Below, piece after piece: positions 1 to 64,000 of a DNA stretch of 64,000 bases. Position numbers and translations under genes: made by a program. The DNA is from Corynebacterium freiburgense. GTDB taxonomy: Bacteria; Actinomycetota; Actinomycetes; Mycobacteriales; Mycobacteriaceae. The stretch is from contig NZ_CP047355.1 in assembly GCF_030408815.1 (NCBI RefSeq), forward strand, positions 1,674,001-1,738,000. The letters run 5' to 3'. Position 1 is the stretch's first letter. Every line of letters begins with the position of its first letter. The notes under the pieces are model-generated. The model saw nothing but the letters and a program-made list of their open reading frames with translations. It was not told where the DNA came from and ran no database searches.

Positions 1-25
1 AAAAAATTATTGAACTAACCCCCAC

Positions 26-73
26 AAAAAGAAAAAGGGTAGTCAACCGAATTGCCTGACGGTCATACTACCC
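26..73 (-). terminator. Terminator of the copC–PCuAC–DyP operon
   Basis: Read on the minus strand, GGGTAGT and ACTACCC-type arms (60–73 with 37–49) form an imperfect hairpin. It is followed by a T-rich run (26–36). It lies just past the stop codon of the DyP peroxidase gene, so it fits an intrinsic terminator. Confidence 0.6.
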
Positions 74-80
74 CGGATGG

Positions 81-1331
81 TTACGCTTCGAATATTCCGG
101 CACCCCAATATTCGTCGTGACCTTTGCCTACCCCAGGGGGACAGAAAAACACCGCCGAACCAATATGAGAAATCCACTGGTTTAGCCGATCTGCTTCATC
201 AAGCCGCTCTTGAATAGGCACAAATTGTTCTAAAGGATCCTTCTGGAAACAAATAAATACCAAACCAGCATTCGATGTGGTCTCTGATCCCATTTCTGGG
301 GCAAGATCATAGTTATATGCACGCCGACGAAGTTTTTGATTTGGCTTATCCTCCGGTGGGGCCGAACGCGCCATATGACTTAGAGGATCGATCATTGGCA
401 AGCCAAGGTGATCAGATTTTTCAAAGTCTGCCTGGGTAAATTCATCACCGCCAGAAAGCGGAGCACCGGTATCGAGGGTGCGCCCAAAAGCAATCTCACG
501 GGATTGCCGGTCCAAAATCTCCCACGTATCAAGATTCATGGTGATGCGACGTACCACCATGCAACTGCCACCCTTGGCCCACTTCGGTCCACTATCAATC
601 CACACAATATCGTCATATTCAGACTCGGAGGCTGGATTTATTGTGCCGTCTTTTAAACCAAAAAGGTTTCGTGGTGTTTCGCCTTGCTCCAAACCACCAT
701 TAGCGTGCAAAAAGCCCTGCTGGAACCAGCGCGTGCTTACGTAATCAATGCCAGCACGGATCATATGCCGGGTCGCATGGGATAGGGTTAGCGGATCATC
801 GCTACATATTTGCAACACCATATCTGCCTCCCCCCATTCCTTTTGCAACGCGTCTCGCTTAAATTTTGGTAGTGGCCCCAACCAACTTGGGCGCCGGTCA
901 GACTTGCCAATAAGATCAAAAAACCTTGCACCAAAACCACACGTAATCGTGAGGTTTGCCGGTGTGACCACCATTTCGGGTTCTAAGTCTCCCAGTGGAG
1001 TTTTTCCTTGCGTAAGCCGGGCAGCATCTTCAGTCCAAAGCCGTAGCAGCCGTTGCACGCCTTTGGCATCCACCCCATTCCGTATTGTAAACGCAATAAG
1101 GTTTAAGTGAGCTTGCCCAGGTGTGGAAATACCGGCCTGGTGCGCGCCATAAAACACATGCTTTTGTTCCCGTAAAAACGGGCTGGAATCCGCATTCGGC
1201 TCGGTTGAATTTGCGTGTGCTTGAGCAGCAGACGATGCCGCAGCAATAACGCCGCCTGCAGCTGCGGTAGATAGTCCTGTAAGAAATCCTCGGCGGCTAA
1301 ACGTTGCTTTGGACAGATCATGCTGATCCAT
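81..1331 (-). CDS. Tat-exported Dyp-type haem peroxidase (EfeB-like)
   Basis: The 416-residue protein opens with a twin-arginine signal (S-R-R-G-F-L at residues 12–17), followed by an Ala-rich hydrophobic stretch, so it is probably exported folded with its haem. The DyP signature GLKDG is at 225–229, where the Asp serves as distal acid, and a likely proximal haem His is H319 in the SHMARSAP segment. DyP peroxidases oxidise dyes and phenolics with H2O2; EfeB members have also been linked to iron release from haem. It is the last gene of a three-gene operon after CopC and the PCu(A)C chaperone, 32 bp downstream of the latter, which suggests an extracytoplasmic metal or redox role. There is no EfeU or EfeO nearby, so I do not assign efeB. 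The family assignment is firm; the substrate is unknown. Confidence 0.92.
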   Translation of the reverse strand: MDQHDLSKATFSRRGFLTGLSTAAAGGVIAAASSAAQAHANSTEPNADSSPFLREQKHVFYGAHQAGISTPGQAHLNLIAFTIRNGVDAKGVQRLLRLWTEDAARLTQGKTPLGDLEPEMVVTPANLTITCGFGARFFDLIGKSDRRPSWLGPLPKFKRDALQKEWGEADMVLQICSDDPLTLSHATRHMIRAGIDYVSTRWFQQGFLHANGGLEQGETPRNLFGLKDGTINPASESEYDDIVWIDSGPKWAKGGSCMVVRRITMNLDTWEILDRQSREIAFGRTLDTGAPLSGGDEFTQADFEKSDHLGLPMIDPLSHMARSAPPEDKPNQKLRRRAYNYDLAPEMGSETTSNAGLVFICFQKDPLEQFVPIQERLDEADRLNQWISHIGSAVFFCPPGVGKGHDEYWGAGIFEA

Positions 1332-1363
1332 GGGAAGACAAAGTCCTTAATTCATATAGGTGA

Positions 1364-2023
1364 TTAATGGTTTTGCCCGTGACCATCACCATGCTCGTGG
1401 TTATGGTCATGGCCATCTGTTGGGGTTTCCTGCGGGGACATACCGGTATTACCTTCAACACCGCCATCCTGGGAATAATCTTCTTCACCAGAACCGATCG
1501 TACGCACCGGAAGGTCGGTAATTTCAATGCTCTGACCATCGGCTGTTTTTAGCGTGAGATCGATGGTATCGCCAGCTTCAATCGGGGTTGCAATATCCAT
1601 AATCATTAAGTGGTCACCACCTGGCTTCAGTTCAAAGGTGCCGCCTGCGGGAATAGCAATACCCTTTTCTTTCATCCGCATTTTGCCATCGACGGTTTCG
1701 TGGATTTCATACTTACCCACATTTTCCAGTGAGGTTGTAAATGACTCAATGGTGATTTCTTTATCGCTATTATTGGTGATCGTACCGAAGACAGCCGTCA
1801 TTGCTTTGTCCGCTGGCTTGGCTTTTACAAACCCATCCATAAGCTGTACTTTTGCATCGCTCATTGCTGCAGATGCATCAGACGACGCGGATTCCATTGC
1901 GGAGCTTGCAGCTGATGAAACCTTTGCTGCTTGATCGTCCGCGGCATTACTGCAGCCTGCCAGTGTCAGCGCGGCTGCTGCAATAATGGTGAAACCTACG
2001 CGTGAAATTGGACGAGCACTCAT
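1364..2023 (-). CDS. PCu(A)C-family copper chaperone lipoprotein with His-rich tail
   Basis: The start is placed at the ATG at 2023 (M-S-A-R-P-I-S-R), because the longer reading frame begins inside the upstream gene. The protein has a lipoprotein signal ending LAGC, a Ser/Ala-rich linker, then a PCu(A)C domain (Pfam DUF461). In the domain, His and Met copper ligands sit in IHETVDGKMRM and GGDHLMIM. PCu(A)C proteins deliver Cu(I) to the CuA/CuB sites of cytochrome oxidase. The C-terminus adds GHDHNHEHGDGHGQNH, an extra metal-binding extension. It lies between copC (8-bp gap) and the DyP peroxidase gene. The family is confident; oxidase loading is inferred from the family. Confidence 0.9.
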   Translation of the reverse strand: MSARPISRVGFTIIAAAALTLAGCSNAADDQAAKVSSAASSAMESASSDASAAMSDAKVQLMDGFVKAKPADKAMTAVFGTITNNSDKEITIESFTTSLENVGKYEIHETVDGKMRMKEKGIAIPAGGTFELKPGGDHLMIMDIATPIEAGDTIDLTLKTADGQSIEITDLPVRTIGSGEEDYSQDGGVEGNTGMSPQETPTDGHDHNHEHGDGHGQNH

Positions 2024-2030
2024 AAAAAAC

Positions 2031-2564
2031 TCACTTTCGTTGAACGAATACAAACGCCGCGAAAACCGCCAAAACTACAAGCACTGCACCGCCAACATAC
2101 CAACCAGCCATGCTTGATTGACCAGTGTTTTCGGGTTCAGCAGCTTCATTTGTTGCCGATGTTGCAGGTATATCTTTTGCGGTATCTTTCTCTGGGCCAC
2201 TTACGGAAAATTCTATTTTCCCGCGTGTTGCGTGGCCGTCAGAAGAAGTAATTTGGAAGCCAACTAAATAATCTCCCGTCCCAGGTTGAATTTCGTCTGG
2301 AACGTCTACTGCTACAAATTGATCTTGCAATTCCGGATTTGTTCGAAATAGCACTTCGGAGGTTTTCGAATTACTCACGGCGACGGTATTAAACGAATCT
2401 TTTGGAATTCCCGAAAATTCTAGTGTGATTTTTCTTGGGAATTCACTAATGGTGGATCCATCAGCAGGGTCAGAGGAAATAACTACGTCATGTGCAGCGG
2501 CAATAGGGGTAACCCCGAGCATAAAAATTGCTAATAGTATTGCCACAATCCTTCTGTAACCCAC
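2031..2564 (-). CDS. CopC-domain copper-binding exported protein
   Basis: The 177-residue protein has a signal peptide whose mature end starts at AHDVVISSDPADG, the His-first N-terminus typical of CopC, which uses the mature amino-terminal His to bind Cu(II). The Ig-like CopC domain spans about residues 25–120. It is followed by a polar linker and a C-terminal membrane anchor (about 153–173) ending VQRK, as in actinobacterial CopC proteins. The GTG start at 2564 follows GAGAGGA at suitable spacing. It is the first gene of the operon with the PCu(A)C chaperone and DyP peroxidase. No CopD follows. The likely role is copper handling at the cell surface. Confidence 0.88.
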   Translation of the reverse strand: MGYRRIVAILLAIFMLGVTPIAAAHDVVISSDPADGSTISEFPRKITLEFSGIPKDSFNTVAVSNSKTSEVLFRTNPELQDQFVAVDVPDEIQPGTGDYLVGFQITSSDGHATRGKIEFSVSGPEKDTAKDIPATSATNEAAEPENTGQSSMAGWYVGGAVLVVLAVFAAFVFVQRK

Positions 2565-2777
2565 AAAATCCTCTCTTCATTGCATCAGTAGATGGGAGTC
2601 AATGACTTCTTCACATCGACAACATGTATTAGTCGGACGTTGCGTTAAAAAAGTTCCGGGAAATTTAAAACAAAGCACCACCACAAAGGAATAGTGCACA
2701 ATCAATGGTAGTAGATTTACAAAAAGAATAAAGCCCCAACCAAGTTGTTTTTTGATTGTGGCTTTGAGTTTTTGTTG

Positions 2778-2849
2778 TGGTCCCAACTGGGATTGAACCA
2801 GCGACCTTTCCGGTGTGAACGGAACGCTCTCCCACTGAGCTATGGGACC
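2778..2849 (-). tRNA. tRNA-Val (anticodon CAC)
   Basis: A complete cloverleaf reads on the minus strand: acceptor GGTCCCA pairs with TGGGACC, the D arm is GCTC/GAGC, and the anticodon loop TTCACAC gives CAC. The T arm is GCTGG-TTCAATC-CCAGT. The 3' CCA is not encoded (CAA follows the discriminator A). It is isolated and opposite to the tRNA cluster at 3.1–3.65 kb. Confidence 0.95.
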
Positions 2850-3079
2850 TTTGTACAGGACAAAACCTAACACAGCTGGAATTTCCGGTCCAATCTTCCC
2901 AACCACCGCTACCCCTTTTCGACGTCCCCTTCATAGGCGTTTACTGGCCACATTGCGCTTTCCATCACAAAACCTCGAAGCCTTCGCGCGCTGAACTGGG
3001 CATTTGGCATTTTCGGCGCTGGCGGCTAATGTTTGTTCTCGCACCACAAGAACAAAGTTGTAGCTTGAAGTGGCGCAAA

Positions 3080-3152
3080 GCGGATGTAGCGCAGTTGGTA
3101 GCGCATCACCTTGCCAAGGTGAGGGTCGCGAGTTCGAGTCTCGTCATCCGCT
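3080..3152 (+). tRNA. tRNA-Gly (anticodon GCC), copy 1
   Basis: The acceptor GCGGATG pairs with CATCCGC, the anticodon stem-loop is CACCTTGCCAAGGTG with GCC as anticodon, and the T loop is TTCGAGT. It is the first gene of the plus-strand cluster; two identical copies follow. Confidence 0.96.
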
Positions 3153-3188
3153 CTGGTACTATTTTGGTACCTGAGGCGGTATCGCCGC

Positions 3189-3259
3189 GGTGGAATGGCC
3201 GAGTGGTGAGGCAACGGTCTGCAAAACCGTGCACACGGGTTCGATTCCCGTTTCCACCT
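3189..3259 (+). tRNA. tRNA-Cys (anticodon GCA)
   Basis: The acceptor GGTGGAA pairs with TTCCACC. The anticodon stem ACGGT/ACCGT frames loop CTGCAAA, giving GCA. The T arm is CGGGT-TCGATTC-CCGTT. Confidence 0.95.
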
Positions 3260-3269
3260 CAAAACGCTA

Positions 3270-3341
3270 GCGCGTTTAGCTCAGCGGGAGAGCGCTTCCC
3301 TGACACGGAAGAGGTCACTGGTTCAATCCCAGTATCGCGCA
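3270..3341 (+). tRNA. tRNA-Val (anticodon GAC), copy 1
   Basis: The acceptor GCGCGTT pairs with ATCGCGC with one T–T mismatch. The anticodon stem CTTCC/GGAAG frames loop CTGACAC, giving GAC. The T loop is TTCAATC. It lies in the upstream copy of a tandemly duplicated Val–Gly unit. Confidence 0.94.
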
Positions 3342-3376
3342 CGAGAGTGGTATCTGCTCTTTTCTTTCAGATACAT

Positions 3377-3449
3377 GCGGATGTAGCGCAGTTGGTAGCG
3401 CATCACCTTGCCAAGGTGAGGGTCGCGAGTTCGAGTCTCGTCATCCGCT
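3377..3449 (+). tRNA. tRNA-Gly (anticodon GCC), copy 2
   Basis: Identical over its length to the copy at 3080–3152, with the same acceptor stem and GCC anticodon. It is the Gly partner of the first Val–Gly duplicated unit. Confidence 0.96.
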
Positions 3450-3471
3450 CCAAGTTCTTTATGGGCTTTGC

Positions 3472-3543
3472 GCGCGTTTAGCTCAGCGGGAGAGCGCTTC
3501 CCTGACACGGAAGAGGTCACTGGTTCAATCCCAGTATCGCGCA
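3472..3543 (+). tRNA. tRNA-Val (anticodon GAC), copy 2
   Basis: Identical to the Val gene at 3270–3341 and displaced by exactly 202 bp. It belongs to the second copy of the duplicated unit. Confidence 0.94.
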
Positions 3544-3578
3544 CGAGAGTGGTATCTGCTCTTTTCTTTCAGATACAT

Positions 3579-3651
3579 GCGGATGTAGCGCAGTTGGTAG
3601 CGCATCACCTTGCCAAGGTGAGGGTCGCGAGTTCGAGTCTCGTCATCCGCT
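3579..3651 (+). tRNA. tRNA-Gly (anticodon GCC), copy 3
   Basis: The third identical tRNA-Gly(GCC) and last gene of the cluster. An intrinsic terminator begins 13 bp downstream. Confidence 0.96.
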
Positions 3652-3664
3652 CCAAAACTTAAAG

Positions 3665-3692
3665 AACCCTAATGACATATTAGGGTTTTTTG
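3665..3692 (+). terminator. Terminator of the tRNA cluster
   Basis: AACCCTAAT (3665–3673) and ATTAGGGTT (3679–3687) form a perfect 9-bp stem with a 5-nt loop, followed by a T run. Confidence 0.85.
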
Positions 3693-3745
3693 TTATTTCG
3701 GGGTGTATCTGCCTATTCCGCTCAGCTCTTCGATAGGGTTAAGCG

Positions 3746-4987
3746 GTGACTTTTCAAATCATTGACAAGCTAAACAATATATGGGTCTCAGGCTCTCCTG
3801 CCCCAGATGCTTTTGGTGAACGCAATCGCCGTACCCGTTGGGATAATATCGGCAATGCAATTTTTTGGCCGTTCGCCGTGTTTATTGCCACCCATGTTTT
3901 GGGCGTTATGGCTGTCAATGGAAACGCCACAGACGATTTCTCTACCGTGTATTACGCTGTGCGCCGAGCTGTAGAAGGGGTCCCGGTATATAACGAAACA
4001 TATTTTTATGTGGATCCCCATTATCTCTATAATCCTGGAGCTACCCTTGCATTATTTCCTCTTGGGATGATCGCGGATTTTACTACCGCACGAACTATCT
4101 TCGTGCTAGTAAATGCAATAGCAATTATTGGCGCATTGGGATTGTTGACCAAAGTGTTTGGTTATAGTCTGCGGTCCTTTATTTGGCCCGCCGCAATCGC
4201 CGCCGCTTTCTGCACAGAAGCGGTCCAAAACACATTGATTTTTTCTAATATTAATGGGTTGCTACTCTTGGCCCTCGTCGTGTTTCTTTGGGCCCTTCTT
4301 AGAAAACGCAATATTCTCGCGGGAGTGGTTCTTGGTCTAGCTATCTTAGTTAAGCCGCTTTTCGCACCTCTACTATTTTTACCTTTTGTGCGTTTCCAAT
4401 GGTCAACGGTAGGTATTGGGGTTATTGTCCCAATAGCCGCCAATATAGTTGCCTGGCCATTTATTCCTGGAGCGAATGATTATGTGACGCGGACTATGCC
4501 CTATCTTGGGGAAGTTCGTGATTATGCAAATAGTTCTCTTCCCGGTGCTGCAGTGTATTTTGGCATGCCTGGGTGGCAGAAAAATATTTGGTTTATATTG
4601 TTTGCGTTGGCAGTGATAATTGCATTGGTGTTTTTATTGCGCTACCGCCATAGTGAACCACTGTTTTGGGCCTGCACTACTTCCGGGTTGTTATTGACGG
4701 GAGTATTTTTCCTATCATCGCTTGGGCAAATGTACTACTCAATGCTGTTGTTCCCCTTGGTGTTTACCGTGCTACTAGAGCGCTCTATCATGCATTCGTG
4801 GCTATCGTGGGTTGCGGTGTACTGCTTTTATTCACCGACCCTGTGGGCCTGGGATGATTGGCAGATTTATGGCCGCTGGGTTGACTTATTCCGTGGCACT
4901 GTTGGATGGGGTTTGATTCTGCTTGTAACTGCGGTGTTTTCAATAATTTGTTGGCGTCGGGAATTTAACTACACCCGCAGCGGTTAG
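3746..4987 (+). CDS. aftC: GT87 polyprenol-phosphate-dependent arabinofuranosyltransferase (AftC-like)
   Basis: The 413-residue polytopic protein has about ten membrane helices. The first extracytoplasmic loop carries NGNATDDFSTVYYAVRRA, matching the Asp-containing loop of GT87 enzymes that use decaprenyl-phospho-sugars. AftC adds alpha-1,3-arabinofuranose branches to arabinogalactan and lipoarabinomannan in the envelope of Corynebacteriales. The immediate downstream neighbour is msrB, the same pair as Rv2673–Rv2674 and cg2077–cg2078, and this decides the symbol over other GT87 mannosyltransferases. The GTG start at 3746 is the track start; no strong ribosome site is visible. It begins about 55 bp after the tRNA terminator. 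Confidence 0.82.
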   Translation: MTFQIIDKLNNIWVSGSPAPDAFGERNRRTRWDNIGNAIFWPFAVFIATHVLGVMAVNGNATDDFSTVYYAVRRAVEGVPVYNETYFYVDPHYLYNPGATLALFPLGMIADFTTARTIFVLVNAIAIIGALGLLTKVFGYSLRSFIWPAAIAAAFCTEAVQNTLIFSNINGLLLLALVVFLWALLRKRNILAGVVLGLAILVKPLFAPLLFLPFVRFQWSTVGIGVIVPIAANIVAWPFIPGANDYVTRTMPYLGEVRDYANSSLPGAAVYFGMPGWQKNIWFILFALAVIIALVFLLRYRHSEPLFWACTTSGLLLTGVFFLSSLGQMYYSMLLFPLVFTVLLERSIMHSWLSWVAVYCFYSPTLWAWDDWQIYGRWVDLFRGTVGWGLILLVTAVFSIICWRREFNYTRSG

Positions 4988-5023
4988 TACTTGATGCCAG
5001 CACTTTTCCGCACAGGAGTTTTG

Positions 5024-5440
5024 ATGACCGATTTTAAATTGATTTCAGATGCTGAATGGCGTGAGCGTCTCAATGCCGAAGAGTACCGAGTATTGCGCCA
5101 GGCCGGCACAGAGGCTCCGTTTAAAGGGGCTTACACGGATACCACTGATGAGGGAATTTATTCGTGCCGGGCGTGTGGAATCGAATTGTTCCGCTCAAAC
5201 CAGAAGTTCCAGTCGCATTGTGGATGGCCTTCGTTTTTCTCTCCACTAGCAGGCGACCGAATTATTGAGCGCACCGACTACTCACACGGCATGGTGCGCA
5301 CCGAAGTAATTTGCGCTAATTGTGACTCTCATCTTGGACATGTTTTTGCCGGTGAAGGTTACAACACACCTACCGATCTTCGGTATTGCATTAACTCTAT
5401 TTCATTGACATTTGCTCCAACGGATAACTCGTCCGAGTAA
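5024..5440 (+). CDS. msrB: Peptide-methionine (R)-S-oxide reductase MsrB
   Basis: The ATG at 5024 is chosen over earlier in-frame codons because CAGGAG lies just upstream and the protein then begins M-T-D-F-K-L-I-S. The 138 residues hold the two zinc CxxC pairs (C48/C51 and C97/C100), the HCGWPSF segment, and the catalytic Cys122 in the RYCINS motif. MsrB reduces the R epimer of methionine sulfoxide in proteins using thioredoxin. It follows aftC by 36 bp and is convergent with hemQ across a shared hairpin terminator. Confidence 0.95.
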   Translation: MTDFKLISDAEWRERLNAEEYRVLRQAGTEAPFKGAYTDTTDEGIYSCRACGIELFRSNQKFQSHCGWPSFFSPLAGDRIIERTDYSHGMVRTEVICANCDSHLGHVFAGEGYNTPTDLRYCINSISLTFAPTDNSSE

Positions 5441-5472
5441 TTCACACGTGTAGAGGCTGCTCCTTCTATGCG

Positions 5473-5510
5473 CAATGGCCCAGGCTGTAGAATGCCTGGG
5501 CCATTGTTTT
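5473..5510. terminator. Bidirectional terminator between msrB and hemQ
   Basis: CAATGGCCCAGGC (5473–5485) pairs perfectly with GCCTGGGCCATTG (5494–5506), and a T run follows on the plus strand. It sits between two convergent genes. Confidence 0.85.
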
Positions 5511-5522
5511 CTCTTTATACTG

Positions 5523-6227
5523 CTATGGCAGAACTTCAATAAGCTCCGCAATATCTGCTACGCGGCGTCCACTGAAAAATGGGATCTCTTCCCGAACATG
5601 GAGACGCGCCTCGGTATAGCGCATACGGTGCATCAGATCAACGTTGCGGTGCAATTCAGGCGCTTCAAACGCCAAAATCCACTCAAAATCGCCTAAGGCA
5701 AATGACTGAACTGTATTTGCCCGAACATCAGGGAAGTCGCGGCCAGCGCGGCCATGCTCAGCAAGGATTCGGCGGCGGTCCTTTTCATCCATTAGATACC
5801 AGTCATAGGAACGTACAAATGGGTATACGGTAATCCATGCGCCGGGTTCTTCGCCCATAATAAAGGACGGCAGATGTGATTTATTAAATTCTGCTGGTCG
5901 GTGCAAAGCGGTGCCGGTCCATGATGTTTCCGAGCATTTGCCCAGCGTGGTGGTGCGGCGGAATTCGTTGTATACGCGTTGGATATCTGCAATTTCCTCC
6001 GCATGCCACCAGATCATGTAGTCAGCGTCGTAGCTGATTCCAGAGATATCGTAGATTCCACGAACTGTGACCGGGTGTTCGGAGTCGAATTTGCTGAAGA
6101 ATTCACGGGCTTCGGCAATGATTTCGTCTCTATTGTCACCGAGCAGCCCGGGAATAATACGGAACACCGCCCACTGTGTATACTGCTGGACACTGTTCAG
6201 CTTTGCAAAATCGATCTTTTCGGCCAT
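5523..6227 (-). CDS. hemQ: Coproheme decarboxylase HemQ (ChdC)
   Basis: The 234-residue protein of the chlorite dismutase-like family catalyses the last step of the coproporphyrin-dependent haem pathway: H2O2-driven oxidative decarboxylation of coproheme to haem b. The key residues described for C. diphtheriae ChdC fall at the same numbers here: proximal haem ligand H158, catalytic Tyr135 (in WITVYPF) and distal base H118 (in KSHLP). It is convergent with msrB, matching the cg2078–cg2079 arrangement. The ATG start at 6227 gives the expected MAEKIDFAKLN N-terminus. Confidence 0.95.
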   Translation of the reverse strand: MAEKIDFAKLNSVQQYTQWAVFRIIPGLLGDNRDEIIAEAREFFSKFDSEHPVTVRGIYDISGISYDADYMIWWHAEEIADIQRVYNEFRRTTTLGKCSETSWTGTALHRPAEFNKSHLPSFIMGEEPGAWITVYPFVRSYDWYLMDEKDRRRILAEHGRAGRDFPDVRANTVQSFALGDFEWILAFEAPELHRNVDLMHRMRYTEARLHVREEIPFFSGRRVADIAELIEVLP

Positions 6228-6383
6228 ATTTTCTTACCCTCTCTTCAGATCCTATACATGCTGGTATCAAGCAAGATTCCAGCTTTCTTACGAATGATAC
6301 TATCCAACTTTTGATGGAACCGAAACGCGGTTTGCGGCGCGCCTCTCCCCCACTTGCAACTTTGACGACTATCTTTTGTCTTT

Positions 6384-6980
6384 GTGACCGACACAGATGC
6401 GAAACTGCGCCCAGAAGCCAAGAGCTCGATCGCCCCTGAAAGTGCGCCCAAACTCTTTCGTGATGCTGTTGAGTCTATGCACTCTGCCGTGCTACGTCCT
6501 GAGATTTCGCTGGGTACCATTCGCCCCCCTCAGCGTCTCGCGCCGTTAAGCCACGCAATCGGCCTCGAAGTTGAACATGACGCCCTTGATGGAGATGCGT
6601 TCGGACGTTTGATTCTCCTTTATGATCCGCAAGCAGAAGAAGGCTGGGAGGGGGTGTTCCGCCTTGTCGCATATATTCAGGCTGATCTCGATGCCGCAGT
6701 AGCGAGCGACCCACTCCTACCAGAAGTGGTTTGGGATTGGCTGCAAGAAGGATTAGCAAAGGTCAAGGCCGATTTTACAAATATGGGCGGCACAGTGACC
6801 TCAACCGCATCCGTACGCTTTGGCGATATAGGTGGTCCACCGCGAGCCTTCCAACTAGAGCTTCGCGCCTCCTGGACTGCCGTTGCAGAAGACCTACGCC
6901 CCCATGTAGAGGCGTTTGCAAAAGTATTGGCGAATGCAGCGGGACTGCCTCCAGTTGGTGTCACCGAGTTACGTCGCTAA
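6384..6980 (+). CDS. DUF3000-family protein
   Basis: The 198-residue soluble protein matches the actinobacterial DUF3000 family in length and in the segment PRPEISLGTIRPPQRLAP-like region (here around residues 38–56). The function is unknown. The GTG start at 6384 gives M-T-D-T-D. It lies divergently from hemQ and, in related genomes, directly before rnd; here a four-gene iron importer has been inserted between them. No catalytic motif is recognisable. Confidence 0.8.
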   Translation: MTDTDAKLRPEAKSSIAPESAPKLFRDAVESMHSAVLRPEISLGTIRPPQRLAPLSHAIGLEVEHDALDGDAFGRLILLYDPQAEEGWEGVFRLVAYIQADLDAAVASDPLLPEVVWDWLQEGLAKVKADFTNMGGTVTSTASVRFGDIGGPPRAFQLELRASWTAVAEDLRPHVEAFAKVLANAAGLPPVGVTELRR

Positions 6981-6991
6981 GAATTTGCTTT

Positions 6992-7018
6992 ATGACGCTG
7001 CGCCGGGCGCAGCGTCAT
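6992..7018. terminator. Hairpin between DUF3000 gene and iron ABC operon
   Basis: ATGACGCTGCGCC and GGCGCAGCGTCAT form a 13-bp perfect stem around a single base. It lies between convergent genes. The T tract is short, so termination strength is uncertain. Confidence 0.6.
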
Positions 7019-7030
7019 TACGCACCCAGG

Positions 7031-7786
7031 CTAGAAATACACCGCCATTGGGTGTCCTTCTACTTCCATAACACGCATTTGAACTTCGTATAGGGATTCG
7101 AGATTTTCTGGAGTCATAAACTCCCTTGGCGTACAGCTATGTACAAGCTTGCCGTTTTTCATCGCAACAATATGGTCGGAGAATGCGGCAGCATAGTTAA
7201 TGTCATGGATAACAATAACCACGGTCCGACCAAGCTCATCCGCCGTTTTTCGCAGAAGTCGCATCATTGCTAACGAGTGCTTAATGTCGAGGTTATTCAG
7301 CGGCTCATCAAGTAATACAAATTCCGTTTCCTGCGCAAGAACCATTGCCACAAATGCACGTTGTCGCTGCCCACCGGAAAGTTCATCGAGCGCACGGTCC
7401 GCAAATTCGCCAAGGTCCAAATAACCCATAGCACGATCTACAGCTTCGTGGCATTCGGCTGTGAGTCTGCCGCCAGAATGCGGGAACCTACCAAATTCCA
7501 CTAATTCTCGTACTGTGAGCCTGACCGCTATCCGGTTTTCCTGCCGAAGGACTGCCATTGTGCGAGCAAGATCTTTTGATTTGGTACTACTGACATCCAT
7601 ACCATTTATGGTGACCTTGCCGGAGTCGGCGTCGAGAAGCCTGGCGACAATACTTAATAACGTCGATTTTCCTGCACCATTAGGGCCAATAACACTAATT
7701 ACCCCGCCTTTGGGTATTTCCAAAGAAACATTATCTACCACCGTTGTTCCATCATAGGATTTAGTGACATTTTCAATGGTAATCAA
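7031..7786 (-). CDS. Siderophore/iron ABC transporter ATP-binding protein
   Basis: The 251-residue ATPase of the FepC/CeuD/YclP class has Walker A GPNGAGKST (about 34–42), signature LSGGQRQRAF, Walker B FVLLDEPLNNLD and the switch His in VIHDINYA. It couples ATP hydrolysis to siderophore-iron import. It is the last gene of a four-gene operon and shares a 4-bp ATGA overlap with the upstream permease gene. The substrate cannot be read from the ATPase; membership of the ferric-siderophore family is clear. Confidence 0.92.
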   Translation of the reverse strand: MITIENVTKSYDGTTVVDNVSLEIPKGGVISVIGPNGAGKSTLLSIVARLLDADSGKVTINGMDVSSTKSKDLARTMAVLRQENRIAVRLTVRELVEFGRFPHSGGRLTAECHEAVDRAMGYLDLGEFADRALDELSGGQRQRAFVAMVLAQETEFVLLDEPLNNLDIKHSLAMMRLLRKTADELGRTVVIVIHDINYAAAFSDHIVAMKNGKLVHSCTPREFMTPENLESLYEVQMRVMEVEGHPMAVYF

Positions 7787-8769
7787 CGGCTTAAGCCTTT
7801 CTTGCTTAGCAATAAATACAAGAACAAAATGCCCCCAAGGAATTCAATAATCACTGAAAGTGATGTATTAAACGCAAATATGCGGGACAAAATCCATTGA
7901 CCGGCTACTAGCGAAAGCATTCCTAAAGCACATGCCATTGGAATTGTCCATGCATGCCGGTCGGTTCGAACGATAATATAGGCAAGGTTTGCAACAATAA
8001 GCCCGAAAAACGTTACCGGGCCGACAAGTGCGGTAGAAGCTGAAACCAAAAGTGAACATGCGAGCAGCGCGAAAATAACCTCGCTGCGATAATTTACACC
8101 CAAGCTTATGGCTTGATCTCGACCCAGCAGAATTACATCGAAAGTGCGGCGTTTTATCCAAATAGCTGTAATAACCAATAACGTAACAATACTGGTAACA
8201 ATAAGCAGCCGGACGTCAATAAATGAAAATGTGGCAAAGAAACGGTCCTGCAGTACTTGAAATTCACCGGGGTCGATCATACGACCAAGCAATGCCGATA
8301 ATGATCGGAACAGCACTCCCACAACAATTCCAATAAGAAGCAGCAAATCTATTGACATACGGCCGCCAGAAAATACCACCCAGAATAAGAGTATAGAAAA
8401 CCCCATCATTGTGAGACTATTTAAAGCAAATAAAAATAGCGTGTCTGCATTATTAAAAAGTACGGTTCCAAATACAAACACTATTACAGTTTGAATAAGC
8501 ACAAACATGGCATCGAACCCCATAAGCGATGGGGTAAGAATTTTATTTGCCGTAATTGTTTGGAATAAAACAGTAGAAGCACCAATAGCAATACCGACAA
8601 CGCTTAGGCCAACTGCAGTGACAATCCTTCGTTCAATAACGAATTGCCATGCCTTTGGCAGATCGAATACTACAAATACGATTGCAATAATCACTGCCAG
8701 GATAAGCATAGCCCAGGTAAGCAGGGTGCGTTTCCGGTTTATTTGGTGGTGGTCAGCTGGCACGAGCAT
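7783..8769 (-). CDS. FecCD-family siderophore ABC permease 2
   Basis: The 328-residue protein has about nine to ten membrane helices and the FecCD fold, with the conserved ALVGPVTFFGLIVANLAYII segment near residues 240–262 that contacts the ATPase. It forms a heterodimeric channel with the neighbouring permease. Its start overlaps the end of permease 1 by 17 bp, and its end overlaps the ATPase gene by 4 bp, so the genes are probably translationally coupled. Confidence 0.9.
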   Translation of the reverse strand: MLVPADHHQINRKRTLLTWAMLILAVIIAIVFVVFDLPKAWQFVIERRIVTAVGLSVVGIAIGASTVLFQTITANKILTPSLMGFDAMFVLIQTVIVFVFGTVLFNNADTLFLFALNSLTMMGFSILLFWVVFSGGRMSIDLLLLIGIVVGVLFRSLSALLGRMIDPGEFQVLQDRFFATFSFIDVRLLIVTSIVTLLVITAIWIKRRTFDVILLGRDQAISLGVNYRSEVIFALLACSLLVSASTALVGPVTFFGLIVANLAYIIVRTDRHAWTIPMACALGMLSLVAGQWILSRIFAFNTSLSVIIEFLGGILFLYLLLSKKGLSR

Positions 8770-9691
8770 TCCTCCTTAAAAGCATAGTGAGGAAAATACT
8801 TGCACCAACAACGCCCATAACAGTACCGATTGGAATTTCAAATGGGTACCGTATCACCCTGCCAAGGATGTCGCACAACATACATAATCCAGCGCCAGTT
8901 ATTGCAACCCATGGAAGCGATTTCCTAGTGTTATCCCCCATAATCATAGAAACAATATTTGGAACAACTAACCCAAGAAATGGGATCGCCCCAACTACGG
9001 TTACTACAATTGCTGAAACAACCGCAACAATAATGAGGCCGAAATTCTCTATCGCCTTAGCATTGATACCCGCGTTAACTGCGTAGCTGTGCCCTAGACC
9101 TAAGATAGTAAACCGGTCAGCGGCAATATATGCCAGTACAACAAGTACACCAATAAGCCACAGCAATTCATAACGTCCGCGAAGAACACCCGCATACGAA
9201 CCCAATTGCCACGCACCTAAAGATTGCAGCAGATCATATTGGTATGCCAAAAATGTAGCAACTGCCCCAATAACACCGCCGAGCATAATGCCAATAAGCG
9301 GTACGGTAAACCCACCAGGATTAGGCACCCTTCGCACAGCCGAAAGAAACAGCGCCGTACCCAAAAGTGCCGCGACCGAAGCACAAAGCATTTTCACCCA
9401 AATCGGTGAATCTGGAAAGGTCAGCGTAATAATAAGCAAACCCAATGCCGCAGCCTCCGTGGTACCTACTGTTGAAGGCTCCACGAACCGATTACGAGAG
9501 AGCAATTGCATCAACAATCCGGCTACCGCAATAGTGGCACCAGAAAGCAAAATTGCAAGGGTACGCGGCAGCCTGGAAATAAGTACTACATCGTTATTGG
9601 TTTCTGCTACACCAAGAAATAAGCTAACCGCTGACATTGCAGCCAATGCCACAAGTGCCAGCGGTATTAATGCAAAAGATCGATTCCGCAT
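8753..9691 (-). CDS. FecCD-family siderophore ABC permease 1
   Basis: The 312-residue polytopic protein has FecCD hallmarks: RLPRTLAILLSGATIAVAG-like start region (about 39–57) and GAIPFLGLVVPNIVSMIMG near residue 235. It begins 5 bp after the substrate-binding protein gene and overlaps permease 2. With that protein it forms the membrane channel of an iron-siderophore importer of the CeuBC/YclNO type. Confidence 0.9.
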   Translation of the reverse strand: MRNRSFALIPLALVALAAMSAVSLFLGVAETNNDVVLISRLPRTLAILLSGATIAVAGLLMQLLSRNRFVEPSTVGTTEAAALGLLIITLTFPDSPIWVKMLCASVAALLGTALFLSAVRRVPNPGGFTVPLIGIMLGGVIGAVATFLAYQYDLLQSLGAWQLGSYAGVLRGRYELLWLIGVLVVLAYIAADRFTILGLGHSYAVNAGINAKAIENFGLIIVAVVSAIVVTVVGAIPFLGLVVPNIVSMIMGDNTRKSLPWVAITGAGLCMLCDILGRVIRYPFEIPIGTVMGVVGASIFLTMLLRRNARAS

Positions 9692-9696
9692 TGAAG

Positions 9697-10701
9697 TTAC
9701 AGGGCGTTACCGACCGCATCAACCATATTGCCAAAGGTCGTCAGGCCGGAGCCGACCAGGTACCAGTCCGAAGAATCAAGGTAAATAATCTTGTCATTCT
9801 TCGCAGCCTTGGTGCCCTTAATCAGATCATTATCCAACGTTGCTTTTGCGGTATTTCCATCAGAACCAGTGGCTGCATCGCGATCGATCACAAAGATATA
9901 ATCTGGATCTGCGTTTGCCACATATTCGAATGAGATGGCTTCACCATGCCTGCCATCCATCTTTACTTCAGCGGCAGGTTTAAAACCAAGTTGGTGGATC
10001 AAAGCAAAGCGAGATGTTTCGCCGTAAGCAGAAAGTTCGCCACCGTTGGTCATTACGATAAGCGCATTTACATTGGCATCAGTGACCTTCTTTTTCACCT
10101 CATCCATCTTGGACTTAATGTCAGCAAACTTCGCTTTTGCCTCATCTTCTACACCAAAAATCTTGCCAACTGTTCCGGCATTGGACTCGGTATCAGCTAC
10201 GGCTTTTTCATAATCAAAGGAAAGATCGACTGTTGGGGCAATCTTGCTCATATCAGGATAGGTTTTCGCATTACGCGAGCCCAGCAAAATAAGGTCTGGT
10301 TCCAAACCTGCGATTGCTTCCATATCTGGTTCTTTCAAAGAACCAACTTGTTTGACGTCTTTGTAGTTATCAGCAACGCTTGGTGCTGCTTTTGCGGTAG
10401 GAACACCGACTACTTTATCGCCGTATCCCAGCGTGTCTAGGTAATCCAAAGCGGAATAATCTAGAACCACGATCTTTTCTGGTGCTGCAGCAATTTCCGT
10501 TGATCCTTGCTTGTGCTCAACGGTGATTGGGTAATTCGCTTCAGCTTTCATAGCACTGGAGGCTGCTGAGCTTGCAGCAGAAGCACCGGAACTCGCAACC
10601 GATGATGCTTTCGTACCTGCATCTTGTTCGGAGTTAGTGCACCCGGTCAAGACCAATGCGGATGCCACAGCTACTGCGGCTACACGGGCGGCTATTTTCA
10701 T
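9697..10701 (-). CDS. Iron-siderophore-binding lipoprotein (CeuE/FatB-like)
   Basis: The 334-residue protein has a lipobox LTGC at about residues 18–21, a low-complexity Ser/Ala linker (about 33–52), then a periplasmic-binding fold of the FatB/CeuE/YclQ class with EKIVVLDYSALDYLDTLG and LEPDLILLGSRNAK. It should capture ferric siderophores at the outer face of the membrane and hand them to the permeases. It is first in the operon. The pattern recalls the fag importer of C. pseudotuberculosis, but I cannot establish orthology, so no symbol is given. Confidence 0.9.
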   Translation of the reverse strand: MKIAARVAAVAVASALVLTGCTNSEQDAGTKASSVASSGASAASSAASSAMKAEANYPITVEHKQGSTEIAAAPEKIVVLDYSALDYLDTLGYGDKVVGVPTAKAAPSVADNYKDVKQVGSLKEPDMEAIAGLEPDLILLGSRNAKTYPDMSKIAPTVDLSFDYEKAVADTESNAGTVGKIFGVEDEAKAKFADIKSKMDEVKKKVTDANVNALIVMTNGGELSAYGETSRFALIHQLGFKPAAEVKMDGRHGEAISFEYVANADPDYIFVIDRDAATGSDGNTAKATLDNDLIKGTKAAKNDKIIYLDSSDWYLVGSGLTTFGNMVDAVGNAL

Positions 10702-10752
10702 ACGTTCATTCCTTTACTCAAGGGATATCGTGTGCGCCGTCGAGCGCCACAC

Positions 10753-10781
10753 TGGGTAGGCAACCCTTACGCACTCTACCC
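10753..10781 (-). promoter_or_regulatory. Possible DtxR operator upstream of the iron importer
   Basis: On the minus strand, TAAGGGTTGCCTACCCA (10769–10753) matches 12 of 19 positions of the DtxR consensus when extended to 19 bases. It is preceded by a second partial half-site, TTAGGGTAG (10783–10775). The position, 52–80 bp before the start codon, fits iron repression. The match is imperfect, so this is tentative. Confidence 0.35.
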
Positions 10782-10898
10782 TAAGTTGTAGTAGTTCTGT
10801 CAAACTTTCGATTTATTCAGCCACAATATGATTATTTATAGACCAAAGTTTATGATTATTCACCCATATCACCAGCACAGACGGTACACTGAACAATC

Positions 10899-12146
10899 AT
10901 GCCAAGTCCGCTGCACTTCCCTGCTGATGGAATTCCAAACGTTTTTTCAAGCAATAATGAATTTGCCATTGCTGCTGAGTTGCTTTCGCATGGTATTGGT
11001 CCGGTAGCTATTGATACGGAACGCGCAAATTCTTTCCGTTCTGATGACCGCGCCTTTCTTATCCAGCTGCGGCGTCGGGGCGTCGGCACGTTGCTACTCG
11101 CGCCGGAACATCACCGCGAGGAACTTACGTTTCATTTAGCACCCGTACTTAATACATTGGAGTGGATTTTGCATGCGGCACCATCCGATTTGCCATCACT
11201 CCATGCACTGGGGCTGTATCCAGCAAGCATTATTGATACCGAAAAAGCCGCCAAGCTTGCTGGTTTCCCGCAACCGAGTTTGGGTCAACTGACCAAAGAT
11301 ATTCTTGGTTTGGAACTTGCCAAGGGACATGGACGTGAGAACTGGTCGATCACTCCCCTTCCCGAAGATTGGGTTATTTATGCTGCACTGGACGTTGAAC
11401 AGCTCATTGAACTTAGCGAAGCGCTCATTGAAATTCTGGACCAGCAAAACAAATTAGCCTGGGCCGAAGAGGAATTCGAGTATTTGAAAAACCTTACGGT
11501 CCCTACTCAGGACCCCGCTACCGGTCGGGCAGAACCGATTCCGCTACCGCACGCACATTGGCGAACTTTAAAAGGAATAGGGGCATTACGCTCTCCGGAA
11601 CAGCTTGCTATTGCCCGAGCGTTATGGAAAACCCGCAATCAAATCTGCCAAAAACACGATATTGCGCCAAATCAGGTATTAAAAAACAAAAACCTTATTG
11701 CGATCGCACAGCAATGTGCCACAACTCCGGAAGAAATCGCCAAGATTTTACGCCAATCGTATATTGATAAACACACACGGCGGTGGAGCAAGATAGCGCG
11801 AAATGCCCTTGCTTCTTCCAAAGCTTCATGGCCGAAACCAAAAACCCCTCCGAAACCGGAATTTCCCCCAAGTAAATATTGGACCGAGCATTACCCGCAT
11901 GTTACTGAGTGGTATCAACGTGCCCGAAATGCTCTGCAAGCACTCGCACGCCGAGTTAATACACCCCTTGAATGCATTATTCATGTATCAACGGTCAAAG
12001 AAATCGCATGGGAGTGTGCTGCTGTTCGCGGTGAATACCACGCTGCTTATATTGCACACATCCTGGAAAAGCACCAAGCCCGCGCATGGCAGGTCGATTT
12101 GATTATTGCGGCTTTAAGCGAAGAGTTTTCGCCAACAACACGATAG
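10899..12146 (+). CDS. rnd: Ribonuclease D-family 3'-5' exoribonuclease
   Basis: The 415-residue protein begins with a DEDD exonuclease domain: AIDTERAN carries the first Asp/Glu pair, and the later acidic residues lie in SIIDTEKAAKLAG and YAALDVEQLIEL. An HRDC domain follows at about residues 215–295 (LKGIGALRSPEQLAIARAL). RNase D trims tRNA 3' ends and other stable RNAs. The gene is convergent with dxs, only 13 bp apart, as in other Corynebacteriales (cg2081–cg2083). Confidence 0.9.
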   Translation: MPSPLHFPADGIPNVFSSNNEFAIAAELLSHGIGPVAIDTERANSFRSDDRAFLIQLRRRGVGTLLLAPEHHREELTFHLAPVLNTLEWILHAAPSDLPSLHALGLYPASIIDTEKAAKLAGFPQPSLGQLTKDILGLELAKGHGRENWSITPLPEDWVIYAALDVEQLIELSEALIEILDQQNKLAWAEEEFEYLKNLTVPTQDPATGRAEPIPLPHAHWRTLKGIGALRSPEQLAIARALWKTRNQICQKHDIAPNQVLKNKNLIAIAQQCATTPEEIAKILRQSYIDKHTRRWSKIARNALASSKASWPKPKTPPKPEFPPSKYWTEHYPHVTEWYQRARNALQALARRVNTPLECIIHVSTVKEIAWECAAVRGEYHAAYIAHILEKHQARAWQVDLIIAALSEEFSPTTR

Positions 12147-12159
12147 CGGCCTATTGTGC

Positions 12160-14079
12160 TTATGTTTCAGCGCTTTCTTGGCTCGCAATAATAGTATCGG
12201 CCCATTCGTCAATCGCACTCACCACACCGGCTACATCAAGGCCGAGTTCACGGAGCAATTCGTTTCTAGACGCATGTTCAAGGAATTGCTCTGGAACAGC
12301 CAAGCGACGCAACGGGGTATCAACTTCAGCGGCACTTAATGCTTCGGAAACAAACGAGCCAATTCCGCCGTGAATCACACCATCTTCAAGTGTGACTACT
12401 AAGTCATGGTCTGCAGCAAGTGCGGGAATAGATGGTGATACAGGAATAACCCATCGCGGATCTACTACCGTTACATTGCATCCTGAGTTGCGTAAGCGTT
12501 CAGCCGCAGCTATTGCAATATGTGCAAAGGCACCAACACTAATAAGCAAAATATCGATCGCATCATCGGCATCGTCAGCGTCATGGTATGCCAGGATATC
12601 CACGCCGTCATCGAGTGTTTCCACTGCAGGGATATTTTCCGGCAGCGTTCCTTTAGGGAATCGAATGACCGCAGGCCCGGTAGTAATTTCTAAAGCTTCC
12701 TGGAATTGCTCTTTGAGTTGCTCGCCATCACGCGGAGCAGCCACCCGAATTCCGGGGATAATACCAGTTACTGCCATGTCCCAAACACCATTATGGCTAG
12801 CGCCATCATTACCAGTTATTCCCGCACGGTCGAGCACAAGCGTCATAGGGAGTTTGAGCAATGCCGCATCCATAAGCAGCTGATCAAAGGCCCGATTAAG
12901 GAATGTGGAATAGATAGCCACCACGGGGTGCATACCACCAAGTGCAAGACCCGCAGCCGAAGCTACAGCGTGTTGTTCCGCAATCCCAACATCAAACATC
13001 CGCTCTGGGAATTTTTCACCGAATGGCGCAACACCAGTAGGGCCTGCCATGGCTGCCGTAATGGCGATAATGTCATCACGACGTTCGCCAGCGGCTATGA
13101 GTTCTTCAGAAAAAACATCAGTCCAGCCCCGCCCAGAGATTTCTATCGGCAGTCCGGTTTCGGGGTTAATAATCCCGGTGGAGTGCATAAGATCATCTTG
13201 GTTATTTTCTGCTGGCGCATATCCACGGCCTTTTTCCGTAACCACATGGATAATAATCGGGCCTTCATAATCACGCGCGTAGCGGAAAGCATGCTCCAAT
13301 TGTTTTATATTGTGTCCGTCAACCGGTCCTAAAGATTTCATTCCAAGCTCTGGGAAAAGCTCGGTCGGAATGACTGTGTATTTCACGCCTTCTTTAAGCG
13401 CATGCATTACTTCAAAGGTTCGCTTACCCACCCAGCCCATAGAATTCAGGGTAGATTTGCCTTGCTCCATAACCTTGTCATAAAAGGGCTGCATTCGTAG
13501 CTCAGCCAAGTTATTGGCCAGACCGCCAATGGTCGGTGAATAGCTACGGCCATTGTCATTCACCACAATGACAAGGTTGCGGTCTTGATTTGCGGCAATA
13601 TTATTCAGCGCTTCCCAACACATACCACCTGTCAAGGCACCATCACCCACAACGGCCACGACTTTCCGTTGCGTTTGCCCAGAAAGCGAAAAAGCTTTCG
13701 CTAAACCATCGGCATAAGAAAGCGATGCAGAAGCGTGGCTCGACTCCGTCCAATCGTGCTCACTTTCGGATCGGGATGTATAGCCAGATAGGCCACCTTT
13801 TTGACGCAATGTATCAAAACCATTCGCCCGACCAGTCAATATCTTGTGCACATAGGACTGATGGCTGGTATCAAAAATAAACGGATCTTTGGGTGATTGG
13901 AAAACCCGATGCATGGCTATTGTCAGTTCCACAACACCAAGATTTGGCCCAAGGTGCCCGCCCGTGGCGGAGACTTTTTCCACAAGGAAAGTACGGATCT
14001 CTGCGGCTAGATCCTCTAATTGCTGATACGACAAGGCCGCGAGGTCAGCTGGAGATGCAATACGATCAAGAATTCCCAT
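12160..14079 (-). CDS. dxs: 1-deoxy-D-xylulose-5-phosphate synthase
   Basis: The enzyme condenses pyruvate and glyceraldehyde 3-phosphate, using thiamine diphosphate, as the first step of the MEP isoprenoid pathway. It has an N-terminal TPP-binding domain with [15 protein letters not shown], a central transketolase pyrimidine domain with [15 protein letters not shown], and a C-terminal transketolase domain. The ATG at 14079 gives [13 protein letters not shown], the conserved corynebacterial N-terminus; an upstream in-frame TTG at 14091 would add four residues and is less likely. The length of 639 residues is normal. Confidence 0.96.
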
Positions 14080-14164
14080 GAAGTGCGTCAAAGACCTTTA
14101 TCTGAGGTGGCTGGATGAACGGTGATGGCGGCTATTCTACCCGCGAATTCTGGGCAGGGCCGAG

Positions 14165-15421
14165 TTATGGGCCGTCATTTTCGAAATGAATCGGCTCGAA
14201 AAGAGCAAAGGTTTCACTGTGATGCGTGCCAGGAAAGGCGTTCACCATTGCGAGTCTTGTCAACCGATACCCATGTTCCTGCCATGCTCCGCAATCACGT
14301 GCGAATGTTGCAGGGTCACACCCAATATGGAGGACGGCACGCGGATGAGCATTAGCTATTCCTGCAATCACCTTTGCACCAGCACCTTTCCTTGGCGGAT
14401 CCAAAATCACCGCATCAGGTGCAGGTAATTGCCCCAATTGCTTTTCGACGCCCCCTCGGTAAAACCTAACGGGAAGCTTACCAAGAGCTCGGTTACCGTC
14501 TCTTGCTGCAGTTGGTGAACTATCCACTGAATAAACCTGCACCTGTTGCCCACCGGTGGTTGTCAGGGCGTCGATAAGAGATGGTGCAAAGAGTCCAACG
14601 CCACCATAAAGATCCCAGCCAACCCCAACACGGGTGTAGTGTTTCAGTGCCTCAGTAAGCCATGTGCGGGCCATCGATGTATATATTTCGGGTGCCCCCG
14701 AATGGGCTTGCCAAAATGCGGTAGCAGGCAAGCGGAAGGTTACCGCACCAACACTTTGCGTCACCAACTTCGGGCCCTCTAAAACTCGCAAGGCAGTTTC
14801 TATTCGACGCCCCCGGCTGACCTTCGCCGATTCACATACGGTACGAGCGCCATCGCTACCCAATGCAACAATTACTTCCGTATTAGGCGAAAAACGAGCC
14901 GCTTTTGGACCTACAATCCCATCCAATAACCCCGTTGGCGCTTGCACACATTGGTGCTGCCACACCACATTATGCCCACGATATTGGCGCACACCTGCAC
15001 GCCCTTGCTCATCTACCCCGAGGCGCCAGCGCACCCGCCAACCCTCCGTTGGCACAAGATCCACCACTTCTATGGCCGGAACCTCCCCGATACCAGCTAA
15101 TCGTTGCAATTGATCTTGCAAAATAGCGGTTTTTAAATCCAATTCAAATGCTGGAAGCAATTCGCCGAAATCACAGCATCCCGCACCATTGGCGACAGCA
15201 ACACATCGCTGCTGGCCGCGTCCTGGACTCGGCTGGATAATTGACTCAATTTCCACCCGCAGAAACGACCGCTTAGCCTGTGTTACCTTTGCGCGAACGA
15301 TATCCCCTGGAAAGCCACCTGATACTAATACAGTTCGAGCATCTGCATCCGTATGACCAATACCCACGCCGCCATGTGCTGGGCGCTGTACCGTCACCTC
15401 AATGAAATCACCGACAAGCAT
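14165..15421 (-). CDS. TrmA/RumA-family class I SAM-dependent RNA methyltransferase
   Basis: The 418-residue protein has an N-terminal TRAM domain (about 1–60), a central region with the short Cys-containing segment GAGCCDFGELL, and a C-terminal Rossmann methyltransferase. In the latter, GWDLYGGVGLFAPSL is the SAM motif, VILDPPRKGAG is the DPPR motif and LHIGCDPATFARD carries the nucleophilic Cys. This family makes 5-methyluridine in tRNA or rRNA; the exact target is not predictable. Its ATG directly follows the TAA of the DUF3159 gene, so the two are coupled. Confidence 0.88.
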   Translation of the reverse strand: MLVGDFIEVTVQRPAHGGVGIGHTDADARTVLVSGGFPGDIVRAKVTQAKRSFLRVEIESIIQPSPGRGQQRCVAVANGAGCCDFGELLPAFELDLKTAILQDQLQRLAGIGEVPAIEVVDLVPTEGWRVRWRLGVDEQGRAGVRQYRGHNVVWQHQCVQAPTGLLDGIVGPKAARFSPNTEVIVALGSDGARTVCESAKVSRGRRIETALRVLEGPKLVTQSVGAVTFRLPATAFWQAHSGAPEIYTSMARTWLTEALKHYTRVGVGWDLYGGVGLFAPSLIDALTTTGGQQVQVYSVDSSPTAARDGNRALGKLPVRFYRGGVEKQLGQLPAPDAVILDPPRKGAGAKVIAGIANAHPRAVLHIGCDPATFARDCGAWQEHGYRLTRLAMVNAFPGTHHSETFALFEPIHFENDGP

Positions 15422-16087
15422 TTATGATTCCCGCGCCTCTTCCATACAACGCCGCGCCCGACGCACCGCCCACACCGTTAATAGTGTGACTAGACCGGTT
15501 AGCGGCCAGCCCATAGCAATCTTGGCGATAGCCAGCGCCGTTGTACTATCCGAGCCATATAGTTGATTCTGCACAATGAATCGTGCACTAAACACCAAAG
15601 TCCAACCAAGTGTGGCAATCGAATACGCCGAGCGAGCCCCTGGTACAGACCGCCAGTGCATCCCCTCGCCATTAATACCTTTCCAAATCACCCCAACCAA
15701 AGGCCAGCGGACCACAATGGAAAGGCCAAAGACAACAGCAAAAATCAATGACATCCAAATGCCATAGAGGAAATACCCTTTAGCTGAACCCACAGCCCAC
15801 GCAATACCTGCACAAAGCGCGACACCAAATAATGCAGAGAACGCAGGCTGTAGATTTTCTTTACGTAAAATACGCCACACGAAAATACCCATTGATACAA
15901 CCAGAGCTGCAATAAGCGCTGGCAATAAACCATAGGCATTATTTATTGGTACCAAGACAAGTACCGGCAGAGTTGAAGAAACTAACCCACCGAATCCACC
16001 CATTTGCTCCAATATGGTCGATTGGGCTGGATTTGGATTATGGGAATTATGAGACTCTTCTAAACCCCCCTTTTCAACGTCACTCAC
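15422..16087 (-). CDS. DUF3159 membrane protein
   Basis: The 221-residue protein of actinobacterial DUF3159 has five to six membrane helices after a polar N-terminus. It is embedded in a minus-strand run: its start overlaps the DUF3710 gene by 4 bp and its stop abuts the TrmA-like gene. The function is unknown. The order DUF3710–DUF3159–methyltransferase after dut is conserved in Corynebacteriales. Confidence 0.8.
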   Translation of the reverse strand: MSDVEKGGLEESHNSHNPNPAQSTILEQMGGFGGLVSSTLPVLVLVPINNAYGLLPALIAALVVSMGIFVWRILRKENLQPAFSALFGVALCAGIAWAVGSAKGYFLYGIWMSLIFAVVFGLSIVVRWPLVGVIWKGINGEGMHWRSVPGARSAYSIATLGWTLVFSARFIVQNQLYGSDSTTALAIAKIAMGWPLTGLVTLLTVWAVRRARRCMEEARES

Positions 16088-16995
16088 CTAGGCTCTGCTT
16101 TCATTTGTTGAAATGCCGAAGCAGCGGGTCCACGCGGCGGAGTTGGTGTTGGCGGCTGCGGTGGGTCAGCTGGTGCAGGGGGAAGATTCTCAGCCGACTG
16201 CGGTCGCTGTTGCTGCTGTTGCTGCTGTTGCTGCTGTTGCTGCTGTTGCGATTGTGGCATAGCACCTTGCTTTGCCTGCTCCGCACGCTGGATCATCGCC
16301 TTTTTCACTTGATCCGCAAGAACATCAGGAAGCGCAACCGGCAATGACGTCCCAGCCATCATTGGCTGATCTCCACGGCGAACAAAAGTGCGAGCTGTAA
16401 CTTCACGGCCTAATTCGGTCATCTTTTCGGCCAGGTCACTAGGCGCAATAAGGGTAAAACGAAGCATCCACCTTGGCCCGTCGACACCAATAATGCGGAC
16501 TGTAGCGTCATGCCCTTGACCCACGACTTCCCGCCCCCAAGGGCCTTGCTCGACTCGAACATGCAAGCCATCCCCGCGCATATCTTCAGCGATCTTCTTT
16601 GTGGATTCCCGCCATTGGCCAGCATTACGTGGAGCTGCAAAAGCGACCGGAGTAATACGACCATACTGGGTCACAATATGAAGGATACGGGGGCCAGCCT
16701 CACCCATTTCTACTTGTACTTCTGAGCCAAATGGAAGCGGAATCTGCATGCTGCCAAGATTCAAAATCCCTTGCGAAAAGTCAGAAAAATCGAACTCTTC
16801 GATATCCACTGAATCCGCATCAAACGGGCCGCTTTCACCAGTCACCGCATCATGAATGGGGTCGGGAGCATCAATATCGGCATCCATTTCTGGATGCCGA
16901 CCATTGAGCTGCGCTTCACCAACTGAATCAACCTGCGCTGGTGATACTGGCTCCGCTTCCTCACCCTTCTTTTTTGCAAATGGCCACATTGCCAC
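16084..16995 (-). CDS. DUF3710 protein with C-terminal polyglutamine tract
   Basis: The 303-residue protein has an acidic N-terminus and a DUF3710 core (about 70–215, with the segment LRFTLIAPSDLAEKM). Its tail holds an uninterrupted run of about 15 Gln and then a Pro-rich stretch. The Gln run is encoded by repeated CAACAGCAG-type nonamers (plus strand 16207–16248), a likely site of slippage. The function is unknown. It lies downstream of dut and overlaps the DUF3159 gene by 4 bp. Confidence 0.82.
   Translation of the reverse strand: MAMWPFAKKKGEEAEPVSPAQVDSVGEAQLNGRHPEMDADIDAPDPIHDAVTGESGPFDADSVDIEEFDFSDFSQGILNLGSMQIPLPFGSEVQVEMGEAGPRILHIVTQYGRITPVAFAAPRNAGQWRESTKKIAEDMRGDGLHVRVEQGPWGREVVGQGHDATVRIIGVDGPRWMLRFTLIAPSDLAEKMTELGREVTARTFVRRGDQPMMAGTSLPVALPDVLADQVKKAMIQRAEQAKQGAMPQSQQQQQQQQQQQQQQRPQSAENLPPAPADPPQPPTPTPPRGPAASAFQQMKAEPR
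16207..16248. repeat. Nonanucleotide microsatellite encoding polyglutamine
   Basis: TGTTGCTGC repeats nearly perfectly about 4.5–5 times. It lies in the coding frame of the DUF3710 protein, so each unit change adds or removes three Gln without a frameshift. Confidence 0.9.
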
Positions 16996-17091
16996 GTTGT
17001 TCCTTCCTGAACATCAATTGTGTGCAGCAGAATGCATTGGTGTCACTATATCGACGAGCCTACTGCACCTTGTTCACACACTCGAAACGAA

Positions 17092-17595
17092 TCACCGAAA
17101 GGTTTCTACACCGGTGGAACCGTATCCTCCATCGCCTCGGAGCGTTGCATCCAGCTCCGAAACCTCGGTAAATTCACACAACTCAACTTTTTGAATCACT
17201 AGCTGAGCAATGCGATCACCACGGGAAATCGCAATCGGATTCTGCGGATCTAGATTAATCAAACAAACTTTCAGCTCACCACGATAATCTGCATCCACGG
17301 TGCCAGGACTATTCACAATACTCAACCCATGCTTTGCCGCCAACCCCGAACGAGGATGAATAAAACCCGCATAACCAAGTGGTAATGCGATTGCAATTCC
17401 AGTCCCAACCAATGCTCGCTGCCCGGGTTGCAACTCGAGATCGGATGTGGACATAAGATCCACCCCAGCATCACCCCTGTGAGCCCGTTGCGGCAATGGC
17501 AGTTCGTTATCTAAGCGGCGAATGGGTATACGCAATTGTGTGCCACTGTCTTGTTGAATATTCACGGTCACCAGCGTACGTGTTTTATAAGCCAT
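17092..17595 (-). CDS. dut: Deoxyuridine 5'-triphosphate nucleotidohydrolase
   Basis: The trimeric dUTPase converts dUTP to dUMP, keeping uracil out of DNA. Family motifs are in order: [39 protein letters not shown] and the C-terminal GDGGYGSTG. The frame stays open far upstream, but sequence resembling dUTPase begins only at [13 protein letters not shown]. The ATG at 17595 is reported, giving 167 residues; the GTG at 17565 (157 residues) is an equally good candidate by family length. It is divergent from the DUF3093 gene. Confidence 0.92.
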
Positions 17596-17693
17596 TGCAG
17601 GAAAATCTTTGCCACACATCTTTTCAGGCGCTCTAGCCCCTGTTCGAGTCGTGTTATGCCACATTCTCAGCTTGTGCAGTAAACTCAAGCTTT

Positions 17694-18194
17694 GTGATTG
17701 AAAGCGCTGAGAAACCTCCCCAGGAGCTCTACCGAGAACGCCAATGGGTCCCTTGGTATTGGTGGATTTTCGGTGGATTCCTTGTGGCATTAATTACCGC
17801 CCAAATCGCCCATAACCGCTCCGTGATATGGCTATATGGGCCAGCGATCCTCCTTGGCGGACTTGCGATTTGGTCGCTTCTTTCACTCTCATCCACTGTT
17901 ATTTCCGTTGAGGAAGACTCTGAAGGCACTCGATGGCTTCGCGCCGATAATGCGCTTTTACCTGCAGATGTAGTAAAAACGGCGCTGACCGTGCCGGCAA
18001 CTGCGAAACGCAATGCAATGGGGAAACAACTCGACCCAGCAGCGTTTGTAATTTCACATGGTTGGGTACCACAAATGGTCATGCTCGTGCTCGATGACCC
18101 AGAAGACCCAACACCTTACTGGCTTATTGGTTCCCGCGACCCAGAATCACTTGTTGCCGCTTTTCTTCCAGAAATCACCACAAACCCCAAGTAG
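17694..18194 (+). CDS. DUF3093 membrane protein
   Basis: The 166-residue protein starts with [12 protein letters not shown], a DUF3093 hallmark, then has two membrane helices (about 25–45 and 50–68) and a soluble domain ending with [15 protein letters not shown]. The family is actinobacterial and of unknown function. The GTG start at 17694 is used. It is divergent from dut, in the conserved order. Confidence 0.82.
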
Positions 18195-18220
18195 TTGTCA
18201 CATAATCTCAGCACAACAAA

Positions 18221-18251
18221 AATTCCACGGTTTCTATGGAGACCGTGGAAT
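18221..18251. terminator. Terminator between DUF3093 and DUF4193 genes
   Basis: AATTCCACGGT (18221–18231) pairs with ACCGTGGAAT (18242–18251) between two convergent genes. Flanking A and T runs are short but present on both strands. Confidence 0.7.
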
Positions 18252-18321
18252 ATAAATTTCTAGAGGCCTTGCTTGCGATAGCCCAGCCAATACTATGGCT
18301 GCGGCTATACAAAATCAAACA

Positions 18322-18615
18322 CTATGCGCAATCGAGGCAGATAATCGTCCCATCATCTTCAATATGGGAAATGCGGTTTCGGCGCTGCACAATAAAACAG
18401 CTGCCACATGTAAATTCGTCTTGGCGTCGAGGAATAACGGTCACATTGAGCTCTTCGCCAGAGAGGTCAATTGCGGGCAAATCAAAAGGTTCGACGATTT
18501 CGCCGTCATCGTCCATGTCGTTATTGATGTTCTCGGCTGCTTTCAGGCCTTCGAGGGAATCAGTTTCCAAGTCATCTTCTGCACGACGGCGAGGCGCATC
18601 ATAGTCAGTTGGCAT
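18322..18615 (-). CDS. DUF4193 protein
   Basis: With the ATG at 18615 (M-P-T-D-Y-D-A-P-R-R-R) the protein has 97 residues, the usual size of DUF4193. It is acidic in the middle and ends with a zinc-ribbon-like pair of Cys motifs, FTCGSCF and IICLDCA. The longer reading frame adds unconserved residues. It lies between the DUF3093 gene and suhB in the conserved order. The function is unknown. Confidence 0.85.
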   Translation of the reverse strand: MPTDYDAPRRRAEDDLETDSLEGLKAAENINNDMDDDGEIVEPFDLPAIDLSGEELNVTVIPRRQDEFTCGSCFIVQRRNRISHIEDDGTIICLDCA

Positions 18616-18768
18616 GGCTGGGTCCTTTGTCCGTAATTGATTTTGTGTTTGGACTGCCCGCAAGCGCGCCAGCCCAAGATGTGCAACGTATCTGCGCGCA
18701 TATTAGGCGACAAATATGTCTTTGTCACGTCACAGATTTTCTCGGCGTGTCTCCCCAGGTCAAGCAAG

Positions 18769-19593
18769 CTACAGCCGCACCGGCATAGGGCCGTCATCGA
18801 CAAGTTGAAAAAACGCTTGCGCTACCGCTGGTGTCGCCGCACGCACTGGTCTGCCCTCACTGGCAGGGACGTCGATAAGCGGCTGCGAAACTACCGCCCC
18901 GGCCTCCGCGGCGATCAACGAACCAGCAAGAAAATCCCAAGGATTCAGCCCATGCTCGTAGTACGCATCAACCTCACCAGCCGCCAACATGCATAAATCC
19001 AAAGCAGCACTGCCTAATCTTCGAATATCACGAATCTCCGGCAAAATCTTCGCCAGCAGTGCCGCCTGTTGTTTACGCCGCTGCTTTGTATAGGCAAAAC
19101 CTGTAGCTACTAAACACTGATGGATATCTGAAGCAGCGCTTACCCATAACGCTTCTCGGCCGCTGCCTACACGTTGACGCCACGCCCCATGCCCCTGCGA
19201 TGCCGCATACACCGTTCCACATGGCACCTGTACTACCGCACCAGCAACGGCCTGACCATCCAATACCGCAGCAATCGATACTGCGTAAGCAGGCAATCCA
19301 TATAAGAAGTTCACCGTTCCATCGATCGGATCAACGCACCACTGCACACCGCTTTCCGACTCCCTGGAATGCCCCTCCTCCCCCAATAAGCCATCTAAAG
19401 GCCGCAATGCTGCAAGTCGCTCGGCAATAAACGCCTCGGCGGCCTCATCAACAATCGTGACCGGATCGACCGTCGAACTTTTAACACGCATACCAACAGA
19501 CACATCGCCAAGTTCCGATCTACTGGAACGAATCAAATCTGCCGCCTCACTGGCAATTGAAACGGCAATATCTTCTAGCTCATACACGTCCAT
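18769..19593 (-). CDS. suhB: Inositol-1-monophosphatase family protein (SuhB-like)
   Basis: The 274-residue form starts at the ATG at 19593 after GGGGTGG; an ATG at 19647 would add 18 residues. The metal-binding motifs of Li-sensitive phosphatases are present: LLGEEGHS, DPIDGTVNFLYG and, near the end, NPWDFLAGSLIAAEAG. Such enzymes dephosphorylate inositol phosphate or related sugar phosphates, which in Corynebacteriales feeds phosphatidylinositol and mycothiol. The position next to ppgK and sigA agrees with cg2090 and Rv2701c. Confidence 0.88.
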   Translation of the reverse strand: MDVYELEDIAVSIASEAADLIRSSRSELGDVSVGMRVKSSTVDPVTIVDEAAEAFIAERLAALRPLDGLLGEEGHSRESESGVQWCVDPIDGTVNFLYGLPAYAVSIAAVLDGQAVAGAVVQVPCGTVYAASQGHGAWRQRVGSGREALWVSAASDIHQCLVATGFAYTKQRRKQQAALLAKILPEIRDIRRLGSAALDLCMLAAGEVDAYYEHGLNPWDFLAGSLIAAEAGAVVSQPLIDVPASEGRPVRAATPAVAQAFFQLVDDGPMPVRL

Positions 19594-19680
19594 ACCACCC
19601 CATTGTGCTCCCCGGAATCCATACTGACTACCCGCCTTCCGCGCCATATGGTGAACCGCCTTTTGTTTGTAGGGCTCTTT

Positions 19681-19749
19681 GGCCAGTGAGAATGTTGGGG
19701 GTTGGCCGGTGAGAGTGTTGGGGGTTGGCCGGTGAGAGTGTTGGGGGTT
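19681..19749 (+). repeat. Three tandem 23-bp GT-rich repeats
   Basis: Units GGCCRGTGAGARTGTTGGGGGTT occur at 19681–19703, 19704–19726 and 19727–19749; the last two are identical. They open the GT-rich arm of the large non-coding element between suhB and ppgK. Confidence 0.9.
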
Positions 19750-19836
19750 GGCTCTGGTTTTTCGGGAAAACTGTTGTGACTCTTGTGGTTTTTGAGGCTG
19801 GTGAGGCTGTGGTGTTATGGGTTCCAGCGAGTCTGG

Positions 19837-19988
19837 CTGGTTTTGGCCTGGTTTTGGCCTGGTTTTGGCCGGTGGTTTGGTTGTGCGCTTGTAGTGAGCT
19901 GGGATTTGGTTGGGTCTGGTTGGGTCTGGTTGGGTCTGGTTGGGAGGCGGTCGGTCTTTTCTGGCGCTGGTCAGTCTTTTCAGGCGCT
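19837..19988 (+). repeat. Cluster of short tandem GT-rich repeats
   Basis: Three 11-bp units CTGGTTTTGGC (19837–19869), three 10-bp units TGGGTCTGGT (19911–19940) and two 20-bp units starting GGTCRGTCTTTTC (19949–19968 and 19969–19988) follow one another. They share the GGTTKGG theme but differ in period. Confidence 0.88.
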
Positions 19989-20000
19989 GGTTGGGCGTGT

Positions 20001-20046
20001 TGTCACAGATTCCATTTTTTCGGCGGATTTTATGGAATTTGTGACA
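20001..20046. repeat. Hairpin unit A (TGTCACAGATTCCAT arms)
   Basis: TGTCACAGATTCCAT is followed by a T-rich loop and ATGGAATTTGTGACA, a 15-bp inverted repeat with one G·T change. It belongs to a family of five such units in this window. Confidence 0.9.
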
Positions 20047-20062
20047 CGATAGGTAGCGAACC

Positions 20063-20108
20063 TGTCACAGATTCCATTTTTTTCGCTGTTTTAATGGAAT
20101 CTGCGACA
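20063..20108. repeat. Hairpin unit B
   Basis: TGTCACAGATTCCAT is followed by a T-rich loop and ATGGAATCTGCGACA, with one mismatch in the stem. It is separated from unit A by the conserved spacer beginning CGATAGGTAG. Confidence 0.9.
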
Positions 20109-20535
20109 CTAGGTATACAAACATCACTAGTTTGATAGGGTGCGCCTATTAAAACCCCTGGAAGGCCCAGCCCACGCCCCCCCCAGGAAAGCGGAGACGG
20201 CTAGACCTTCCACTCGGGAAAAGCAGCCTGCGGATCCGGACTCCAGCGCAAAATCTCGGAAAACCAGCCGCCTGTCCGAGAAACCTCGGCACCTTCAGCC
20301 CACGCACTCAAAAACACGCACTCAAAGAATCAGCCCACCCACCAGGAAACCGCAGGCAGCCCAGCTTCGCCAACCGCATATCAGGCGCACCTAAACCAAC
20401 GTCCCCCCACCCCATGGAACAAAGACCAATCAAATTTTCGGAGACAAGTTCAATGATTACCCCTAAAATACACATAGCCTTGTGTAATCCAGCTCCCAAA
20501 AACACCCGAGGTTTAACGCCAAGTACAATATCCTC

Positions 20536-21288
20536 ATGACCCGCATCGGATTTGGTATTGACGTAGGTGGCTCAGGAGTAAAAGGGGCCCGAGTAAATTT
20601 AGATACTGGCGAATTTATTGGGGACCGCATTAAAATCCTCACGCCAAAGCCTGCTACCCCAGATGCGGTAGCCGATACCATTCATAAAATTATTACCCAA
20701 GCTGAATGGGATGGTCCTGTGGGCATTACATTGCCCTCGGTAATCCACGAACAAAAAGCCTTTACTGCCGCCAATATCGACCCCACTTGGGTGGATACTG
20801 ACGTTCAAGCACTGTTTACAAAGCACCTTGGTGAACGCAAAATTAGCGTACTTAATGATGCCGACGCCGCCGGCATCGCCGAGGTAACCTTTGGCGACGA
20901 AAAATCACGCAGTGGCGCCGTTATTTTTCTCACATTTGGAACCGGCATTGGATCGGCATTTTTGGCTGATGGCAAGCTTTTCCCAAACACAGAACTTGGG
21001 CACCTCTTAGTAAATGGTGTTGAAGCTGAGCACCAAGCATCTTCCGCAGTAAAAGAACGCGAAGAGCTTAGTTACGGGAAATGGTCAAAGAGAGTAAGCA
21101 CTGTCCTGCAGGAATTTGAGCGGCTTTTTTGGCCTGACCTGTTTGTTGTCGGCGGAGGAATCTCTCGCAAACATGAAAAATGGGTGCCTCGCCTCGAGTG
21201 CAAAACTCCGGTCATTCCAGCCCAATTGCGCAACACGGCAGGCATTGTTGGCGCTGCGTTAGCTGTTGAACAAGGACTGAAACCTTAA
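20536..21288 (+). CDS. ppgK: Polyphosphate glucokinase
   Basis: The 250-residue ROK/ASKHA kinase phosphorylates glucose using inorganic polyphosphate or ATP. The start region [14 protein letters not shown] is the phosphate-1 motif; [11 protein letters not shown] is the phosphate-2 segment, and [16 protein letters not shown] follows. The final helix carries [14 protein letters not shown]. It sits between suhB (divergent, beyond the large repeat element) and sigA, as in C. glutamicum cg2091 and M. tuberculosis Rv2702. Confidence 0.93.
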
Positions 21289-21549
21289 CGGCACACAACC
21301 AATTACAATAATTTGCTCTATACTTGCGTGTTGACTGTGGAGACAAGTCATCCGTGGACCACAATTCAGCTCATGTTTTTTAAAACAACCAGCCAATATT
21401 CTTATTGATTCTAGGGTTGAATGAGACGCGGGGTACTTGACTGATTCATTCAGTGTGCTCCTTATGTCACACGTAAACTGCAGGCAGCACTGCGATTTAT
21501 GTGGACTTTGCAGCACACTACTTTAAGTAATCAAGGCGAAAGGGCGTAC
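21289..21549 (+). promoter_or_regulatory. sigA upstream region
   Basis: This 261-bp leader between ppgK and sigA contains no convincing gene. A small inverted repeat, CTGATTCATTCAG (21439–21451 region), lies about 100 bp before the sigA start. The expected sigA promoters must be here, but no single −10/−35 pair stands out by eye. Confidence 0.3.
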
Positions 21550-23178
21550 GTGGCAGCCACCGATCCCTCAACAACGGCAGAAACCGACAACGGAACCACC
21601 ACAACGGTGAAAAAGACGACGGCGAAAAAAGCCGCGCGCAAAACCGCACGGAAAGCAGCACCCCGCACCGCACGCAAAGTAACAGCAGCGTCGCAAACCT
21701 CAGCCGACGCAACAGAAGCTGGCACTGAAGCAGTAGCTCCAACCGGTACTACCGCATCGGCTGATACCAGTGCAACAGAAACTGCAGCGAAAAAAACCGT
21801 AAAGAAAGCTGCCAAAAAAACAGCGAAAAAGACTGCGAAAAAAGCCGCCAAAAAAGCGGCTAAAAAGACTGCGAAAAAAGCTGTAAAGAAGACCGCAAAG
21901 AAAACAGCCAAGAAAACCACCACAAAGGCCACGAAAAAAGCCACACCGAAAAAAGCGGCTGCGCCAAAGGTCATTGAAGAGGAAGATCAGCTTCAGGATT
22001 CCGGACTCGAAGATGATTTGATCGATGACAATGATGACTACGACGTCTTGATTCCAAGCGATGATGACGACAATGATTATGATGCCGATCCGCTTCCCGC
22101 AGATGAAGATAATGAGCGTATCGACGACGAAGACGATGACGAAGGCTCTGTCAATGATGAGGATGATGACGGTTCGTCTGTATGGGATGAGGATGAGTCT
22201 GCAGCACTACGGCAAGCACGAAAAGACGCTGAGCTCACTGCATCAGCTGACTCTGTTCGTGCCTATCTAAAACAGATCGGTAAGGTTGCTCTGCTCAATG
22301 CGGAGCAAGAGGTCTCATTGGCAAAGCGGATCGAAGCTGGCCTTTATGCCACGCACCGTATGGAGGAAATGGAAGAAGCTTATGCAGCTGGCAATAAGGA
22401 AGCCAAACTCACCCCAGCGGTAAAGCGTGACCTTCGCGCAATTGCGCGCGATGGCCGAAAAGCAAAAAATCACCTTCTTGAGGCAAACCTACGTCTGGTT
22501 GTGTCGTTAGCAAAACGCTATACCGGTCGTGGAATGGCGTTTTTGGACCTTATACAAGAAGGCAACCTTGGTTTGATTCGTGCTGTAGAAAAGTTCGACT
22601 ACACCAAAGGATATAAATTCTCTACCTATGCAACCTGGTGGATCCGCCAGGCTATTACCCGAGCTATGGCTGATCAAGCCCGAACGATCCGCATCCCCGT
22701 GCATATGGTGGAAGTTATTAACAAACTAGGCAGAATCCAGCGTGAGCTTTTGCAGGATTTAGGTCGCGAACCTACCCCTACAGAACTCGCAAAAGAAATG
22801 GATATTACGGAAGAAAAAGTACTGGAAATTCAACAGTACGCCCGCGAGCCCATTTCCCTTGATCAAACCATTGGTGATGAAGGCGATAGCCAGCTCGGTG
22901 ACTTTATTGAAGACTCTGAAGCTGTAGTTGCAGTGGATGCAGTATCGTTTACCTTGTTGCAAGACCAATTACAGGATGTACTGCAAACGCTTTCTGAGCG
23001 CGAAGCTGGCGTTGTAAAGCTTCGATTTGGTTTGACAGATGGCATGCCACGCACACTCGATGAGATCGGACAGGTCTATGGTGTTACCCGTGAGCGTATT
23101 CGCCAGATCGAGTCAAAAACAATGTCGAAATTGCGTCACCCTTCTCGGTCACAAGTCCTGAGGGATTACCTGGATTAA
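21550..23178 (+). CDS. sigA: Primary RNA polymerase sigma factor SigA
   Basis: The GTG at 21550 follows GAAAGGG by six bases and is preferred over the upstream in-frame start at 21499. The first ~140 residues are a Lys/Ala-rich domain of repeated [12 protein letters not shown] units, followed by a strongly acidic stretch and then [21 protein letters not shown]. The conserved sigma-70 core has region 1.2 ([12 protein letters not shown]), region 2 ([31 protein letters not shown]), region 3 and region 4 ([19 protein letters not shown]). It directs housekeeping transcription. The N-terminal Lys repeats look histone-H1-like and may bind DNA, which is inference. Confidence 0.96.
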
Positions 23179-23201
23179 CTTTCTGGTAAATACTTTTAAA
23201 T

Positions 23202-23249
23202 AAACAGTGGTGGTGGAGAAGTACATGTACTTCTCCACCACCACTGTTT
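23202..23249. terminator. Perfect 48-bp palindrome terminator after sigA
   Basis: The 24 bases 23202–23225 are the exact reverse complement of 23226–23249, with no loop at the DNA level. A T run follows on the plus strand and an A run precedes it. It lies between sigA and the convergent DUF418 gene and so can stop transcription from both sides. Confidence 0.9.
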
Positions 23250-23298
23250 TTAATTTCAGAGGGACTACTCTGCTTTATCTAGCCATTATCGAAGACAA

Positions 23299-24666
23299 TC
23301 ACTGTTGCTCCCGTGGTTCCTCGGCAAAGTCAGATTTTTCAATACTTGGCTTTTGAATAGGCGATTTCGTGCTGGCGTCCTCGATTTCTTTTTGGGCAAC
23401 TCCCGGAGGAAATTGTTTATATAATCCTGCTTTCCCATACGAAAGTCGACGGTGTGCAGCCTCAAACGGACCACGTAAATGAAGCTTTTCAAGTATGAAA
23501 GCGACAATAAGAGCGATAACCCAAACAATAAAACCTACCAATGTGGAGAAAGCCGCACCTTGAGGTTTAAGTGCGTGCAATAAGAAGGGAGCACATAGTG
23601 GTAGAAGAATTAATGATTGCATTACATAACCGGTCATTGAGCGCTTGCCCAATGCAGTCAACATTTGCACAATGATTGGCAATTTATAGCCGTTTTGATC
23701 GTCTTGCCCTTGCGTATAACGCCGCTGTAATGGAATAGCCGCAAGTGCAATAATTGCAATAATGCCAGGTCCCGTGAGTAAGCCAAGTCCTTGATTAAGC
23801 ACAAGGAATGCTAAAGCAATGTTTTTAGGAAGCAAACCAATTTCGGCAAACCCCCAAGGAAGTCCAACGCCAAGCGCAATTGCTGCCCCTAAAAGCGCTA
23901 CTCGTTTGAGTAATTTCTTATGTTGTTCTGGCTCTTCAAGTACACGGAATCGTGCTGCTACAAAACCAATCATTACCAGTGGAACCAGCATAAATAACTC
24001 AAAAGGTAGGAATGCTACTTGGCGGAACAACACCGGGAACACATTAATGTATTCAGACCAAGAATGCGGGAGGCGCGAACCGAGCTGTCCCTCCGAGGGT
24101 GCGGGAATATTCAGTTCTACAAATGGAACGACTACTGCAGATGCTGCAGTGGAAAATACATAAACCCCCAGCATCGTTCCGGCAATAGCCAAAATCGTTT
24201 GAGTTCGCCAATGGATCATACATGCAACAAGCATTCCGGCAACGCCATAGAAAAACATGATATCGCCATAAAAAATAAGCAAAAAATGTAAAAGACCAAA
24301 AAGGGCCAGTAAGCCATATCTCCGCAATAATACATTTCGAGCTGGCTTTAACGGGTACCCCCGTCGGTGCAAGCTCCACATAAGCATGCCGATACCGTAC
24401 CCAAGCATTGTAGAAAACATTGGTAATCCACGCACGTGAAAAAACACCGCGCCAAATACTGCTGCAATTTTATCCCAAATACTATCTTGGAAAATCCCAC
24501 CAACAAACGCCGCTGGCAGTTCACCGTCAGCGGGTAACCATGCCGTAGTGGAATTTGCAACTGCAATACCCAGAAGCGTTAATCCACGGGCTAAATCCGG
24601 AGCAAGTATTCGAACATTGCCTTGAGATTTTATCGGCAATTCTGCCGGGCTACTTGTCTCAGACAT
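23299..24666 (-). CDS. DUF418 (YeiB-like) membrane protein
   Basis: The start is the ATG at 24666 (M-S-E-T-S-S-P), with AAAGGA upstream; the earlier ATG at 24690 lacks a ribosome site. The 455-residue protein has about ten membrane helices. It begins with APDLARGLTLLGIAVANS, typical of the YeiB family with N-terminal HTTM/acyltransferase-3-like topology, and the DUF418 domain occupies the C-terminal third (GKRSMTGYVMQSLILLP). The function is unknown. The tail of about 60 residues is polar and poorly conserved. Confidence 0.85.
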   Translation of the reverse strand: MSETSSPAELPIKSQGNVRILAPDLARGLTLLGIAVANSTTAWLPADGELPAAFVGGIFQDSIWDKIAAVFGAVFFHVRGLPMFSTMLGYGIGMLMWSLHRRGYPLKPARNVLLRRYGLLALFGLLHFLLIFYGDIMFFYGVAGMLVACMIHWRTQTILAIAGTMLGVYVFSTAASAVVVPFVELNIPAPSEGQLGSRLPHSWSEYINVFPVLFRQVAFLPFELFMLVPLVMIGFVAARFRVLEEPEQHKKLLKRVALLGAAIALGVGLPWGFAEIGLLPKNIALAFLVLNQGLGLLTGPGIIAIIALAAIPLQRRYTQGQDDQNGYKLPIIVQMLTALGKRSMTGYVMQSLILLPLCAPFLLHALKPQGAAFSTLVGFIVWVIALIVAFILEKLHLRGPFEAAHRRLSYGKAGLYKQFPPGVAQKEIEDASTKSPIQKPSIEKSDFAEEPREQQ

Positions 24667-24763
24667 TATGGATTCCTTTTCTGCATACAATATTAATAGA
24701 GGTCAATTTTGTAAGAGTTGTATGCATCACTCTCCACGGATTCATAGTACTGGAAGATAAGAT

Positions 24764-24808
24764 AATGCTTGTTTGGAAACCAGATTTTGCGGTTTCCAAA
24801 CAAGCATT
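24764..24808 (-). terminator. Terminator downstream of the DEAD/DEAH helicase gene
   Basis: AATGCTTGTTTGGAAACC (24764–24781) pairs perfectly with GGTTTCCAAACAAGCATT (24791–24808). It is located after the stop of the minus-strand helicase gene and followed on that strand by a T-rich stretch. Confidence 0.75.
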
Positions 24809-24858
24809 GTGGTTAGGGTTTCACTTCATAACTTCAGCAAACCTATTTGTTTAGATAG

Positions 24859-26568
24859 CTACCAATTTCGCAAATAAGCAATGCGTTCACGCAGTTGTTC
24901 GGCACTACAAAGCGCTGTTGGCGGCCCCCCACATTGACGCCGCACTTCATTATGAATTGCGCCGTGTGGCCGCCCGGTTCGTGAAGATGCGATTGCAACA
25001 AGGGCATTAAGCTCTTTGCGGAGTTGTGGAATTTCCGCGCTAGCTACTCGCTGTGCAGCCGCCTGATTTCCAGCGGAGTTTCGTGCTTGTTCTTCATCTT
25101 GCTGCCGTTTCTTTTCTTCTTTAGCACGGTTTTCCAGTTGCTCTGCTTGGCGCTGACGGAGCAATTGGCGCATCTGGTCAGCATCAAGAAGACCAGGTAA
25201 ACCAAGATATTCGGCCTCTTCTTCGGATCCTGCAATAGTGCCAGTACCATATGTTGAGCCGTCATAGATTAACGAGTCTAGTTCGGCCTCAGCACCCAGT
25301 GATTCATAGCTTTTTGTCTCATCTGGCTCGGTCTTTTCCTTATTTGCTTCGGCGACGAGTTCATCGTCCCAACCTTCTTTTACGCGATCGGGCTTTCCAA
25401 GCACATGGTCCCTAGAGGTTTCTAGCCGCGCAGCAAGATCAAGGAGCACCGGTACCGAAGGCAGAAACACTGAGGCTGTTTCTCCCGGCATACGAGAACG
25501 CACAAACCGTCCGATTGCTTGGGCGAAAAACAGTGGTGTTGATGCAGAGGTGGCGTAGACACCCACGGCGAGGCGCGGAACGTCGACACCCTCCGACACC
25601 ATGCGAACGGCGACCATCCATTCGTCGGTTGAATTAGAAAATTCCTCGATGCGTTCTGATGCGCCGGGTTCGTCGGAGAGGATGACCGCTACCGGAGTAT
25701 TGGACATTTTTTCGAGTATGCGGGCATAGGCGCGAGCAGTGGTTTTATCTGTTGCTATGACAAGTCCACCGGCATCAGGCATGCGTTCACGCATTTGCAG
25801 AAGCCGCGTATGGGCCGCTTGTAGTACTGCAGGAATCCATTCACCCTTGGGGTCGAGTGCAGTTTTCCAGGCACGGGCGGTTTGTTCTGCATTGAGCGGC
25901 TCACCAAGTCTGGCTGCATATTCTTCACCAGCACTCGTGCGCCATCTGGCTTCGCCAGAGTATGCAAGGAATACTACGGGCCGAACAACTCCATCTTGCA
26001 GTGCATCGGCATAGCCGTAGGTGTGATCCGCTTTAGATTTAAGGTAGCCCTCGCCATCATCCTCGTAACGTACAAATGGGATGGCAGCATCATCAGAACG
26101 GAATGGTGTTCCGGTAAGCGCGAGGCGTCGTTCTGCACCCGAATACGCTTCGCGGATGCCATCTCCCCAACTTTTCGCATCACCACCGTGGTGGATCTCG
26201 TCCAGGATGACCAAGGAACGCTTATTGGTAGCAATCGCGTGGTGCTTATAAGGGTGCATTGCAACTTGGGCATAGGTCACCACAACACCGTGATATTCGG
26301 GGTTAATCACACCCGAATTGCTAAACGCTGGATCCAAAGCAAGACCTACGCGTGCAGCAGCCTGAGACCACTGCACTTTAAGGTGCTCGGTGGGCACCAC
26401 CACAATCACGCGATCGACGGTGCGATTTCCGGTGAGTTCGGTGGCTACCCGCAGCGCAAAAGTGGTCTTTCCGGCACCAGGAGTAGCCACCGCAAGGAAG
26501 TCTTGTGGCTTATTGATTAGGTATTTGGTTAATGCAGCGCGCTGCCAGGCACGTAGATTTCCACTCAC
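24859..26568 (-). CDS. SSL2/RAD25-type DEAD/DEAH-box helicase
   Basis: The 569-residue superfamily 2 helicase begins with LRAWQRAALTKYL (Q-like motif) and Walker A VATPGAGKTTFALR. DEIHHGG is motif II, LTGTPFRS motif III, and AIGRFVRSRMPG motif VI. A charged, Gln-rich tail with a possible coiled coil (about 470–530) follows. The substrate is unknown. It overlaps the DUF3039 gene by 4 bp, an arrangement shared with C. glutamicum cg2095–cg2096, so the pair probably forms one transcript. Confidence 0.88.
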   Translation of the reverse strand: MSGNLRAWQRAALTKYLINKPQDFLAVATPGAGKTTFALRVATELTGNRTVDRVIVVVPTEHLKVQWSQAAARVGLALDPAFSNSGVINPEYHGVVVTYAQVAMHPYKHHAIATNKRSLVILDEIHHGGDAKSWGDGIREAYSGAERRLALTGTPFRSDDAAIPFVRYEDDGEGYLKSKADHTYGYADALQDGVVRPVVFLAYSGEARWRTSAGEEYAARLGEPLNAEQTARAWKTALDPKGEWIPAVLQAAHTRLLQMRERMPDAGGLVIATDKTTARAYARILEKMSNTPVAVILSDEPGASERIEEFSNSTDEWMVAVRMVSEGVDVPRLAVGVYATSASTPLFFAQAIGRFVRSRMPGETASVFLPSVPVLLDLAARLETSRDHVLGKPDRVKEGWDDELVAEANKEKTEPDETKSYESLGAEAELDSLIYDGSTYGTGTIAGSEEEAEYLGLPGLLDADQMRQLLRQRQAEQLENRAKEEKKRQQDEEQARNSAGNQAAAQRVASAEIPQLRKELNALVAIASSRTGRPHGAIHNEVRRQCGGPPTALCSAEQLRERIAYLRNW

Positions 26569-26816
26569 TTCTTGCGCAGACCCCTATAGATTCGCTCGCA
26601 ATCTGGACACACTGGGGATCCTGGCTTGGCTTGTTTAGTGACGGGAAAGGTCTCGCCGCACAGCGCAACAACGAGGTTGCCAGAAACTGCGGACTCTACG
26701 ATCTGGTTTTTCTTCACGTAGTGGAAGAACTTCGGAGTGTCGTTCCCTGTTGAGGTTTCATCCCTCACATCGGGGCGTTCAATGGTCTGAGTTCTTGTAG
26801 TCACGGCTCCTATCAT
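26565..26816 (-). CDS. DUF3039 protein
   Basis: The protein is small (83 residues from the ATG at 26816; a GTG at 26804 is an alternative). It carries FFHYVKKNQIVESAVSGNLVVALCGETF and a C-terminal CPDCERIY. The Cys residues suggest a metal-binding treble-clef-like fold. The family is actinobacterial and uncharacterised. The stop overlaps the helicase start (ATGA). Confidence 0.85.
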   Translation of the reverse strand: MIGAVTTRTQTIERPDVRDETSTGNDTPKFFHYVKKNQIVESAVSGNLVVALCGETFPVTKQAKPGSPVCPDCERIYRGLRKK

Positions 26817-26855
26817 GCCCCACACTTACCCTCAAGGCACATAAGGTCTACCCTG

Positions 26856-27341
26856 ATGTGTATGAGCAGCGGTTCTGCGGAGGAGAAACAAGCCGGCACG
26901 GCGAGGCGTCGTTCCTCGTGGCGCCGCAATCGAAATACCAATGTGGAGTTAATTACAGACGCACGCCAATCACCACTAGAAAACTGGGAGCACCGCAAAC
27001 GCGTATACGCCGTCCTACAAGGCGCACGAATCCCATTTTTATTGGCGTCTGGCGCTGCCTATGTATGGTGGCAAAACTGGGTTTTAGCAGCAATTTTATT
27101 TATTATCTCGGTACCGCTTCCATGGATTGCGGTTGTGATTGCTAATGGTGTTGGGGAACCACACGATTCACGCCGCAAGCAGGTGTATAAGCCGCAGGTA
27201 GCACGGGACCGAGCCGCGTTTTACCATCATGAAATGCTTGCCGGGCCAGCACATCCCGAGCTACTACCAGGTGATTCAGCAGGGCGATTAGAGTTAGATG
27301 CACCTCATCCAAAACGTCCCATTGTTATCGAACATGATTAG
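26856..27341 (+). CDS. DUF3099 membrane protein
   Basis: The 161-residue protein has a basic N-terminus, then VELITDARQSPLENWEHRKRVYAV-type DUF3099 sequence (about 29–52) and two membrane helices (about 55–75 and 80–100). A polar C-terminus with YHHEMLAGP follows. The function is unknown. Starts at 26856 and 26862 are both possible. It is divergent from the DUF3039 gene. Confidence 0.82.
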   Translation: MCMSSGSAEEKQAGTARRRSSWRRNRNTNVELITDARQSPLENWEHRKRVYAVLQGARIPFLLASGAAYVWWQNWVLAAILFIISVPLPWIAVVIANGVGEPHDSRRKQVYKPQVARDRAAFYHHEMLAGPAHPELLPGDSAGRLELDAPHPKRPIVIEHD

Positions 27342-27369
27342 CAATGCCTGTATAAGGAGTTGAAATTAC

Positions 27370-28887
27370 GTGCCCACACGCCTTAGCGCACTTGCCCCAG
27401 AAATCGTACAAATATTTCACAATCATGGTTTCCATTTAGAGGGCATTGAACAACACTTAGGCGCTGCGGGCATGGCTGCGCTATTCCGGGGCGAACCTGC
27501 AGCTGTACGCTATGCAGCGCGCGGCAACTCCGCAATAGAGCAGCTTATTCGTTTAGTATTGCTTCGCGACGCCGCCCCTTACCAATGTTTCGTTGATATG
27601 TTTGGCGAGCCGCTCGTTCAGGGACTACTTGATTGCGATGCATTACTTTTCCAAAACTCAAATACCCTGCAATTTCAAATAGACATTCGGCCGCATATTT
27701 TTTTGAATACCCATCATTGGGTATTTTCCGATGCAGATGCCGCAATGACCGTGCACATCCCTGGCCCGGACCATGTTCTTGGGGTCGGAGCAGCATCACT
27801 ATCCTTGGTGCAGGCCTCCCCTACCAACAAAGTGTCCACCGTATTAGACCTGGGCACTGGATCCGGAGTACAGGCCTTAGCGCAAAGCGCATGCGCGCAG
27901 CACATTACCGCAATTGATATCCATCCAAGGGCATTAGAGTTTGCTGCGGCATCCTTTGCAGCATCCAATGTAGCGGCAGAATTACTGTGTGGACCATGGT
28001 TCGAACCTGTTCACGGACGTCGCTTTGACCGGATTGTGGCAAACCCACCGTTTGTTGTGGGGCTACCCGAAGTTGGCCATATTTATCGCGATTCTGGCTT
28101 TAATCTCGATGGTGCTAGCGAACTAGTAATAAGCCAGGCACATCACTACCTCAATCCCGGCGGTTGTGCAGTTATGCTCGCGGCATGGATACATACACCT
28201 GGGGAATCTTGGCAGCAGCGAGTAGCTTCCTGGCTGCCAGATACTGGTGTCGCTGCATGGGTTATCCAACGAGATATTGCAGACCCAGCACTCTATGTAG
28301 GCACGTGGTTGCAAGATGAATCACTTGATCCGCGGTCCATTGCCGCAGCCGCACGGACAGAAGCATGGCTCGAACATTTTGAGCAGGCCAATGTTTCCGG
28401 CATTGGTTTTGGCTTCGTTGCAATTCAACGCATCGATGACCACACGGAATCCGATATTTTATGTGAAGATATGCCACAACAATGCGAAGGTCCGCTCGGC
28501 GAGGAAATCACGGAATACTTCGCCCGTATCACCTGGCTGCGTGATGCGGACATAACTGAAATTCTGGAGACGAAATTCGGTATGCGTCCCGGGGTAGCTG
28601 TTGAGGAAATTTCAGTTGTAGATACTGATGCTGGCATCGGTTTCCGCCCAGCCGCATTGCGGCTTACCCGCACGGATGGTCCACGTTGGAGCCACGACGT
28701 CGATAGGCATCTCTATGCGATTGTTTCTGGACTTAGCACTGCAGGATTGTCTCTGGGCGAAATCGTAGAGCTCTATTGCGCCGCACACGACCTAGATGTG
28801 CAAGCAATGCTGCCTGAGGTTGTGGGAGCCATCGTTGATCTCATTCGCCATGGGTTCGTACTGCCCAGCGAACTTATAGAACTGTAA
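27370..28887 (+). CDS. Class I SAM-dependent methyltransferase (PrmC/RlmG-like fold)
   Basis: The 505-residue protein has an uncharacterised N-terminal region (about 1–140), then a methyltransferase core with motif I VLDLGTGSGVQALA and catalytic-type ANPPFVVGLPEVG. The NPPF motif is found in enzymes that methylate amide or amine nitrogens of Gln or nucleobases. A C-terminal domain of about 170 residues is specific to actinobacteria. The target is unknown. The GTG start at 27370 follows AGGAG by about eight bases. The dtd gene follows after 36 bp. Confidence 0.82.
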   Translation: MPTRLSALAPEIVQIFHNHGFHLEGIEQHLGAAGMAALFRGEPAAVRYAARGNSAIEQLIRLVLLRDAAPYQCFVDMFGEPLVQGLLDCDALLFQNSNTLQFQIDIRPHIFLNTHHWVFSDADAAMTVHIPGPDHVLGVGAASLSLVQASPTNKVSTVLDLGTGSGVQALAQSACAQHITAIDIHPRALEFAAASFAASNVAAELLCGPWFEPVHGRRFDRIVANPPFVVGLPEVGHIYRDSGFNLDGASELVISQAHHYLNPGGCAVMLAAWIHTPGESWQQRVASWLPDTGVAAWVIQRDIADPALYVGTWLQDESLDPRSIAAAARTEAWLEHFEQANVSGIGFGFVAIQRIDDHTESDILCEDMPQQCEGPLGEEITEYFARITWLRDADITEILETKFGMRPGVAVEEISVVDTDAGIGFRPAALRLTRTDGPRWSHDVDRHLYAIVSGLSTAGLSLGEIVELYCAAHDLDVQAMLPEVVGAIVDLIRHGFVLPSELIEL

Positions 28888-28923
28888 AATCCTAGCCTTC
28901 ACACACTGCAAGAAAGACACAAT

Positions 28924-29358
28924 ATGAAAGCTGTACTCACTCGGGTAAGTTCCGCTTCTGTTGAAGTTGATGGTGAAATCGTCGGCGAGATCCATTGTCC
29001 CGAAACTGGCGGGATTTTGGCACTTATTGGTGTTGGGAGGGAAGACAGCCCTGACGCATGGGAAACCATGGTTCGTAAAATTGCAGAATTACGAGTCTTG
29101 GAACATGAAACTTCGGTCATTGACGTTGGAGCACCCGTTCTTCTTGTGAGTCAATTCACGTTATATGGACGAACGGCAAAGGGACGACGACCATCATGGT
29201 CCGATGCTGCTCCCAGTGAGATCGCTGAGCCTGTAATTGCACGTATCGCGGAGGGTTTGCAAGCCCGAGGGATCCAGGTTGCCACCGGCCGCTTTGGCGC
29301 AATGATGAAAGTAGCCTCAGTAAATGAAGGCCCTTTTACGGTCTTGGTGGAGTGCTAA
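28924..29358 (+). CDS. dtd: D-aminoacyl-tRNA deacylase
   Basis: The 144-residue enzyme hydrolyses D-amino acids, and glycine mischarged on tRNA-Ala, from tRNA. The two family signatures are present: [17 protein letters not shown] and the C-terminal [10 protein letters not shown], where the cross-subunit Gly-cisPro motif resides (here GP). The length matches the DTD1 family. It lies just upstream of sigB. Confidence 0.94.
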
Positions 29359-29479
29359 TAAAAGCCTAAAGCATTTGTGCTGCGTAACCGCGACTCATTT
29401 GAGGCTACGCGTCCATGGGGAACTTTTTTCTTAGCTATGGCGTTATGTGGTTAGAAACTGAGTCGACTAGGAGGCACGC

Positions 29480-30469
29480 ATGAGCACTTTGCCCGCGCAG
29501 GATTACGACGTCGAAGAGCAAGACCGCGGAAGTCGCCGTGGACATTCAAACGACAATCCCTCGGCGGACTTGGTGCGAGTCTACCTGAACGGAATTGGTA
29601 AGACCGCCCTCCTCACCGCCGAAGATGAAGTTGAATTAGCACAGCAGATCGAAGTGGGCCTCTACGCCGAGTACTTACTTTCTGATTCGCCACAAACATT
29701 AACGCGTGCCATGAAGCGTGATTTAAAGGTATTAGCAAAACAAGGCAAGCGTGCTCGATCACACTTGCTAGAGGCTAATTTGCGTTTAGTGGTTTCCTTA
29801 GCCAAACGCTATACCGGCCGTGGTATGCCATTGCTTGACCTGATTCAAGAAGGCAACCTTGGTTTAATTCGTGCTATGGAGAAATTTGATTACACCAAGG
29901 GATTTAAATTCTCCACTTACGCCACATGGTGGATCCGCCAAGCAATTACCCGTGGTATGGCTGACCAATCCCGCACAATTCGACTTCCTGTTCATTTGGT
30001 TGAGCAAGTAAATAAGCTTTCCCGCATTAAACGCGAGTTGTACCAGCATCTTGGACGTGAAGCCACCAATGAGGAATTAGCTGAAGAATCTGGCATTGAT
30101 GAATCCAAAATTGAAATGCTTTTGCGCCAATCACGTGACCCAGTAAGCCTAGATATGCCGGTCGGCGCCGATGAGGAAGCCCCGCTTGGGGATTTTATTG
30201 AAGATTCCGACGCCGCCGATGCCGAGGCAGCAGTAGTAGCTTCACTGCGCCATTCCGATGTTCGTACCGTGCTCGCTTCGCTGGAAGTTCGGGAACAGGA
30301 AGTAATCGCCCTACGTTATGGCCTCGATGATGGGGTCCCCCGTACCCTTGACCAAATTGGCAGGAAGTTTGGCCTTTCACGGGAGCGGGTACGCCAAATC
30401 GAGCGTGAAGTTATGAGCAAATTACGCGATGGCGAGCGAGCAGCGAAGTTGCGGGAGTACGCTCTGTAG
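29480..30469 (+). CDS. sigB: Primary-like sigma factor SigB
   Basis: The 329-residue group 2 sigma factor has regions 1.2 ([13 protein letters not shown]), 2 ([17 protein letters not shown] and [16 protein letters not shown]), 3 and 4 ([18 protein letters not shown]) but lacks the long SigA N-terminal extension. In Corynebacterium SigB works in stationary phase and under stress. AGGAGG lies 7 bases before the ATG at 29480. Its downstream neighbour is dtxR, the conserved sigB–dtxR pair. Confidence 0.95.
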
Positions 30470-30484
30470 CGAGATGGCTTTCGA

Positions 30485-30501
30485 ATGACACGTTGTGTCA
30501 T
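30485..30501. promoter_or_regulatory. Palindrome between sigB and dtxR
   Basis: ATGACAC-GTT-GTGTCAT is a perfect 7-bp inverted repeat 15 bp after the sigB stop. It lacks a T tract, so it may be an operator or a weak hairpin rather than a terminator. Confidence 0.4.
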
Positions 30502-30542
30502 GTAGATGGTTATCTCAAAACCAGAGGTAAAATTGCGTACAA

Positions 30543-30550
30543 TATTATGG
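30543..30550 (+). promoter_or_regulatory. Candidate −10 element for dtxR
   Basis: TATTATGG resembles the corynebacterial −10 consensus TANANTGG and lies about 50 bp before the dtxR start. No convincing −35 is visible. The call is tentative. Confidence 0.3.
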
Positions 30551-30598
30551 CGCGGTTATAGACAGCGAACATAAATTCAATGAAAGGGCTCCCAGACA

Positions 30599-31282
30599 GT
30601 GAAGGACTTAGTTGATACCACTGAGATGTACCTCCGTACAATTTACGAACTAGAGGAGGAAGGCGTAACGCCACTGCGTGCCCGTATCGCAGAGCGCCTA
30701 GACCAATCTGGACCCACTGTAAGCCAAACTGTTGCACGCATGGAACGCGACGGGCTGCTTGTTGTAGCTAATGATCGCAGCTTGCAAATGACTGAACTCG
30801 GGCGAACACTTGCCACAGCAGTAATGCGCAAGCACCGACTAGCTGAGCTACTGCTTACCGATATTCTCGGTTTAGATATTGAAAAAGTACATGCAGAAGC
30901 ATGCCGGTGGGAACATGTTATGAGCGATGAAGTTGAACGGAGACTCGTTGCGATTCTCCAAAATTACGAACGCTCACCATTTGGAAACCCAATTCCCGGC
31001 CTCGCCGAATTAGGAGTTACAAACGACGCAAATACAATGGCCGGGATGCGTGCCGCGGATCTCCCATCTGGAGAGACCGTCCCCGCGAAAGTTGTGCAAT
31101 TACACGAAATCCTGCAATTTGATACAAATTTGTTTCAAACATTACACAAAGCCGGAATTGTGGTTGGTAGCGAAGTCACCGTATTAAACCGAAGCGGTGT
31201 TGTGGAAATTACCCAGGGTGATACGACGATTACCGTTGGTGATGATTTAAGCCACGCAATTCGCATCGAACCAATTGTATAA
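30599..31282 (+). CDS. dtxR: Iron-dependent repressor DtxR
   Basis: The 227-residue repressor has an N-terminal winged helix (about 1–73, with [18 protein letters not shown] as recognition segment), a dimerisation and metal domain, and a C-terminal SH3-like domain. All metal ligands known from C. diphtheriae DtxR are at identical positions: M10, C102, E105 and H106 (site 2), and H79, E83 and H98 (site 1). With Fe(II) it represses iron uptake genes; the importer at 7–10.7 kb is a likely target. The GTG start follows AAAGGG. The galE gene commonly found downstream is absent here. Confidence 0.97.
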
Positions 31283-31304
31283 ACATTTATCTCCCACCAT
31301 TTCC

Positions 31305-31347
31305 AAACCCTCGAAGCAGAGACGCAATACCAATGCTTCGGGGGTTT
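31305..31347 (+). terminator. Terminator after dtxR
   Basis: AAACCCTCGAAGCA pairs with TGCTTCGGGGGTTT with one mismatch, around a 15-base loop. It lies between dtxR and the convergent DUF4192 gene. Confidence 0.75.
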
Positions 31348-31360
31348 AAAAAATGAGATT

Positions 31361-32479
31361 TTAGGCGGCCTCAGGGAGTTGCTCGCCATAACGGTAGGTT
31401 AAATATTCTGCCGCCTGTACACATGATTCTAGGGTCATTGACGTTAATCCCTGGATAAGGGCATTTTCAAACAATGCTGCCAGACGATGCTGTGGTACTT
31501 CCTCAAGCGCCACACGAACTGCAGGAAGTACCCGAACCCAGAGTTTTTGCGCTAGCATTGCCGCCGCATATGCGCATAGCGAATTTGCCCGAAGTTCTCC
31601 TTGAAATGTTCGTGCAGCAGCAAGCGCCAGTTTTGACATCGCCTCCGCTAAACCAGCACCATGCCCCAGTGCTACAAAAATCGCATCTCGCAAAAGGATT
31701 TGTGACCAATATGCGGCCGCGAACTCCATACATTCTCCATCGACAGCAATAGTGTCCACAGTTAGCTGCTCGGTTGTAATTCGATTTAAAATACCAAAGC
31801 AATCCTCGATAGCTTTGGTAAACATTCGGCGCGCTTCCGGGGTCCCTTGGCGAATGCCGTCTACCAAATGCAGCCCCCTGCGTACACCACACTCCTCCCA
31901 ACGTGCTCGTTGTTCCGCAGTGGCCTTATGGTGCCCATTGGCGTTGAAATACGCAAACATGGCTGCCCGGTCGGGCTCCGGCAATTCTCCCTTTGCCACA
32001 AGTTCCCGCAATGAAATGGAAGCAATCGGTGGTGCTATCTCTCCAGAATCCCAGCATTCGAGTCCGGTGGTACCATTGCCGAGCTCGCAAGCATAGGGGC
32101 CAAATAAAAGTTCGTAAGGTTCTCCGGCCTGTATTTCTTTGGCACCCCAGGCTGCTTCTATTCGTACCCCTTGTTCCGCGGCTTCGGCTACAAGCCAGTG
32201 CACATGTTTGATTGTGCTTGTGTAGCTTCGCTCGCCAAAGATCACATAGACAAATACGATCATGCCTTCGGGGCGATACCGCATACCTTCAAAAACGGCA
32301 CGATAGCATTCAACGTCGGCAATACTTACACGGGCAAGGGGCCCTAGCTCATAACCTCGTGTGCCCTTTGGCATAAAAAACCCGATCACAAACGAATCTT
32401 GAGGAAAAAATCCAAGCATTCCGGGAATATTGGCGAATACATCAGCAGGCGTGCACAATGTTGTGGTTTTCTTTTGCAT
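31361..32479 (-). CDS. DUF4192 protein
   Basis: The 372-residue soluble protein opens with TPADVFANIPGMLGFFPQDSFVIGFF, the DUF4192 hallmark (residues about 10–35). The family is actinobacterial and of unknown function. It lies convergent with dtxR and divergent from the PAC2 gene. No catalytic motif is recognisable. Confidence 0.85.
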   Translation of the reverse strand: MQKKTTTLCTPADVFANIPGMLGFFPQDSFVIGFFMPKGTRGYELGPLARVSIADVECYRAVFEGMRYRPEGMIVFVYVIFGERSYTSTIKHVHWLVAEAAEQGVRIEAAWGAKEIQAGEPYELLFGPYACELGNGTTGLECWDSGEIAPPIASISLRELVAKGELPEPDRAAMFAYFNANGHHKATAEQRARWEECGVRRGLHLVDGIRQGTPEARRMFTKAIEDCFGILNRITTEQLTVDTIAVDGECMEFAAAYWSQILLRDAIFVALGHGAGLAEAMSKLALAAARTFQGELRANSLCAYAAAMLAQKLWVRVLPAVRVALEEVPQHRLAALFENALIQGLTSMTLESCVQAAEYLTYRYGEQLPEAA

Positions 32480-32805
32480 AACCCCAGCCTGAGGGCATCA
32501 ACATTAGTTTGCTAGCTTTTCGACGCCCCACCCCACCCACTGTGGATAGTCACTGCAAGTTTTCACAGTTCAGGGGTATTTTGGCGCGGTATCGTTCGGC
32601 GGGAGACAACGCAATCCGGTAGAATGATCAAGCTCTGTGCATTATCTAGTGAGACAGGTTATTTTCTTCTAAGCTTATAAAGACTGGGTTTTGGGAATAC
32701 AAACCCCGGTTGGTCAGGTTGTACTCAACGGACGCAACAATTCGCTTGTGTGCTTCTTTGTTTCAATGTTTTGACCATAATTCGGTGTATCGAAGGAGGA
32801 TTTTC
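32480..32805. other. Intergenic region between DUF4192 and PAC2 genes
   Basis: This 326-bp divergent region should hold promoters for both neighbours. A small hairpin, GGGTTT…AAACCC, is near 32686–32706, and an exceptionally good ribosome site (GAAGGAGG) precedes the PAC2 start. I see no gene. Confidence 0.5.
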
Positions 32806-33795
32806 ATGATGGATCGTCATACACGCATGTACGACCTTGAGTACCCCTCCCCCGAGGTCGTAACAACTCCTGATAACGGCCCAACGCTTATTGTTGCATT
32901 GCAGGGATATGCTGATGCGGGCCATGCTGTAGAGTCCAGTGCTCACCATTTACTCCACGCATTAGAACATCGTCCGGTTGCTTCGTTCCATAGCGACGAA
33001 TTGATCGATTATCGGTCGCGTCGCCCAGCTGCAACTATTGCCGAAAACCAATTAGCGGATATGGAAGATGCCCGGCTTGAGCTCCGCGTATTTCGGGATA
33101 ACTCCGGTACTCCATTCCTTTTGCTTGCTGGCCCCGAACCGGATATGCGGTGGAATGCTTTTACCGAGGCAGTTATCGGGCTCATTGATCGTTTCCACGT
33201 TGATAAAACAGTGTGTTTATATGCGGCCCCAATGGCCGTACCTCATACCCGTCCACTCGTAGTAACAGCTCATGGAAACACCCCCTCGATGTTGCAACAG
33301 CACTTCACTATGGGCGCAACCATTCGAGTGCCAGGTTCAGCGGCGTTACTCCTTGAGCACCGTTTGCAACAGACTGGCCATAAGGTTGGTGGCTTTACTG
33401 CACATGTACCACATTATGTTGCTTCTTCCGAATTCCCAGAGGCAACACTAAAGCTACTACGCGCCGTGGAACGGGCAGCCGGTTTAGATCTCCCGTTGGA
33501 TTCATTGGAACTCGATGTAGAACGCACTGCAGTGCAGCTCAACGAACAAACCGAAGAATCCCAAGAAATTCAACGCGTGCTAAAGATTCTTGAAAGCCAA
33601 TATGACCAAGATTTAGAGCGTTATGTGGCACGCTCTGAACAATCCGAGATTTCCCGAGATTCAAACATGCCAACCGGTGACGAGCTCGGCGCTGAATTCG
33701 AACGATTCCTCCAATCACTAGATAGCCGCGCACTCGATTCTGGTATGGAACCACCCGCTTCAACCGACGATGAAGCGCAAGAGGACAAAAACTAA
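32806..33795 (+). CDS. PAC2-family protein
   Basis: The ATG at 32806, eight bases after GAAGGAGG, gives a 329-residue protein; the longer frame upstream has no ribosome site. The PAC2 domain (related to proteasome assembly chaperone 2) spans about residues 20–240, with LIVALQGYADAGHAVE and KTVCLYAAPMAVPHTRP. A Glu/Gln-rich helical tail follows. Its actinobacterial role is uncertain. This species group lacks a proteasome, so an assembly role is doubtful. Confidence 0.87.
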   Translation: MMDRHTRMYDLEYPSPEVVTTPDNGPTLIVALQGYADAGHAVESSAHHLLHALEHRPVASFHSDELIDYRSRRPAATIAENQLADMEDARLELRVFRDNSGTPFLLLAGPEPDMRWNAFTEAVIGLIDRFHVDKTVCLYAAPMAVPHTRPLVVTAHGNTPSMLQQHFTMGATIRVPGSAALLLEHRLQQTGHKVGGFTAHVPHYVASSEFPEATLKLLRAVERAAGLDLPLDSLELDVERTAVQLNEQTEESQEIQRVLKILESQYDQDLERYVARSEQSEISRDSNMPTGDELGAEFERFLQSLDSRALDSGMEPPASTDDEAQEDKN

Positions 33796-33812
33796 ACGAA
33801 TCGACTGTTAAG

Positions 33813-33844
33813 AGGCCTCCCTGGCATTCTCGCCAGGGAGGCCT
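33813..33844 (+). terminator. Hairpin after the PAC2 gene
   Basis: AGGCCTCCCTGGC and GCCAGGGAGGCCT form a perfect 13-bp stem with a 6-base loop. The T tract is weak (TTGTGTG). Confidence 0.7.
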
Positions 33845-33917
33845 TGTGTGTTACACTGACCGCCAATTAAATTGAACATCTTTACCAATAAATATTCGCA
33901 AATGTGCACGCATTGCA

Positions 33918-33930
33918 TGTACTAAGTACA
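33918..33930. promoter_or_regulatory. Palindrome TGTACT-A-AGTACA before the ABC operon
   Basis: This perfect 13-bp palindrome directly abuts the AAGGAG ribosome site of the first gene. The placement suits an operator, or a hairpin that hides the ribosome site. No regulator gene is adjacent. Confidence 0.45.
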
Positions 33931-33945
33931 AGGAGCCTGGCCACA

Positions 33946-34605
33946 TTGCTTGTACCAGATGCTACCCATTCTGGGTGTTGCAACCTCACCGATGTGCGTA
34001 TTAGCTACCACGGTCGACAGGTGTTATTTATACCGAAATTGTGTATTGACACCCCTTGTCGCATCGCACTAATCGGTCCTTCTGGCGCTGGCAAATCAAC
34101 ATTAGCGGGCCTACTTGGCAGCTTCCTCCCAGAACATACACAAATCACCGGGGACATTCACATACCAAACTCGATCGGCGCGATTTCCCAAGACACCTTT
34201 GGAGCCCTAAATCCGCTTATGCGCATTATCGATCAGGTAGCACTGACTGCCGGGTCAAAAACCGAGGCCAAACGACATTTACTAGCAATTGGCCTGCCCG
34301 AAAAGCTTCATTCACGCTATCCCCTACAACTGTCTGGCGGACAACGCCAACGTGCAGCTATTGCTTTTGCATTAAGCCAATCCCCGCAGCTATTAATTGC
34401 GGATGAAGTAACCTCCGCTTTAGACCCTATAGCCAGCGCGGAAGTTCTCACCACATTGCGCAATGTTAGTGGGCCTAACACCACAACTTCGCTACTTATG
34501 ATTACGCATAATATTCGCGCAGCTCACGCACTTTGCCAGCGAGTCATTGAATTTGTACCAAATCCCAACGAGCAAGGTTTTATTGCTGAGGAGCAAGCTG
34601 CATGA
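33946..34605 (+). CDS. Oligopeptide/nickel-type ABC transporter ATPase 1 (DppD-like)
   Basis: A TTG start at 33946, ten bases after AAGGAG, gives 219 residues and the expected short lead before the first strand; a GTG at 33904 is an alternative. The protein has Walker A GPSGAGKST, a Q-loop ISQDTFGALNPLMRI (the ALNP motif is typical of peptide/nickel ATPases), signature LSGGQRQRAA, and Walker B LIADEVTSALDP. It is first of a five-gene operon and overlaps the second ATPase gene by 4 bp. It likely energises import of metal chelates or peptides. Confidence 0.85.
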   Translation: MLVPDATHSGCCNLTDVRISYHGRQVLFIPKLCIDTPCRIALIGPSGAGKSTLAGLLGSFLPEHTQITGDIHIPNSIGAISQDTFGALNPLMRIIDQVALTAGSKTEAKRHLLAIGLPEKLHSRYPLQLSGGQRQRAAIAFALSQSPQLLIADEVTSALDPIASAEVLTTLRNVSGPNTTTSLLMITHNIRAAHALCQRVIEFVPNPNEQGFIAEEQAA

Positions 34606-35288
34606 TCAATTTTGAACATGTTTCCTATCCTCCCGGGGTGATTGATGCGAGTTTTAAAGTGTCACATGGTGAAAAAGTAGCAATCATTGGTCGATCTGGC
34701 AGCGGTAAAACCACTTTGCTTCGGCTACTCTGTGGTTCCCTTCGACCAAAACAAGGTAATATCCTCGCACCAACCCGGGGAGAATTCGCCTATATTCCCC
34801 AAGATTTAGACGCGAGTTTAAACCCAGCAATGTATATCAAAGACATTATTTTGGAACCCATTGCTATTGCTCGTCAGGATATACAAACCGCTCAACGCAA
34901 GATCCCCAGCTTGCTTGAACAATTAGGGTTACCCAGTGATGCTGCGCAACGAAAGCCCGGTGAACTATCTGGTGGACAACGACAACGCGTAGGCATTGCC
35001 CGAGCACTGATTGCCGAACCGAAAATTATCTATGCCGACGAAGCACTAAGCTCGCTCGATAATCTTGCCGCTAACATGGTTACCGAACTATTTTCCGAAC
35101 CAAATCTTACTGTGCTGCTTGTAACACATAACCTCCAATCTGCCGAGGCATTCGCCCAAAGGTTCGTAATGCTAGATGAAGGACACATTGTTGAAGATGC
35201 CGACATAGCAATCCTGCGCAATATCGATAATGCCAGTGATGCACGAAAATCTTTTCTTAAAGCAGATGCACTTTTGGGTGATGCCTAG
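34602..35288 (+). CDS. Oligopeptide/nickel-type ABC transporter ATPase 2 (DppF-like)
   Basis: The 228-residue partner ATPase has Walker A GRSGSGKTT, a Q-loop YIPQDLDASLNP, signature LSGGQRQRVGIAR, Walker B IIYADEALSSLD and H-loop LLVTHNLQSAEAF. It forms the ATPase heterodimer with the preceding gene product. Overlaps of 4 bp upstream and 1 bp with the MFS gene downstream indicate translational coupling. Confidence 0.88.
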   Translation: MINFEHVSYPPGVIDASFKVSHGEKVAIIGRSGSGKTTLLRLLCGSLRPKQGNILAPTRGEFAYIPQDLDASLNPAMYIKDIILEPIAIARQDIQTAQRKIPSLLEQLGLPSDAAQRKPGELSGGQRQRVGIARALIAEPKIIYADEALSSLDNLAANMVTELFSEPNLTVLLVTHNLQSAEAFAQRFVMLDEGHIVEDADIAILRNIDNASDARKSFLKADALLGDA

Positions 35289-36553
35289 TGAGGTTTGCAA
35301 AAGATATCCAGCACTTCCAATCACTTCCGCTACCGGTAAAGCTGCTATTGCTCACCCAAATGCTTTTTAATGTTGGGTTCTATCTGGTGGTGCCGTTTTT
35401 GGCCACACACATGACCGAAAACCTCGCAACCACTGGTGCAATGGTGGGACTTGTGCTCGGACTACGAACCTTTTCGCAGCAAGGATTATTTTTCGTCGGA
35501 GGGGCACTCACCGATAGGTTCGGGGTGAAACCAGTATTACTCACCGGAATAGCCATTCGTGTTGCAGGTTTTATATTTGCTGGGGTTGCTTCAACAACTT
35601 TCCAGCTCATGGGCGCAGTAGTGCTTATTGGTTTTGCCGCCGCACTTTTCTCGCCAGCAGCGGAAGCTTCTTTTGCAGTTTCCGGATTAACAATTGAACG
35701 CCAAGGCATTATTAAACGATCCGAGTTATTCGCTATGGACGCGTATTTTTCCCGCATTGGTGCACTGCTCGGTCCACTCCTCGGCGCCGCCCTGATTGGC
35801 ATAGGATTCCCAACTACTTGCTTTATCGCAGCCGGTATATTTACATTCCTATTCCTCGGGCACTTGTTTATTATTCCCGCTGTAGAAACACAATCCAGCG
35901 AGTCAGTATTTGCTGGATTCCGCCATGTTTTGTCTAATAAAGCATTTATCGTATTCGCACTTGGCTACAGCACTTACCTTGTGAGCTACAACCAACAATA
36001 TCTTTCCCTTCCAGTTGAATTAGAGCGAGCAACTGGAAATCAAGACGCCCTTGGCGCCATGTTTATTTTCTCCAGTGTGCTGGTGCTTACTTTGCAAATG
36101 CCACTCACTCGCATCGCTCAGCGAATGTCATCCTGCAAAGCAATAGCATTGGGATTCACGCTTATGGCTGTTTCATTTGCCATTGTTGCACTTGCCGCAC
36201 CTTTAGAACCCTTTTCTGGTGTTTGGGCACTTACACCAGCGATTCTCATGCTGCTGTGTATGCACATTGGTCATATGATCGCAGTACCAATCTCCCGCGA
36301 TCTTGTGGGGGTACTCGCAGGAGAGCAAAACATAGGAACATATTTTGGTTTTCTGAATTCCTTCGGTGGCTTCGCTGTGCTCCTTAGCTCACTGGCACTT
36401 GGCGCAATGCTCGATTATGCCTACGAACCCCAACCAAGCGCGGCACTTCCGTGGCTTGCTCTCACTCTCCTGCTTGCGCTTTCTGCGGTTATTCTTCCAA
36501 GAATTTCGCAGAATAGTACCCGCAAACCACAACCCACACCGAGTTCGCTTTAA
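35288..36553 (+). CDS. MFS efflux transporter inside the ABC operon
   Basis: The 421-residue protein has twelve predicted membrane helices and the MFS motif A-like segment GGALTDRFGVKPVL between helices 2 and 3. It resembles drug/proton antiporters of the DHA1 class. Its GTG overlaps the preceding stop (TAGTG). Pairing an MFS exporter with a peptide/nickel-type importer is the organisation of opine-metallophore loci (CntABCDF plus CntE), in which the MFS exports the metallophore. That parallel is inference, since no biosynthetic gene is nearby. A toxin or drug exporter is the alternative. Confidence 0.85.
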   Translation: MRFAKDIQHFQSLPLPVKLLLLTQMLFNVGFYLVVPFLATHMTENLATTGAMVGLVLGLRTFSQQGLFFVGGALTDRFGVKPVLLTGIAIRVAGFIFAGVASTTFQLMGAVVLIGFAAALFSPAAEASFAVSGLTIERQGIIKRSELFAMDAYFSRIGALLGPLLGAALIGIGFPTTCFIAAGIFTFLFLGHLFIIPAVETQSSESVFAGFRHVLSNKAFIVFALGYSTYLVSYNQQYLSLPVELERATGNQDALGAMFIFSSVLVLTLQMPLTRIAQRMSSCKAIALGFTLMAVSFAIVALAAPLEPFSGVWALTPAILMLLCMHIGHMIAVPISRDLVGVLAGEQNIGTYFGFLNSFGGFAVLLSSLALGAMLDYAYEPQPSAALPWLALTLLLALSAVILPRISQNSTRKPQPTPSSL

Positions 36554-36637
36554 ATCCACGCGCAAAGTGGTGTGCAAATAAAGACTTCCTCGCCGCATTA
36601 CAAGAAATACTGCGAGGGAATAACTGAAAGGAACAAT

Positions 36638-38134
36638 ATGTCGATTCGACTGCAAAGAAAAACTTGGAACCGAGTAGTCGCTGGGACGGCGGCTTTGGTT
36701 TGTTCGTTGACCATTGCTGGATGTACCACCCCTGAAGAAGGCGGCGCCTCGGGAAGTGAACTTGGTGTCGCATTGCCATTTAAGCCTGTAGCATCACTGT
36801 CGCCTTTTTCTGATGACTCCGTATTGAATACCCGAATGGGTGTTGCTGAAACCCTGGTAACCCTGGATAAAGAAGGTAAGCCGACCCCTTGGCTCGCAGA
36901 ATCATGGGAAACCGTCGGCGATGACACTGTAGTGTTTAAACTGCGTAAAGACGTAAAGTTCCATGATGGTTCTGCATTCAATGGTGAAGCTGTTGCGAAT
37001 TCACTGCAGCAAGCTTTCCAAGCGGCTTCCCGCCCGAAAGGCCTTGGAAAAGTTGATTTGGAATTCAAGGCCACCGGCGAGCACGAGGTCACCGTAAAAG
37101 CTGCAAAAGCTGATCCTATTCTCGTGCAACGCTTTACTGATACCGGCACCGTCATTTTATCCAGTGCTGCATATAAGGGCGAAGCTCCATCCCCCAAAGG
37201 CACGGGAACGGGTCCGTTTGAACTCACTGATGTAAATGCGACCGAGGCAAAAGCAAAGGCATTCGCGGATTATTGGGGTGGTACTCCAAAACTTGAGCAA
37301 CTCAAGGTGCAATTCATTGAAGATGGTTCAGCCCGTGCAAATGCGGTTCGCACCGCAGAAGTGAATTTGGCGCAAGCAGTCCCATTGGCGCAATTGGGAG
37401 AATTGAGTGAACTTGAAAACCAATCCACTTTGCTTCCTCGTGGCGTCTACCTGCATTTAAACTCCAAAAAAGGTGCTTTCACCGATCCTAAAATGCGTGC
37501 CGCCGCAGTCGACGCCATTAAGAGCGATGTGATTGTGGAAAAGATATACGAAGGTCACGCAGATAAAGCTACGGGCAGTATTTTCAATGCCGACGCTACC
37601 TGGGCCAAGGACGCAAAATCTGCAAATTCCACCGATGGCAAAGCGGAGGCAAATAATAAAGAGATCCGCTTAGCCACATGGAATGAGCGACCAGAATTAC
37701 CGGAAGTTGCCTCTGTAATCGCCGACCAATTGCGCTCTGCTGGTTTCAAGGTCGATGTAGTTGTAACAGATTATGATTCGCTAGAGCAAGACCTTCTAGA
37801 AGGTAAGTTTGATGCAGTAATCGCTTCACGTAACTACCAATTCGGCGCCGCTGATCCAGTCAACTTCCTAAGCTCCGACTACACCTGCGAAGGATCGTAT
37901 AACCTTTCGCTCTACTGCAATGCTGAAGTAGACGCGGCCGTCGACAAGGCATTGAGCATCGCTGATACTGATAAGCGCTATGCCGAGGCAGCCAATATTG
38001 GCGCAATGATCGTCAAGGATAATGCGGTAGTTCCGCTAGCATTCGAGCATTCCATGCTCTCCTACAAGGACGTCAATTCATTGAATTTTGATCCCTTTGA
38101 ACGGCGCCTTATTACCAATGAAACTACCCGATAG
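36638..38134 (+). CDS. Family 5 extracellular solute-binding lipoprotein (NikA/CntA/DppA-like)
   Basis: The ATG at 36638, after GAAAGGAAC, gives a 498-residue lipoprotein with lipobox IAGC. The fold is solute-binding family 5: VAETLVTLDKEGKPTPWLAE near the start, VVFKLRKDVKFHDGSAFNG (the signature), then GTGTGPFEL. The segment NYQFGAADPVNFLSSDYTCEG replaces the usual WxxxxxDP element. Such proteins bind peptides, nickel or metallophore complexes. Its place in an operon with an MFS exporter and without peptidases makes a metal chelate plausible but unproven. Confidence 0.9.
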   Translation: MSIRLQRKTWNRVVAGTAALVCSLTIAGCTTPEEGGASGSELGVALPFKPVASLSPFSDDSVLNTRMGVAETLVTLDKEGKPTPWLAESWETVGDDTVVFKLRKDVKFHDGSAFNGEAVANSLQQAFQAASRPKGLGKVDLEFKATGEHEVTVKAAKADPILVQRFTDTGTVILSSAAYKGEAPSPKGTGTGPFELTDVNATEAKAKAFADYWGGTPKLEQLKVQFIEDGSARANAVRTAEVNLAQAVPLAQLGELSELENQSTLLPRGVYLHLNSKKGAFTDPKMRAAAVDAIKSDVIVEKIYEGHADKATGSIFNADATWAKDAKSANSTDGKAEANNKEIRLATWNERPELPEVASVIADQLRSAGFKVDVVVTDYDSLEQDLLEGKFDAVIASRNYQFGAADPVNFLSSDYTCEGSYNLSLYCNAEVDAAVDKALSIADTDKRYAEAANIGAMIVKDNAVVPLAFEHSMLSYKDVNSLNFDPFERRLITNETTR

Positions 38135-38179
38135 TATTCCCCCAAGCTCAAGAAACGTTTGAGGAGCGTTGATTTAGTA

Positions 38180-39928
38180 ATGCCGCAGCGAAACCATAGA
38201 ATTTTGCAAACGACGTGTACATCTTTGGCATTGTTTCTGTCTGCTGCGGCAATTACCGCAATCTTGCCTTTTTTAGGTAATCGCGATCTGGCAATGGCGG
38301 TGTTTCGGGCGCGGGAAGCGGAACGTACACCAGACCCAGAAATCCTTGAAGCAATTCGAAAAGAATTGCAACTACCAGCAACTCCGTTCGAAGGATTTAC
38401 TAGTTGGCTGGCGGGCGCCCTTCGCGGCGATTTCGGCGTCAGTTGGGTCGATCCTTCACGCAGTGCTATCGATGTTGCCCTTTCCGGCTTTGGAGTTTCT
38501 GCAACATTAGCTGGCCTTTCCACATCATTAGCCGTGGTACTGGCTTGGCTTTTGGCATGGCCCCGGTTTCGTGCCGTCGTACATGGCAAACCTTCCCGCA
38601 CTGGCGATATTGTTGGCATGGCAATTTTAGGGTCCATCCCGGAATTTGTATTAGCCGTAGTACTACTTGTACTTTTTGCGCTAAAATTTCAATGGTTTCC
38701 AGTAAGCGGATTTTCCTCTATACACCATATGGTTCTGCCAACATTAGCTATTGCGCTTCCTTCTGCGGGCCTTTTAGGAAGGGTTCTATTAATCACAATA
38801 GATGCGGTAGCTAAAGAAGAATGGGTCCGTGCTTGGCGGCTTAATAATGTACGCTCCCAGGTAATTTTCCGTGCAATTTCAAAACGCGCACTCGCGGTGC
38901 TTACCCCACAAATTGTATTGTTCTTTGCAGGCTCGTTGGCGTCGACAGCCCTTATTGAAACTACATTCAATATTGCCGGTATGGGGCGCACCGCCGTAGC
39001 TGCCGCTATTAGTAGGGACATCCCAGTGCTGCAGGTAATTGTCCTTACCGTAGTGATTCTTGGCATTGTATGTGGCATCCTCGCACAATGGGCACGCTGG
39101 CTGCTATTGCGCCCACTCCTTGGCTCGGATGCCGCCTACGCTCCATCTGCAACCGCCCGCAACTCCCGACCTCGCGGCACCATTGCATTCGCTCTGGTAA
39201 CGCTGCCTTTTCTGGCATTATTCTTAGTGCTATTGCTTACCGACGCCCCGCCGCTCGATATTACTCAACGCCTCGTGCCACCTTCAGCACCCCATATTTT
39301 GGGCACCGATCAGCTTGGCAGGGACCTCTTACTCCGACTAGCACACGGCGCAACATTGACTATTGGATTAGCAGTTCTGGTCACCGCTATCTGCGCCCTT
39401 ATCGGACTGGTGCTCGGTCTTATGGGCTCCTGGGCCAGCCGTATTGGCGATGCACTCAATGCCCTACCCGCCATTCTTATTGGCGTAATTCTCGCCGGTG
39501 TGTTTGGTGGCTCACAAACTACCGCCGCAATCGCCGTTATGCTCGTTGGCTGGATCCCACTAGCTTCCCATACCGCAGTCGTTGCCGCCGAAGCACGTAC
39601 TACCGGCTATTACCTTTGGGCCCAGTTGCAGGGCGCATCAATGTTCCGATTGATATGGTGGCATGTATTACCTACGGTGATTCCCGCTGTTATTCGACAC
39701 GCCGCTAGCCGGGTAGCCCATAACGCCTTGGCGCTTGCTGGCCTTGGCTTCCTAGGCCTTGGTGCGCCCCACGACTCCCCAGATTGGGGCGTCATCCTTT
39801 CCGAATCAATCCGCTATGCGGAGCGGGCACCTTGGATGATGCTTGCCCCCACCCTTCTACTTATGGCACTTGGTGTAGCAGCAGCATTAGCCACCGACAC
39901 CCGAATCACACTACGCTCGAAATCGTGA
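38180..39928 (+). CDS. Fused DppB–DppC-type double ABC permease
   Basis: One 582-residue chain contains both permeases that are normally separate. The N-terminal half (about 1–310) ends with the DppB-type EAA region, IAGMGRTAVAAAISRDIPVLQ-like sequence. The C-terminal half (about 320–582) has DppC hallmarks: LGTDQLGRDLLLRLAHG and LGFLGLGAPHDSPDWG. An ATG at 38180 is preferred; GAGGAG lies somewhat far upstream, and a TTG at 38159 is possible. The stop overlaps the following helicase start (GTGA). The fusion would hold the two halves in fixed stoichiometry. The specificity is that of the operon, unknown. Confidence 0.88.
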   Translation: MPQRNHRILQTTCTSLALFLSAAAITAILPFLGNRDLAMAVFRAREAERTPDPEILEAIRKELQLPATPFEGFTSWLAGALRGDFGVSWVDPSRSAIDVALSGFGVSATLAGLSTSLAVVLAWLLAWPRFRAVVHGKPSRTGDIVGMAILGSIPEFVLAVVLLVLFALKFQWFPVSGFSSIHHMVLPTLAIALPSAGLLGRVLLITIDAVAKEEWVRAWRLNNVRSQVIFRAISKRALAVLTPQIVLFFAGSLASTALIETTFNIAGMGRTAVAAAISRDIPVLQVIVLTVVILGIVCGILAQWARWLLLRPLLGSDAAYAPSATARNSRPRGTIAFALVTLPFLALFLVLLLTDAPPLDITQRLVPPSAPHILGTDQLGRDLLLRLAHGATLTIGLAVLVTAICALIGLVLGLMGSWASRIGDALNALPAILIGVILAGVFGGSQTTAAIAVMLVGWIPLASHTAVVAAEARTTGYYLWAQLQGASMFRLIWWHVLPTVIPAVIRHAASRVAHNALALAGLGFLGLGAPHDSPDWGVILSESIRYAERAPWMMLAPTLLLMALGVAAALATDTRITLRSKS

Positions 39929-42465
39929 ACCTCACTCAGATGCTGCCAGACCTCTCCGAGGTCCCCGAATCCTTATTCGATGAGTCTATTTTTGACTCCT
40001 TCTTAGCCTGGACTCGGGACCGCGGCATCTCCCTCTACCCAGCCCAAGAGGAAGCGGCATTAGGCATTCTTGCAGGTGATAACGTTATCCTGGCCACTCC
40101 AACTGGCTCCGGAAAATCTATGGTGGCCATTGCTGCACATTTTATTGCTATGGCACGCGGACAACGCTCGTTCTACACCGCTCCGATTAAAGCCCTTGTA
40201 AGCGAAAAATTCTTTGCTCTCTGCGATATTTTTGGCCCAGAATCTGTTGGGATGATGACCGGAGATGCCACTGTTAATGGCAATGCACCCATAATCTGTG
40301 CCACTGCAGAAATCGTGGCAAATATTTCGCTCCGCGATGGCACACAGGCCCAAATTGACCAAGTGGTTATGGACGAGTTCCACTACTATTCTGAACCTGA
40401 CCGCGGCTGGGCTTGGCAGGTCCCGCTCCTAGAATTACCTAAAGCACAATTTCTGCTTATGTCCGCCACCTTGGGCGACACTACCTTCCTTGAAAGAGAC
40501 CTTTCTGAACGCACGGGCCGCACAACAAATCTCGTTGCAGGCACTGAGCGACCTGTTCCACTCGAGTTTTCCTATGTGTATACACCTGTGCATGAAACAA
40601 TTGAAGATTTACTTAAAATCGGCAAAGTCCCCGTCTATGTTGTGCACTTTACGCAACGAGACGCAATCGAACGAGCTCAATCTTTAACCAGCCTCAAGAT
40701 CATTAATAGCGAGGAAAAGTACCGAATAGCTGAAGAAATCGGCGACTTCCGCTTTACCACTACTTTTGGCCGCACTCTTTCCGGATTACTCCGTAAAGGT
40801 ATCGGGGTACACCACGCTGGGATGCTGCCAAAATATCGCCGGCTAGTAGAAAAACTCTCCCAAACTGGACTACTCAAGGTCATTTGTGGCACCGACACAT
40901 TAGGTGTTGGGATTAATGTGCCTATACGAACAGTGCTTATGACCGGACTCACCAAATTCGATGGAACACGCCAACGAATGCTAAAGTCGCGTGAATTCCA
41001 CCAAATTGCAGGCCGCGCCGGCCGGGCTGGCTACGATACCGTAGGCACCGTAGTGATTGAAGCGCCCGAACATGAAATAGAAAACTTTAAGCTCCGGAAA
41101 AAAGCCGGGCAAGATCCAAAGAAGCTTAAAAAGCTCCGGAAAAAAGCCGCCCGACCTGGTGAAGTCACATGGACCGAAAATACATATGAGCGGCTGACAA
41201 ATGCAGAACCAGAGCAATTACAAAGCCAGTTCCGGATAAGCACATCCATGCTGCTTAATATTATTGCCCGGCCTGGGGACGGATATCAGCATCTAGAAAA
41301 ACTTCTCCGCAATAATCACGATTCCCGCGCAAAACAAAATAAAGATATCCTTACGGCGATCGAACTATTCCGCGGTTTGCTAGCCGCCGGCATTGTAAAA
41401 CGTGTGCCCGATGGCCCCGATCCAACTGGGCGCATTTACCATCTGACTGAAGAACTACAGCGCGATTTTGCACTCAATCAGCCGCTGGCACCTTTTGCCC
41501 TTGCCGCACTCGAACTCTTAGATAAAGAATCCGAAACATACACACTGGACGTAGTAAGCGTATTCGAAGCAATTCTCGACGACCCCCGCCAAGTACTGAT
41601 TGCACAGCAAAAGGCTGAGCGAGCCGAAGAAATCGCAGCGCTTAAAGCCGATGGCGTAGAATACCACGAGCGAATGGCTATTATTGAAGAAATCACATGG
41701 CCAAAACCACTCGAGGAGCTGCTCGAACAAGCATATGATACTTACGCTGAAGGGCATCCTTGGGTTAAGGAATTTGAGCTTTCACCGAAATCTGTAATTC
41801 GGAACATGATCGAACATGCCATGACATTTTCAGACCTTATTGCAACCTACGGTCTCGCCCGTGCTGAAGGTGTGGTCCTACGTTATCTCACTGATGCTTG
41901 GCGTACTCTCCAACATTCGATCCCCAAAGAATACGCCACCGAAGAGCTTGAAGATATTATCGTTTGGCTTGGTGAACTTGTACGACAGGTAGATTCCTCA
42001 CTGGTAGATGAATGGGCCCAAATGGCCGACCCTGATGCACCTATTTCCAAAGAAGATCTAGCCCGTGAGCTTGCTTTTGGCGTAGAGGATCCTACAGCTC
42101 TGTCCGCAAACCAACGGGCGTTTACCATCATGGTTCGCAATGCAATGTTTAGAATTGTGGAGCTATTCGCCTACGAAAAAGAAGAACAGCTTGCCGAATT
42201 AACTTCTTATTTGGATCAACCCTGTGATTTTGGTGCTGGCATGGATGCGTATTTCGATGAATACGCCGACATGGATACCGGACCAGCTGCACGTGGCCCA
42301 GAGTATTTTCGGCTGGAAAAGACCGGCCGCATGTGGAATGTACGCCAGATTCTTAAAGATCCAAATAACGATAATGCATTCGCATTTACCGGCACCGTTG
42401 ATTTGGATGCTTCTGATGCTGCTGGCGAAGTTCGGTTTGCAACCCTTAATTTCGAAGAAAACTAA
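39925..42465 (+). CDS. SKI2/Mtr4-like DEAD/DEAH-box RNA helicase with DUF3516
   Basis: The GTG at 39925 starts the 846-residue protein VNLTQMLPDLSEVPE and overlaps the permease stop by 4 bp; the upstream extension of the open frame is permease sequence in another frame. Helicase motifs: I ATPTGSGKSMVA, II MDEFHYY, III LMSATLGD, VI QIAGRAGRAGYD. The C-terminal half matches DUF3516. A role in RNA processing or decay is likely. It is a conserved backbone gene that now sits behind the accessory ABC operon and may be read through from it. Confidence 0.9.
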   Translation: MNLTQMLPDLSEVPESLFDESIFDSFLAWTRDRGISLYPAQEEAALGILAGDNVILATPTGSGKSMVAIAAHFIAMARGQRSFYTAPIKALVSEKFFALCDIFGPESVGMMTGDATVNGNAPIICATAEIVANISLRDGTQAQIDQVVMDEFHYYSEPDRGWAWQVPLLELPKAQFLLMSATLGDTTFLERDLSERTGRTTNLVAGTERPVPLEFSYVYTPVHETIEDLLKIGKVPVYVVHFTQRDAIERAQSLTSLKIINSEEKYRIAEEIGDFRFTTTFGRTLSGLLRKGIGVHHAGMLPKYRRLVEKLSQTGLLKVICGTDTLGVGINVPIRTVLMTGLTKFDGTRQRMLKSREFHQIAGRAGRAGYDTVGTVVIEAPEHEIENFKLRKKAGQDPKKLKKLRKKAARPGEVTWTENTYERLTNAEPEQLQSQFRISTSMLLNIIARPGDGYQHLEKLLRNNHDSRAKQNKDILTAIELFRGLLAAGIVKRVPDGPDPTGRIYHLTEELQRDFALNQPLAPFALAALELLDKESETYTLDVVSVFEAILDDPRQVLIAQQKAERAEEIAALKADGVEYHERMAIIEEITWPKPLEELLEQAYDTYAEGHPWVKEFELSPKSVIRNMIEHAMTFSDLIATYGLARAEGVVLRYLTDAWRTLQHSIPKEYATEELEDIIVWLGELVRQVDSSLVDEWAQMADPDAPISKEDLARELAFGVEDPTALSANQRAFTIMVRNAMFRIVELFAYEKEEQLAELTSYLDQPCDFGAGMDAYFDEYADMDTGPAARGPEYFRLEKTGRMWNVRQILKDPNNDNAFAFTGTVDLDASDAAGEVRFATLNFEEN

Positions 42466-42473
42466 CGACCATA

Positions 42474-42983
42474 ATGCAACTCCACAAGCCGCAGGCAGCA
42501 ATTTTTGACATGGATGGAACACTCTGCGATGTACGTTCGATTCGCTATTTCGTGACCGAAAATCCGAAGCATCGGAATTTCCACAAATTCCACAATGCGT
42601 CGATTGATTGTCCGGCACACCCAAAAGTTGTGCAACTATATAAACATCTCCAACAACAAGGGTTGGCTACCATTATTGTGACTGCCCGGACGAGTAATTT
42701 TTCATTCCTAACCAACCTTTGGTTACAAGAACAAGGTCTTACCCATAGTGGCTTATTTATGCGGGCGCGCAAAGATTCTCGGCCTGACCATGACATAAAA
42801 AAAGATTTACTGGCCGAAATATGCAAGCGTTTTACACCAGTCCTGGCAGTCGATGATCGCCCTCAAATAGCTGAGATTTGGCAAAACAATGGGATTTTTA
42901 CCGTCTTGGTCAGTGAAGAGGGTGAACTTAGTTACGCAGTCCCCGAAAACGAAATATCCCCCGTATTGAGTGACTATCTTTAG
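42474..42983 (+). CDS. HAD-family phosphatase (polynucleotide-kinase 3'-phosphatase-like)
   Basis: The 169-residue protein has HAD motif I FDMDGTLCD (nucleophile and acid Asp), motif II IVTART, and motif IV AVDDRPQIAEIW. It resembles the phosphatase domain of T4 polynucleotide kinase (PseT-like) without a kinase domain. It may remove phosphates from nucleic-acid ends or small substrates. It follows the RNA helicase by 8 bp, which suggests a shared RNA role (inference). Confidence 0.8.
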   Translation: MQLHKPQAAIFDMDGTLCDVRSIRYFVTENPKHRNFHKFHNASIDCPAHPKVVQLYKHLQQQGLATIIVTARTSNFSFLTNLWLQEQGLTHSGLFMRARKDSRPDHDIKKDLLAEICKRFTPVLAVDDRPQIAEIWQNNGIFTVLVSEEGELSYAVPENEISPVLSDYL

Positions 42984-42993
42984 CTCAATACGG
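42961..42993. terminator. Hairpin at the end of the HAD phosphatase gene
   Basis: CCGTATTGAG and CTCAATACGG form a perfect 10-bp stem overlapping the stop codon region. No T tract follows on the plus strand. It lies between convergent genes. Confidence 0.4.
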
Positions 42994-43038
42994 AGGGATT
43001 GTAGAAGATGCTCGCTGGGAGCATAAAGGACACGGACT

Positions 43039-43563
43039 TTAGCGTGCCGCTTCGATTTCTACTACTTGGGCAACACCAGTAATTGTTGCAGCAATACGGA
43101 CTGCTTCCCAGACCTGTTCTTTAGTTAAACCTTCTGCACGAACAGTATTGTCGTGAGCTACAGAGCAGTGTTCGCAGCCGTTAATCGTGGAAACAGCCAT
43201 GGACCAGAGTTCAAAGTCAGCCTTTTCCACGCCTGGCTTGGAAATAATATTCATCCGCAGACCAAACTTAACTTGAGCGTAATCATCGCCAAGCCAGTTT
43301 TTTGCACGGTAGGCAACATTATTCATAGCCATAACTGAAGCCGCGCCAAATGCCGCATTGATTGCCTCTTCAGACAGATATTGCTTTGCCTCATCCATGA
43401 TTTCGGAAAGCACAGCTTCATTTCGAGTTGCTGCGGCCGAAGCTAGGAACGTGCCCCAAAGCTGTTGCTCATTGAGCAGTGTAGAGCGTGAAAGCGTGCC
43501 CAGATTGAGCTTGAGGTCTTTGGCATACTCCGGAAGACTTGACTTGAGATTGTCCAGCGACAT
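43039..43563 (-). CDS. ahpD: Alkylhydroperoxidase AhpD
   Basis: The 174-residue protein has the redox pair C130 and C133 in [11 protein letters not shown], the same numbering as M. tuberculosis AhpD, with the neighbouring His that completes the relay. AhpD reduces AhpC, replacing the AhpF flavoprotein used elsewhere, and is itself recharged through lipoyl proteins. It lies 3 bp downstream of ahpC in one operon. Confidence 0.96.
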
Positions 43564-43566
43564 GAA

Positions 43567-44163
43567 TTACTTCAGACCTTCCTGCAATTCAGCAAACTTA
43601 TCGATGTTCTTGGTTGGGTCATTCTTTTGCCAGTTGCAGGCACAAACTTCTTCAGACTGCAGGGCATCAAGCACGCGCAATACTTCATCAACGTTACGGC
43701 CTACAGCATCTGGTGTCACAGATACAAATTGAATTACGCCATCGGGGTCAATAATGAAAGTAGCGCGATCGGCTACGCCATCAGCATTTTCAACACCAAG
43801 AGCCTTAATCAAATCATGTTTAATGTCCGAAAGAATTGGGAATGGAACTTCCTTTAATTCGGGATGGGTTGCACGCCAGTTGAAGTGGGAAAACTCGTTA
43901 TCGATCGACCCACCTAAAATCTGGGTATCACGATCTTGGAATTCCTCATCAAGCTTGCCGAAGGCTGCAATTTCCGTCGGGCAAACAAAGGTGAAGTCTT
44001 TAGGATAGAAGAACAGAACCAACCACTTACCTGGGTAAGTCTCATGGGTGATCGTCTCAAAATAGTCTTCCGGCTGGGTTGCCTTCACGTCATGCAAGTC
44101 GCCGCCTTTAAGAGCGGTGAGAGAAAACTCCGGTAACTTGTCGCCAATGGTCAGAAGAGCCAT
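43567..44163 (-). CDS. ahpC: Alkyl hydroperoxide reductase AhpC (peroxiredoxin)
   Basis: The ATG at 44163, preceded by AGGAGG, gives 198 residues. The peroxidatic Cys61 is in FTFVCPTEI, and the additional Cys residues C174 and C176 in EEVCACNWQ match the three-Cys M. tuberculosis AhpC exactly. It reduces organic peroxides, H2O2 and peroxynitrite in the cytosol with AhpD as electron donor. It is divergent from oxyR, whose product is the likely activator. Confidence 0.97.
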   Translation of the reverse strand: MALLTIGDKLPEFSLTALKGGDLHDVKATQPEDYFETITHETYPGKWLVLFFYPKDFTFVCPTEIAAFGKLDEEFQDRDTQILGGSIDNEFSHFNWRATHPELKEVPFPILSDIKHDLIKALGVENADGVADRATFIIDPDGVIQFVSVTPDAVGRNVDEVLRVLDALQSEEVCACNWQKNDPTKNIDKFAELQEGLK

Positions 44164-44318
44164 AAGGTGCCTCCTATAGACATCCAATTGAGTGTGAAGG
44201 ATTAGACCACAGTAGCGAATACGAACTGGGCCTGCCACGAGTATGCCTAGGCCACTACGAGTTTTCAAGAGGTTTCCCTTTTGTGTGACTGAAATAGAAA
44301 TAAGGTAAACCTATTTAA

Positions 44319-44337
44319 TTAGGCTAGCCGCACGTGA
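44319..44337. promoter_or_regulatory. Possible DtxR box in the ahpC–oxyR region
   Basis: TTAGGCTAGCCGCACGTGA agrees with the DtxR consensus TTAGGTTAGCCTAACCTAA at 14 of 19 positions, with a perfect left half. A second partial palindrome, AAGGT-AA-ACCTAT, lies just upstream. It would link peroxide defence to iron. Confidence 0.4.
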
Positions 44338-44412
44338 CAGCGCCATCCCCCTGTAGAGAAGTTATAAATAATCTTCGAAATTTACAAGTTTGCAACCAGT
44401 TTGAGATGAAAT

Positions 44413-44449
44413 CGAGGTAGAAACCTCGCTATTGAGCCAAATTGCTCAA
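44413..44449. repeat. Two adjacent perfect hairpins
   Basis: CGAGGT-AGAA-ACCTCG (44413–44428) is followed by TTGAGC-CAAATT-GCTCAA (44432–44449). They could fold in an RNA leader upstream of oxyR or mark a small RNA. Confidence 0.6.
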
Positions 44450-44735
44450 CAAAATACCTACCCCCACACCACACCCCATGACTGTGATTCAAAACATACT
44501 ATATATGTGCGTACATGTTAACTACATTGTTCCTTGTGGCCACTTTAACCACGAAACTCCAGCCAAAACCCATAATATGCAAGGCTTCACTGGCGCTTTC
44601 TATGTAATCGGATCGCAAAAAATTCATGTAGCAGTTCGCCTCTACATTCCGGCAAACTCGCTACATAATTGCTGCGTATGACCCAAAACAAAAAGAAATG
44701 TCACCGGCATTTTCGTATGCTACGTTTGCAGAGGC

Positions 44736-45668
44736 ATGAACAATAAAGAGTACCGACCAACGCTGGCCCAACTGCGCACGTTCGTAACCGTGGCAGAAAA
44801 TAGGCACTTCGGAAGTGCAGCGGCCAAACTATCTATTTCCCAACCCTCGCTCTCCCAAGCGCTCGCGGCATTGGAAAACGGGTTAGGTGTACAGCTTATC
44901 GAGCGATCGACTCGCCGAGTGATTGTGACACCAATCGGCGAATCCCTCCTACCGTTAGCGAAGGCAACGCTAGACGACGCCGACGCCTTCCTCGCCCATG
45001 CTCGTGGCGCTAAAGGCAGCCTTACCGGACCTTTGGCTATTGGCATGATTCCCACAATCGCGCCATATATCCTTCCGGCGTTTTTGCGGCTTACCGCCTC
45101 AGAGCTGCCTTCGCTTGAGCCGCGGATCGTCGAAAATCAAACGCGGTTGCTGTTAGAGCAGCTACGGGATGGGGCTATCGACGTCGCTGTAATGGCGATT
45201 CCATCGAATATTCCAGGTATGCAGGAAATACCCACCTATGACGAAAACTTTATTGTCGTCGTCCCGGAGGGGCACCCCTATGCCGGACGCAAAGACCTAA
45301 CGTTCAATGCGCTTCAAGACCTTAACCTGCTATTACTCGATGATGGACACTGCCTCCGTGACCAAGTCCTGGACCTTTGCAGGACTGCTGAGATTAGTAC
45401 GAGTTCGATCACTTCAAATGCCACCCGCGCATCAAGCCTTCCGACCGTGATTCAATGCGTCATTGGAGGCCTCGGCGCAACACTTGTTCCTCAAAGCGCC
45501 GTAAAAACCGAGTGCAATCGAGTCGGGCTTTCCACCGCAAGCTTTAGCCCTGAGGTCTCCGCACAACGGCAAATTGGTTTAGTGTTCCGAGCTTCATCTA
45601 TTCGCAGTGAAGAGTTCCAGCAGCTCGCCGACATTGTTCGGCGCGCTTACGAGGCGTCAAATATATAA
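44736..45668 (+). CDS. oxyR: Peroxide sensor OxyR (LysR family)
   Basis: The 310-residue LysR regulator has an N-terminal winged helix (LRTFVTVAENRHFGSAAAKL and SQPSLSQALAALE) and a sensor domain. The redox pair is C206 in LLLDDGHCLRD and C215 in VLDLCRT, spaced nine residues apart as in E. coli C199–C208. It should control the divergent ahpC–ahpD operon. The start at 44736 gives the family-typical short lead. Confidence 0.94.
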   Translation: MNNKEYRPTLAQLRTFVTVAENRHFGSAAAKLSISQPSLSQALAALENGLGVQLIERSTRRVIVTPIGESLLPLAKATLDDADAFLAHARGAKGSLTGPLAIGMIPTIAPYILPAFLRLTASELPSLEPRIVENQTRLLLEQLRDGAIDVAVMAIPSNIPGMQEIPTYDENFIVVVPEGHPYAGRKDLTFNALQDLNLLLLDDGHCLRDQVLDLCRTAEISTSSITSNATRASSLPTVIQCVIGGLGATLVPQSAVKTECNRVGLSTASFSPEVSAQRQIGLVFRASSIRSEEFQQLADIVRRAYEASNI

Positions 45669-45704
45669 AATCCCACGCACTTTATTGTTCGTGAGCTTTC
45701 ACCA

Positions 45705-45744
45705 GCCTGCCACTGGAGGTAATGCCCCGGCGGCAGGCCTTTTA
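45705..45744 (+). terminator. Terminator after oxyR
   Basis: GCCTGCC (45705–45711) pairs with GGCAGGC (45732–45738), followed by CTTTTAT. It lies between oxyR and the convergent membrane protein gene. Confidence 0.6.
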
Positions 45745-45751
45745 TCTGTAA

Positions 45752-46498
45752 TTATGCCAGTACTTTATACAGCCGAGCATGTCCTATCATGGCCGCTGGT
45801 AATACAATAATCAAACCTAAGTAACACGGAAGAGCCGCTATATATAACGCAAGCACAGCGAGAATGCCGTATTGCAGAAGTATTAGATAATGCGCCATCC
45901 CGAATTTCCATCCCCGAACAAGGCTTCCAATAAATCCATATTTACCTTCAAGCGCAAAGTAAATGCTGTAACCAAGCACCGGTTCAGCGAGAATCCAAAT
46001 GACCAAGATCGCTAATTGAGTCAGTGCTATGGTGTTAAGCCCATTAAAAGCGAGTACTGCTAGCTGTAACATCGCAAAAATTGCGTACCGTACGCAAGCA
46101 ACCCCAATTGCCGGGGCAAATGAGGTTGCACTGTGTAAAGTGTGAAGCCTCGGGGCAAGGTCTTGAGCTTCACGCAAAGCAGCATTACCAAATACTACGG
46201 TAATTGCGACACTTATAATCCCGGGAAACACCCCTAAAACCACCAACCACCAAATATTGGTTTCCCCGGCACTCGGTTCAATACCAGCAGGATCATAGGT
46301 GCTAAACGCTAGAGAAACTCCCACAACAAAAGCAGCGAGCAAAACCAACACCAAGCACACCGAAAAAACTAGCCATAGGCTGGCATTTTCAAGTGTTCGA
46401 CTAACACCAAATCGTAACGCCCCAAGCGGAGTCAGCGCGAACCTCGTAATATCCGCTCGTGTTTCCGCAGCTACCTCTGACTGTTCCTCATCGCTCAT
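45752..46498 (-). CDS. Polytopic membrane protein, paralogue of the 46.7-kb gene
   Basis: The 248-residue protein has about six membrane helices after a polar N-terminus with FALTPLGALRFG. Its C-terminal part, GWKFGMAHYLILLQYG and LPCYLGLIIVLPAAM, parallels FELGKYHYLTLLLFAF and LACCIGLIFATPVNV of the neighbour at 46710–47591. I do not recognise a characterised family; it recalls multi-helix proteins annotated as glycerophosphoryl-diester-phosphodiesterase membrane domain-like. The function is unknown. AGGAGG-type ribosome site (AGGAGGTATCAAC) precedes the start. Confidence 0.75.
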   Translation of the reverse strand: MSDEEQSEVAAETRADITRFALTPLGALRFGVSRTLENASLWLVFSVCLVLVLLAAFVVGVSLAFSTYDPAGIEPSAGETNIWWLVVLGVFPGIISVAITVVFGNAALREAQDLAPRLHTLHSATSFAPAIGVACVRYAIFAMLQLAVLAFNGLNTIALTQLAILVIWILAEPVLGYSIYFALEGKYGFIGSLVRGWKFGMAHYLILLQYGILAVLALYIAALPCYLGLIIVLPAAMIGHARLYKVLA

Positions 46499-46631
46499 GT
46501 TGATACCTCCTGCATTGTTTACCCGCCAACGAATCGCCTTTTTAAATTTTTAAATGCAATATCATCCTAGTACCTCTACACCAGACCTTCTGCTCGTTTT
46601 TATTTTTCTATTAGCTAAATAATGGCTTATA

Positions 46632-46668
46632 TAAAAAGGAGCAGCGTTTGCTGCTCCTTACGCTTTTT
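46632..46668. terminator. Terminator between the two membrane paralogues
   Basis: AAGGAGCAGC-GTTT-GCTGCTCCTT is a perfect 10-bp hairpin flanked by T runs readable on both strands. It probably ends the 46.7-kb gene transcript. Confidence 0.8.
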
Positions 46669-46709
46669 TGGTGGTATCGGGGATAGGAATCAACCAGCCT
46701 CAGTGCCTG

Positions 46710-47591
46710 TTAAAACTCCGGATGTGTTCGCCCCGTCAGCTTTCTAAACATAAATGCATTTGCAAGTACATTTACTGGTGTGGCAAAAATCAAACCTATA
46801 CAACAAGCCAAAAAACCAATAATAATGATTAGAAACTGCATAAATGCAAACAGAAGCAGGGTTAGATAGTGGTATTTACCAAGCTCAAAGCTCCTACGGA
46901 AGCAATCACCTACATCATTATTTCCATCAATGAGGAAATACAGAGGAAATATCAAGAATGGAGCAATTAATAGGGAAATTATTGCCGACGAGAAAAAGAC
47001 TACCAACATCCTCGGTGAGATTTGGAATTCGGTGGCAGCCTGAGCGGGTGCTTCATAGCCAAAAATGACTACCGGCAGCAGTACCAGAACTAAGATTGCT
47101 GCGTTAATCAACGAAACCAAAATAAGGTTTTTATAGTTGATGTTCGCAGCAGCGGAAGACAGCGTGGGCGTTTGTCCATTCATTTTTTGCAGCGCAGCAT
47201 TAATAAGATATGCAGAGAACACCAAACCGATGAATGTGTTACAAAAATTCTGGAATACTTGGCCTAAACCACTAGGATTTGATGCGCTTGATAGGTCTCC
47301 GCTGAAAAGGGTTACCAATAATAATTGAACCATACTGATAATAAATCCAAGCACAGCAGAAGCCATGATCAATAGGAATGCTACAAGCAACCACACGCCA
47401 GGGTCATCCATCACTGCCCGGAACCCAAATCCAATTGATTTTTTAATGTCTGGTTTGCCATCACCTTGCACGAGCCGCACTTGGCCAGGGCCCGAATTCC
47501 AATCAGGCTCGTTTCCGTATGGATTTTCATTGTTGTATGGATTTTCGCCACCGCGCTCTGGCCCGTTTGAGAATGGAGGCAAATTAGACAT
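46710..47591 (-). CDS. Polytopic membrane protein with Asn/Pro/Gly-rich N-terminus
   Basis: The 293-residue protein has a soluble N-terminus of about 50 residues with repeats of the type NPYNNENPYGNE, then six predicted membrane helices. It is a diverged paralogue of the 45.7-kb gene, as shown by matching HYL, CxIGLI and P motifs in the last third. The N-terminal NPY repeats resemble low-complexity tails of actinobacterial envelope proteins. The function is unknown. Confidence 0.78.
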   Translation of the reverse strand: MSNLPPFSNGPERGGENPYNNENPYGNEPDWNSGPGQVRLVQGDGKPDIKKSIGFGFRAVMDDPGVWLLVAFLLIMASAVLGFIISMVQLLLVTLFSGDLSSASNPSGLGQVFQNFCNTFIGLVFSAYLINAALQKMNGQTPTLSSAAANINYKNLILVSLINAAILVLVLLPVVIFGYEAPAQAATEFQISPRMLVVFFSSAIISLLIAPFLIFPLYFLIDGNNDVGDCFRRSFELGKYHYLTLLLFAFMQFLIIIIGFLACCIGLIFATPVNVLANAFMFRKLTGRTHPEF

Positions 47592-47719
47592 GGTCTCAAC
47601 CCTTCCTTAGGCGCAATAAATTACTAAAATTCACCTACCTAAGAAATTTTATCTTATAAACGTTTTCAAATTAAAGACTTAATTCTCTCTATCAAAATCT
47701 GTAACGTAAATGTTATTTT

Positions 47720-48397
47720 TTACCGTGCAGTCAATGCAAGAATGAGTGTAATACTTCCGGTCGTTGTAATACATGCTGGGGCAACATTGATATCTAGTGC
47801 TTTTCCGGGAAGGCTACGGCTCTTTCCTTCCTGAAAAGTTGCTGCCACGGGCATAGCCGTCATTTCCGCATTGATTGCGGTCTCGCTGCTATCCACTTGT
47901 ATAACACGATCAATACGACAATCGAGTAATTGCGCAAGTTCGTTCGCATTTTCCATCGCATTTTCTAGTGCCATTTTCTGTGCGGCAGTGTGGGCTTCTG
48001 CTTGTTTTTTAGAAGATAATTGCCATTGCGGGCCAGTTATACAGCAGCCTTCAATACCAACTAAGCGTGATAGCACTTCTTGAAGTTCCTGTTGTACCTG
48101 TGGTTCATCAAGTCCTTCAACGATATAGGAGCATTTCCACTCTGTTTTTGTTTTGTCTTTATAGTTGGCAAATTTTTCTATGGTCTCGCCACTGGCCCGT
48201 AAATGTTGAATAGTGCCGAGTACCGCACGCACTTTATCAACATTAGTAGTTTTTGAAAAAGCAGACTTTTGCTCGCGGATATTCACGCTCACTTCAATAT
48301 CAAGCACCGCCCGATCGGCTGCCACTTCGACTTCTGCAGTATTGCTCACTCGTATAGTTGGGGTGTGGTTTTCGGGGATTACTCGAAGTTCTTTCAT
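47720..48397 (-). CDS. SIMPL-domain (DUF541) protein
   Basis: The 225-residue protein matches SIMPL: near the start VSNTAEVEVAADRAVLDIEVSVN, in the middle EWKCSYIVEGLDE and AQKMALENAMENANELAQLLDC, and at the end ALTAR. No signal peptide is seen, unlike many SIMPL proteins, so it appears cytosolic. The biochemical function is unknown. It is divergent from hrpA. Confidence 0.85.
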   Translation of the reverse strand: MKELRVIPENHTPTIRVSNTAEVEVAADRAVLDIEVSVNIREQKSAFSKTTNVDKVRAVLGTIQHLRASGETIEKFANYKDKTKTEWKCSYIVEGLDEPQVQQELQEVLSRLVGIEGCCITGPQWQLSSKKQAEAHTAAQKMALENAMENANELAQLLDCRIDRVIQVDSSETAINAEMTAMPVAATFQEGKSRSLPGKALDINVAPACITTTGSITLILALTAR

Positions 48398-48474
48398 GCT
48401 TTAAAAGTGTAGCAACGCTGGCTTTCGTCTATTTCCTGAAAAGCCAAGTTACCGAGTAAAGTATTGGCCCAGTT

Positions 48475-51400
48475 ATGTCTACTTCAGCTGGATCATCCCC
48501 TACAAAGCGCGAACTCTATCGCCTCATCGATCATGTTTCGCTTGTCGACGCCCGCGCATTCCGCCGTCGGCTTTCCAAGGCACGGTCCCCTCGTGCACTC
48601 GCAGCTATTGCTGCGGACATACATGCGGCGCGGGTAGCGTTAGCGTCCCGGGCGTCGAAAATCCCGGAGATTTCGTACCCGGAACATTTGCCAGTGACCG
48701 CCCGCCGGAACGATATAGCTGAAGCAATTCGTGACCACCAAGTAGTTATTATCGCCGGTGAAACTGGTTCTGGGAAAACAACGCAGATCCCAAAAATCTG
48801 TTTGGAACTTGGCTATGGGGTTTGGGGACGTATTGGGCACACACAGCCTCGACGTCTTGCCGCACGTACCGTCGCTGAACGACTCGCCGAGGAACTCGGA
48901 CAAAGTGTTGGGGAATCCGTAGGGTATGCGATTCGTTTCGATGATCGGGTCTCCCCTACAACAGCAGTCAAACTTATGACCGACGGCATTTTGCTTACGG
49001 AGATGCAGCGGGATCGCTACCTTTATGGCTATGACACGCTTATTATCGACGAAGCACACGAACGCAGTCTTAATATCGACTTTTTGCTTGGATATATTAA
49101 ACAGATTTTGCCAAAGCGCCCGGACTTAAAGGTCATTATTACTTCAGCAACAATCGACCCTGAGCGTTTTGCCAAACATTTCGCCGACGCTAATGGGGTA
49201 CCCGCACCAATTATTGAAGTTTCCGGACGGACATACCCAGTGGAAATCCGTTACCGCCCACTGCAACAGGAAGTCCAAGGCAAACTCGTAGATATCGATC
49301 CGTTAGACGGATTGTGCTTGGCAATCGAAGAACTCTTTGCTGAAGGGCCCGGCGATATTTTATGCTTCTTCCCCGGTGAACGTGATATTCGTGATGCAAT
49401 GGAAATCATTGAAGCGCGAAAATGGCGGGGTGTAGAGGTCACCCCTTTGTTCGGCCGGTTATCCAATGAAGAGCAGCACAGAGTATTCGCACCACATTCA
49501 GGTCGCCGTATAGTCTTGGCTACAAATATTGCAGAAACATCCCTGACTGTCCCTGGCATCCATTATGTTGTGGATACTGGCACCGCCCGAATTTCACGGT
49601 ATTCGGCCCGAACAAAAGTCCAGCGTCTTCCAATCGAACCGATTTCTCAAGCTAGCGCCAATCAACGTTCGGGTCGTTGTGGACGTATTGCCGATGGTAT
49701 AGCAATCCGCTTGTACTCCGAAGAAGACTTTCTTTCTCGCCCGGAATTTACAGATCCGGAAATCTTGCGCACTAACCTTGCCAGTGTCATATTACATATG
49801 GCGGCATTAAAACTCGGGGATATTACGGAGTTTCCTTTTGTGCAACCCCCGGACTATCGCGCAATCCGAGACGGATTATTACTACTCCACGAACTCGGCG
49901 CATTGGAAGAAAATACCAATGCCCAGGAGATTACACTCACTGACACCGGGCAAACACTCTCACGAATCCCCGTTGACCCACGCATGGCTAGAATGCTAAT
50001 TGCCGCACATGATCTGGGGTGTTTAGATGCGGTAACGATTATCGTGGCTGCACTAACTATTCAAGATGTTCGGGAACGTCCACTAGATTTCCAGGCGCAA
50101 GCAGATCAAGCTCATGCCCGATTTAAGGTAGAAGGCAGTGATTTCCTCTCCTATGTAAAGCTATGGGATTATATCCAGAAAACACGTAGTGAGCTTTCTG
50201 GAAATGCCTTCCGAAAGCGCATCAATAAGGAATTTCTGCACTATATGCGAATTCGGGATTGGTGGGATTTAGTTCGTCAACTTCGCGGAATTACTGCAGA
50301 TCTTGGGTGGAGCCGCGCTGAAGATGTAGCTACCGAGCCAAATCCGGATGCTATTCACCAGGCTCTACTTTCTGGATTGCTTTCGCATATTGGTTCACGG
50401 ATATCCGATTCGAAAGAGTTTCACGGGGCCCGCGGCACAAAATTCATGGTATTCCCCGGATCGAGCCTTGCTAAAAAACCACCGCAATTCGTTATGGCGG
50501 CGGAACTTGTGGAGACGTCAAAACTCTGGGCACGTGATGTGGCACAAATCGACCCCGCATGGGTAGAACATATTGCCGCCGCACTGCTCAAACACCAGTA
50601 CTCGGAACCGCACTGGTCATCGTCCCGGACCGCCGCAATGGCATACCAAAAGTCAACGCTCTACGGCGTTACCATTATTGCCGAGCGCAGGGTTTCATAT
50701 CACCGTATCGACGCCGCGGCAGCCCGCGATCTATTTATCCGTCATGCCCTTGTGGAGGGTGATTGGAATACGCATCATTCGTTTTTCCACAAAAATCGGG
50801 AAAAACTCACCGCCGCAGGAACCCTGGAAAATAAGGCACGACGCCGCGATATTGTGGTCGATGAAGACACGCTTTTTAATTTCTACGATAGCCGTCTACC
50901 TGAAAATATCACCACTGGCCGCCACTTCGATCGCTGGTGGAAACGACACCAAAAACAAAACCCGCATCTTTTGGATTTCGACCCCGAAGCCCTTATTAAC
51001 CCAGAAGCCGAAGCCGTTTCCGAAGATGCTTTTCCTGATGTATGGCGACAAGGCAGTCTGGAATATGAGCTCGACTACCGCTTTGAACCGGGCCATGAAT
51101 TCGACGGAGTTACATTACGAATACCTGTACCCTTACTCGCCAGTGTCAACGATACAGATTTCGAATGGCTCGTCCCTGGACTCCGACTTGAATTAATCTC
51201 CGCACTTATTCGTACCCTCCCCAAAGCACTCCGCCGATCGGTAGTGCCCGCACAAGAATTCGCCAAACGCGCCATTGGGGGACTCCATCCATATCATGGT
51301 TCACTGGCCGAACAACTCTCCGATCAACTCCGTGCCATTGGTGGATCCGGTATCCAGGCATCCGACTTCCGTTTCGACGCCCTCCCCAACCACCTGCGTA

Positions 51401-52383
51401 TTACCTTCGCCGCAATCGATAAACGCGGGACGATAATCGACCACGATAAAAACCTGGCTGCACTCCGCGACCGACAAGCAGGCAAAATCCGGGCCTCCGT
51501 AAGCCAAGTAGCACGCTCCAGCGAAAGCGACGTCGCAACGCAGTGGACCAATGAAACCTTGGGCATGATCCAAGAGGAAATCATTTCCACCGTCGACGGC
51601 CAGCAAGTAGTCACCTACCCCGCGCTGGTAGCTACCCCACAAGGTTTCTCGATACAAGTCCTTCCCACAAAGGCGGCTGCCGACGCCGCGATGATGACCG
51701 CAACTCTTACCATGCTGATGCGCGAAATCACCGTCAATGTGAAAAATATGTCGAATGGACTGCCATTGCAGCAGCGCGTAGCCTTAGAAAATTACCCCCA
51801 TGGAGGGGTTAAAGGATTGGTTGAAGATGCCCGCGTAGCAGCGATTCGTGACGCAATGCTCGAAGCTGGCGGACCGGTGCGAAGCCCCGAAGAATTCAAA
51901 CGTTTGAAAGAAAAAGTCGCACCGAATGTGCCTCGGCTAGTCCGGCAGAGTGTGGTAACAATCGCCCCTGCGCTGGTAGATTACCTAAATCTCCGTGATG
52001 AGCTTTCCCAATGGACTGGCGAATCCATTGACGATATGCAACAACAACTTGACTTCCTTTTGCCACCACATGCGATAAGCATCCACGGTATCCAACGCCT
52101 CCAACACCTACGCCGCTACCTCGCTGCAATGGTCGTTCGCCTAGAAAACCTCGACCTTGATCCCGATCATGATGCCGACCTTCAGGATTCCATAACAGCA
52201 GCCACCAATTACCTAGAAACGAAATTAAAGAAACTCCCCACAGGGCGTGAGAAAAGCCGTGCAGTAAAAGATATTCGATGGATGATTGAAGAACTCCGCG
52301 TCAGCCTATTTGCCCAACGACTCGGTACCGCACACCCCATTTCCGTACGGAGAATCGAAAAAGCAGTAGATAAGCTGCATTAA
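48475..52383 (+). CDS. hrpA: ATP-dependent RNA helicase HrpA
   Basis: The 1302-residue DEAH-box helicase is of standard HrpA length. Motif I GETGSGKTTQ, motif II DEAHERSLN, motif III TSATIDPERF and motif VI QRSGRCGR lie in the first third. The HA2 and OB-fold (DUF1605) region follows, and the long DUF3418 C-terminal domain with a coiled-coil end completes it. HrpA acts on mRNA processing and stalled ribosomes in other bacteria. It is followed convergently by nrdR, as in cg2111–cg2112. Confidence 0.95.
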   Translation: MSTSAGSSPTKRELYRLIDHVSLVDARAFRRRLSKARSPRALAAIAADIHAARVALASRASKIPEISYPEHLPVTARRNDIAEAIRDHQVVIIAGETGSGKTTQIPKICLELGYGVWGRIGHTQPRRLAARTVAERLAEELGQSVGESVGYAIRFDDRVSPTTAVKLMTDGILLTEMQRDRYLYGYDTLIIDEAHERSLNIDFLLGYIKQILPKRPDLKVIITSATIDPERFAKHFADANGVPAPIIEVSGRTYPVEIRYRPLQQEVQGKLVDIDPLDGLCLAIEELFAEGPGDILCFFPGERDIRDAMEIIEARKWRGVEVTPLFGRLSNEEQHRVFAPHSGRRIVLATNIAETSLTVPGIHYVVDTGTARISRYSARTKVQRLPIEPISQASANQRSGRCGRIADGIAIRLYSEEDFLSRPEFTDPEILRTNLASVILHMAALKLGDITEFPFVQPPDYRAIRDGLLLLHELGALEENTNAQEITLTDTGQTLSRIPVDPRMARMLIAAHDLGCLDAVTIIVAALTIQDVRERPLDFQAQADQAHARFKVEGSDFLSYVKLWDYIQKTRSELSGNAFRKRINKEFLHYMRIRDWWDLVRQLRGITADLGWSRAEDVATEPNPDAIHQALLSGLLSHIGSRISDSKEFHGARGTKFMVFPGSSLAKKPPQFVMAAELVETSKLWARDVAQIDPAWVEHIAAALLKHQYSEPHWSSSRTAAMAYQKSTLYGVTIIAERRVSYHRIDAAAARDLFIRHALVEGDWNTHHSFFHKNREKLTAAGTLENKARRRDIVVDEDTLFNFYDSRLPENITTGRHFDRWWKRHQKQNPHLLDFDPEALINPEAEAVSEDAFPDVWRQGSLEYELDYRFEPGHEFDGVTLRIPVPLLASVNDTDFEWLVPGLRLELISALIRTLPKALRRSVVPAQEFAKRAIGGLHPYHGSLAEQLSDQLRAIGGSGIQASDFRFDALPNHLRITFAAIDKRGTIIDHDKNLAALRDRQAGKIRASVSQVARSSESDVATQWTNETLGMIQEEIISTVDGQQVVTYPALVATPQGFSIQVLPTKAAADAAMMTATLTMLMREITVNVKNMSNGLPLQQRVALENYPHGGVKGLVEDARVAAIRDAMLEAGGPVRSPEEFKRLKEKVAPNVPRLVRQSVVTIAPALVDYLNLRDELSQWTGESIDDMQQQLDFLLPPHAISIHGIQRLQHLRRYLAAMVVRLENLDLDPDHDADLQDSITAATNYLETKLKKLPTGREKSRAVKDIRWMIEELRVSLFAQRLGTAHPISVRRIEKAVDKLH

Positions 52384-52435
52384 AGAGTCCACCGCGGATG
52401 CCTGCTCCACTAATCCAAGCATCCACCATGGACGA

Positions 52436-52891
52436 TTATTCTTGCCTAGCGCGCCTACGCATCAGACGAATTTCGGATTCAAAGTCATCCGCGCTTTCAA
52501 ATGACTTGTACACAGAAGCGAACCGTAAATATCCCACTTCGTCCAGCTCGCGCAATGGTTCAAGAATCGCCAGCCCGATTTCATTTGCATTTACCTGAGA
52601 ACTCCCATGCGCACGCACAGCTTCCTCAACCTCCTGCGCGAGACGCTTTAAGGCGTCATCAGACACATCACGCCCCTGGCACGCCCTACGCACGCCCGTA
52701 ATCACCTTCTCACGGCTAAACGGTTCCGTAACCCCATTACGCTTAACCACCAGCAAAACTGCCTTTTCAACAGTGGTAAAACGGCCATTACACTCCACGC
52801 ATTCGCGCCGTCTCCGGATGGCCGATCCGGAATCAATTACACGACTATCAATCACGCGGGAGCCACGTTGTTGGCAGAACGGACAATGCAT
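52436..52891 (-). CDS. nrdR: Transcriptional repressor NrdR
   Basis: The 151-residue protein has an N-terminal zinc ribbon ([17 protein letters not shown] and [13 protein letters not shown]) followed by an ATP-cone (about 49–139). NrdR senses ATP/dATP and represses ribonucleotide reductase genes. The position between hrpA and lexA is conserved in Corynebacterium. Confidence 0.96.
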
Positions 52892-53656
52892 TCCGAACCC
52901 TTTCGCCTTAAGCCGACCACGTTTATCTTGGAACGTTCCTATCTTAACGCCCTTTGTTCGTTAAGCATTAGATTGTCACCAATCAACTATGGCACGAATA
53001 AACCTGCACAATTGCTATTCTATTGCATTTTAATAATGGGAATTCCTCAGCATCTCCATTGGCTGCAATTATTATATCGAACACTATATCGACCGAAGAA
53101 AGGTGGTCTGCAACTAGATTACGCGCAGTATTAATTCGAACTTGCGAAGAACTTAGCTAGTTTGAATCAAGCGTCGATTTTTGCGAGCCAAACGTTCGAA
53201 CAATGTTTGACATACCATTAAAGAAACACATTCTAGAACATTTCTCAATACCCACAACACCCACCTTTTCCACCCCCTTTAGAATGAGTATAATGCCAGC
53301 ATACTGCCAAAAATCAGTTTCGAGACATTGGGCCTTCACATTTAAGTAGCATGCAATATTACTTACACATAGCAACTGAACTACAGCGGACCGCTTATTT
53401 GTTCTAATTAGAATACATATTCTGTATGAATTTTCACGAACATAAGCGTATTTAGCAATCTCCTGAATTTTTCGAACAGGCGACCAAACTCGCGATTTTT
53501 TGAGGTACGCTGAATTAGCAAGAGGTTGCAGTTTGAGTTTGTCTAATACCTCACTCAAGGTGACACCTAGTGCTCACCGTTTTACTATCCAACATTTCGT
53601 CACACATGGGGGCTCTCCCCCATTCCCCACTACTTCCCCAATTGGAGTTGATCCCT
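52892..53656. other. AT-rich region between nrdR and lexA
   Basis: This stretch is visibly richer in A+T than its surroundings. Only one open frame of note lies within it (53157–53558, minus). In C. glutamicum this slot holds divS (cg2113). The outermost parts, 52892–53156 and 53569–53656, show no gene; the latter holds the lexA promoter and a palindrome AGGTG-A-CACCT (53558–53568). Confidence 0.5.
53157..53558 (-). CDS. Hypothetical protein in the divS position
   Basis: The 133-residue open frame starts at TTG (53558) five bases after AGGTG and encodes M-S-E-V-L-D-K-L. It is divergent from lexA, the location and orientation of the SOS cell-division suppressor divS in C. glutamicum. The protein is basic in its N-terminal half, has seven Cys residues, and no clear membrane helix. 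Composition is AT-rich and unlike the neighbours. It may be a diverged divS, an orphan gene or a decayed remnant; sequence alone does not decide. Confidence 0.35.
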   Translation of the reverse strand: MSEVLDKLKLQPLANSAYLKKSRVWSPVRKIQEIAKYAYVRENSYRICILIRTNKRSAVVQLLCVSNIACYLNVKAQCLETDFWQYAGIILILKGVEKVGVVGIEKCSRMCFFNGMSNIVRTFGSQKSTLDSN

Positions 53657-54349
53657 ATGACCAACAAGCAACCAAAGCTTGATATGTCTTCTTTGTCCGA
53701 TAGGCAACGTCGAATCCTTGAGGTCATCCGTGACGCTGTTGTGCTGCGCGGCTATCCACCAAGCATTCGCGAAATTGGAGACGCCGCTGGGTTGCAATCT
53801 ACTTCTTCTGTTGCTTACCAACTTCGCGAACTCGAAAAGAAAGGCTTTTTACGCCGCGATCCAAATAAACCTCGCGCCGTAGATGTTCGGCATCTCCCAG
53901 GCGCTGTTCCTCCAAAGGCTGGGCCAAAACCACGTCCAAAGGATATGGAAAACCCCTACGAGGAAGAGACAAACGAGGCACAATTTATTCCGGTTGTGGG
54001 GACCATCGCTGCGGGTAGCCCAATTCTCGCCGAGGAAAACGTCGAAGACTACTTCCCTATGCCTTCATCAATCGTAGGTGACGGCGACTTATTTATGCTC
54101 CAAGTTATTGGCGAATCAATGAAAGATGCTGGCATTCTCGACGGCGACTGGGTCGTTTTACGCTCCCAACCTGTAGCCGAGCAAGGCCAGTTTGTAGCCG
54201 CAATGATTGATGGTGAAGCCACCGTCAAAGAATTCCACAAGGATTCCACTGGAGTTTGGCTTTTGCCACATAATGACGCTTTCTCACCGATCTCGGGCGA
54301 AGAAGCAGAAATTCTTGGCATTGTCGTTTCCTTGATTCGGAAAATCTAA
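53657..54349 (+). CDS. lexA: SOS repressor LexA
   Basis: The ATG at 53657, nine bases after GGAG, gives a 230-residue protein starting [21 protein letters not shown]. The N-terminal winged helix includes [27 protein letters not shown] sequence (about 34–56). The cleavage site A119–G120 lies in GTIAAGSP, with catalytic S154 (GESMKDAG) and K191 (ATVKEFH). It represses DNA-damage genes until RecA-stimulated self-cleavage. The upstream open frame extension lacks conservation. Confidence 0.96.
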
Positions 54350-54354
54350 TAATC

Positions 54355-54421
54355 GGGCATCCGGAGGCTAAATTACCCCCACATTTGTGGGTTTTTATCC
54401 GAATTTGGTCTCCGAATGCCC
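54355..54421 (+). terminator. Nested inverted repeat and terminator after lexA
   Basis: An outer imperfect 20-bp inverted repeat (54355–54374 with 54402–54421; 17 of 20 paired) encloses an inner hairpin CCCACA-TT-TGTGGG followed by TTTTT. The inner part is a standard terminator between lexA and sugR. Confidence 0.8.
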
Positions 54422-54501
54422 ATTTGGGCTTCACTTCGTGCGAAACTTAGTCGAAGAAACGGGCATAAAACCCACGTTGATTTTCCGAATTGAGGTTTTG
54501 C

Positions 54502-55281
54502 ATGTACGCCGAAGAGCGCAGACGCCAAATTGCATCACTCACTGCTGTAGAAGGACGCGTTAACGTCACCGAATTGGCTGCTCGTTTCGACGTCACCGCA
54601 GAAACCATTCGTCGCGACCTCGCCGTTTTAGATTCTGAAGGTTCAGTTCATCGCGTCCATGGAGGCGCCGTAGCAAGTCAGAATTTTCAAACCACAGAAT
54701 TTACCGTAGATGCGAGAGCAAAATCCGCCTCGACTGCGAAATCCGCCATTGCGCGCGCCGCTTTAGAATTCCTCCCAGAACCACAAGGTGGCATGTTCCT
54801 TGACGCTGGTACAACGCTTGCGGCACTAGCTGAACTCATTGCTGACCGGCCAAATGCCAAACAATGGTCAATTGTTACAAACTGTCTCCCTATTGCTATG
54901 CAGCTCGCCTCCTCCGGACTGGAAGAGGTTCAACTTCTGGGCGGCAGCGTACGAGCAATTACCCAGGCAGTAGTGGGAGATACCGCGCTACGTACACTAG
55001 CATTAATGCGTGCTGATGTTGCGTTTATCGGAACAAATGCACTGACGTTGGATCACGGTCTTTCTACAGCAGACTCTCAAGAAGCAGCTGTAAAACGCGC
55101 CATGATTACAAATGCAAATAAAGTAATTGTGCTGTGCGATTCCACCAAAATGGGGTGCGATTATTTAGTAAGTTTCGCAGGAGTTGACGATATCGACGTC
55201 GTAATTACCGATGCAGGCGCACCTGAATCCTTTGTAAATTCACTTCGAGATCGAGAAATTCAGGTAGTTTTAGCCGAATGA
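54502..55281 (+). CDS. sugR: DeoR-family sugar/PTS repressor SugR
   Basis: The ATG at 54502 (MYAEERRRQIASL) follows TGAGG by six bases. The 259-residue regulator has a DeoR winged helix (VNVTELAARFDVTAETIRRDL) and a DeoRC effector domain that binds sugar phosphates. In C. glutamicum SugR represses ptsG, ptsS, ptsI, ptsH and glycolytic genes, relieved by fructose 1-phosphate and related metabolites. It overlaps the kinase-like gene downstream by 4 bp and lies next to lexA, matching cg2114–cg2116. Confidence 0.92.
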   Translation: MYAEERRRQIASLTAVEGRVNVTELAARFDVTAETIRRDLAVLDSEGSVHRVHGGAVASQNFQTTEFTVDARAKSASTAKSAIARAALEFLPEPQGGMFLDAGTTLAALAELIADRPNAKQWSIVTNCLPIAMQLASSGLEEVQLLGGSVRAITQAVVGDTALRTLALMRADVAFIGTNALTLDHGLSTADSQEAAVKRAMITNANKVIVLCDSTKMGCDYLVSFAGVDDIDVVITDAGAPESFVNSLRDREIQVVLAE

Positions 55282-56222
55282 TACTTACCCTTACCCCCGT
55301 CCCCTCCCTTGATCGTACAGCAAATTCGTCACATGAATTGGGGCCGAATCAAGTTTGCAACTTAAGCGATATCGCCACAGTTCCTGGTGGCGTTGGTGTC
55401 AATGTTGCACACACACTGTATCGAGCCGGAAACGATGTACTCGCTGTGTTCCCAGCGCCTGAAATTAGCCACTATATGCGATTGATGGCGGTAACTGGTA
55501 CCCCACACCAAATTATTCCTGTACCAGGTCCCATTCAAATGCACTTTACGTTAACAGACCCGATCGGTGGTACCACTATTCTCAAAGATCCACCTATGCC
55601 CCTTGATCCGAGTCAGTTAGCACTGTTGCGGGATCTCACTGTGACTTTAGCTGAAAAAGCCCAATGGGTTCTTCTTGGGGGTCCTTTACCCGATAGTGCT
55701 ACCGCCGCCTGGTATGTCGAGGTTATTCGAGCATTGGCTCTCTACCATCCGACTGTTAAGGTGGTCGTTTCAACTGAAGGCGCGGCAATACAAGCGCTTG
55801 TCCGACAATTGGCTGTCGCACATCCACACACATTTGCACTCAGTCTCAGTGATCTTGAAGACCTGACTTCAACATCACTGGCAGAAGCCAATGACGCCAC
55901 GATCCTTGCCACTGTAGATGAACTCTTTTCCTCGGACGTTCCAGAAATACTGATCCAATGTTCGCGCAACTACGCACTGTTGGTCAATCGTGACGGTGCA
56001 TGGAATTGCCGAATTGATGGCCAGCCTGGGCACCAAAGTATTCACTATAAAGAAAGCTTTTTAGCTGGTTATTTACTCGCAGCTGCGAAAAATGTCACTG
56101 CAGAAGCTCGGATTTCTACCGCTCTAGCATATAGCCATGCTCAAGGAAGCGAATGGGACAATTTTATTCCTACGCCGAATTTACTTCGTCTCGAATCAGT
56201 ACAATATTCTCGGCTGCGCTAA
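55278..56222 (+). CDS. PfkB-family kinase-like protein, FruK1 position, catalytically degenerate
   Basis: The 314-residue protein starts MILTLTPVPSLDRT and aligns over its length with the intact 1-phosphofructokinase at 59706–60680. Key motifs are changed: TPNPSID is TPVPSLD, GGKGIN is GGVGVN, the KPNGEE segment is ALSLSDLED, and GAGDS is HYKES at residues 256–260, so the catalytic Asp is Glu259. The frame is intact and coupled to sugR by an ATGA overlap. It may be a pseudokinase, perhaps a sugar-phosphate-binding partner, or a gene in early decay. In C. glutamicum this slot encodes fruK1 with the motifs intact. Confidence 0.85.
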   Translation: MILTLTPVPSLDRTANSSHELGPNQVCNLSDIATVPGGVGVNVAHTLYRAGNDVLAVFPAPEISHYMRLMAVTGTPHQIIPVPGPIQMHFTLTDPIGGTTILKDPPMPLDPSQLALLRDLTVTLAEKAQWVLLGGPLPDSATAAWYVEVIRALALYHPTVKVVVSTEGAAIQALVRQLAVAHPHTFALSLSDLEDLTSTSLAEANDATILATVDELFSSDVPEILIQCSRNYALLVNRDGAWNCRIDGQPGHQSIHYKESFLAGYLLAAAKNVTAEARISTALAYSHAQGSEWDNFIPTPNLLRLESVQYSRLR

Positions 56223-56482
56223 CCCATAATGGCTAAACCCACAATGTGAACTGCTCCCCGTTTGTTGGGTTGCACTGGGACTTGAAGCTGGTCTGGTCAT
56301 GCTGTCACAGATTTCACCAGGGGTGGCCTGGGGAACAACTTGCTCAGGGCTCGTTTTTATGGGTGTTGTGGCCGGTGGTTTGGTTGTGTGCGTCCGGTTA
56401 CATGGGATTTCGTTGGATCTGGTTGGGAAATGTTTGATCTTTGGGCGCCGGCCGGTCTTTTTAGGCTGCTGGTTGGGCGGGT

Positions 56483-56528
56483 TGTCACAGATTCCATTTT
56501 TTTCGTTGTTTTTATGGAATTTGTGACA
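56483..56528. repeat. Hairpin unit C
   Basis: TGTCACAGATTCCAT, T-rich loop, ATGGAATTTGTGACA. It has the same arms and the same one-base change as unit A at 20001–20046. Confidence 0.9.
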
Positions 56529-56544
56529 CGATAGGTAGGGATCC

Positions 56545-56590
56545 TGTCACAGATTCCATTTTTTTCGTTGTTTTTATGGAATCTGTGACA
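56545..56590. repeat. Hairpin unit D (perfect)
   Basis: TGTCACAGATTCCAT and ATGGAATCTGTGACA form a perfect 15-bp inverted repeat around a T-rich loop. It follows unit C by the conserved spacer CGATAGGTAG. Confidence 0.92.
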
Positions 56591-56626
56591 AACCCCAGGT
56601 CAACGGTTGTGTGCAATATGGGCTGT

Positions 56627-56673
56627 TGTCACAAATCCCACCGGAACGGGCCTGTTTTATGGAATCTGCGACA
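56627..56673. repeat. Hairpin unit E (diverged)
   Basis: TGTCACAAATCCCA on the left and ATGGAATCTGCGACA on the right, with a GC-richer loop. It is a degenerate member of the same family. Confidence 0.8.
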
Positions 56674-56994
56674 TTAGCAATAAAAACATCACTAGTTCAA
56701 TAGGATGGGCCTATCAAACGCCCGGGGAAACCAGCGAATACCTTGGCAAAACCAGCCCACCCGCCGGCAAAACCAGCCAAACCCCAGCTAAAGCGGCTCA
56801 AACACCCCAAAAACCAGCCCACCCATCCCAAAAACTCTGGCAAACCACCCCCACCCGCCAGGGAAACCAGCGACAACAAACCCCTGGTCCCAAAAAACAA
56901 CTACATCAAGTGCACCCAAACCAACGCCTAGCCCTCCAAACCTCAAGAAAAGTGGGTTTGGGGGCTTAAAACCTGGAAGTTGAATGCTTACGCG

Positions 56995-58680
56995 TTATTT
57001 CGGTTGGATGATTTCTCGTACCGCCGCGCGAGCCTCGGTTGCTCCCTCAGAGTTAAGTGCAGCTTCGGCTGCTTGTTTGCAGGTTTCCAAGTCGACTGCT
57101 GCTAATTGAGCGCCCACACCTGCAATGGCAGCGCTTGCTGCGGAGAGAGACTTGACTCCAAGGCCAGTAAGTACGCAAGCAAGTAGTGGGTCTGCTGCAG
57201 CTTCGCCACAAACACCTACAGCAGTGTCAAAACGTTCTCCTTCCTTACACGTGTGCGCGATGAGCCTAAGCACTGCTGGTTGCCATGGATCAGTAAGGTA
57301 TGCCAGTTGTGGCGACATACGGTCAGCGGCCATGGTGTATTGCGTGAGATCGTTTGTACCAATGGAAACAAACGAAAGATGCGGCATAATCTTGTCTGCC
57401 ATCAGCGCTGCCGCTGGCACTTCAATCATTGCTCCGGCAATGAGTCCACGTTCTTCACAAAGACCAGCGAACCATTGTGCTTCCCGAGCAGTGGCAACCA
57501 TTGGTGCCATTACCCAGATCGGGGCATCTTCGCTTCTATTAGATTCTTTTACTGCAAGTGCAATTGCATCGAGTTGACGAGTCAGCAATGGTTCATTCGC
57601 ACGAGCCACACGAAGGCCTCGAACACCAAGGGCAGGGTTCATCTCATCAGCCATATTGGCAAACGCGACAGGCTTGTCCGAGCCTGCGTCGAGCGAGCGT
57701 ACGACCACCTTCGACTCTGGAAATGCCTCAAGTACTTTGCGGTATACGGCTGCTTGTTCTTCTACACTCGGCTCAGTTGTTGCTGAAAGGAAGCATATTT
57801 CCGTTCGGAATAATCCAATTCCCTCTGCTTCACTAGCATTTGCTGCCCGAGCAGCATTTCCGTCCTGCACATTCGCTAGGAGCTGAACTGGATGGCCATC
57901 TTTCGTTTTACCCGGTCCACGCCATTGCGCTACTCGGGCCGCCATAAGCTTGGATTCGGAAACCGCTGTTTTGGCCACTTCCGGATCCGCATTAAGTGTG
58001 ATAGTTCCCAAAGCACCATCAACCATGACCATTTCGCCCGGCTGAATGCTTTTAATTTTCTCGCCTGCGGCCACGATACATGGCACATTTAGCTGGCGGG
58101 CAATAATGGCGGTATGGCTTGTGGGGCCGCCCAGTTCAGTTACAAGAGCGGTAAAGCGAGTGGTATCTAATGCTGCGGTGTCGGCTGGTGATAGATCGTC
58201 TGCAAAAAGCACTACCTCGCCAGTGACTTGAGGCAGACCAGGTTCCTCTTCACCACGAAGTTCAGCAATAACACGGTCGCGGATATCACGGAGATCTGTG
58301 ACCCGCTCAGCCATCACGCCGCCCACTGCTTCAAATTGGGTAATGAATTTTGTTGTTGCGGTTACAATCGCATAATCCGCTGGATGCCCACCTGTAATGC
58401 CCTTTTTTACGGCTTTTCGCCAACCACGATCTCGCACCATTCCCGCTGTTGCAGCAAGCACTTCACTTGCCGCACCGACAGCAGCATTGGAACGTTCGGT
58501 GAGGCGATCGGCAACTGTATCAGCCGCTTTTAGGAAGCGTTCAAATTCGGCTTCACGTTCCGATTCTGCAACAACTGCGCCAGCTTGTGGAAGTTGTGGT
58601 CGGGGACGGATCCACACTGCTTCGGCGTAGCTCACACCGGGCACAACCGCAGTGCCCTTAAAAACTGTGTCTTTAGTCAC
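56995..58680 (-). CDS. ptsI: PTS enzyme I (phosphoenolpyruvate–protein phosphotransferase)
   Basis: The 561-residue enzyme I takes phosphate from phosphoenolpyruvate and passes it to HPr. The phosphorylated His189 lies in GGPTSHTAIIAR. The PEP-binding TIM barrel has GLFRTEICFL, the SLDAGSDKP region and SFVSIGTNDLTQYT, and GVCGEAAADP is near the end. It is slightly shorter than enteric EI. The gene is convergent with the fruK1-like gene across the repeat element and divergent from fruR, as in C. glutamicum. The start is GTG at 58680. Confidence 0.95.
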   Translation of the reverse strand: MTKDTVFKGTAVVPGVSYAEAVWIRPRPQLPQAGAVVAESEREAEFERFLKAADTVADRLTERSNAAVGAASEVLAATAGMVRDRGWRKAVKKGITGGHPADYAIVTATTKFITQFEAVGGVMAERVTDLRDIRDRVIAELRGEEEPGLPQVTGEVVLFADDLSPADTAALDTTRFTALVTELGGPTSHTAIIARQLNVPCIVAAGEKIKSIQPGEMVMVDGALGTITLNADPEVAKTAVSESKLMAARVAQWRGPGKTKDGHPVQLLANVQDGNAARAANASEAEGIGLFRTEICFLSATTEPSVEEQAAVYRKVLEAFPESKVVVRSLDAGSDKPVAFANMADEMNPALGVRGLRVARANEPLLTRQLDAIALAVKESNRSEDAPIWVMAPMVATAREAQWFAGLCEERGLIAGAMIEVPAAALMADKIMPHLSFVSIGTNDLTQYTMAADRMSPQLAYLTDPWQPAVLRLIAHTCKEGERFDTAVGVCGEAAADPLLACVLTGLGVKSLSAASAAIAGVGAQLAAVDLETCKQAAEAALNSEGATEARAAVREIIQPK

Positions 58681-58920
58681 TTTTGCTTTTCCCTACCATG
58701 CTCGTCACTTGCATTATCTTTCCTAGCCTAACATCATTTTCCCAACACGTCCGTAACCAATCAGACATTTCAATGTTGACAAACCCACACTAGTGGGCGT
58801 AAACAGAAATAGAAGCCACAAAAATCAACGTAGCTATCAAGGGTTTTCCAATAAATCGGATATTCCCACACCAAAAATGTTCCGATATGTTGGTTTTCCA
58901 AAGCACACTTGGAGGTGAGC
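58681..58920. promoter_or_regulatory. ptsI–fruR divergent control region
   Basis: An imperfect inverted repeat, CCAATAAATCGGA (58848–58860) and TCCGATATGTTGG (58881–58893), lies 30–70 bp before fruR. It is a candidate binding site for FruR or SugR. GGAGGTGA just before 58921 is the fruR ribosome site. Confidence 0.45.
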
Positions 58921-59709
58921 ATGTTCACAGTTGCACAGCGCCGTTCGGAAATTGCCAATACAACGGCGACCCATGGGCATTCAAGCGTGGCAGAACTCGC
59001 ACTTCGTTTTGATGTGACCCAAGAAACAATCAGGCGTGATCTTAAAGCATTAGAAGCCGATAACCTTGTTCATCGTGTTCATGGTGGTGCGGTGGCCCCT
59101 CTTCAACATAATGAACCTGCAGCTCAGGAACCCAGCTTTGCGCAAGCTTTTTTGCGTTATGCACCCGAAAAGAAGGCTATTGCACATGCCGCACTGCGGC
59201 TACTTCCGGCCACCTCAGGCAGTATGTTTTTGGATGCTGGAACCACTACAGCAGCGTTTGCAGCAGCTATGACTCAGCATTATCGTGATCAACGTTGGAC
59301 GGTCGTTACAAACTCCTTGCCTGCCGCAATGACACTTTCTATTGCAGGAGTTCCGGGTATAAATCTGCTCGGCGGCCCAATGCGCACGTTTACTCGTGCC
59401 GTAATCGGGCAACAAGCGGTACAAACACTTGATTCTTTGCGCGCAGATATTGCGTTTCTAGGTACCAATGCCATTTCTGCTCAGCATGGACTTTCCACCC
59501 CAGACCCCACAGCGGCTGCGGTAAAACAAGCGATGGTGCGCCAAGCTTCACAAGTTGTGGTTCTGTGTGATTCCTCAAAGTTTAACCAGGATTTCCTGGT
59601 CACATTTGCAGACCTTGACGATATTGACATCGTGGTTACCGATTCCAACGCTTCACCTAAATTCCTCTCTCTTCTCCGCTCCCACAAAATTGAGGTGGTC
59701 CAACCGTGA
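58921..59709 (+). CDS. fruR: DeoR-family fructose regulator FruR
   Basis: The ATG at 58921 (MFTVAQRRSEIANT) follows GGAGGTGAGC. The 262-residue protein has a DeoR winged helix (SVAELALRFDVTQETIRRDLK) and a DeoRC sensor domain; it is a paralogue of SugR at 54.5 kb. In C. glutamicum FruR attenuates induction of ptsI and the fructose operon. The stop overlaps fruK (GTGA). Confidence 0.92.
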   Translation: MFTVAQRRSEIANTTATHGHSSVAELALRFDVTQETIRRDLKALEADNLVHRVHGGAVAPLQHNEPAAQEPSFAQAFLRYAPEKKAIAHAALRLLPATSGSMFLDAGTTTAAFAAAMTQHYRDQRWTVVTNSLPAAMTLSIAGVPGINLLGGPMRTFTRAVIGQQAVQTLDSLRADIAFLGTNAISAQHGLSTPDPTAAAVKQAMVRQASQVVVLCDSSKFNQDFLVTFADLDDIDIVVTDSNASPKFLSLLRSHKIEVVQP

Positions 59710-60680
59710 TCCTCACCCTCACCCCAAATCCCAGTATTGACCAAACCCTTGTTCTTCCAGAAACATTGCGGCCCGGTACCGTGCAACGTGCCGAAAGCGT
59801 GTCCAGTGTTGCTGGTGGTAAGGGTATTAATGTTTCCCAAGCCTGTGTAAATGCAAATGTGGAAACGCTTGCAGTGTTTCCGTGTGGCACCAATGACCCG
59901 TTTTTGCGTCTCGTTAAACAGCAAGCTTTACCGTATCTAGCAACCCCGATTGCTGGCACAGTGCGTACAAACACCACTGTGACTAGCCCCACCGGTGAAA
60001 CCACAAAACTCAATGGTCCCGGACCAACTCTTTCAGCTCACGACCTCCGCGCACTCCAGGATTCGCTTCTCGACGCCGCCCCCCGTGCACATGCAATCGT
60101 ACTCGCGGGTTCTCTACCTCAAGGCATTCCTGTTGATTGGTATGTCACATTGACCGCATTATTGCGGGAGGCTGTTCCAAATATCCCAATCGCTATCGAT
60201 ACCTCTGACGCTCCACTGCGAGCTCTTTATGCCGGCTTGGATAGTGGAATTGCTCCCGACATCATTAAGCCGAACGGCGAGGAATTGGGGCAGATGCTTG
60301 GCATTGATGGTCAGGCACTTGAAGATGCCGCGGCACGGGGAAACTTTGAGCCCATTGTGGCCGCAGCTCGGAGGGTCGTCGAACGTGGCATTGCCGAGGT
60401 ACTTGTCACACTTGGTGCTGCTGGTGCAGTACTAGTGACTGCTGAAGGTGCTTTTCAAGCCTATCCCCCTCCAATTACCTGTGTTTCAACTGTTGGAGCG
60501 GGCGACAGCACGCTTGCTTCATATGTACTAAGCAGAACCATGCTTGGCTGCTCGTTTCTTGAAGCTCTAGAAAAAGCCGTTGCCTATGGCGCTGCCGCTG
60601 CGTCCTTGCCAGGCACCGTAATCCCGTCCCCACATGATGTGAATTTTGCCGACACAATATCCCAAACCCTCTCGTTTTAG
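59706..60680 (+). CDS. fruK: 1-phosphofructokinase
   Basis: The 324-residue PfkB-family enzyme phosphorylates fructose 1-phosphate to fructose 1,6-bisphosphate. All active-site signatures are intact: TPNPSIDQT, GGKGINVSQA, LAGSLPQG, IIKPNGEELGQ and STVGAGDSTLASYVL with the catalytic Asp. It lies between fruR and ptsF, overlapping fruR by 4 bp, so fructose entry and its second phosphorylation are co-expressed. The intact motifs contrast with the degenerate paralogue at 55278–56222. Confidence 0.95.
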   Translation: MILTLTPNPSIDQTLVLPETLRPGTVQRAESVSSVAGGKGINVSQACVNANVETLAVFPCGTNDPFLRLVKQQALPYLATPIAGTVRTNTTVTSPTGETTKLNGPGPTLSAHDLRALQDSLLDAAPRAHAIVLAGSLPQGIPVDWYVTLTALLREAVPNIPIAIDTSDAPLRALYAGLDSGIAPDIIKPNGEELGQMLGIDGQALEDAAARGNFEPIVAAARRVVERGIAEVLVTLGAAGAVLVTAEGAFQAYPPPITCVSTVGAGDSTLASYVLSRTMLGCSFLEALEKAVAYGAAAASLPGTVIPSPHDVNFADTISQTLSF

Positions 60681-60692
60681 GAGGACCCAATT

Positions 60693-62699
60693 ATGAGCAT
60701 TATTACGCCCTCGCTCGTCACACTTGATGCCGATTTTGGCGATACACCCCCGGCTGTCATTGGCCGACTTGCAGAATCCGTTGCTTCGGCTGGCCGCACT
60801 ACCAATCCTGAGGTTTTAGCGGAGGATGCCCGCATTCGTGAAGCCAAGTCCCCCACAGGGGTTCCTGGTGGAGTAGCAATCCCTCACTGTCGTTCTTCTG
60901 CCGTTAATGAACCAACGCTTGCATTTGCGCGGCTTTCGAATCCTGTTGATTTCGGCGGGCCCGATGGCGATGCCAACCTTGTTTTTCTGATTGCCGCACC
61001 AGAGGGTGGCGGAAAAGCTCACTTAAAAATCTTGTCCGCATTGGCTCGAGCGCTGGTTCGTAAAGACTTTATCCAGGCACTTCGAGACGCAAAAAGCAAT
61101 GAAGAGATTGTTGCTTTAGTTGATGAAGTACTCAATAAGACAAAAAAGCGAACAACAACGACTTCCCCACCTGAGCAAGATTCACCAGCCTCCAACGCGG
61201 CCCTAACCCGCATAGTGGCGATTACCGCTTGTCCTACGGGAATTGCTCACACCTATATGGCTGCTGATTCCTTAACACAAACTGCGGCCGAAATGGACGG
61301 GGTTGAATTGGTAGTGGAGACACAAGGTTCTTCATCCGTAACACCCCTGGCCAGCGATGTAATTGCAGCGGCAGACGCAGTCATTTTCGCTACTGATGTA
61401 GGTGTTAAGGACCGCGAGCGTTTTTCCGGTAAGCCTGTAATTGAATCTGGGGTAAAACGCGCCATTAATGAACCCAAAGCTATGATTTCGGAAGCATTGG
61501 CGGCTGCAAAAAATCCAAATGCTCGCCGAGTTTCTGGTTCCGCAGCAGCGACTGGGAACGAAGATTCATCAGCCTCCCAATTAAGCTGGGGCAAGCGCAT
61601 CCAGCAAGCCGTAATGACCGGGGTTTCGTATATGATCCCATTCGTTGCGGCAGGTGGTCTATTATTGGCACTCGGCTTTCTTATCGGGGGCTACGATATG
61701 GCTAATGGTTGGGAAGACATCGTAGCCAACCATTCATTGACTAATCTCCCAGATCATGAGGTCAATGGCATGACCTTTGATCGTGGTGGCTTCGCCTTAT
61801 ATTTCGGCGCCGTTTTATTTGCTACGGGCCAGGCGGCAATGGGCTTTATTGTACCTGCACTTTCTGGCTATATTGCCTACGCTCTGGCTGGCCGTCCGGG
61901 TATTGCCCCTGGATTTGTTGGCGGCGCAATTTCTGTTGCTGTTGGCGCTGGTTTTATCGGCGGCTTGGTTACCGGTATTCTCGCTGGTTTTGTCTCTTGG
62001 TGGATTGCTTCATGGAAGGTTCCTCGCGTAATCGCTTCGCTTATGCCTGTGGCGATTATTCCATTGCTTTCTTCCCTTATTGTCGGTTTGTCCATGTACT
62101 TATTCCTTGGACGGCCCCTGGCCGCGGTACTGGAAGGGCTTACTTCTTGGCTTGAATCAATGTCCGGATCTTCCGCAGTATTGCTTGGCATTATTCTCGG
62201 CCTGATGATGTGTTTTGATTTGGGCGGGCCGGTCAATAAGGCTGCATATCTCTTTGCTACCGCAGGTCTTTCCAGCCCTGACCCAGCGGCGTTAAAGATT
62301 ATGGCAGCTGTTATGGCAGCCGGTATGGTTCCTCCAATTGCATTGTCTATTGCCACCTTTATTCGCCCACGTTTATTCACTCCTGCCGAGCAGGAAAACG
62401 GCAAATCAGCATGGCTGCTTGGGCTTTCGTTTATTTCCGAAGGTGCAATCCCGTTTGCTGCTGCTGACCCATTCCGTGTAATTCCTGCCATGATGGTTGG
62501 CGGTGCTGCTACTGGCGCCATTTCCATGGCATTCGGAATTGGTTCTCGTGCTCCCCACGGTGGTGTATTCGTACTGTTTGCGATCGACCCAGCTTGGGCT
62601 TGGATTGTTGCGATTTTGGTTGGGTCGCTTATTTCCGCTCTAGCAGTCATTGGGCTTAAACAATTCGCACACAAAGCACCCGCTGCGAATCGGACATAA
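60693..62699 (+). CDS. ptsF: Fructose-specific PTS EIIABC
   Basis: The 668-residue protein holds all three EII parts: EIIA (about 1–150, phospho-His65 in AIPHCRSS), EIIB (about 170–275, phospho-Cys180 in ITACPTGIAHTYMAADSL) and EIIC with eight to ten membrane helices (about 300–660, FDLGGPVNKAAY). It imports fructose as fructose 1-phosphate. AGGAGG lies seven bases before the ATG. The order EIIA–EIIB–EIIC is that of the corynebacterial PtsF. Confidence 0.95.
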   Translation: MSIITPSLVTLDADFGDTPPAVIGRLAESVASAGRTTNPEVLAEDARIREAKSPTGVPGGVAIPHCRSSAVNEPTLAFARLSNPVDFGGPDGDANLVFLIAAPEGGGKAHLKILSALARALVRKDFIQALRDAKSNEEIVALVDEVLNKTKKRTTTTSPPEQDSPASNAALTRIVAITACPTGIAHTYMAADSLTQTAAEMDGVELVVETQGSSSVTPLASDVIAAADAVIFATDVGVKDRERFSGKPVIESGVKRAINEPKAMISEALAAAKNPNARRVSGSAAATGNEDSSASQLSWGKRIQQAVMTGVSYMIPFVAAGGLLLALGFLIGGYDMANGWEDIVANHSLTNLPDHEVNGMTFDRGGFALYFGAVLFATGQAAMGFIVPALSGYIAYALAGRPGIAPGFVGGAISVAVGAGFIGGLVTGILAGFVSWWIASWKVPRVIASLMPVAIIPLLSSLIVGLSMYLFLGRPLAAVLEGLTSWLESMSGSSAVLLGIILGLMMCFDLGGPVNKAAYLFATAGLSSPDPAALKIMAAVMAAGMVPPIALSIATFIRPRLFTPAEQENGKSAWLLGLSFISEGAIPFAAADPFRVIPAMMVGGAATGAISMAFGIGSRAPHGGVFVLFAIDPAWAWIVAILVGSLISALAVIGLKQFAHKAPAANRT

Positions 62700-62789
62700 C
62701 CAAAAATAGTTTTTTGAAAAAACCTAGCGGAAACCACAACGGTTCCGTAAAGTTGGACATAGCGCCACCTCCAAAGAAAGGACCCTCAC

Positions 62790-63059
62790 ATGGCATCTAA
62801 AACTGTGACTGTAGGCTCTGCTGTAGGCCTTCACGCTCGCCCGGCAGCTATCATTGCGGAAGCAGCCTCGGAGTATGACGAGGATATTTTCCTCGCCCTG
62901 GTTGGGGAAGAAGATGATGAAGACCCTGCTGAAGCCGCTTCTTCAATGATGATTATGGCTCTTGGCGCAGAAAAAGGCGCCCAGGTTGTAGTCACTTCAG
63001 ACAATGCCGAAGCTGTAGAGAAAATTGCTTCTTTGATTGAACAAGATTTGGACGCTTAA
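62790..63059 (+). CDS. ptsH: Phosphocarrier protein HPr
   Basis: The 89-residue HPr carries phospho-His15 in VGLHARPAA and a Ser pair in EAASSMMIMALGA where the regulatory Ser of Firmicutes lies. An acidic insertion, GEEDDEDPAE, precedes that Ser pair. It transfers phosphate from enzyme I to EII. AAAGGAC precedes the ATG. The upstream gap of 90 bp contains an imperfect hairpin, CGGAAACC…GGTTCCG, that could let ptsH be expressed differently from ptsF. Confidence 0.95.
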   Translation: MASKTVTVGSAVGLHARPAAIIAEAASEYDEDIFLALVGEEDDEDPAEAASSMMIMALGAEKGAQVVVTSDNAEAVEKIASLIEQDLDA

Positions 63060-63081
63060 GCCTTCCTGCAGTTCACAAATG

Positions 63082-63117
63082 AAAACCGCCGCTCGTAGTG
63101 TTACTCGCGGCGGTTTT
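63082..63117. terminator. Bidirectional terminator between ptsH and the uracil permease gene
   Basis: AAAACCGCCGC (63082–63092) pairs with GCGGCGGTTTT (63107–63117), giving U runs on both strands between convergent genes. Confidence 0.85.
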
Positions 63118-63128
63118 ACTTTTGCGTT

Positions 63129-64000
63129 TTAGGCTAGACCGGTTTGTTGGCCCTCCCCGACTTTTTCATAGAGCCATTTGAGTATTGGGTAGATAATAAT
63201 AATTCCGGCTGACCCCCATGCAATGCCTTCGAGTTCCACACCAAATACCGTTAAAGTAAGGTTTCCAATACCTGCGATAAGCGCCACGGCAGCTGCTGTG
63301 AGATTTACGGGATTATTAAAATTGACGTTATTGTCTTGCCATATACGCACGCCGAGCATTCCAATAAGCCCATAAAGTACGAGCGTGGCTCCGCCAAGTA
63401 CGCCTTGCGGAATAGTGAAAATAAGCGCCCCGAATTTGGGAATGAAAGCCAGAGCAACTGCGGTAATTGCGGCAACCCAGTAAGCGGCAGTGGAATAGAC
63501 TTTGGTGGCCGCCATTACACCGATGTTTTCGGCATAGGTTGTGGTACCAGAACCACCAAAGCCACCTGCGAGTGAGGTTGCAAAACCGTCGGCAATCAGG
63601 GCGTCTCCTGCAAGATCGTCCATATTTCTTTGTGTCATGGCAGATACGGCTTTAACGTGTCCTACGTTTTCAGCAATAAGGACAATTACCACCGGTAGCG
63701 TGACCAGGATGGCGGAGAGTTGGAATTGTGGTGTGTGGAATTCTGGTACACCAAGCCATGCGGCATTGCGTACGGTATCTGCGGCTCCTGCTGCAAGATT
63801 ATTAGTCAGGGCTGCAAACACCCAGCCGATAATAACGCCAATAAGAATCCCTAATCTGGCTACCATGCCTCGCCCTGCCACAGTAGCTACAAGGATACTT
63901 ACCATTGTGATTGTGGCTACGAGTGGTTGTGCGGCATAGGAAGTTGCGGCTACTGGCGCTAGGTTGAGCCCGATAAGTGTAACGATGGCACCGGTTACGG
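63129..64000 (-). CDS. NCS2 uracil/xanthine permease, 5' end beyond window
   Basis: The frame stays open to the window edge, so only the C-terminal 290 or so residues are visible. It shows NCS2 features: VVIVLIAENVGHVKAVSAM, GFGGSGTTTYAENIGVMAATKVYS and a Gly-rich helix before GGATLVLYGLIGMLGVRIW. The NCS2 Glu and the QN-type/TTYAENIG motifs match proton-coupled uracil permeases (UraA/PyrP) better than xanthine carriers. It imports nucleobases across the cytoplasmic membrane. Confidence 0.88.
   Translation of the reverse strand, partial: VTGAIVTLIGLNLAPVAATSYAAQPLVATITMVSILVATVAGRGMVARLGILIGVIIGWVFAALTNNLAAGAADTVRNAAWLGVPEFHTPQFQLSAILVTLPVVIVLIAENVGHVKAVSAMTQRNMDDLAGDALIADGFATSLAGGFGGSGTTTYAENIGVMAATKVYSTAAYWVAAITAVALAFIPKFGALIFTIPQGVLGGATLVLYGLIGMLGVRIWQDNNVNFNNPVNLTAAAVALIAGIGNLTLTVFGVELEGIAWGSAGIIIIYPILKWLYEKVGEGQQTGLA

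Follow-up and report, generated by a model that had tools for sequence, protein, structure and literature searches.

A dispersed hairpin-array repeat of Corynebacterium freiburgense as a probable MITE-like element bounded by ends of an IS3-family insertion sequence

In a 64,000-nucleotide stretch of the Corynebacterium freiburgense chromosome (hereafter the window), two non-coding segments share an unusual layout, in which the plus strand is G+T-rich to the left of a group of hairpins and A+C-rich to the right, and this raises the question of what kind of element carries such a pattern. A preliminary description of the locus, which recognised these two copies only, had named a miniature mobile element, a structured RNA locus and a nucleoid- or replication-related site as candidates. 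Based on the analyses reported here, we propose that copies 1 and 2 are quite probably non-autonomous MITE-like elements of about 0.5-1.0 kb, bounded by the two ends of an IS3-family insertion sequence (IS). What began as an odd composition pattern can thereby be described as a mobile family, with defined termini, a count of its copies and a likely IS of origin.

Copy 1 lies between genes encoding an inositol monophosphatase and a ROK protein, which we take to be suhB and ppgK, and a gene for a PEP-utilising enzyme, presumably ptsI, stands to the right of copy 2 (Table 1). The hairpin arm TGTCACAGATTCCAT, searched with up to 3 mismatches, matched the window at 12 places, while the shuffled window gave a mean of 1.8 and a maximum of 6; 11 of the 12 matches fall inside the two copies. 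The earlier view that copy 2 repeats the layout of copy 1 is borne out. Several tandem repeats had also been described in the arms, and this holds for the left arm of copy 1, where Tandem Repeats Finder listed four arrays; in its right arm, as in copy 2, it listed none. The bounds have to be moved as well: the termini place copy 1 at 19652-20452 rather than at 19681-20405, and the left terminus of copy 2 places its start at 56247 rather than at about 56.3 kb. Scored against profiles that had been trained on the family copies, the left and right ends of copy 1 reach 26.5 and 32.1, against shuffled maxima of 11.2 and 9.7, and each is the best-matching place in its own region to the ends derived from the IS described below (11/26 and 6/27 mismatches). 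The right terminus of copy 2 was not found, the best profile score on that side (8.8) being below the shuffled maximum of 9.7 and the best match to the IS-derived end still being off at 13 of 27 positions. A 136-codon open frame at window positions 19725-20135 spans the G+T-rich arm of copy 1; it is probably spurious, because this arm is poor in A and hence holds few stops.

Table 1. Features of the two element copies in the window (positions counted from the first base of the window)
Feature	Position	Strand	Basis
Element copy 1, end to end, 801 bp	19652..20452	+	copy-trained profiles, IS-derived ends, array-free gap in L035
Copy 1 left terminus, starts TGAACC; degenerate, 11/26 off the IS end	19652..19677	+	
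Copy 1 G+T-rich left arm	19678..20000	+	composition, family profile
Copy 1 tandem array, 23-bp unit, 3.2 copies	19679..19752	+	Tandem Repeats Finder
Copy 1 tandem array, 11-bp unit, 3.1 copies	19837..19870	+	Tandem Repeats Finder
Copy 1 tandem array, 10-bp unit, 3.8 copies	19907..19944	+	Tandem Repeats Finder
Copy 1 tandem array, 20-bp unit, 2.2 copies	19949..19991	+	Tandem Repeats Finder
Copy 1 hairpin 1, 15-bp arms, 16-base loop	20001..20046	+	
Copy 1 hairpin 2 (copy 1 is without hairpin 3)	20063..20108	+	
Copy 1 conserved tail 3′ of the array, ACATCACTAG..GATAGG..CCTAT	20120..20155	+	
Copy 1 A+C-rich right arm	20156..20425	+	composition, family profile
Copy 1 right terminus, last bases GTTCA; 6/27 off the IS end	20426..20452	-	
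Copy 2 left terminus, 4/26 off the IS end	56247..56272	+	
Copy 2 G+T-rich left arm	56273..56482	+	sequence, family profile
Copy 2 hairpin 1	56483..56528	+	
Copy 2 hairpin 2	56545..56590	+	
Copy 2 hairpin 3, degenerate 5′ arm	56627..56673	+	
Copy 2 A+C-rich right arm; outer limit approximate	56717..56950	+	sequence

The two copies belong to a large family rather than forming a pair. The first 22 hairpin bases, with up to 3 mismatches, matched the genome 97 times in forward and 89 times in reverse orientation, and grouping the listed matches by hand, by position, gave 83 loci, a number that is a lower bound; C. freiburgense thus carries at least 83 copies (hairpin clusters), every one on the main contig, and all 83 loci were taken with their flanks for comparison. 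The usual core consists of three 46-bp hairpins at 0, +62 and +144, with one or two in some copies, and the median identity between copies is 77-88% (80 copies with matches). Element length has a median of 780 bp and a range of 490-961 bp among the 21 copies with both ends strong. The compositional pattern that first drew attention to the locus is real: the family-mean GT content is 0.76 immediately left of the core and 0.31 to its right, the left arm reaches GT>=0.65 in 71/83 copies, the right arm reaches AC>=0.60 in 69/83, and both arms pass in 61/83; flanking windows passed the arm thresholds in 1.0% (n=827) and 2.7% (n=596) of cases. The word CTGGTTGGG is common to 62/83 left arms, and several right-arm words each occur in about 30 of the 83 copies. 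Because both arms are part of the repeated unit, the mirrored GT/AC bias is passed on with the element. An inverted homology of the left with the right arm was considered and set aside, being weak (mean z 1.3; 21/83 copies).

Comparison of the flanks, with the termini located by mismatch counting, revealed shared ends, which are TGAACTGCTCCCCGTTTGTTGGACTG on the left and, reverse-complemented, TGAACTTGCCCCCGAAAGTTAGACTGG on the right. By the copy-trained profiles, 41/83 left and 62/83 right ends lie above the 95% shuffled level; 31/83 copies pass at both ends and 72/83 at one end or more. When up to 2 mismatches are allowed, a pattern spanning both ends is present in 94 of the 242 Corynebacterium genomes, C. 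freiburgense counted. At 11 of the 30 loci taken for inspection, facing ends lie 1428-1441 bp apart around open reading frames and bound an IS of about 1.44 kb; at one locus (L254) both IS ends are of the right type. Intact IS copies such as L244 and L248 carry ORFs of 160 and 273 aa. The 273-aa ORF of L248 (OrfB) is identified as an IS3-family transposase by the NCBIfam model, whose cut-off of 160 bits it exceeds with a score of 312, and it has rve and HTH_21 domains. Insertions of this family have TG..CA ends and short target duplications, and by a visual count 7 of the 11 IS loci are flanked by a perfect 3-bp duplication.

The ends of the element agree closely with those of this IS, its left consensus with the IS left end at 24/26 positions and its right consensus with the IS right end at 28/30, while the swapped comparisons gave 20/26 and 19/26. 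At consensus level, the termini of the element match those of the autonomous IS, with left and right types kept distinct. A second test was independent of the copies, since its query ends were taken from other genomes: with up to 9 mismatches of 26 or 27, IS-derived ends were found at 23/83 left and 26/83 right termini, and the controls gave 0/83 on the wrong strand and 0/83 in resampled sequence for each side, and 8 and 6 for swapped ends. By this test, 40/83 copies have at least one end and only 9/83 have both, and because so few copies keep both ends, our confidence in the IS3-derived reading is slightly lowered. In the window, one end of each copy reaches the same threshold, namely the right end of copy 1 and the left end of copy 2; the left end of copy 1 and the right side of copy 2 do not.

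Additionally, the flanks of some copies carry traces of insertion. With the ends placed by the profiles, 4-bp flanking repeats occur in 5/31 copies, against a permutation mean of 0.32, and 3-bp repeats in 1/31, against 1.05 expected. In a refined register, which covered 25 copies, 4 bp are duplicated in 3/25 (p=0.004), 3 bp alone in 3/25 (p=0.08), and either 3 or 4 bp in 6/25, against a permutation mean of 1.37 (p=0.001). An exact target duplication is absent from most copies, and at copy 1 three of four flanking bases match (ATGG/ATGA). The duplications lend moderate support to an IS3-type insertion.

Sites without the element, for which the preliminary description had recommended looking, were found in relatives, and the suhB-ppgK gap that holds copy 1 is among the array-free loci. 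Read by eye, this gap is only about 100 bp long and without an array in L035, which belongs to the sister species (PpgK 90% identical), and likewise short and without an array in L036 (PpgK 85% identical). For sixteen C. freiburgense sites, both flanks could be placed in the sister species; 11 of these sites are without a main-family array there and 5 are occupied, in a sample biased towards occupied sites, as the first sister stretches were picked for holding arrays and only the second batch was chosen by contig number; five further sites had matches and were not mapped on both sides, and the other 62 had no match. At 8 of the 11 array-free sites, the sister gap is 421-1137 bp shorter than that of C. 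freiburgense; at L062 and L119 it is longer, and at L061 it is 300 bp shorter and contains hairpins of a second family. The cleanest case is L066, where the C. freiburgense insertion begins directly behind the upstream gene's stop codon, and the same gene in the sister runs straight into the downstream flank. At three shared sites (L077, L078 and L117), the C. freiburgense copy is far closer to other copies in its own genome than to the sister copy, which suggests homogenisation or repeated insertion; at L064 and L118 the sister site gave the best score, in stretches that include flanking sequence. The IS-like ends, the array-free sites in relatives, the at least 83 dispersed copies and the moderately supported target duplications in some of them together uphold the miniature mobile element among the candidates named at the outset.

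The hairpin itself was found in few genomes. A search of other Corynebacterium genomes, also recommended in the preliminary description, returned the hairpin pattern in 2 of the 242 genomes; the two are C. freiburgense and G219, whose match places are identical to those of G266, the genome of L035. Among 397 genomes sampled from the order, the spaced hairpin occurs in C. freiburgense only. In the genome that contains L036, no hairpin-arm match was obtained genome-wide at up to 1 mismatch, and no similar hairpin families were seen in a small sample of 84.6 kb. A phage or plasmid origin was rejected, as neither phage nor plasmid collections contained a match to 141 bases of the core, and the exact spaced-hairpin pattern had no match in viral contigs.

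We propose that an IS3-type transposase acted on the element in trans, that its source IS would now be unrecognisable in the C. freiburgense genome, and that insertion with 3-4 bp target duplications could have produced the copies counted above. The search of this genome for OrfB gave no close relative, only three places, the best at 31% identity and the others broken or weak, and a profile search gave two rve matches. In the genome-wide search, the two rve and three OrfB-like places all lie outside the mapped elements, so that, judged by these positions, the element copies appear to contain no transposase gene. The OrfB query also had no match in the 88% complete sister assembly. The end pattern, at up to 2 mismatches, matches four places in the C. 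freiburgense genome, all of them at mapped elements; an autonomous partner was thus not found there and is known from other genomes only. An IS3-type gene at 1.665 Mb was rejected as the partner, its OrfB being 32% identical over 105 aa and element-type ends there coming no nearer than 10 mismatches. Unless served by a diverged transposase, the element seems stranded for want of a closely related autonomous partner, and it would at present be immobile.

Mobilisation by a different enzyme was also weighed, as palindromes that alternate in orientation, in many copies and mostly outside genes, are what a REP/BIME element moved by a RAYT (Y1 transposase) would present. This explanation is disfavoured and extremely unlikely: Y1_Tnp had 0 matches in the C. 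freiburgense genome in a search that detected it in 5 of the 14 genomes used as controls, no consistent GTAG or CGTC tag was seen by eye beside the hairpins in the consensus, and the unit is 0.5-1.0 kb long with IS3-like ends. The GTAG- and CGTC-tagged REP/BIME sequences described in PMC3733652 are alike in being palindrome families with varying stems and often many copies. However, stems are mostly 6-9 bp in the GTAG families (PMC3733652), whereas those of the present element are 15 bp, its IS3-type ends enclose the array, and its genome yielded no RAYT.

The cargo of the proposed IS3-derived element, lying between the G+T-rich and the A+C-rich arm, would be the array of 46-bp hairpins, which is built with considerable regularity. 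Its 15-bp arms enclose 16-base loops in 191 of 222 C. freiburgense and 60 of 68 sister hairpins, and neighbouring hairpins are separated by 16 or 36 in 136/139 cases in the former and by 15 or 36 in 49/53 cases in the latter. The arms alternate in orientation, and the steps between them, of 31 and 51 bp, come near to whole numbers of helical turns, an arrangement compatible with a protein assembly. Helical phasing is nevertheless not put forward as proof of protein binding, because T-run slippage also yields 11-bp steps; the enlarged loops, of 25-28 bases, would suit such an assembly as well, and their extra 9-12 bp are tandem duplications of the kind that slippage between T-runs produces.

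Such arrays could be selected chromosomal sites that bind a putative nucleoid or replication protein, with the IS ends incidental. The strict arm, loop and gap spacing in two species and the near-helical steps speak for this explanation, as do a second sister family, which has the same TGTCRC..GYGACA ends and a spacer related to that of the main one, and a deficit of gaps below 5 kb between copies (5 observed versus 10.8 expected, p=0.02). We nonetheless regard it as distinctly improbable, since the overall spacing is as in random points (inter-copy gap CV 0.94 versus 0.98, p=0.37), the orientations stand at 45 to 38, the gene contexts are mixed, the hairpin was found only in the few genomes given above, and the loop enlargements are expected anyway from slippage. 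A role at the origin or terminus, or one requiring even spacing, was likewise rejected, positions and orientations being random-looking apart from the slight deficit of close pairs. According to a crude ORF caller, with core-overlapping ORFs below 250 aa removed first, 26 sites are convergent, 39 tandem and 18 divergent, and this mixture agrees with the earlier judgement that a simple promoter or terminator role does not explain the element; by the same caller, an ORF lies at or across the core at L064, L073 and L135. Because of the near-random positions, the mixed gene contexts and the presence in only two sampled species, a largely selfish element is favoured; the array may take part in DNA packaging or in transcription.

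That the hairpins act as structured RNA or as a bidirectional terminator is very unlikely. The arm mismatches in C. freiburgense are almost exclusively A-C or G-T, and the minus strand folds lower in 64/83 copies, a bias that follows from most arm mismatches being A-C on the plus strand; however, the changes are inherited between copies and represent few independent events, so the fold bias carries little weight. A terminator scan of copy 1, which allows loops of 3-8 only and is thus blind to hairpins with 16-base loops, gave 5 sites, compared with a mean of 1.8 (sd 1.6) in shuffled sequence; the left arm holds four of the five. Against these points, Rfam at gathering thresholds matched only tRNAs in the window, no T-runs were seen by eye 3′ of the copy 1 hairpins, and the sites occur in every gene context.

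The arrays of the sister species bear on where the cargo came from. Their clusters range from a few arms up to eight hairpins, with a common spacer that resembles CAGGTCAACG.TTGTGCGCAA. The second sister family consists of hairpins of about 47 bp (TGTCGCC..ACACCA..TGGTGT..GCGACA), with 27 arm matches in 642 kb; its terminal hexamers are those of the main family and its spacer is related, and a few copies are found in C. freiburgense (L228, L230 and L231). Under one and the same procedure, an IS-like end lies within about 700 bp of 1/18 sister arrays, compared with 41/83 C. freiburgense copies and 3/83 resampled sequences. Since the sister arrays nearly all lack IS-like ends, the hairpin array is probably older than the IS3-type shell, and may be a dispersed repeat that was caught between IS ends in the C. 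freiburgense lineage. The array thus occurs in two settings, since one species has it enclosed in an IS3-type shell and the other for the most part has no such shell around it, and repeat capture by a transposon becomes testable. A related reading, in which the phased arrays are a functional protein-bound repeat under concerted evolution in each genome, captured and spread by the IS3-type shell, is unlikely; if true, a transposable element would distribute ready-made chromosomal binding arrays.

Compared with the IS3-family IS of Corynebacterium, the element has both termini alike over 26 and 30 positions, with the left and right types distinct, and differs in being about half as long and in carrying hairpins in place of transposase genes. 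Bacterial MITEs may resemble their autonomous IS at the ends only (PMC3852290), and the element is like these MITEs in its IS-like inverted ends, its many copies and, with moderate support, occasional target duplications; it is rather long compared with them, and its hairpin array is also present independently in the sister species. Among the matches listed for repeats, MITEs and IS3 derivatives, titles and abstracts describe neither this hairpin-array family nor an IS3-derived MITE in Corynebacterium.

Several further observations were made on the way. The second-family hairpins of the sister (L162, L163, L170, L184, L186 and others) are often paired 73 bp apart. An identical distance of 205 bp between two arrays, or parts of arrays, recurs at three sister places (L166:13059-13709, L175:3356-4099 and L171 near 16417), where the arrays may belong to a larger repeating unit. 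A collinear block of at least 13 kb, L228:13-13045 (C. freiburgense 746,013-759,045) against L229:3181-16219, is 92% identical between the two species, while identity in the sequences flanking mapped element sites is 64-93%, mostly below 80%; the block looks like a recent DNA exchange. It contains second-family hairpin arrays, and its 10 scanned ORFs are ordinary-looking, one being without a family, so that an autonomous element between the second-family arrays at 746-759 kb was rejected. The second contig (G000:C2; L238) of 13,965 bases is without a hairpin of either family and had no near match among the plasmid records searched. Within the window, seven tRNAs lie at 2778-3651, and at 3270-3655 a 202-bp unit that contains tRNA genes is repeated in tandem without any difference (1.9 copies).
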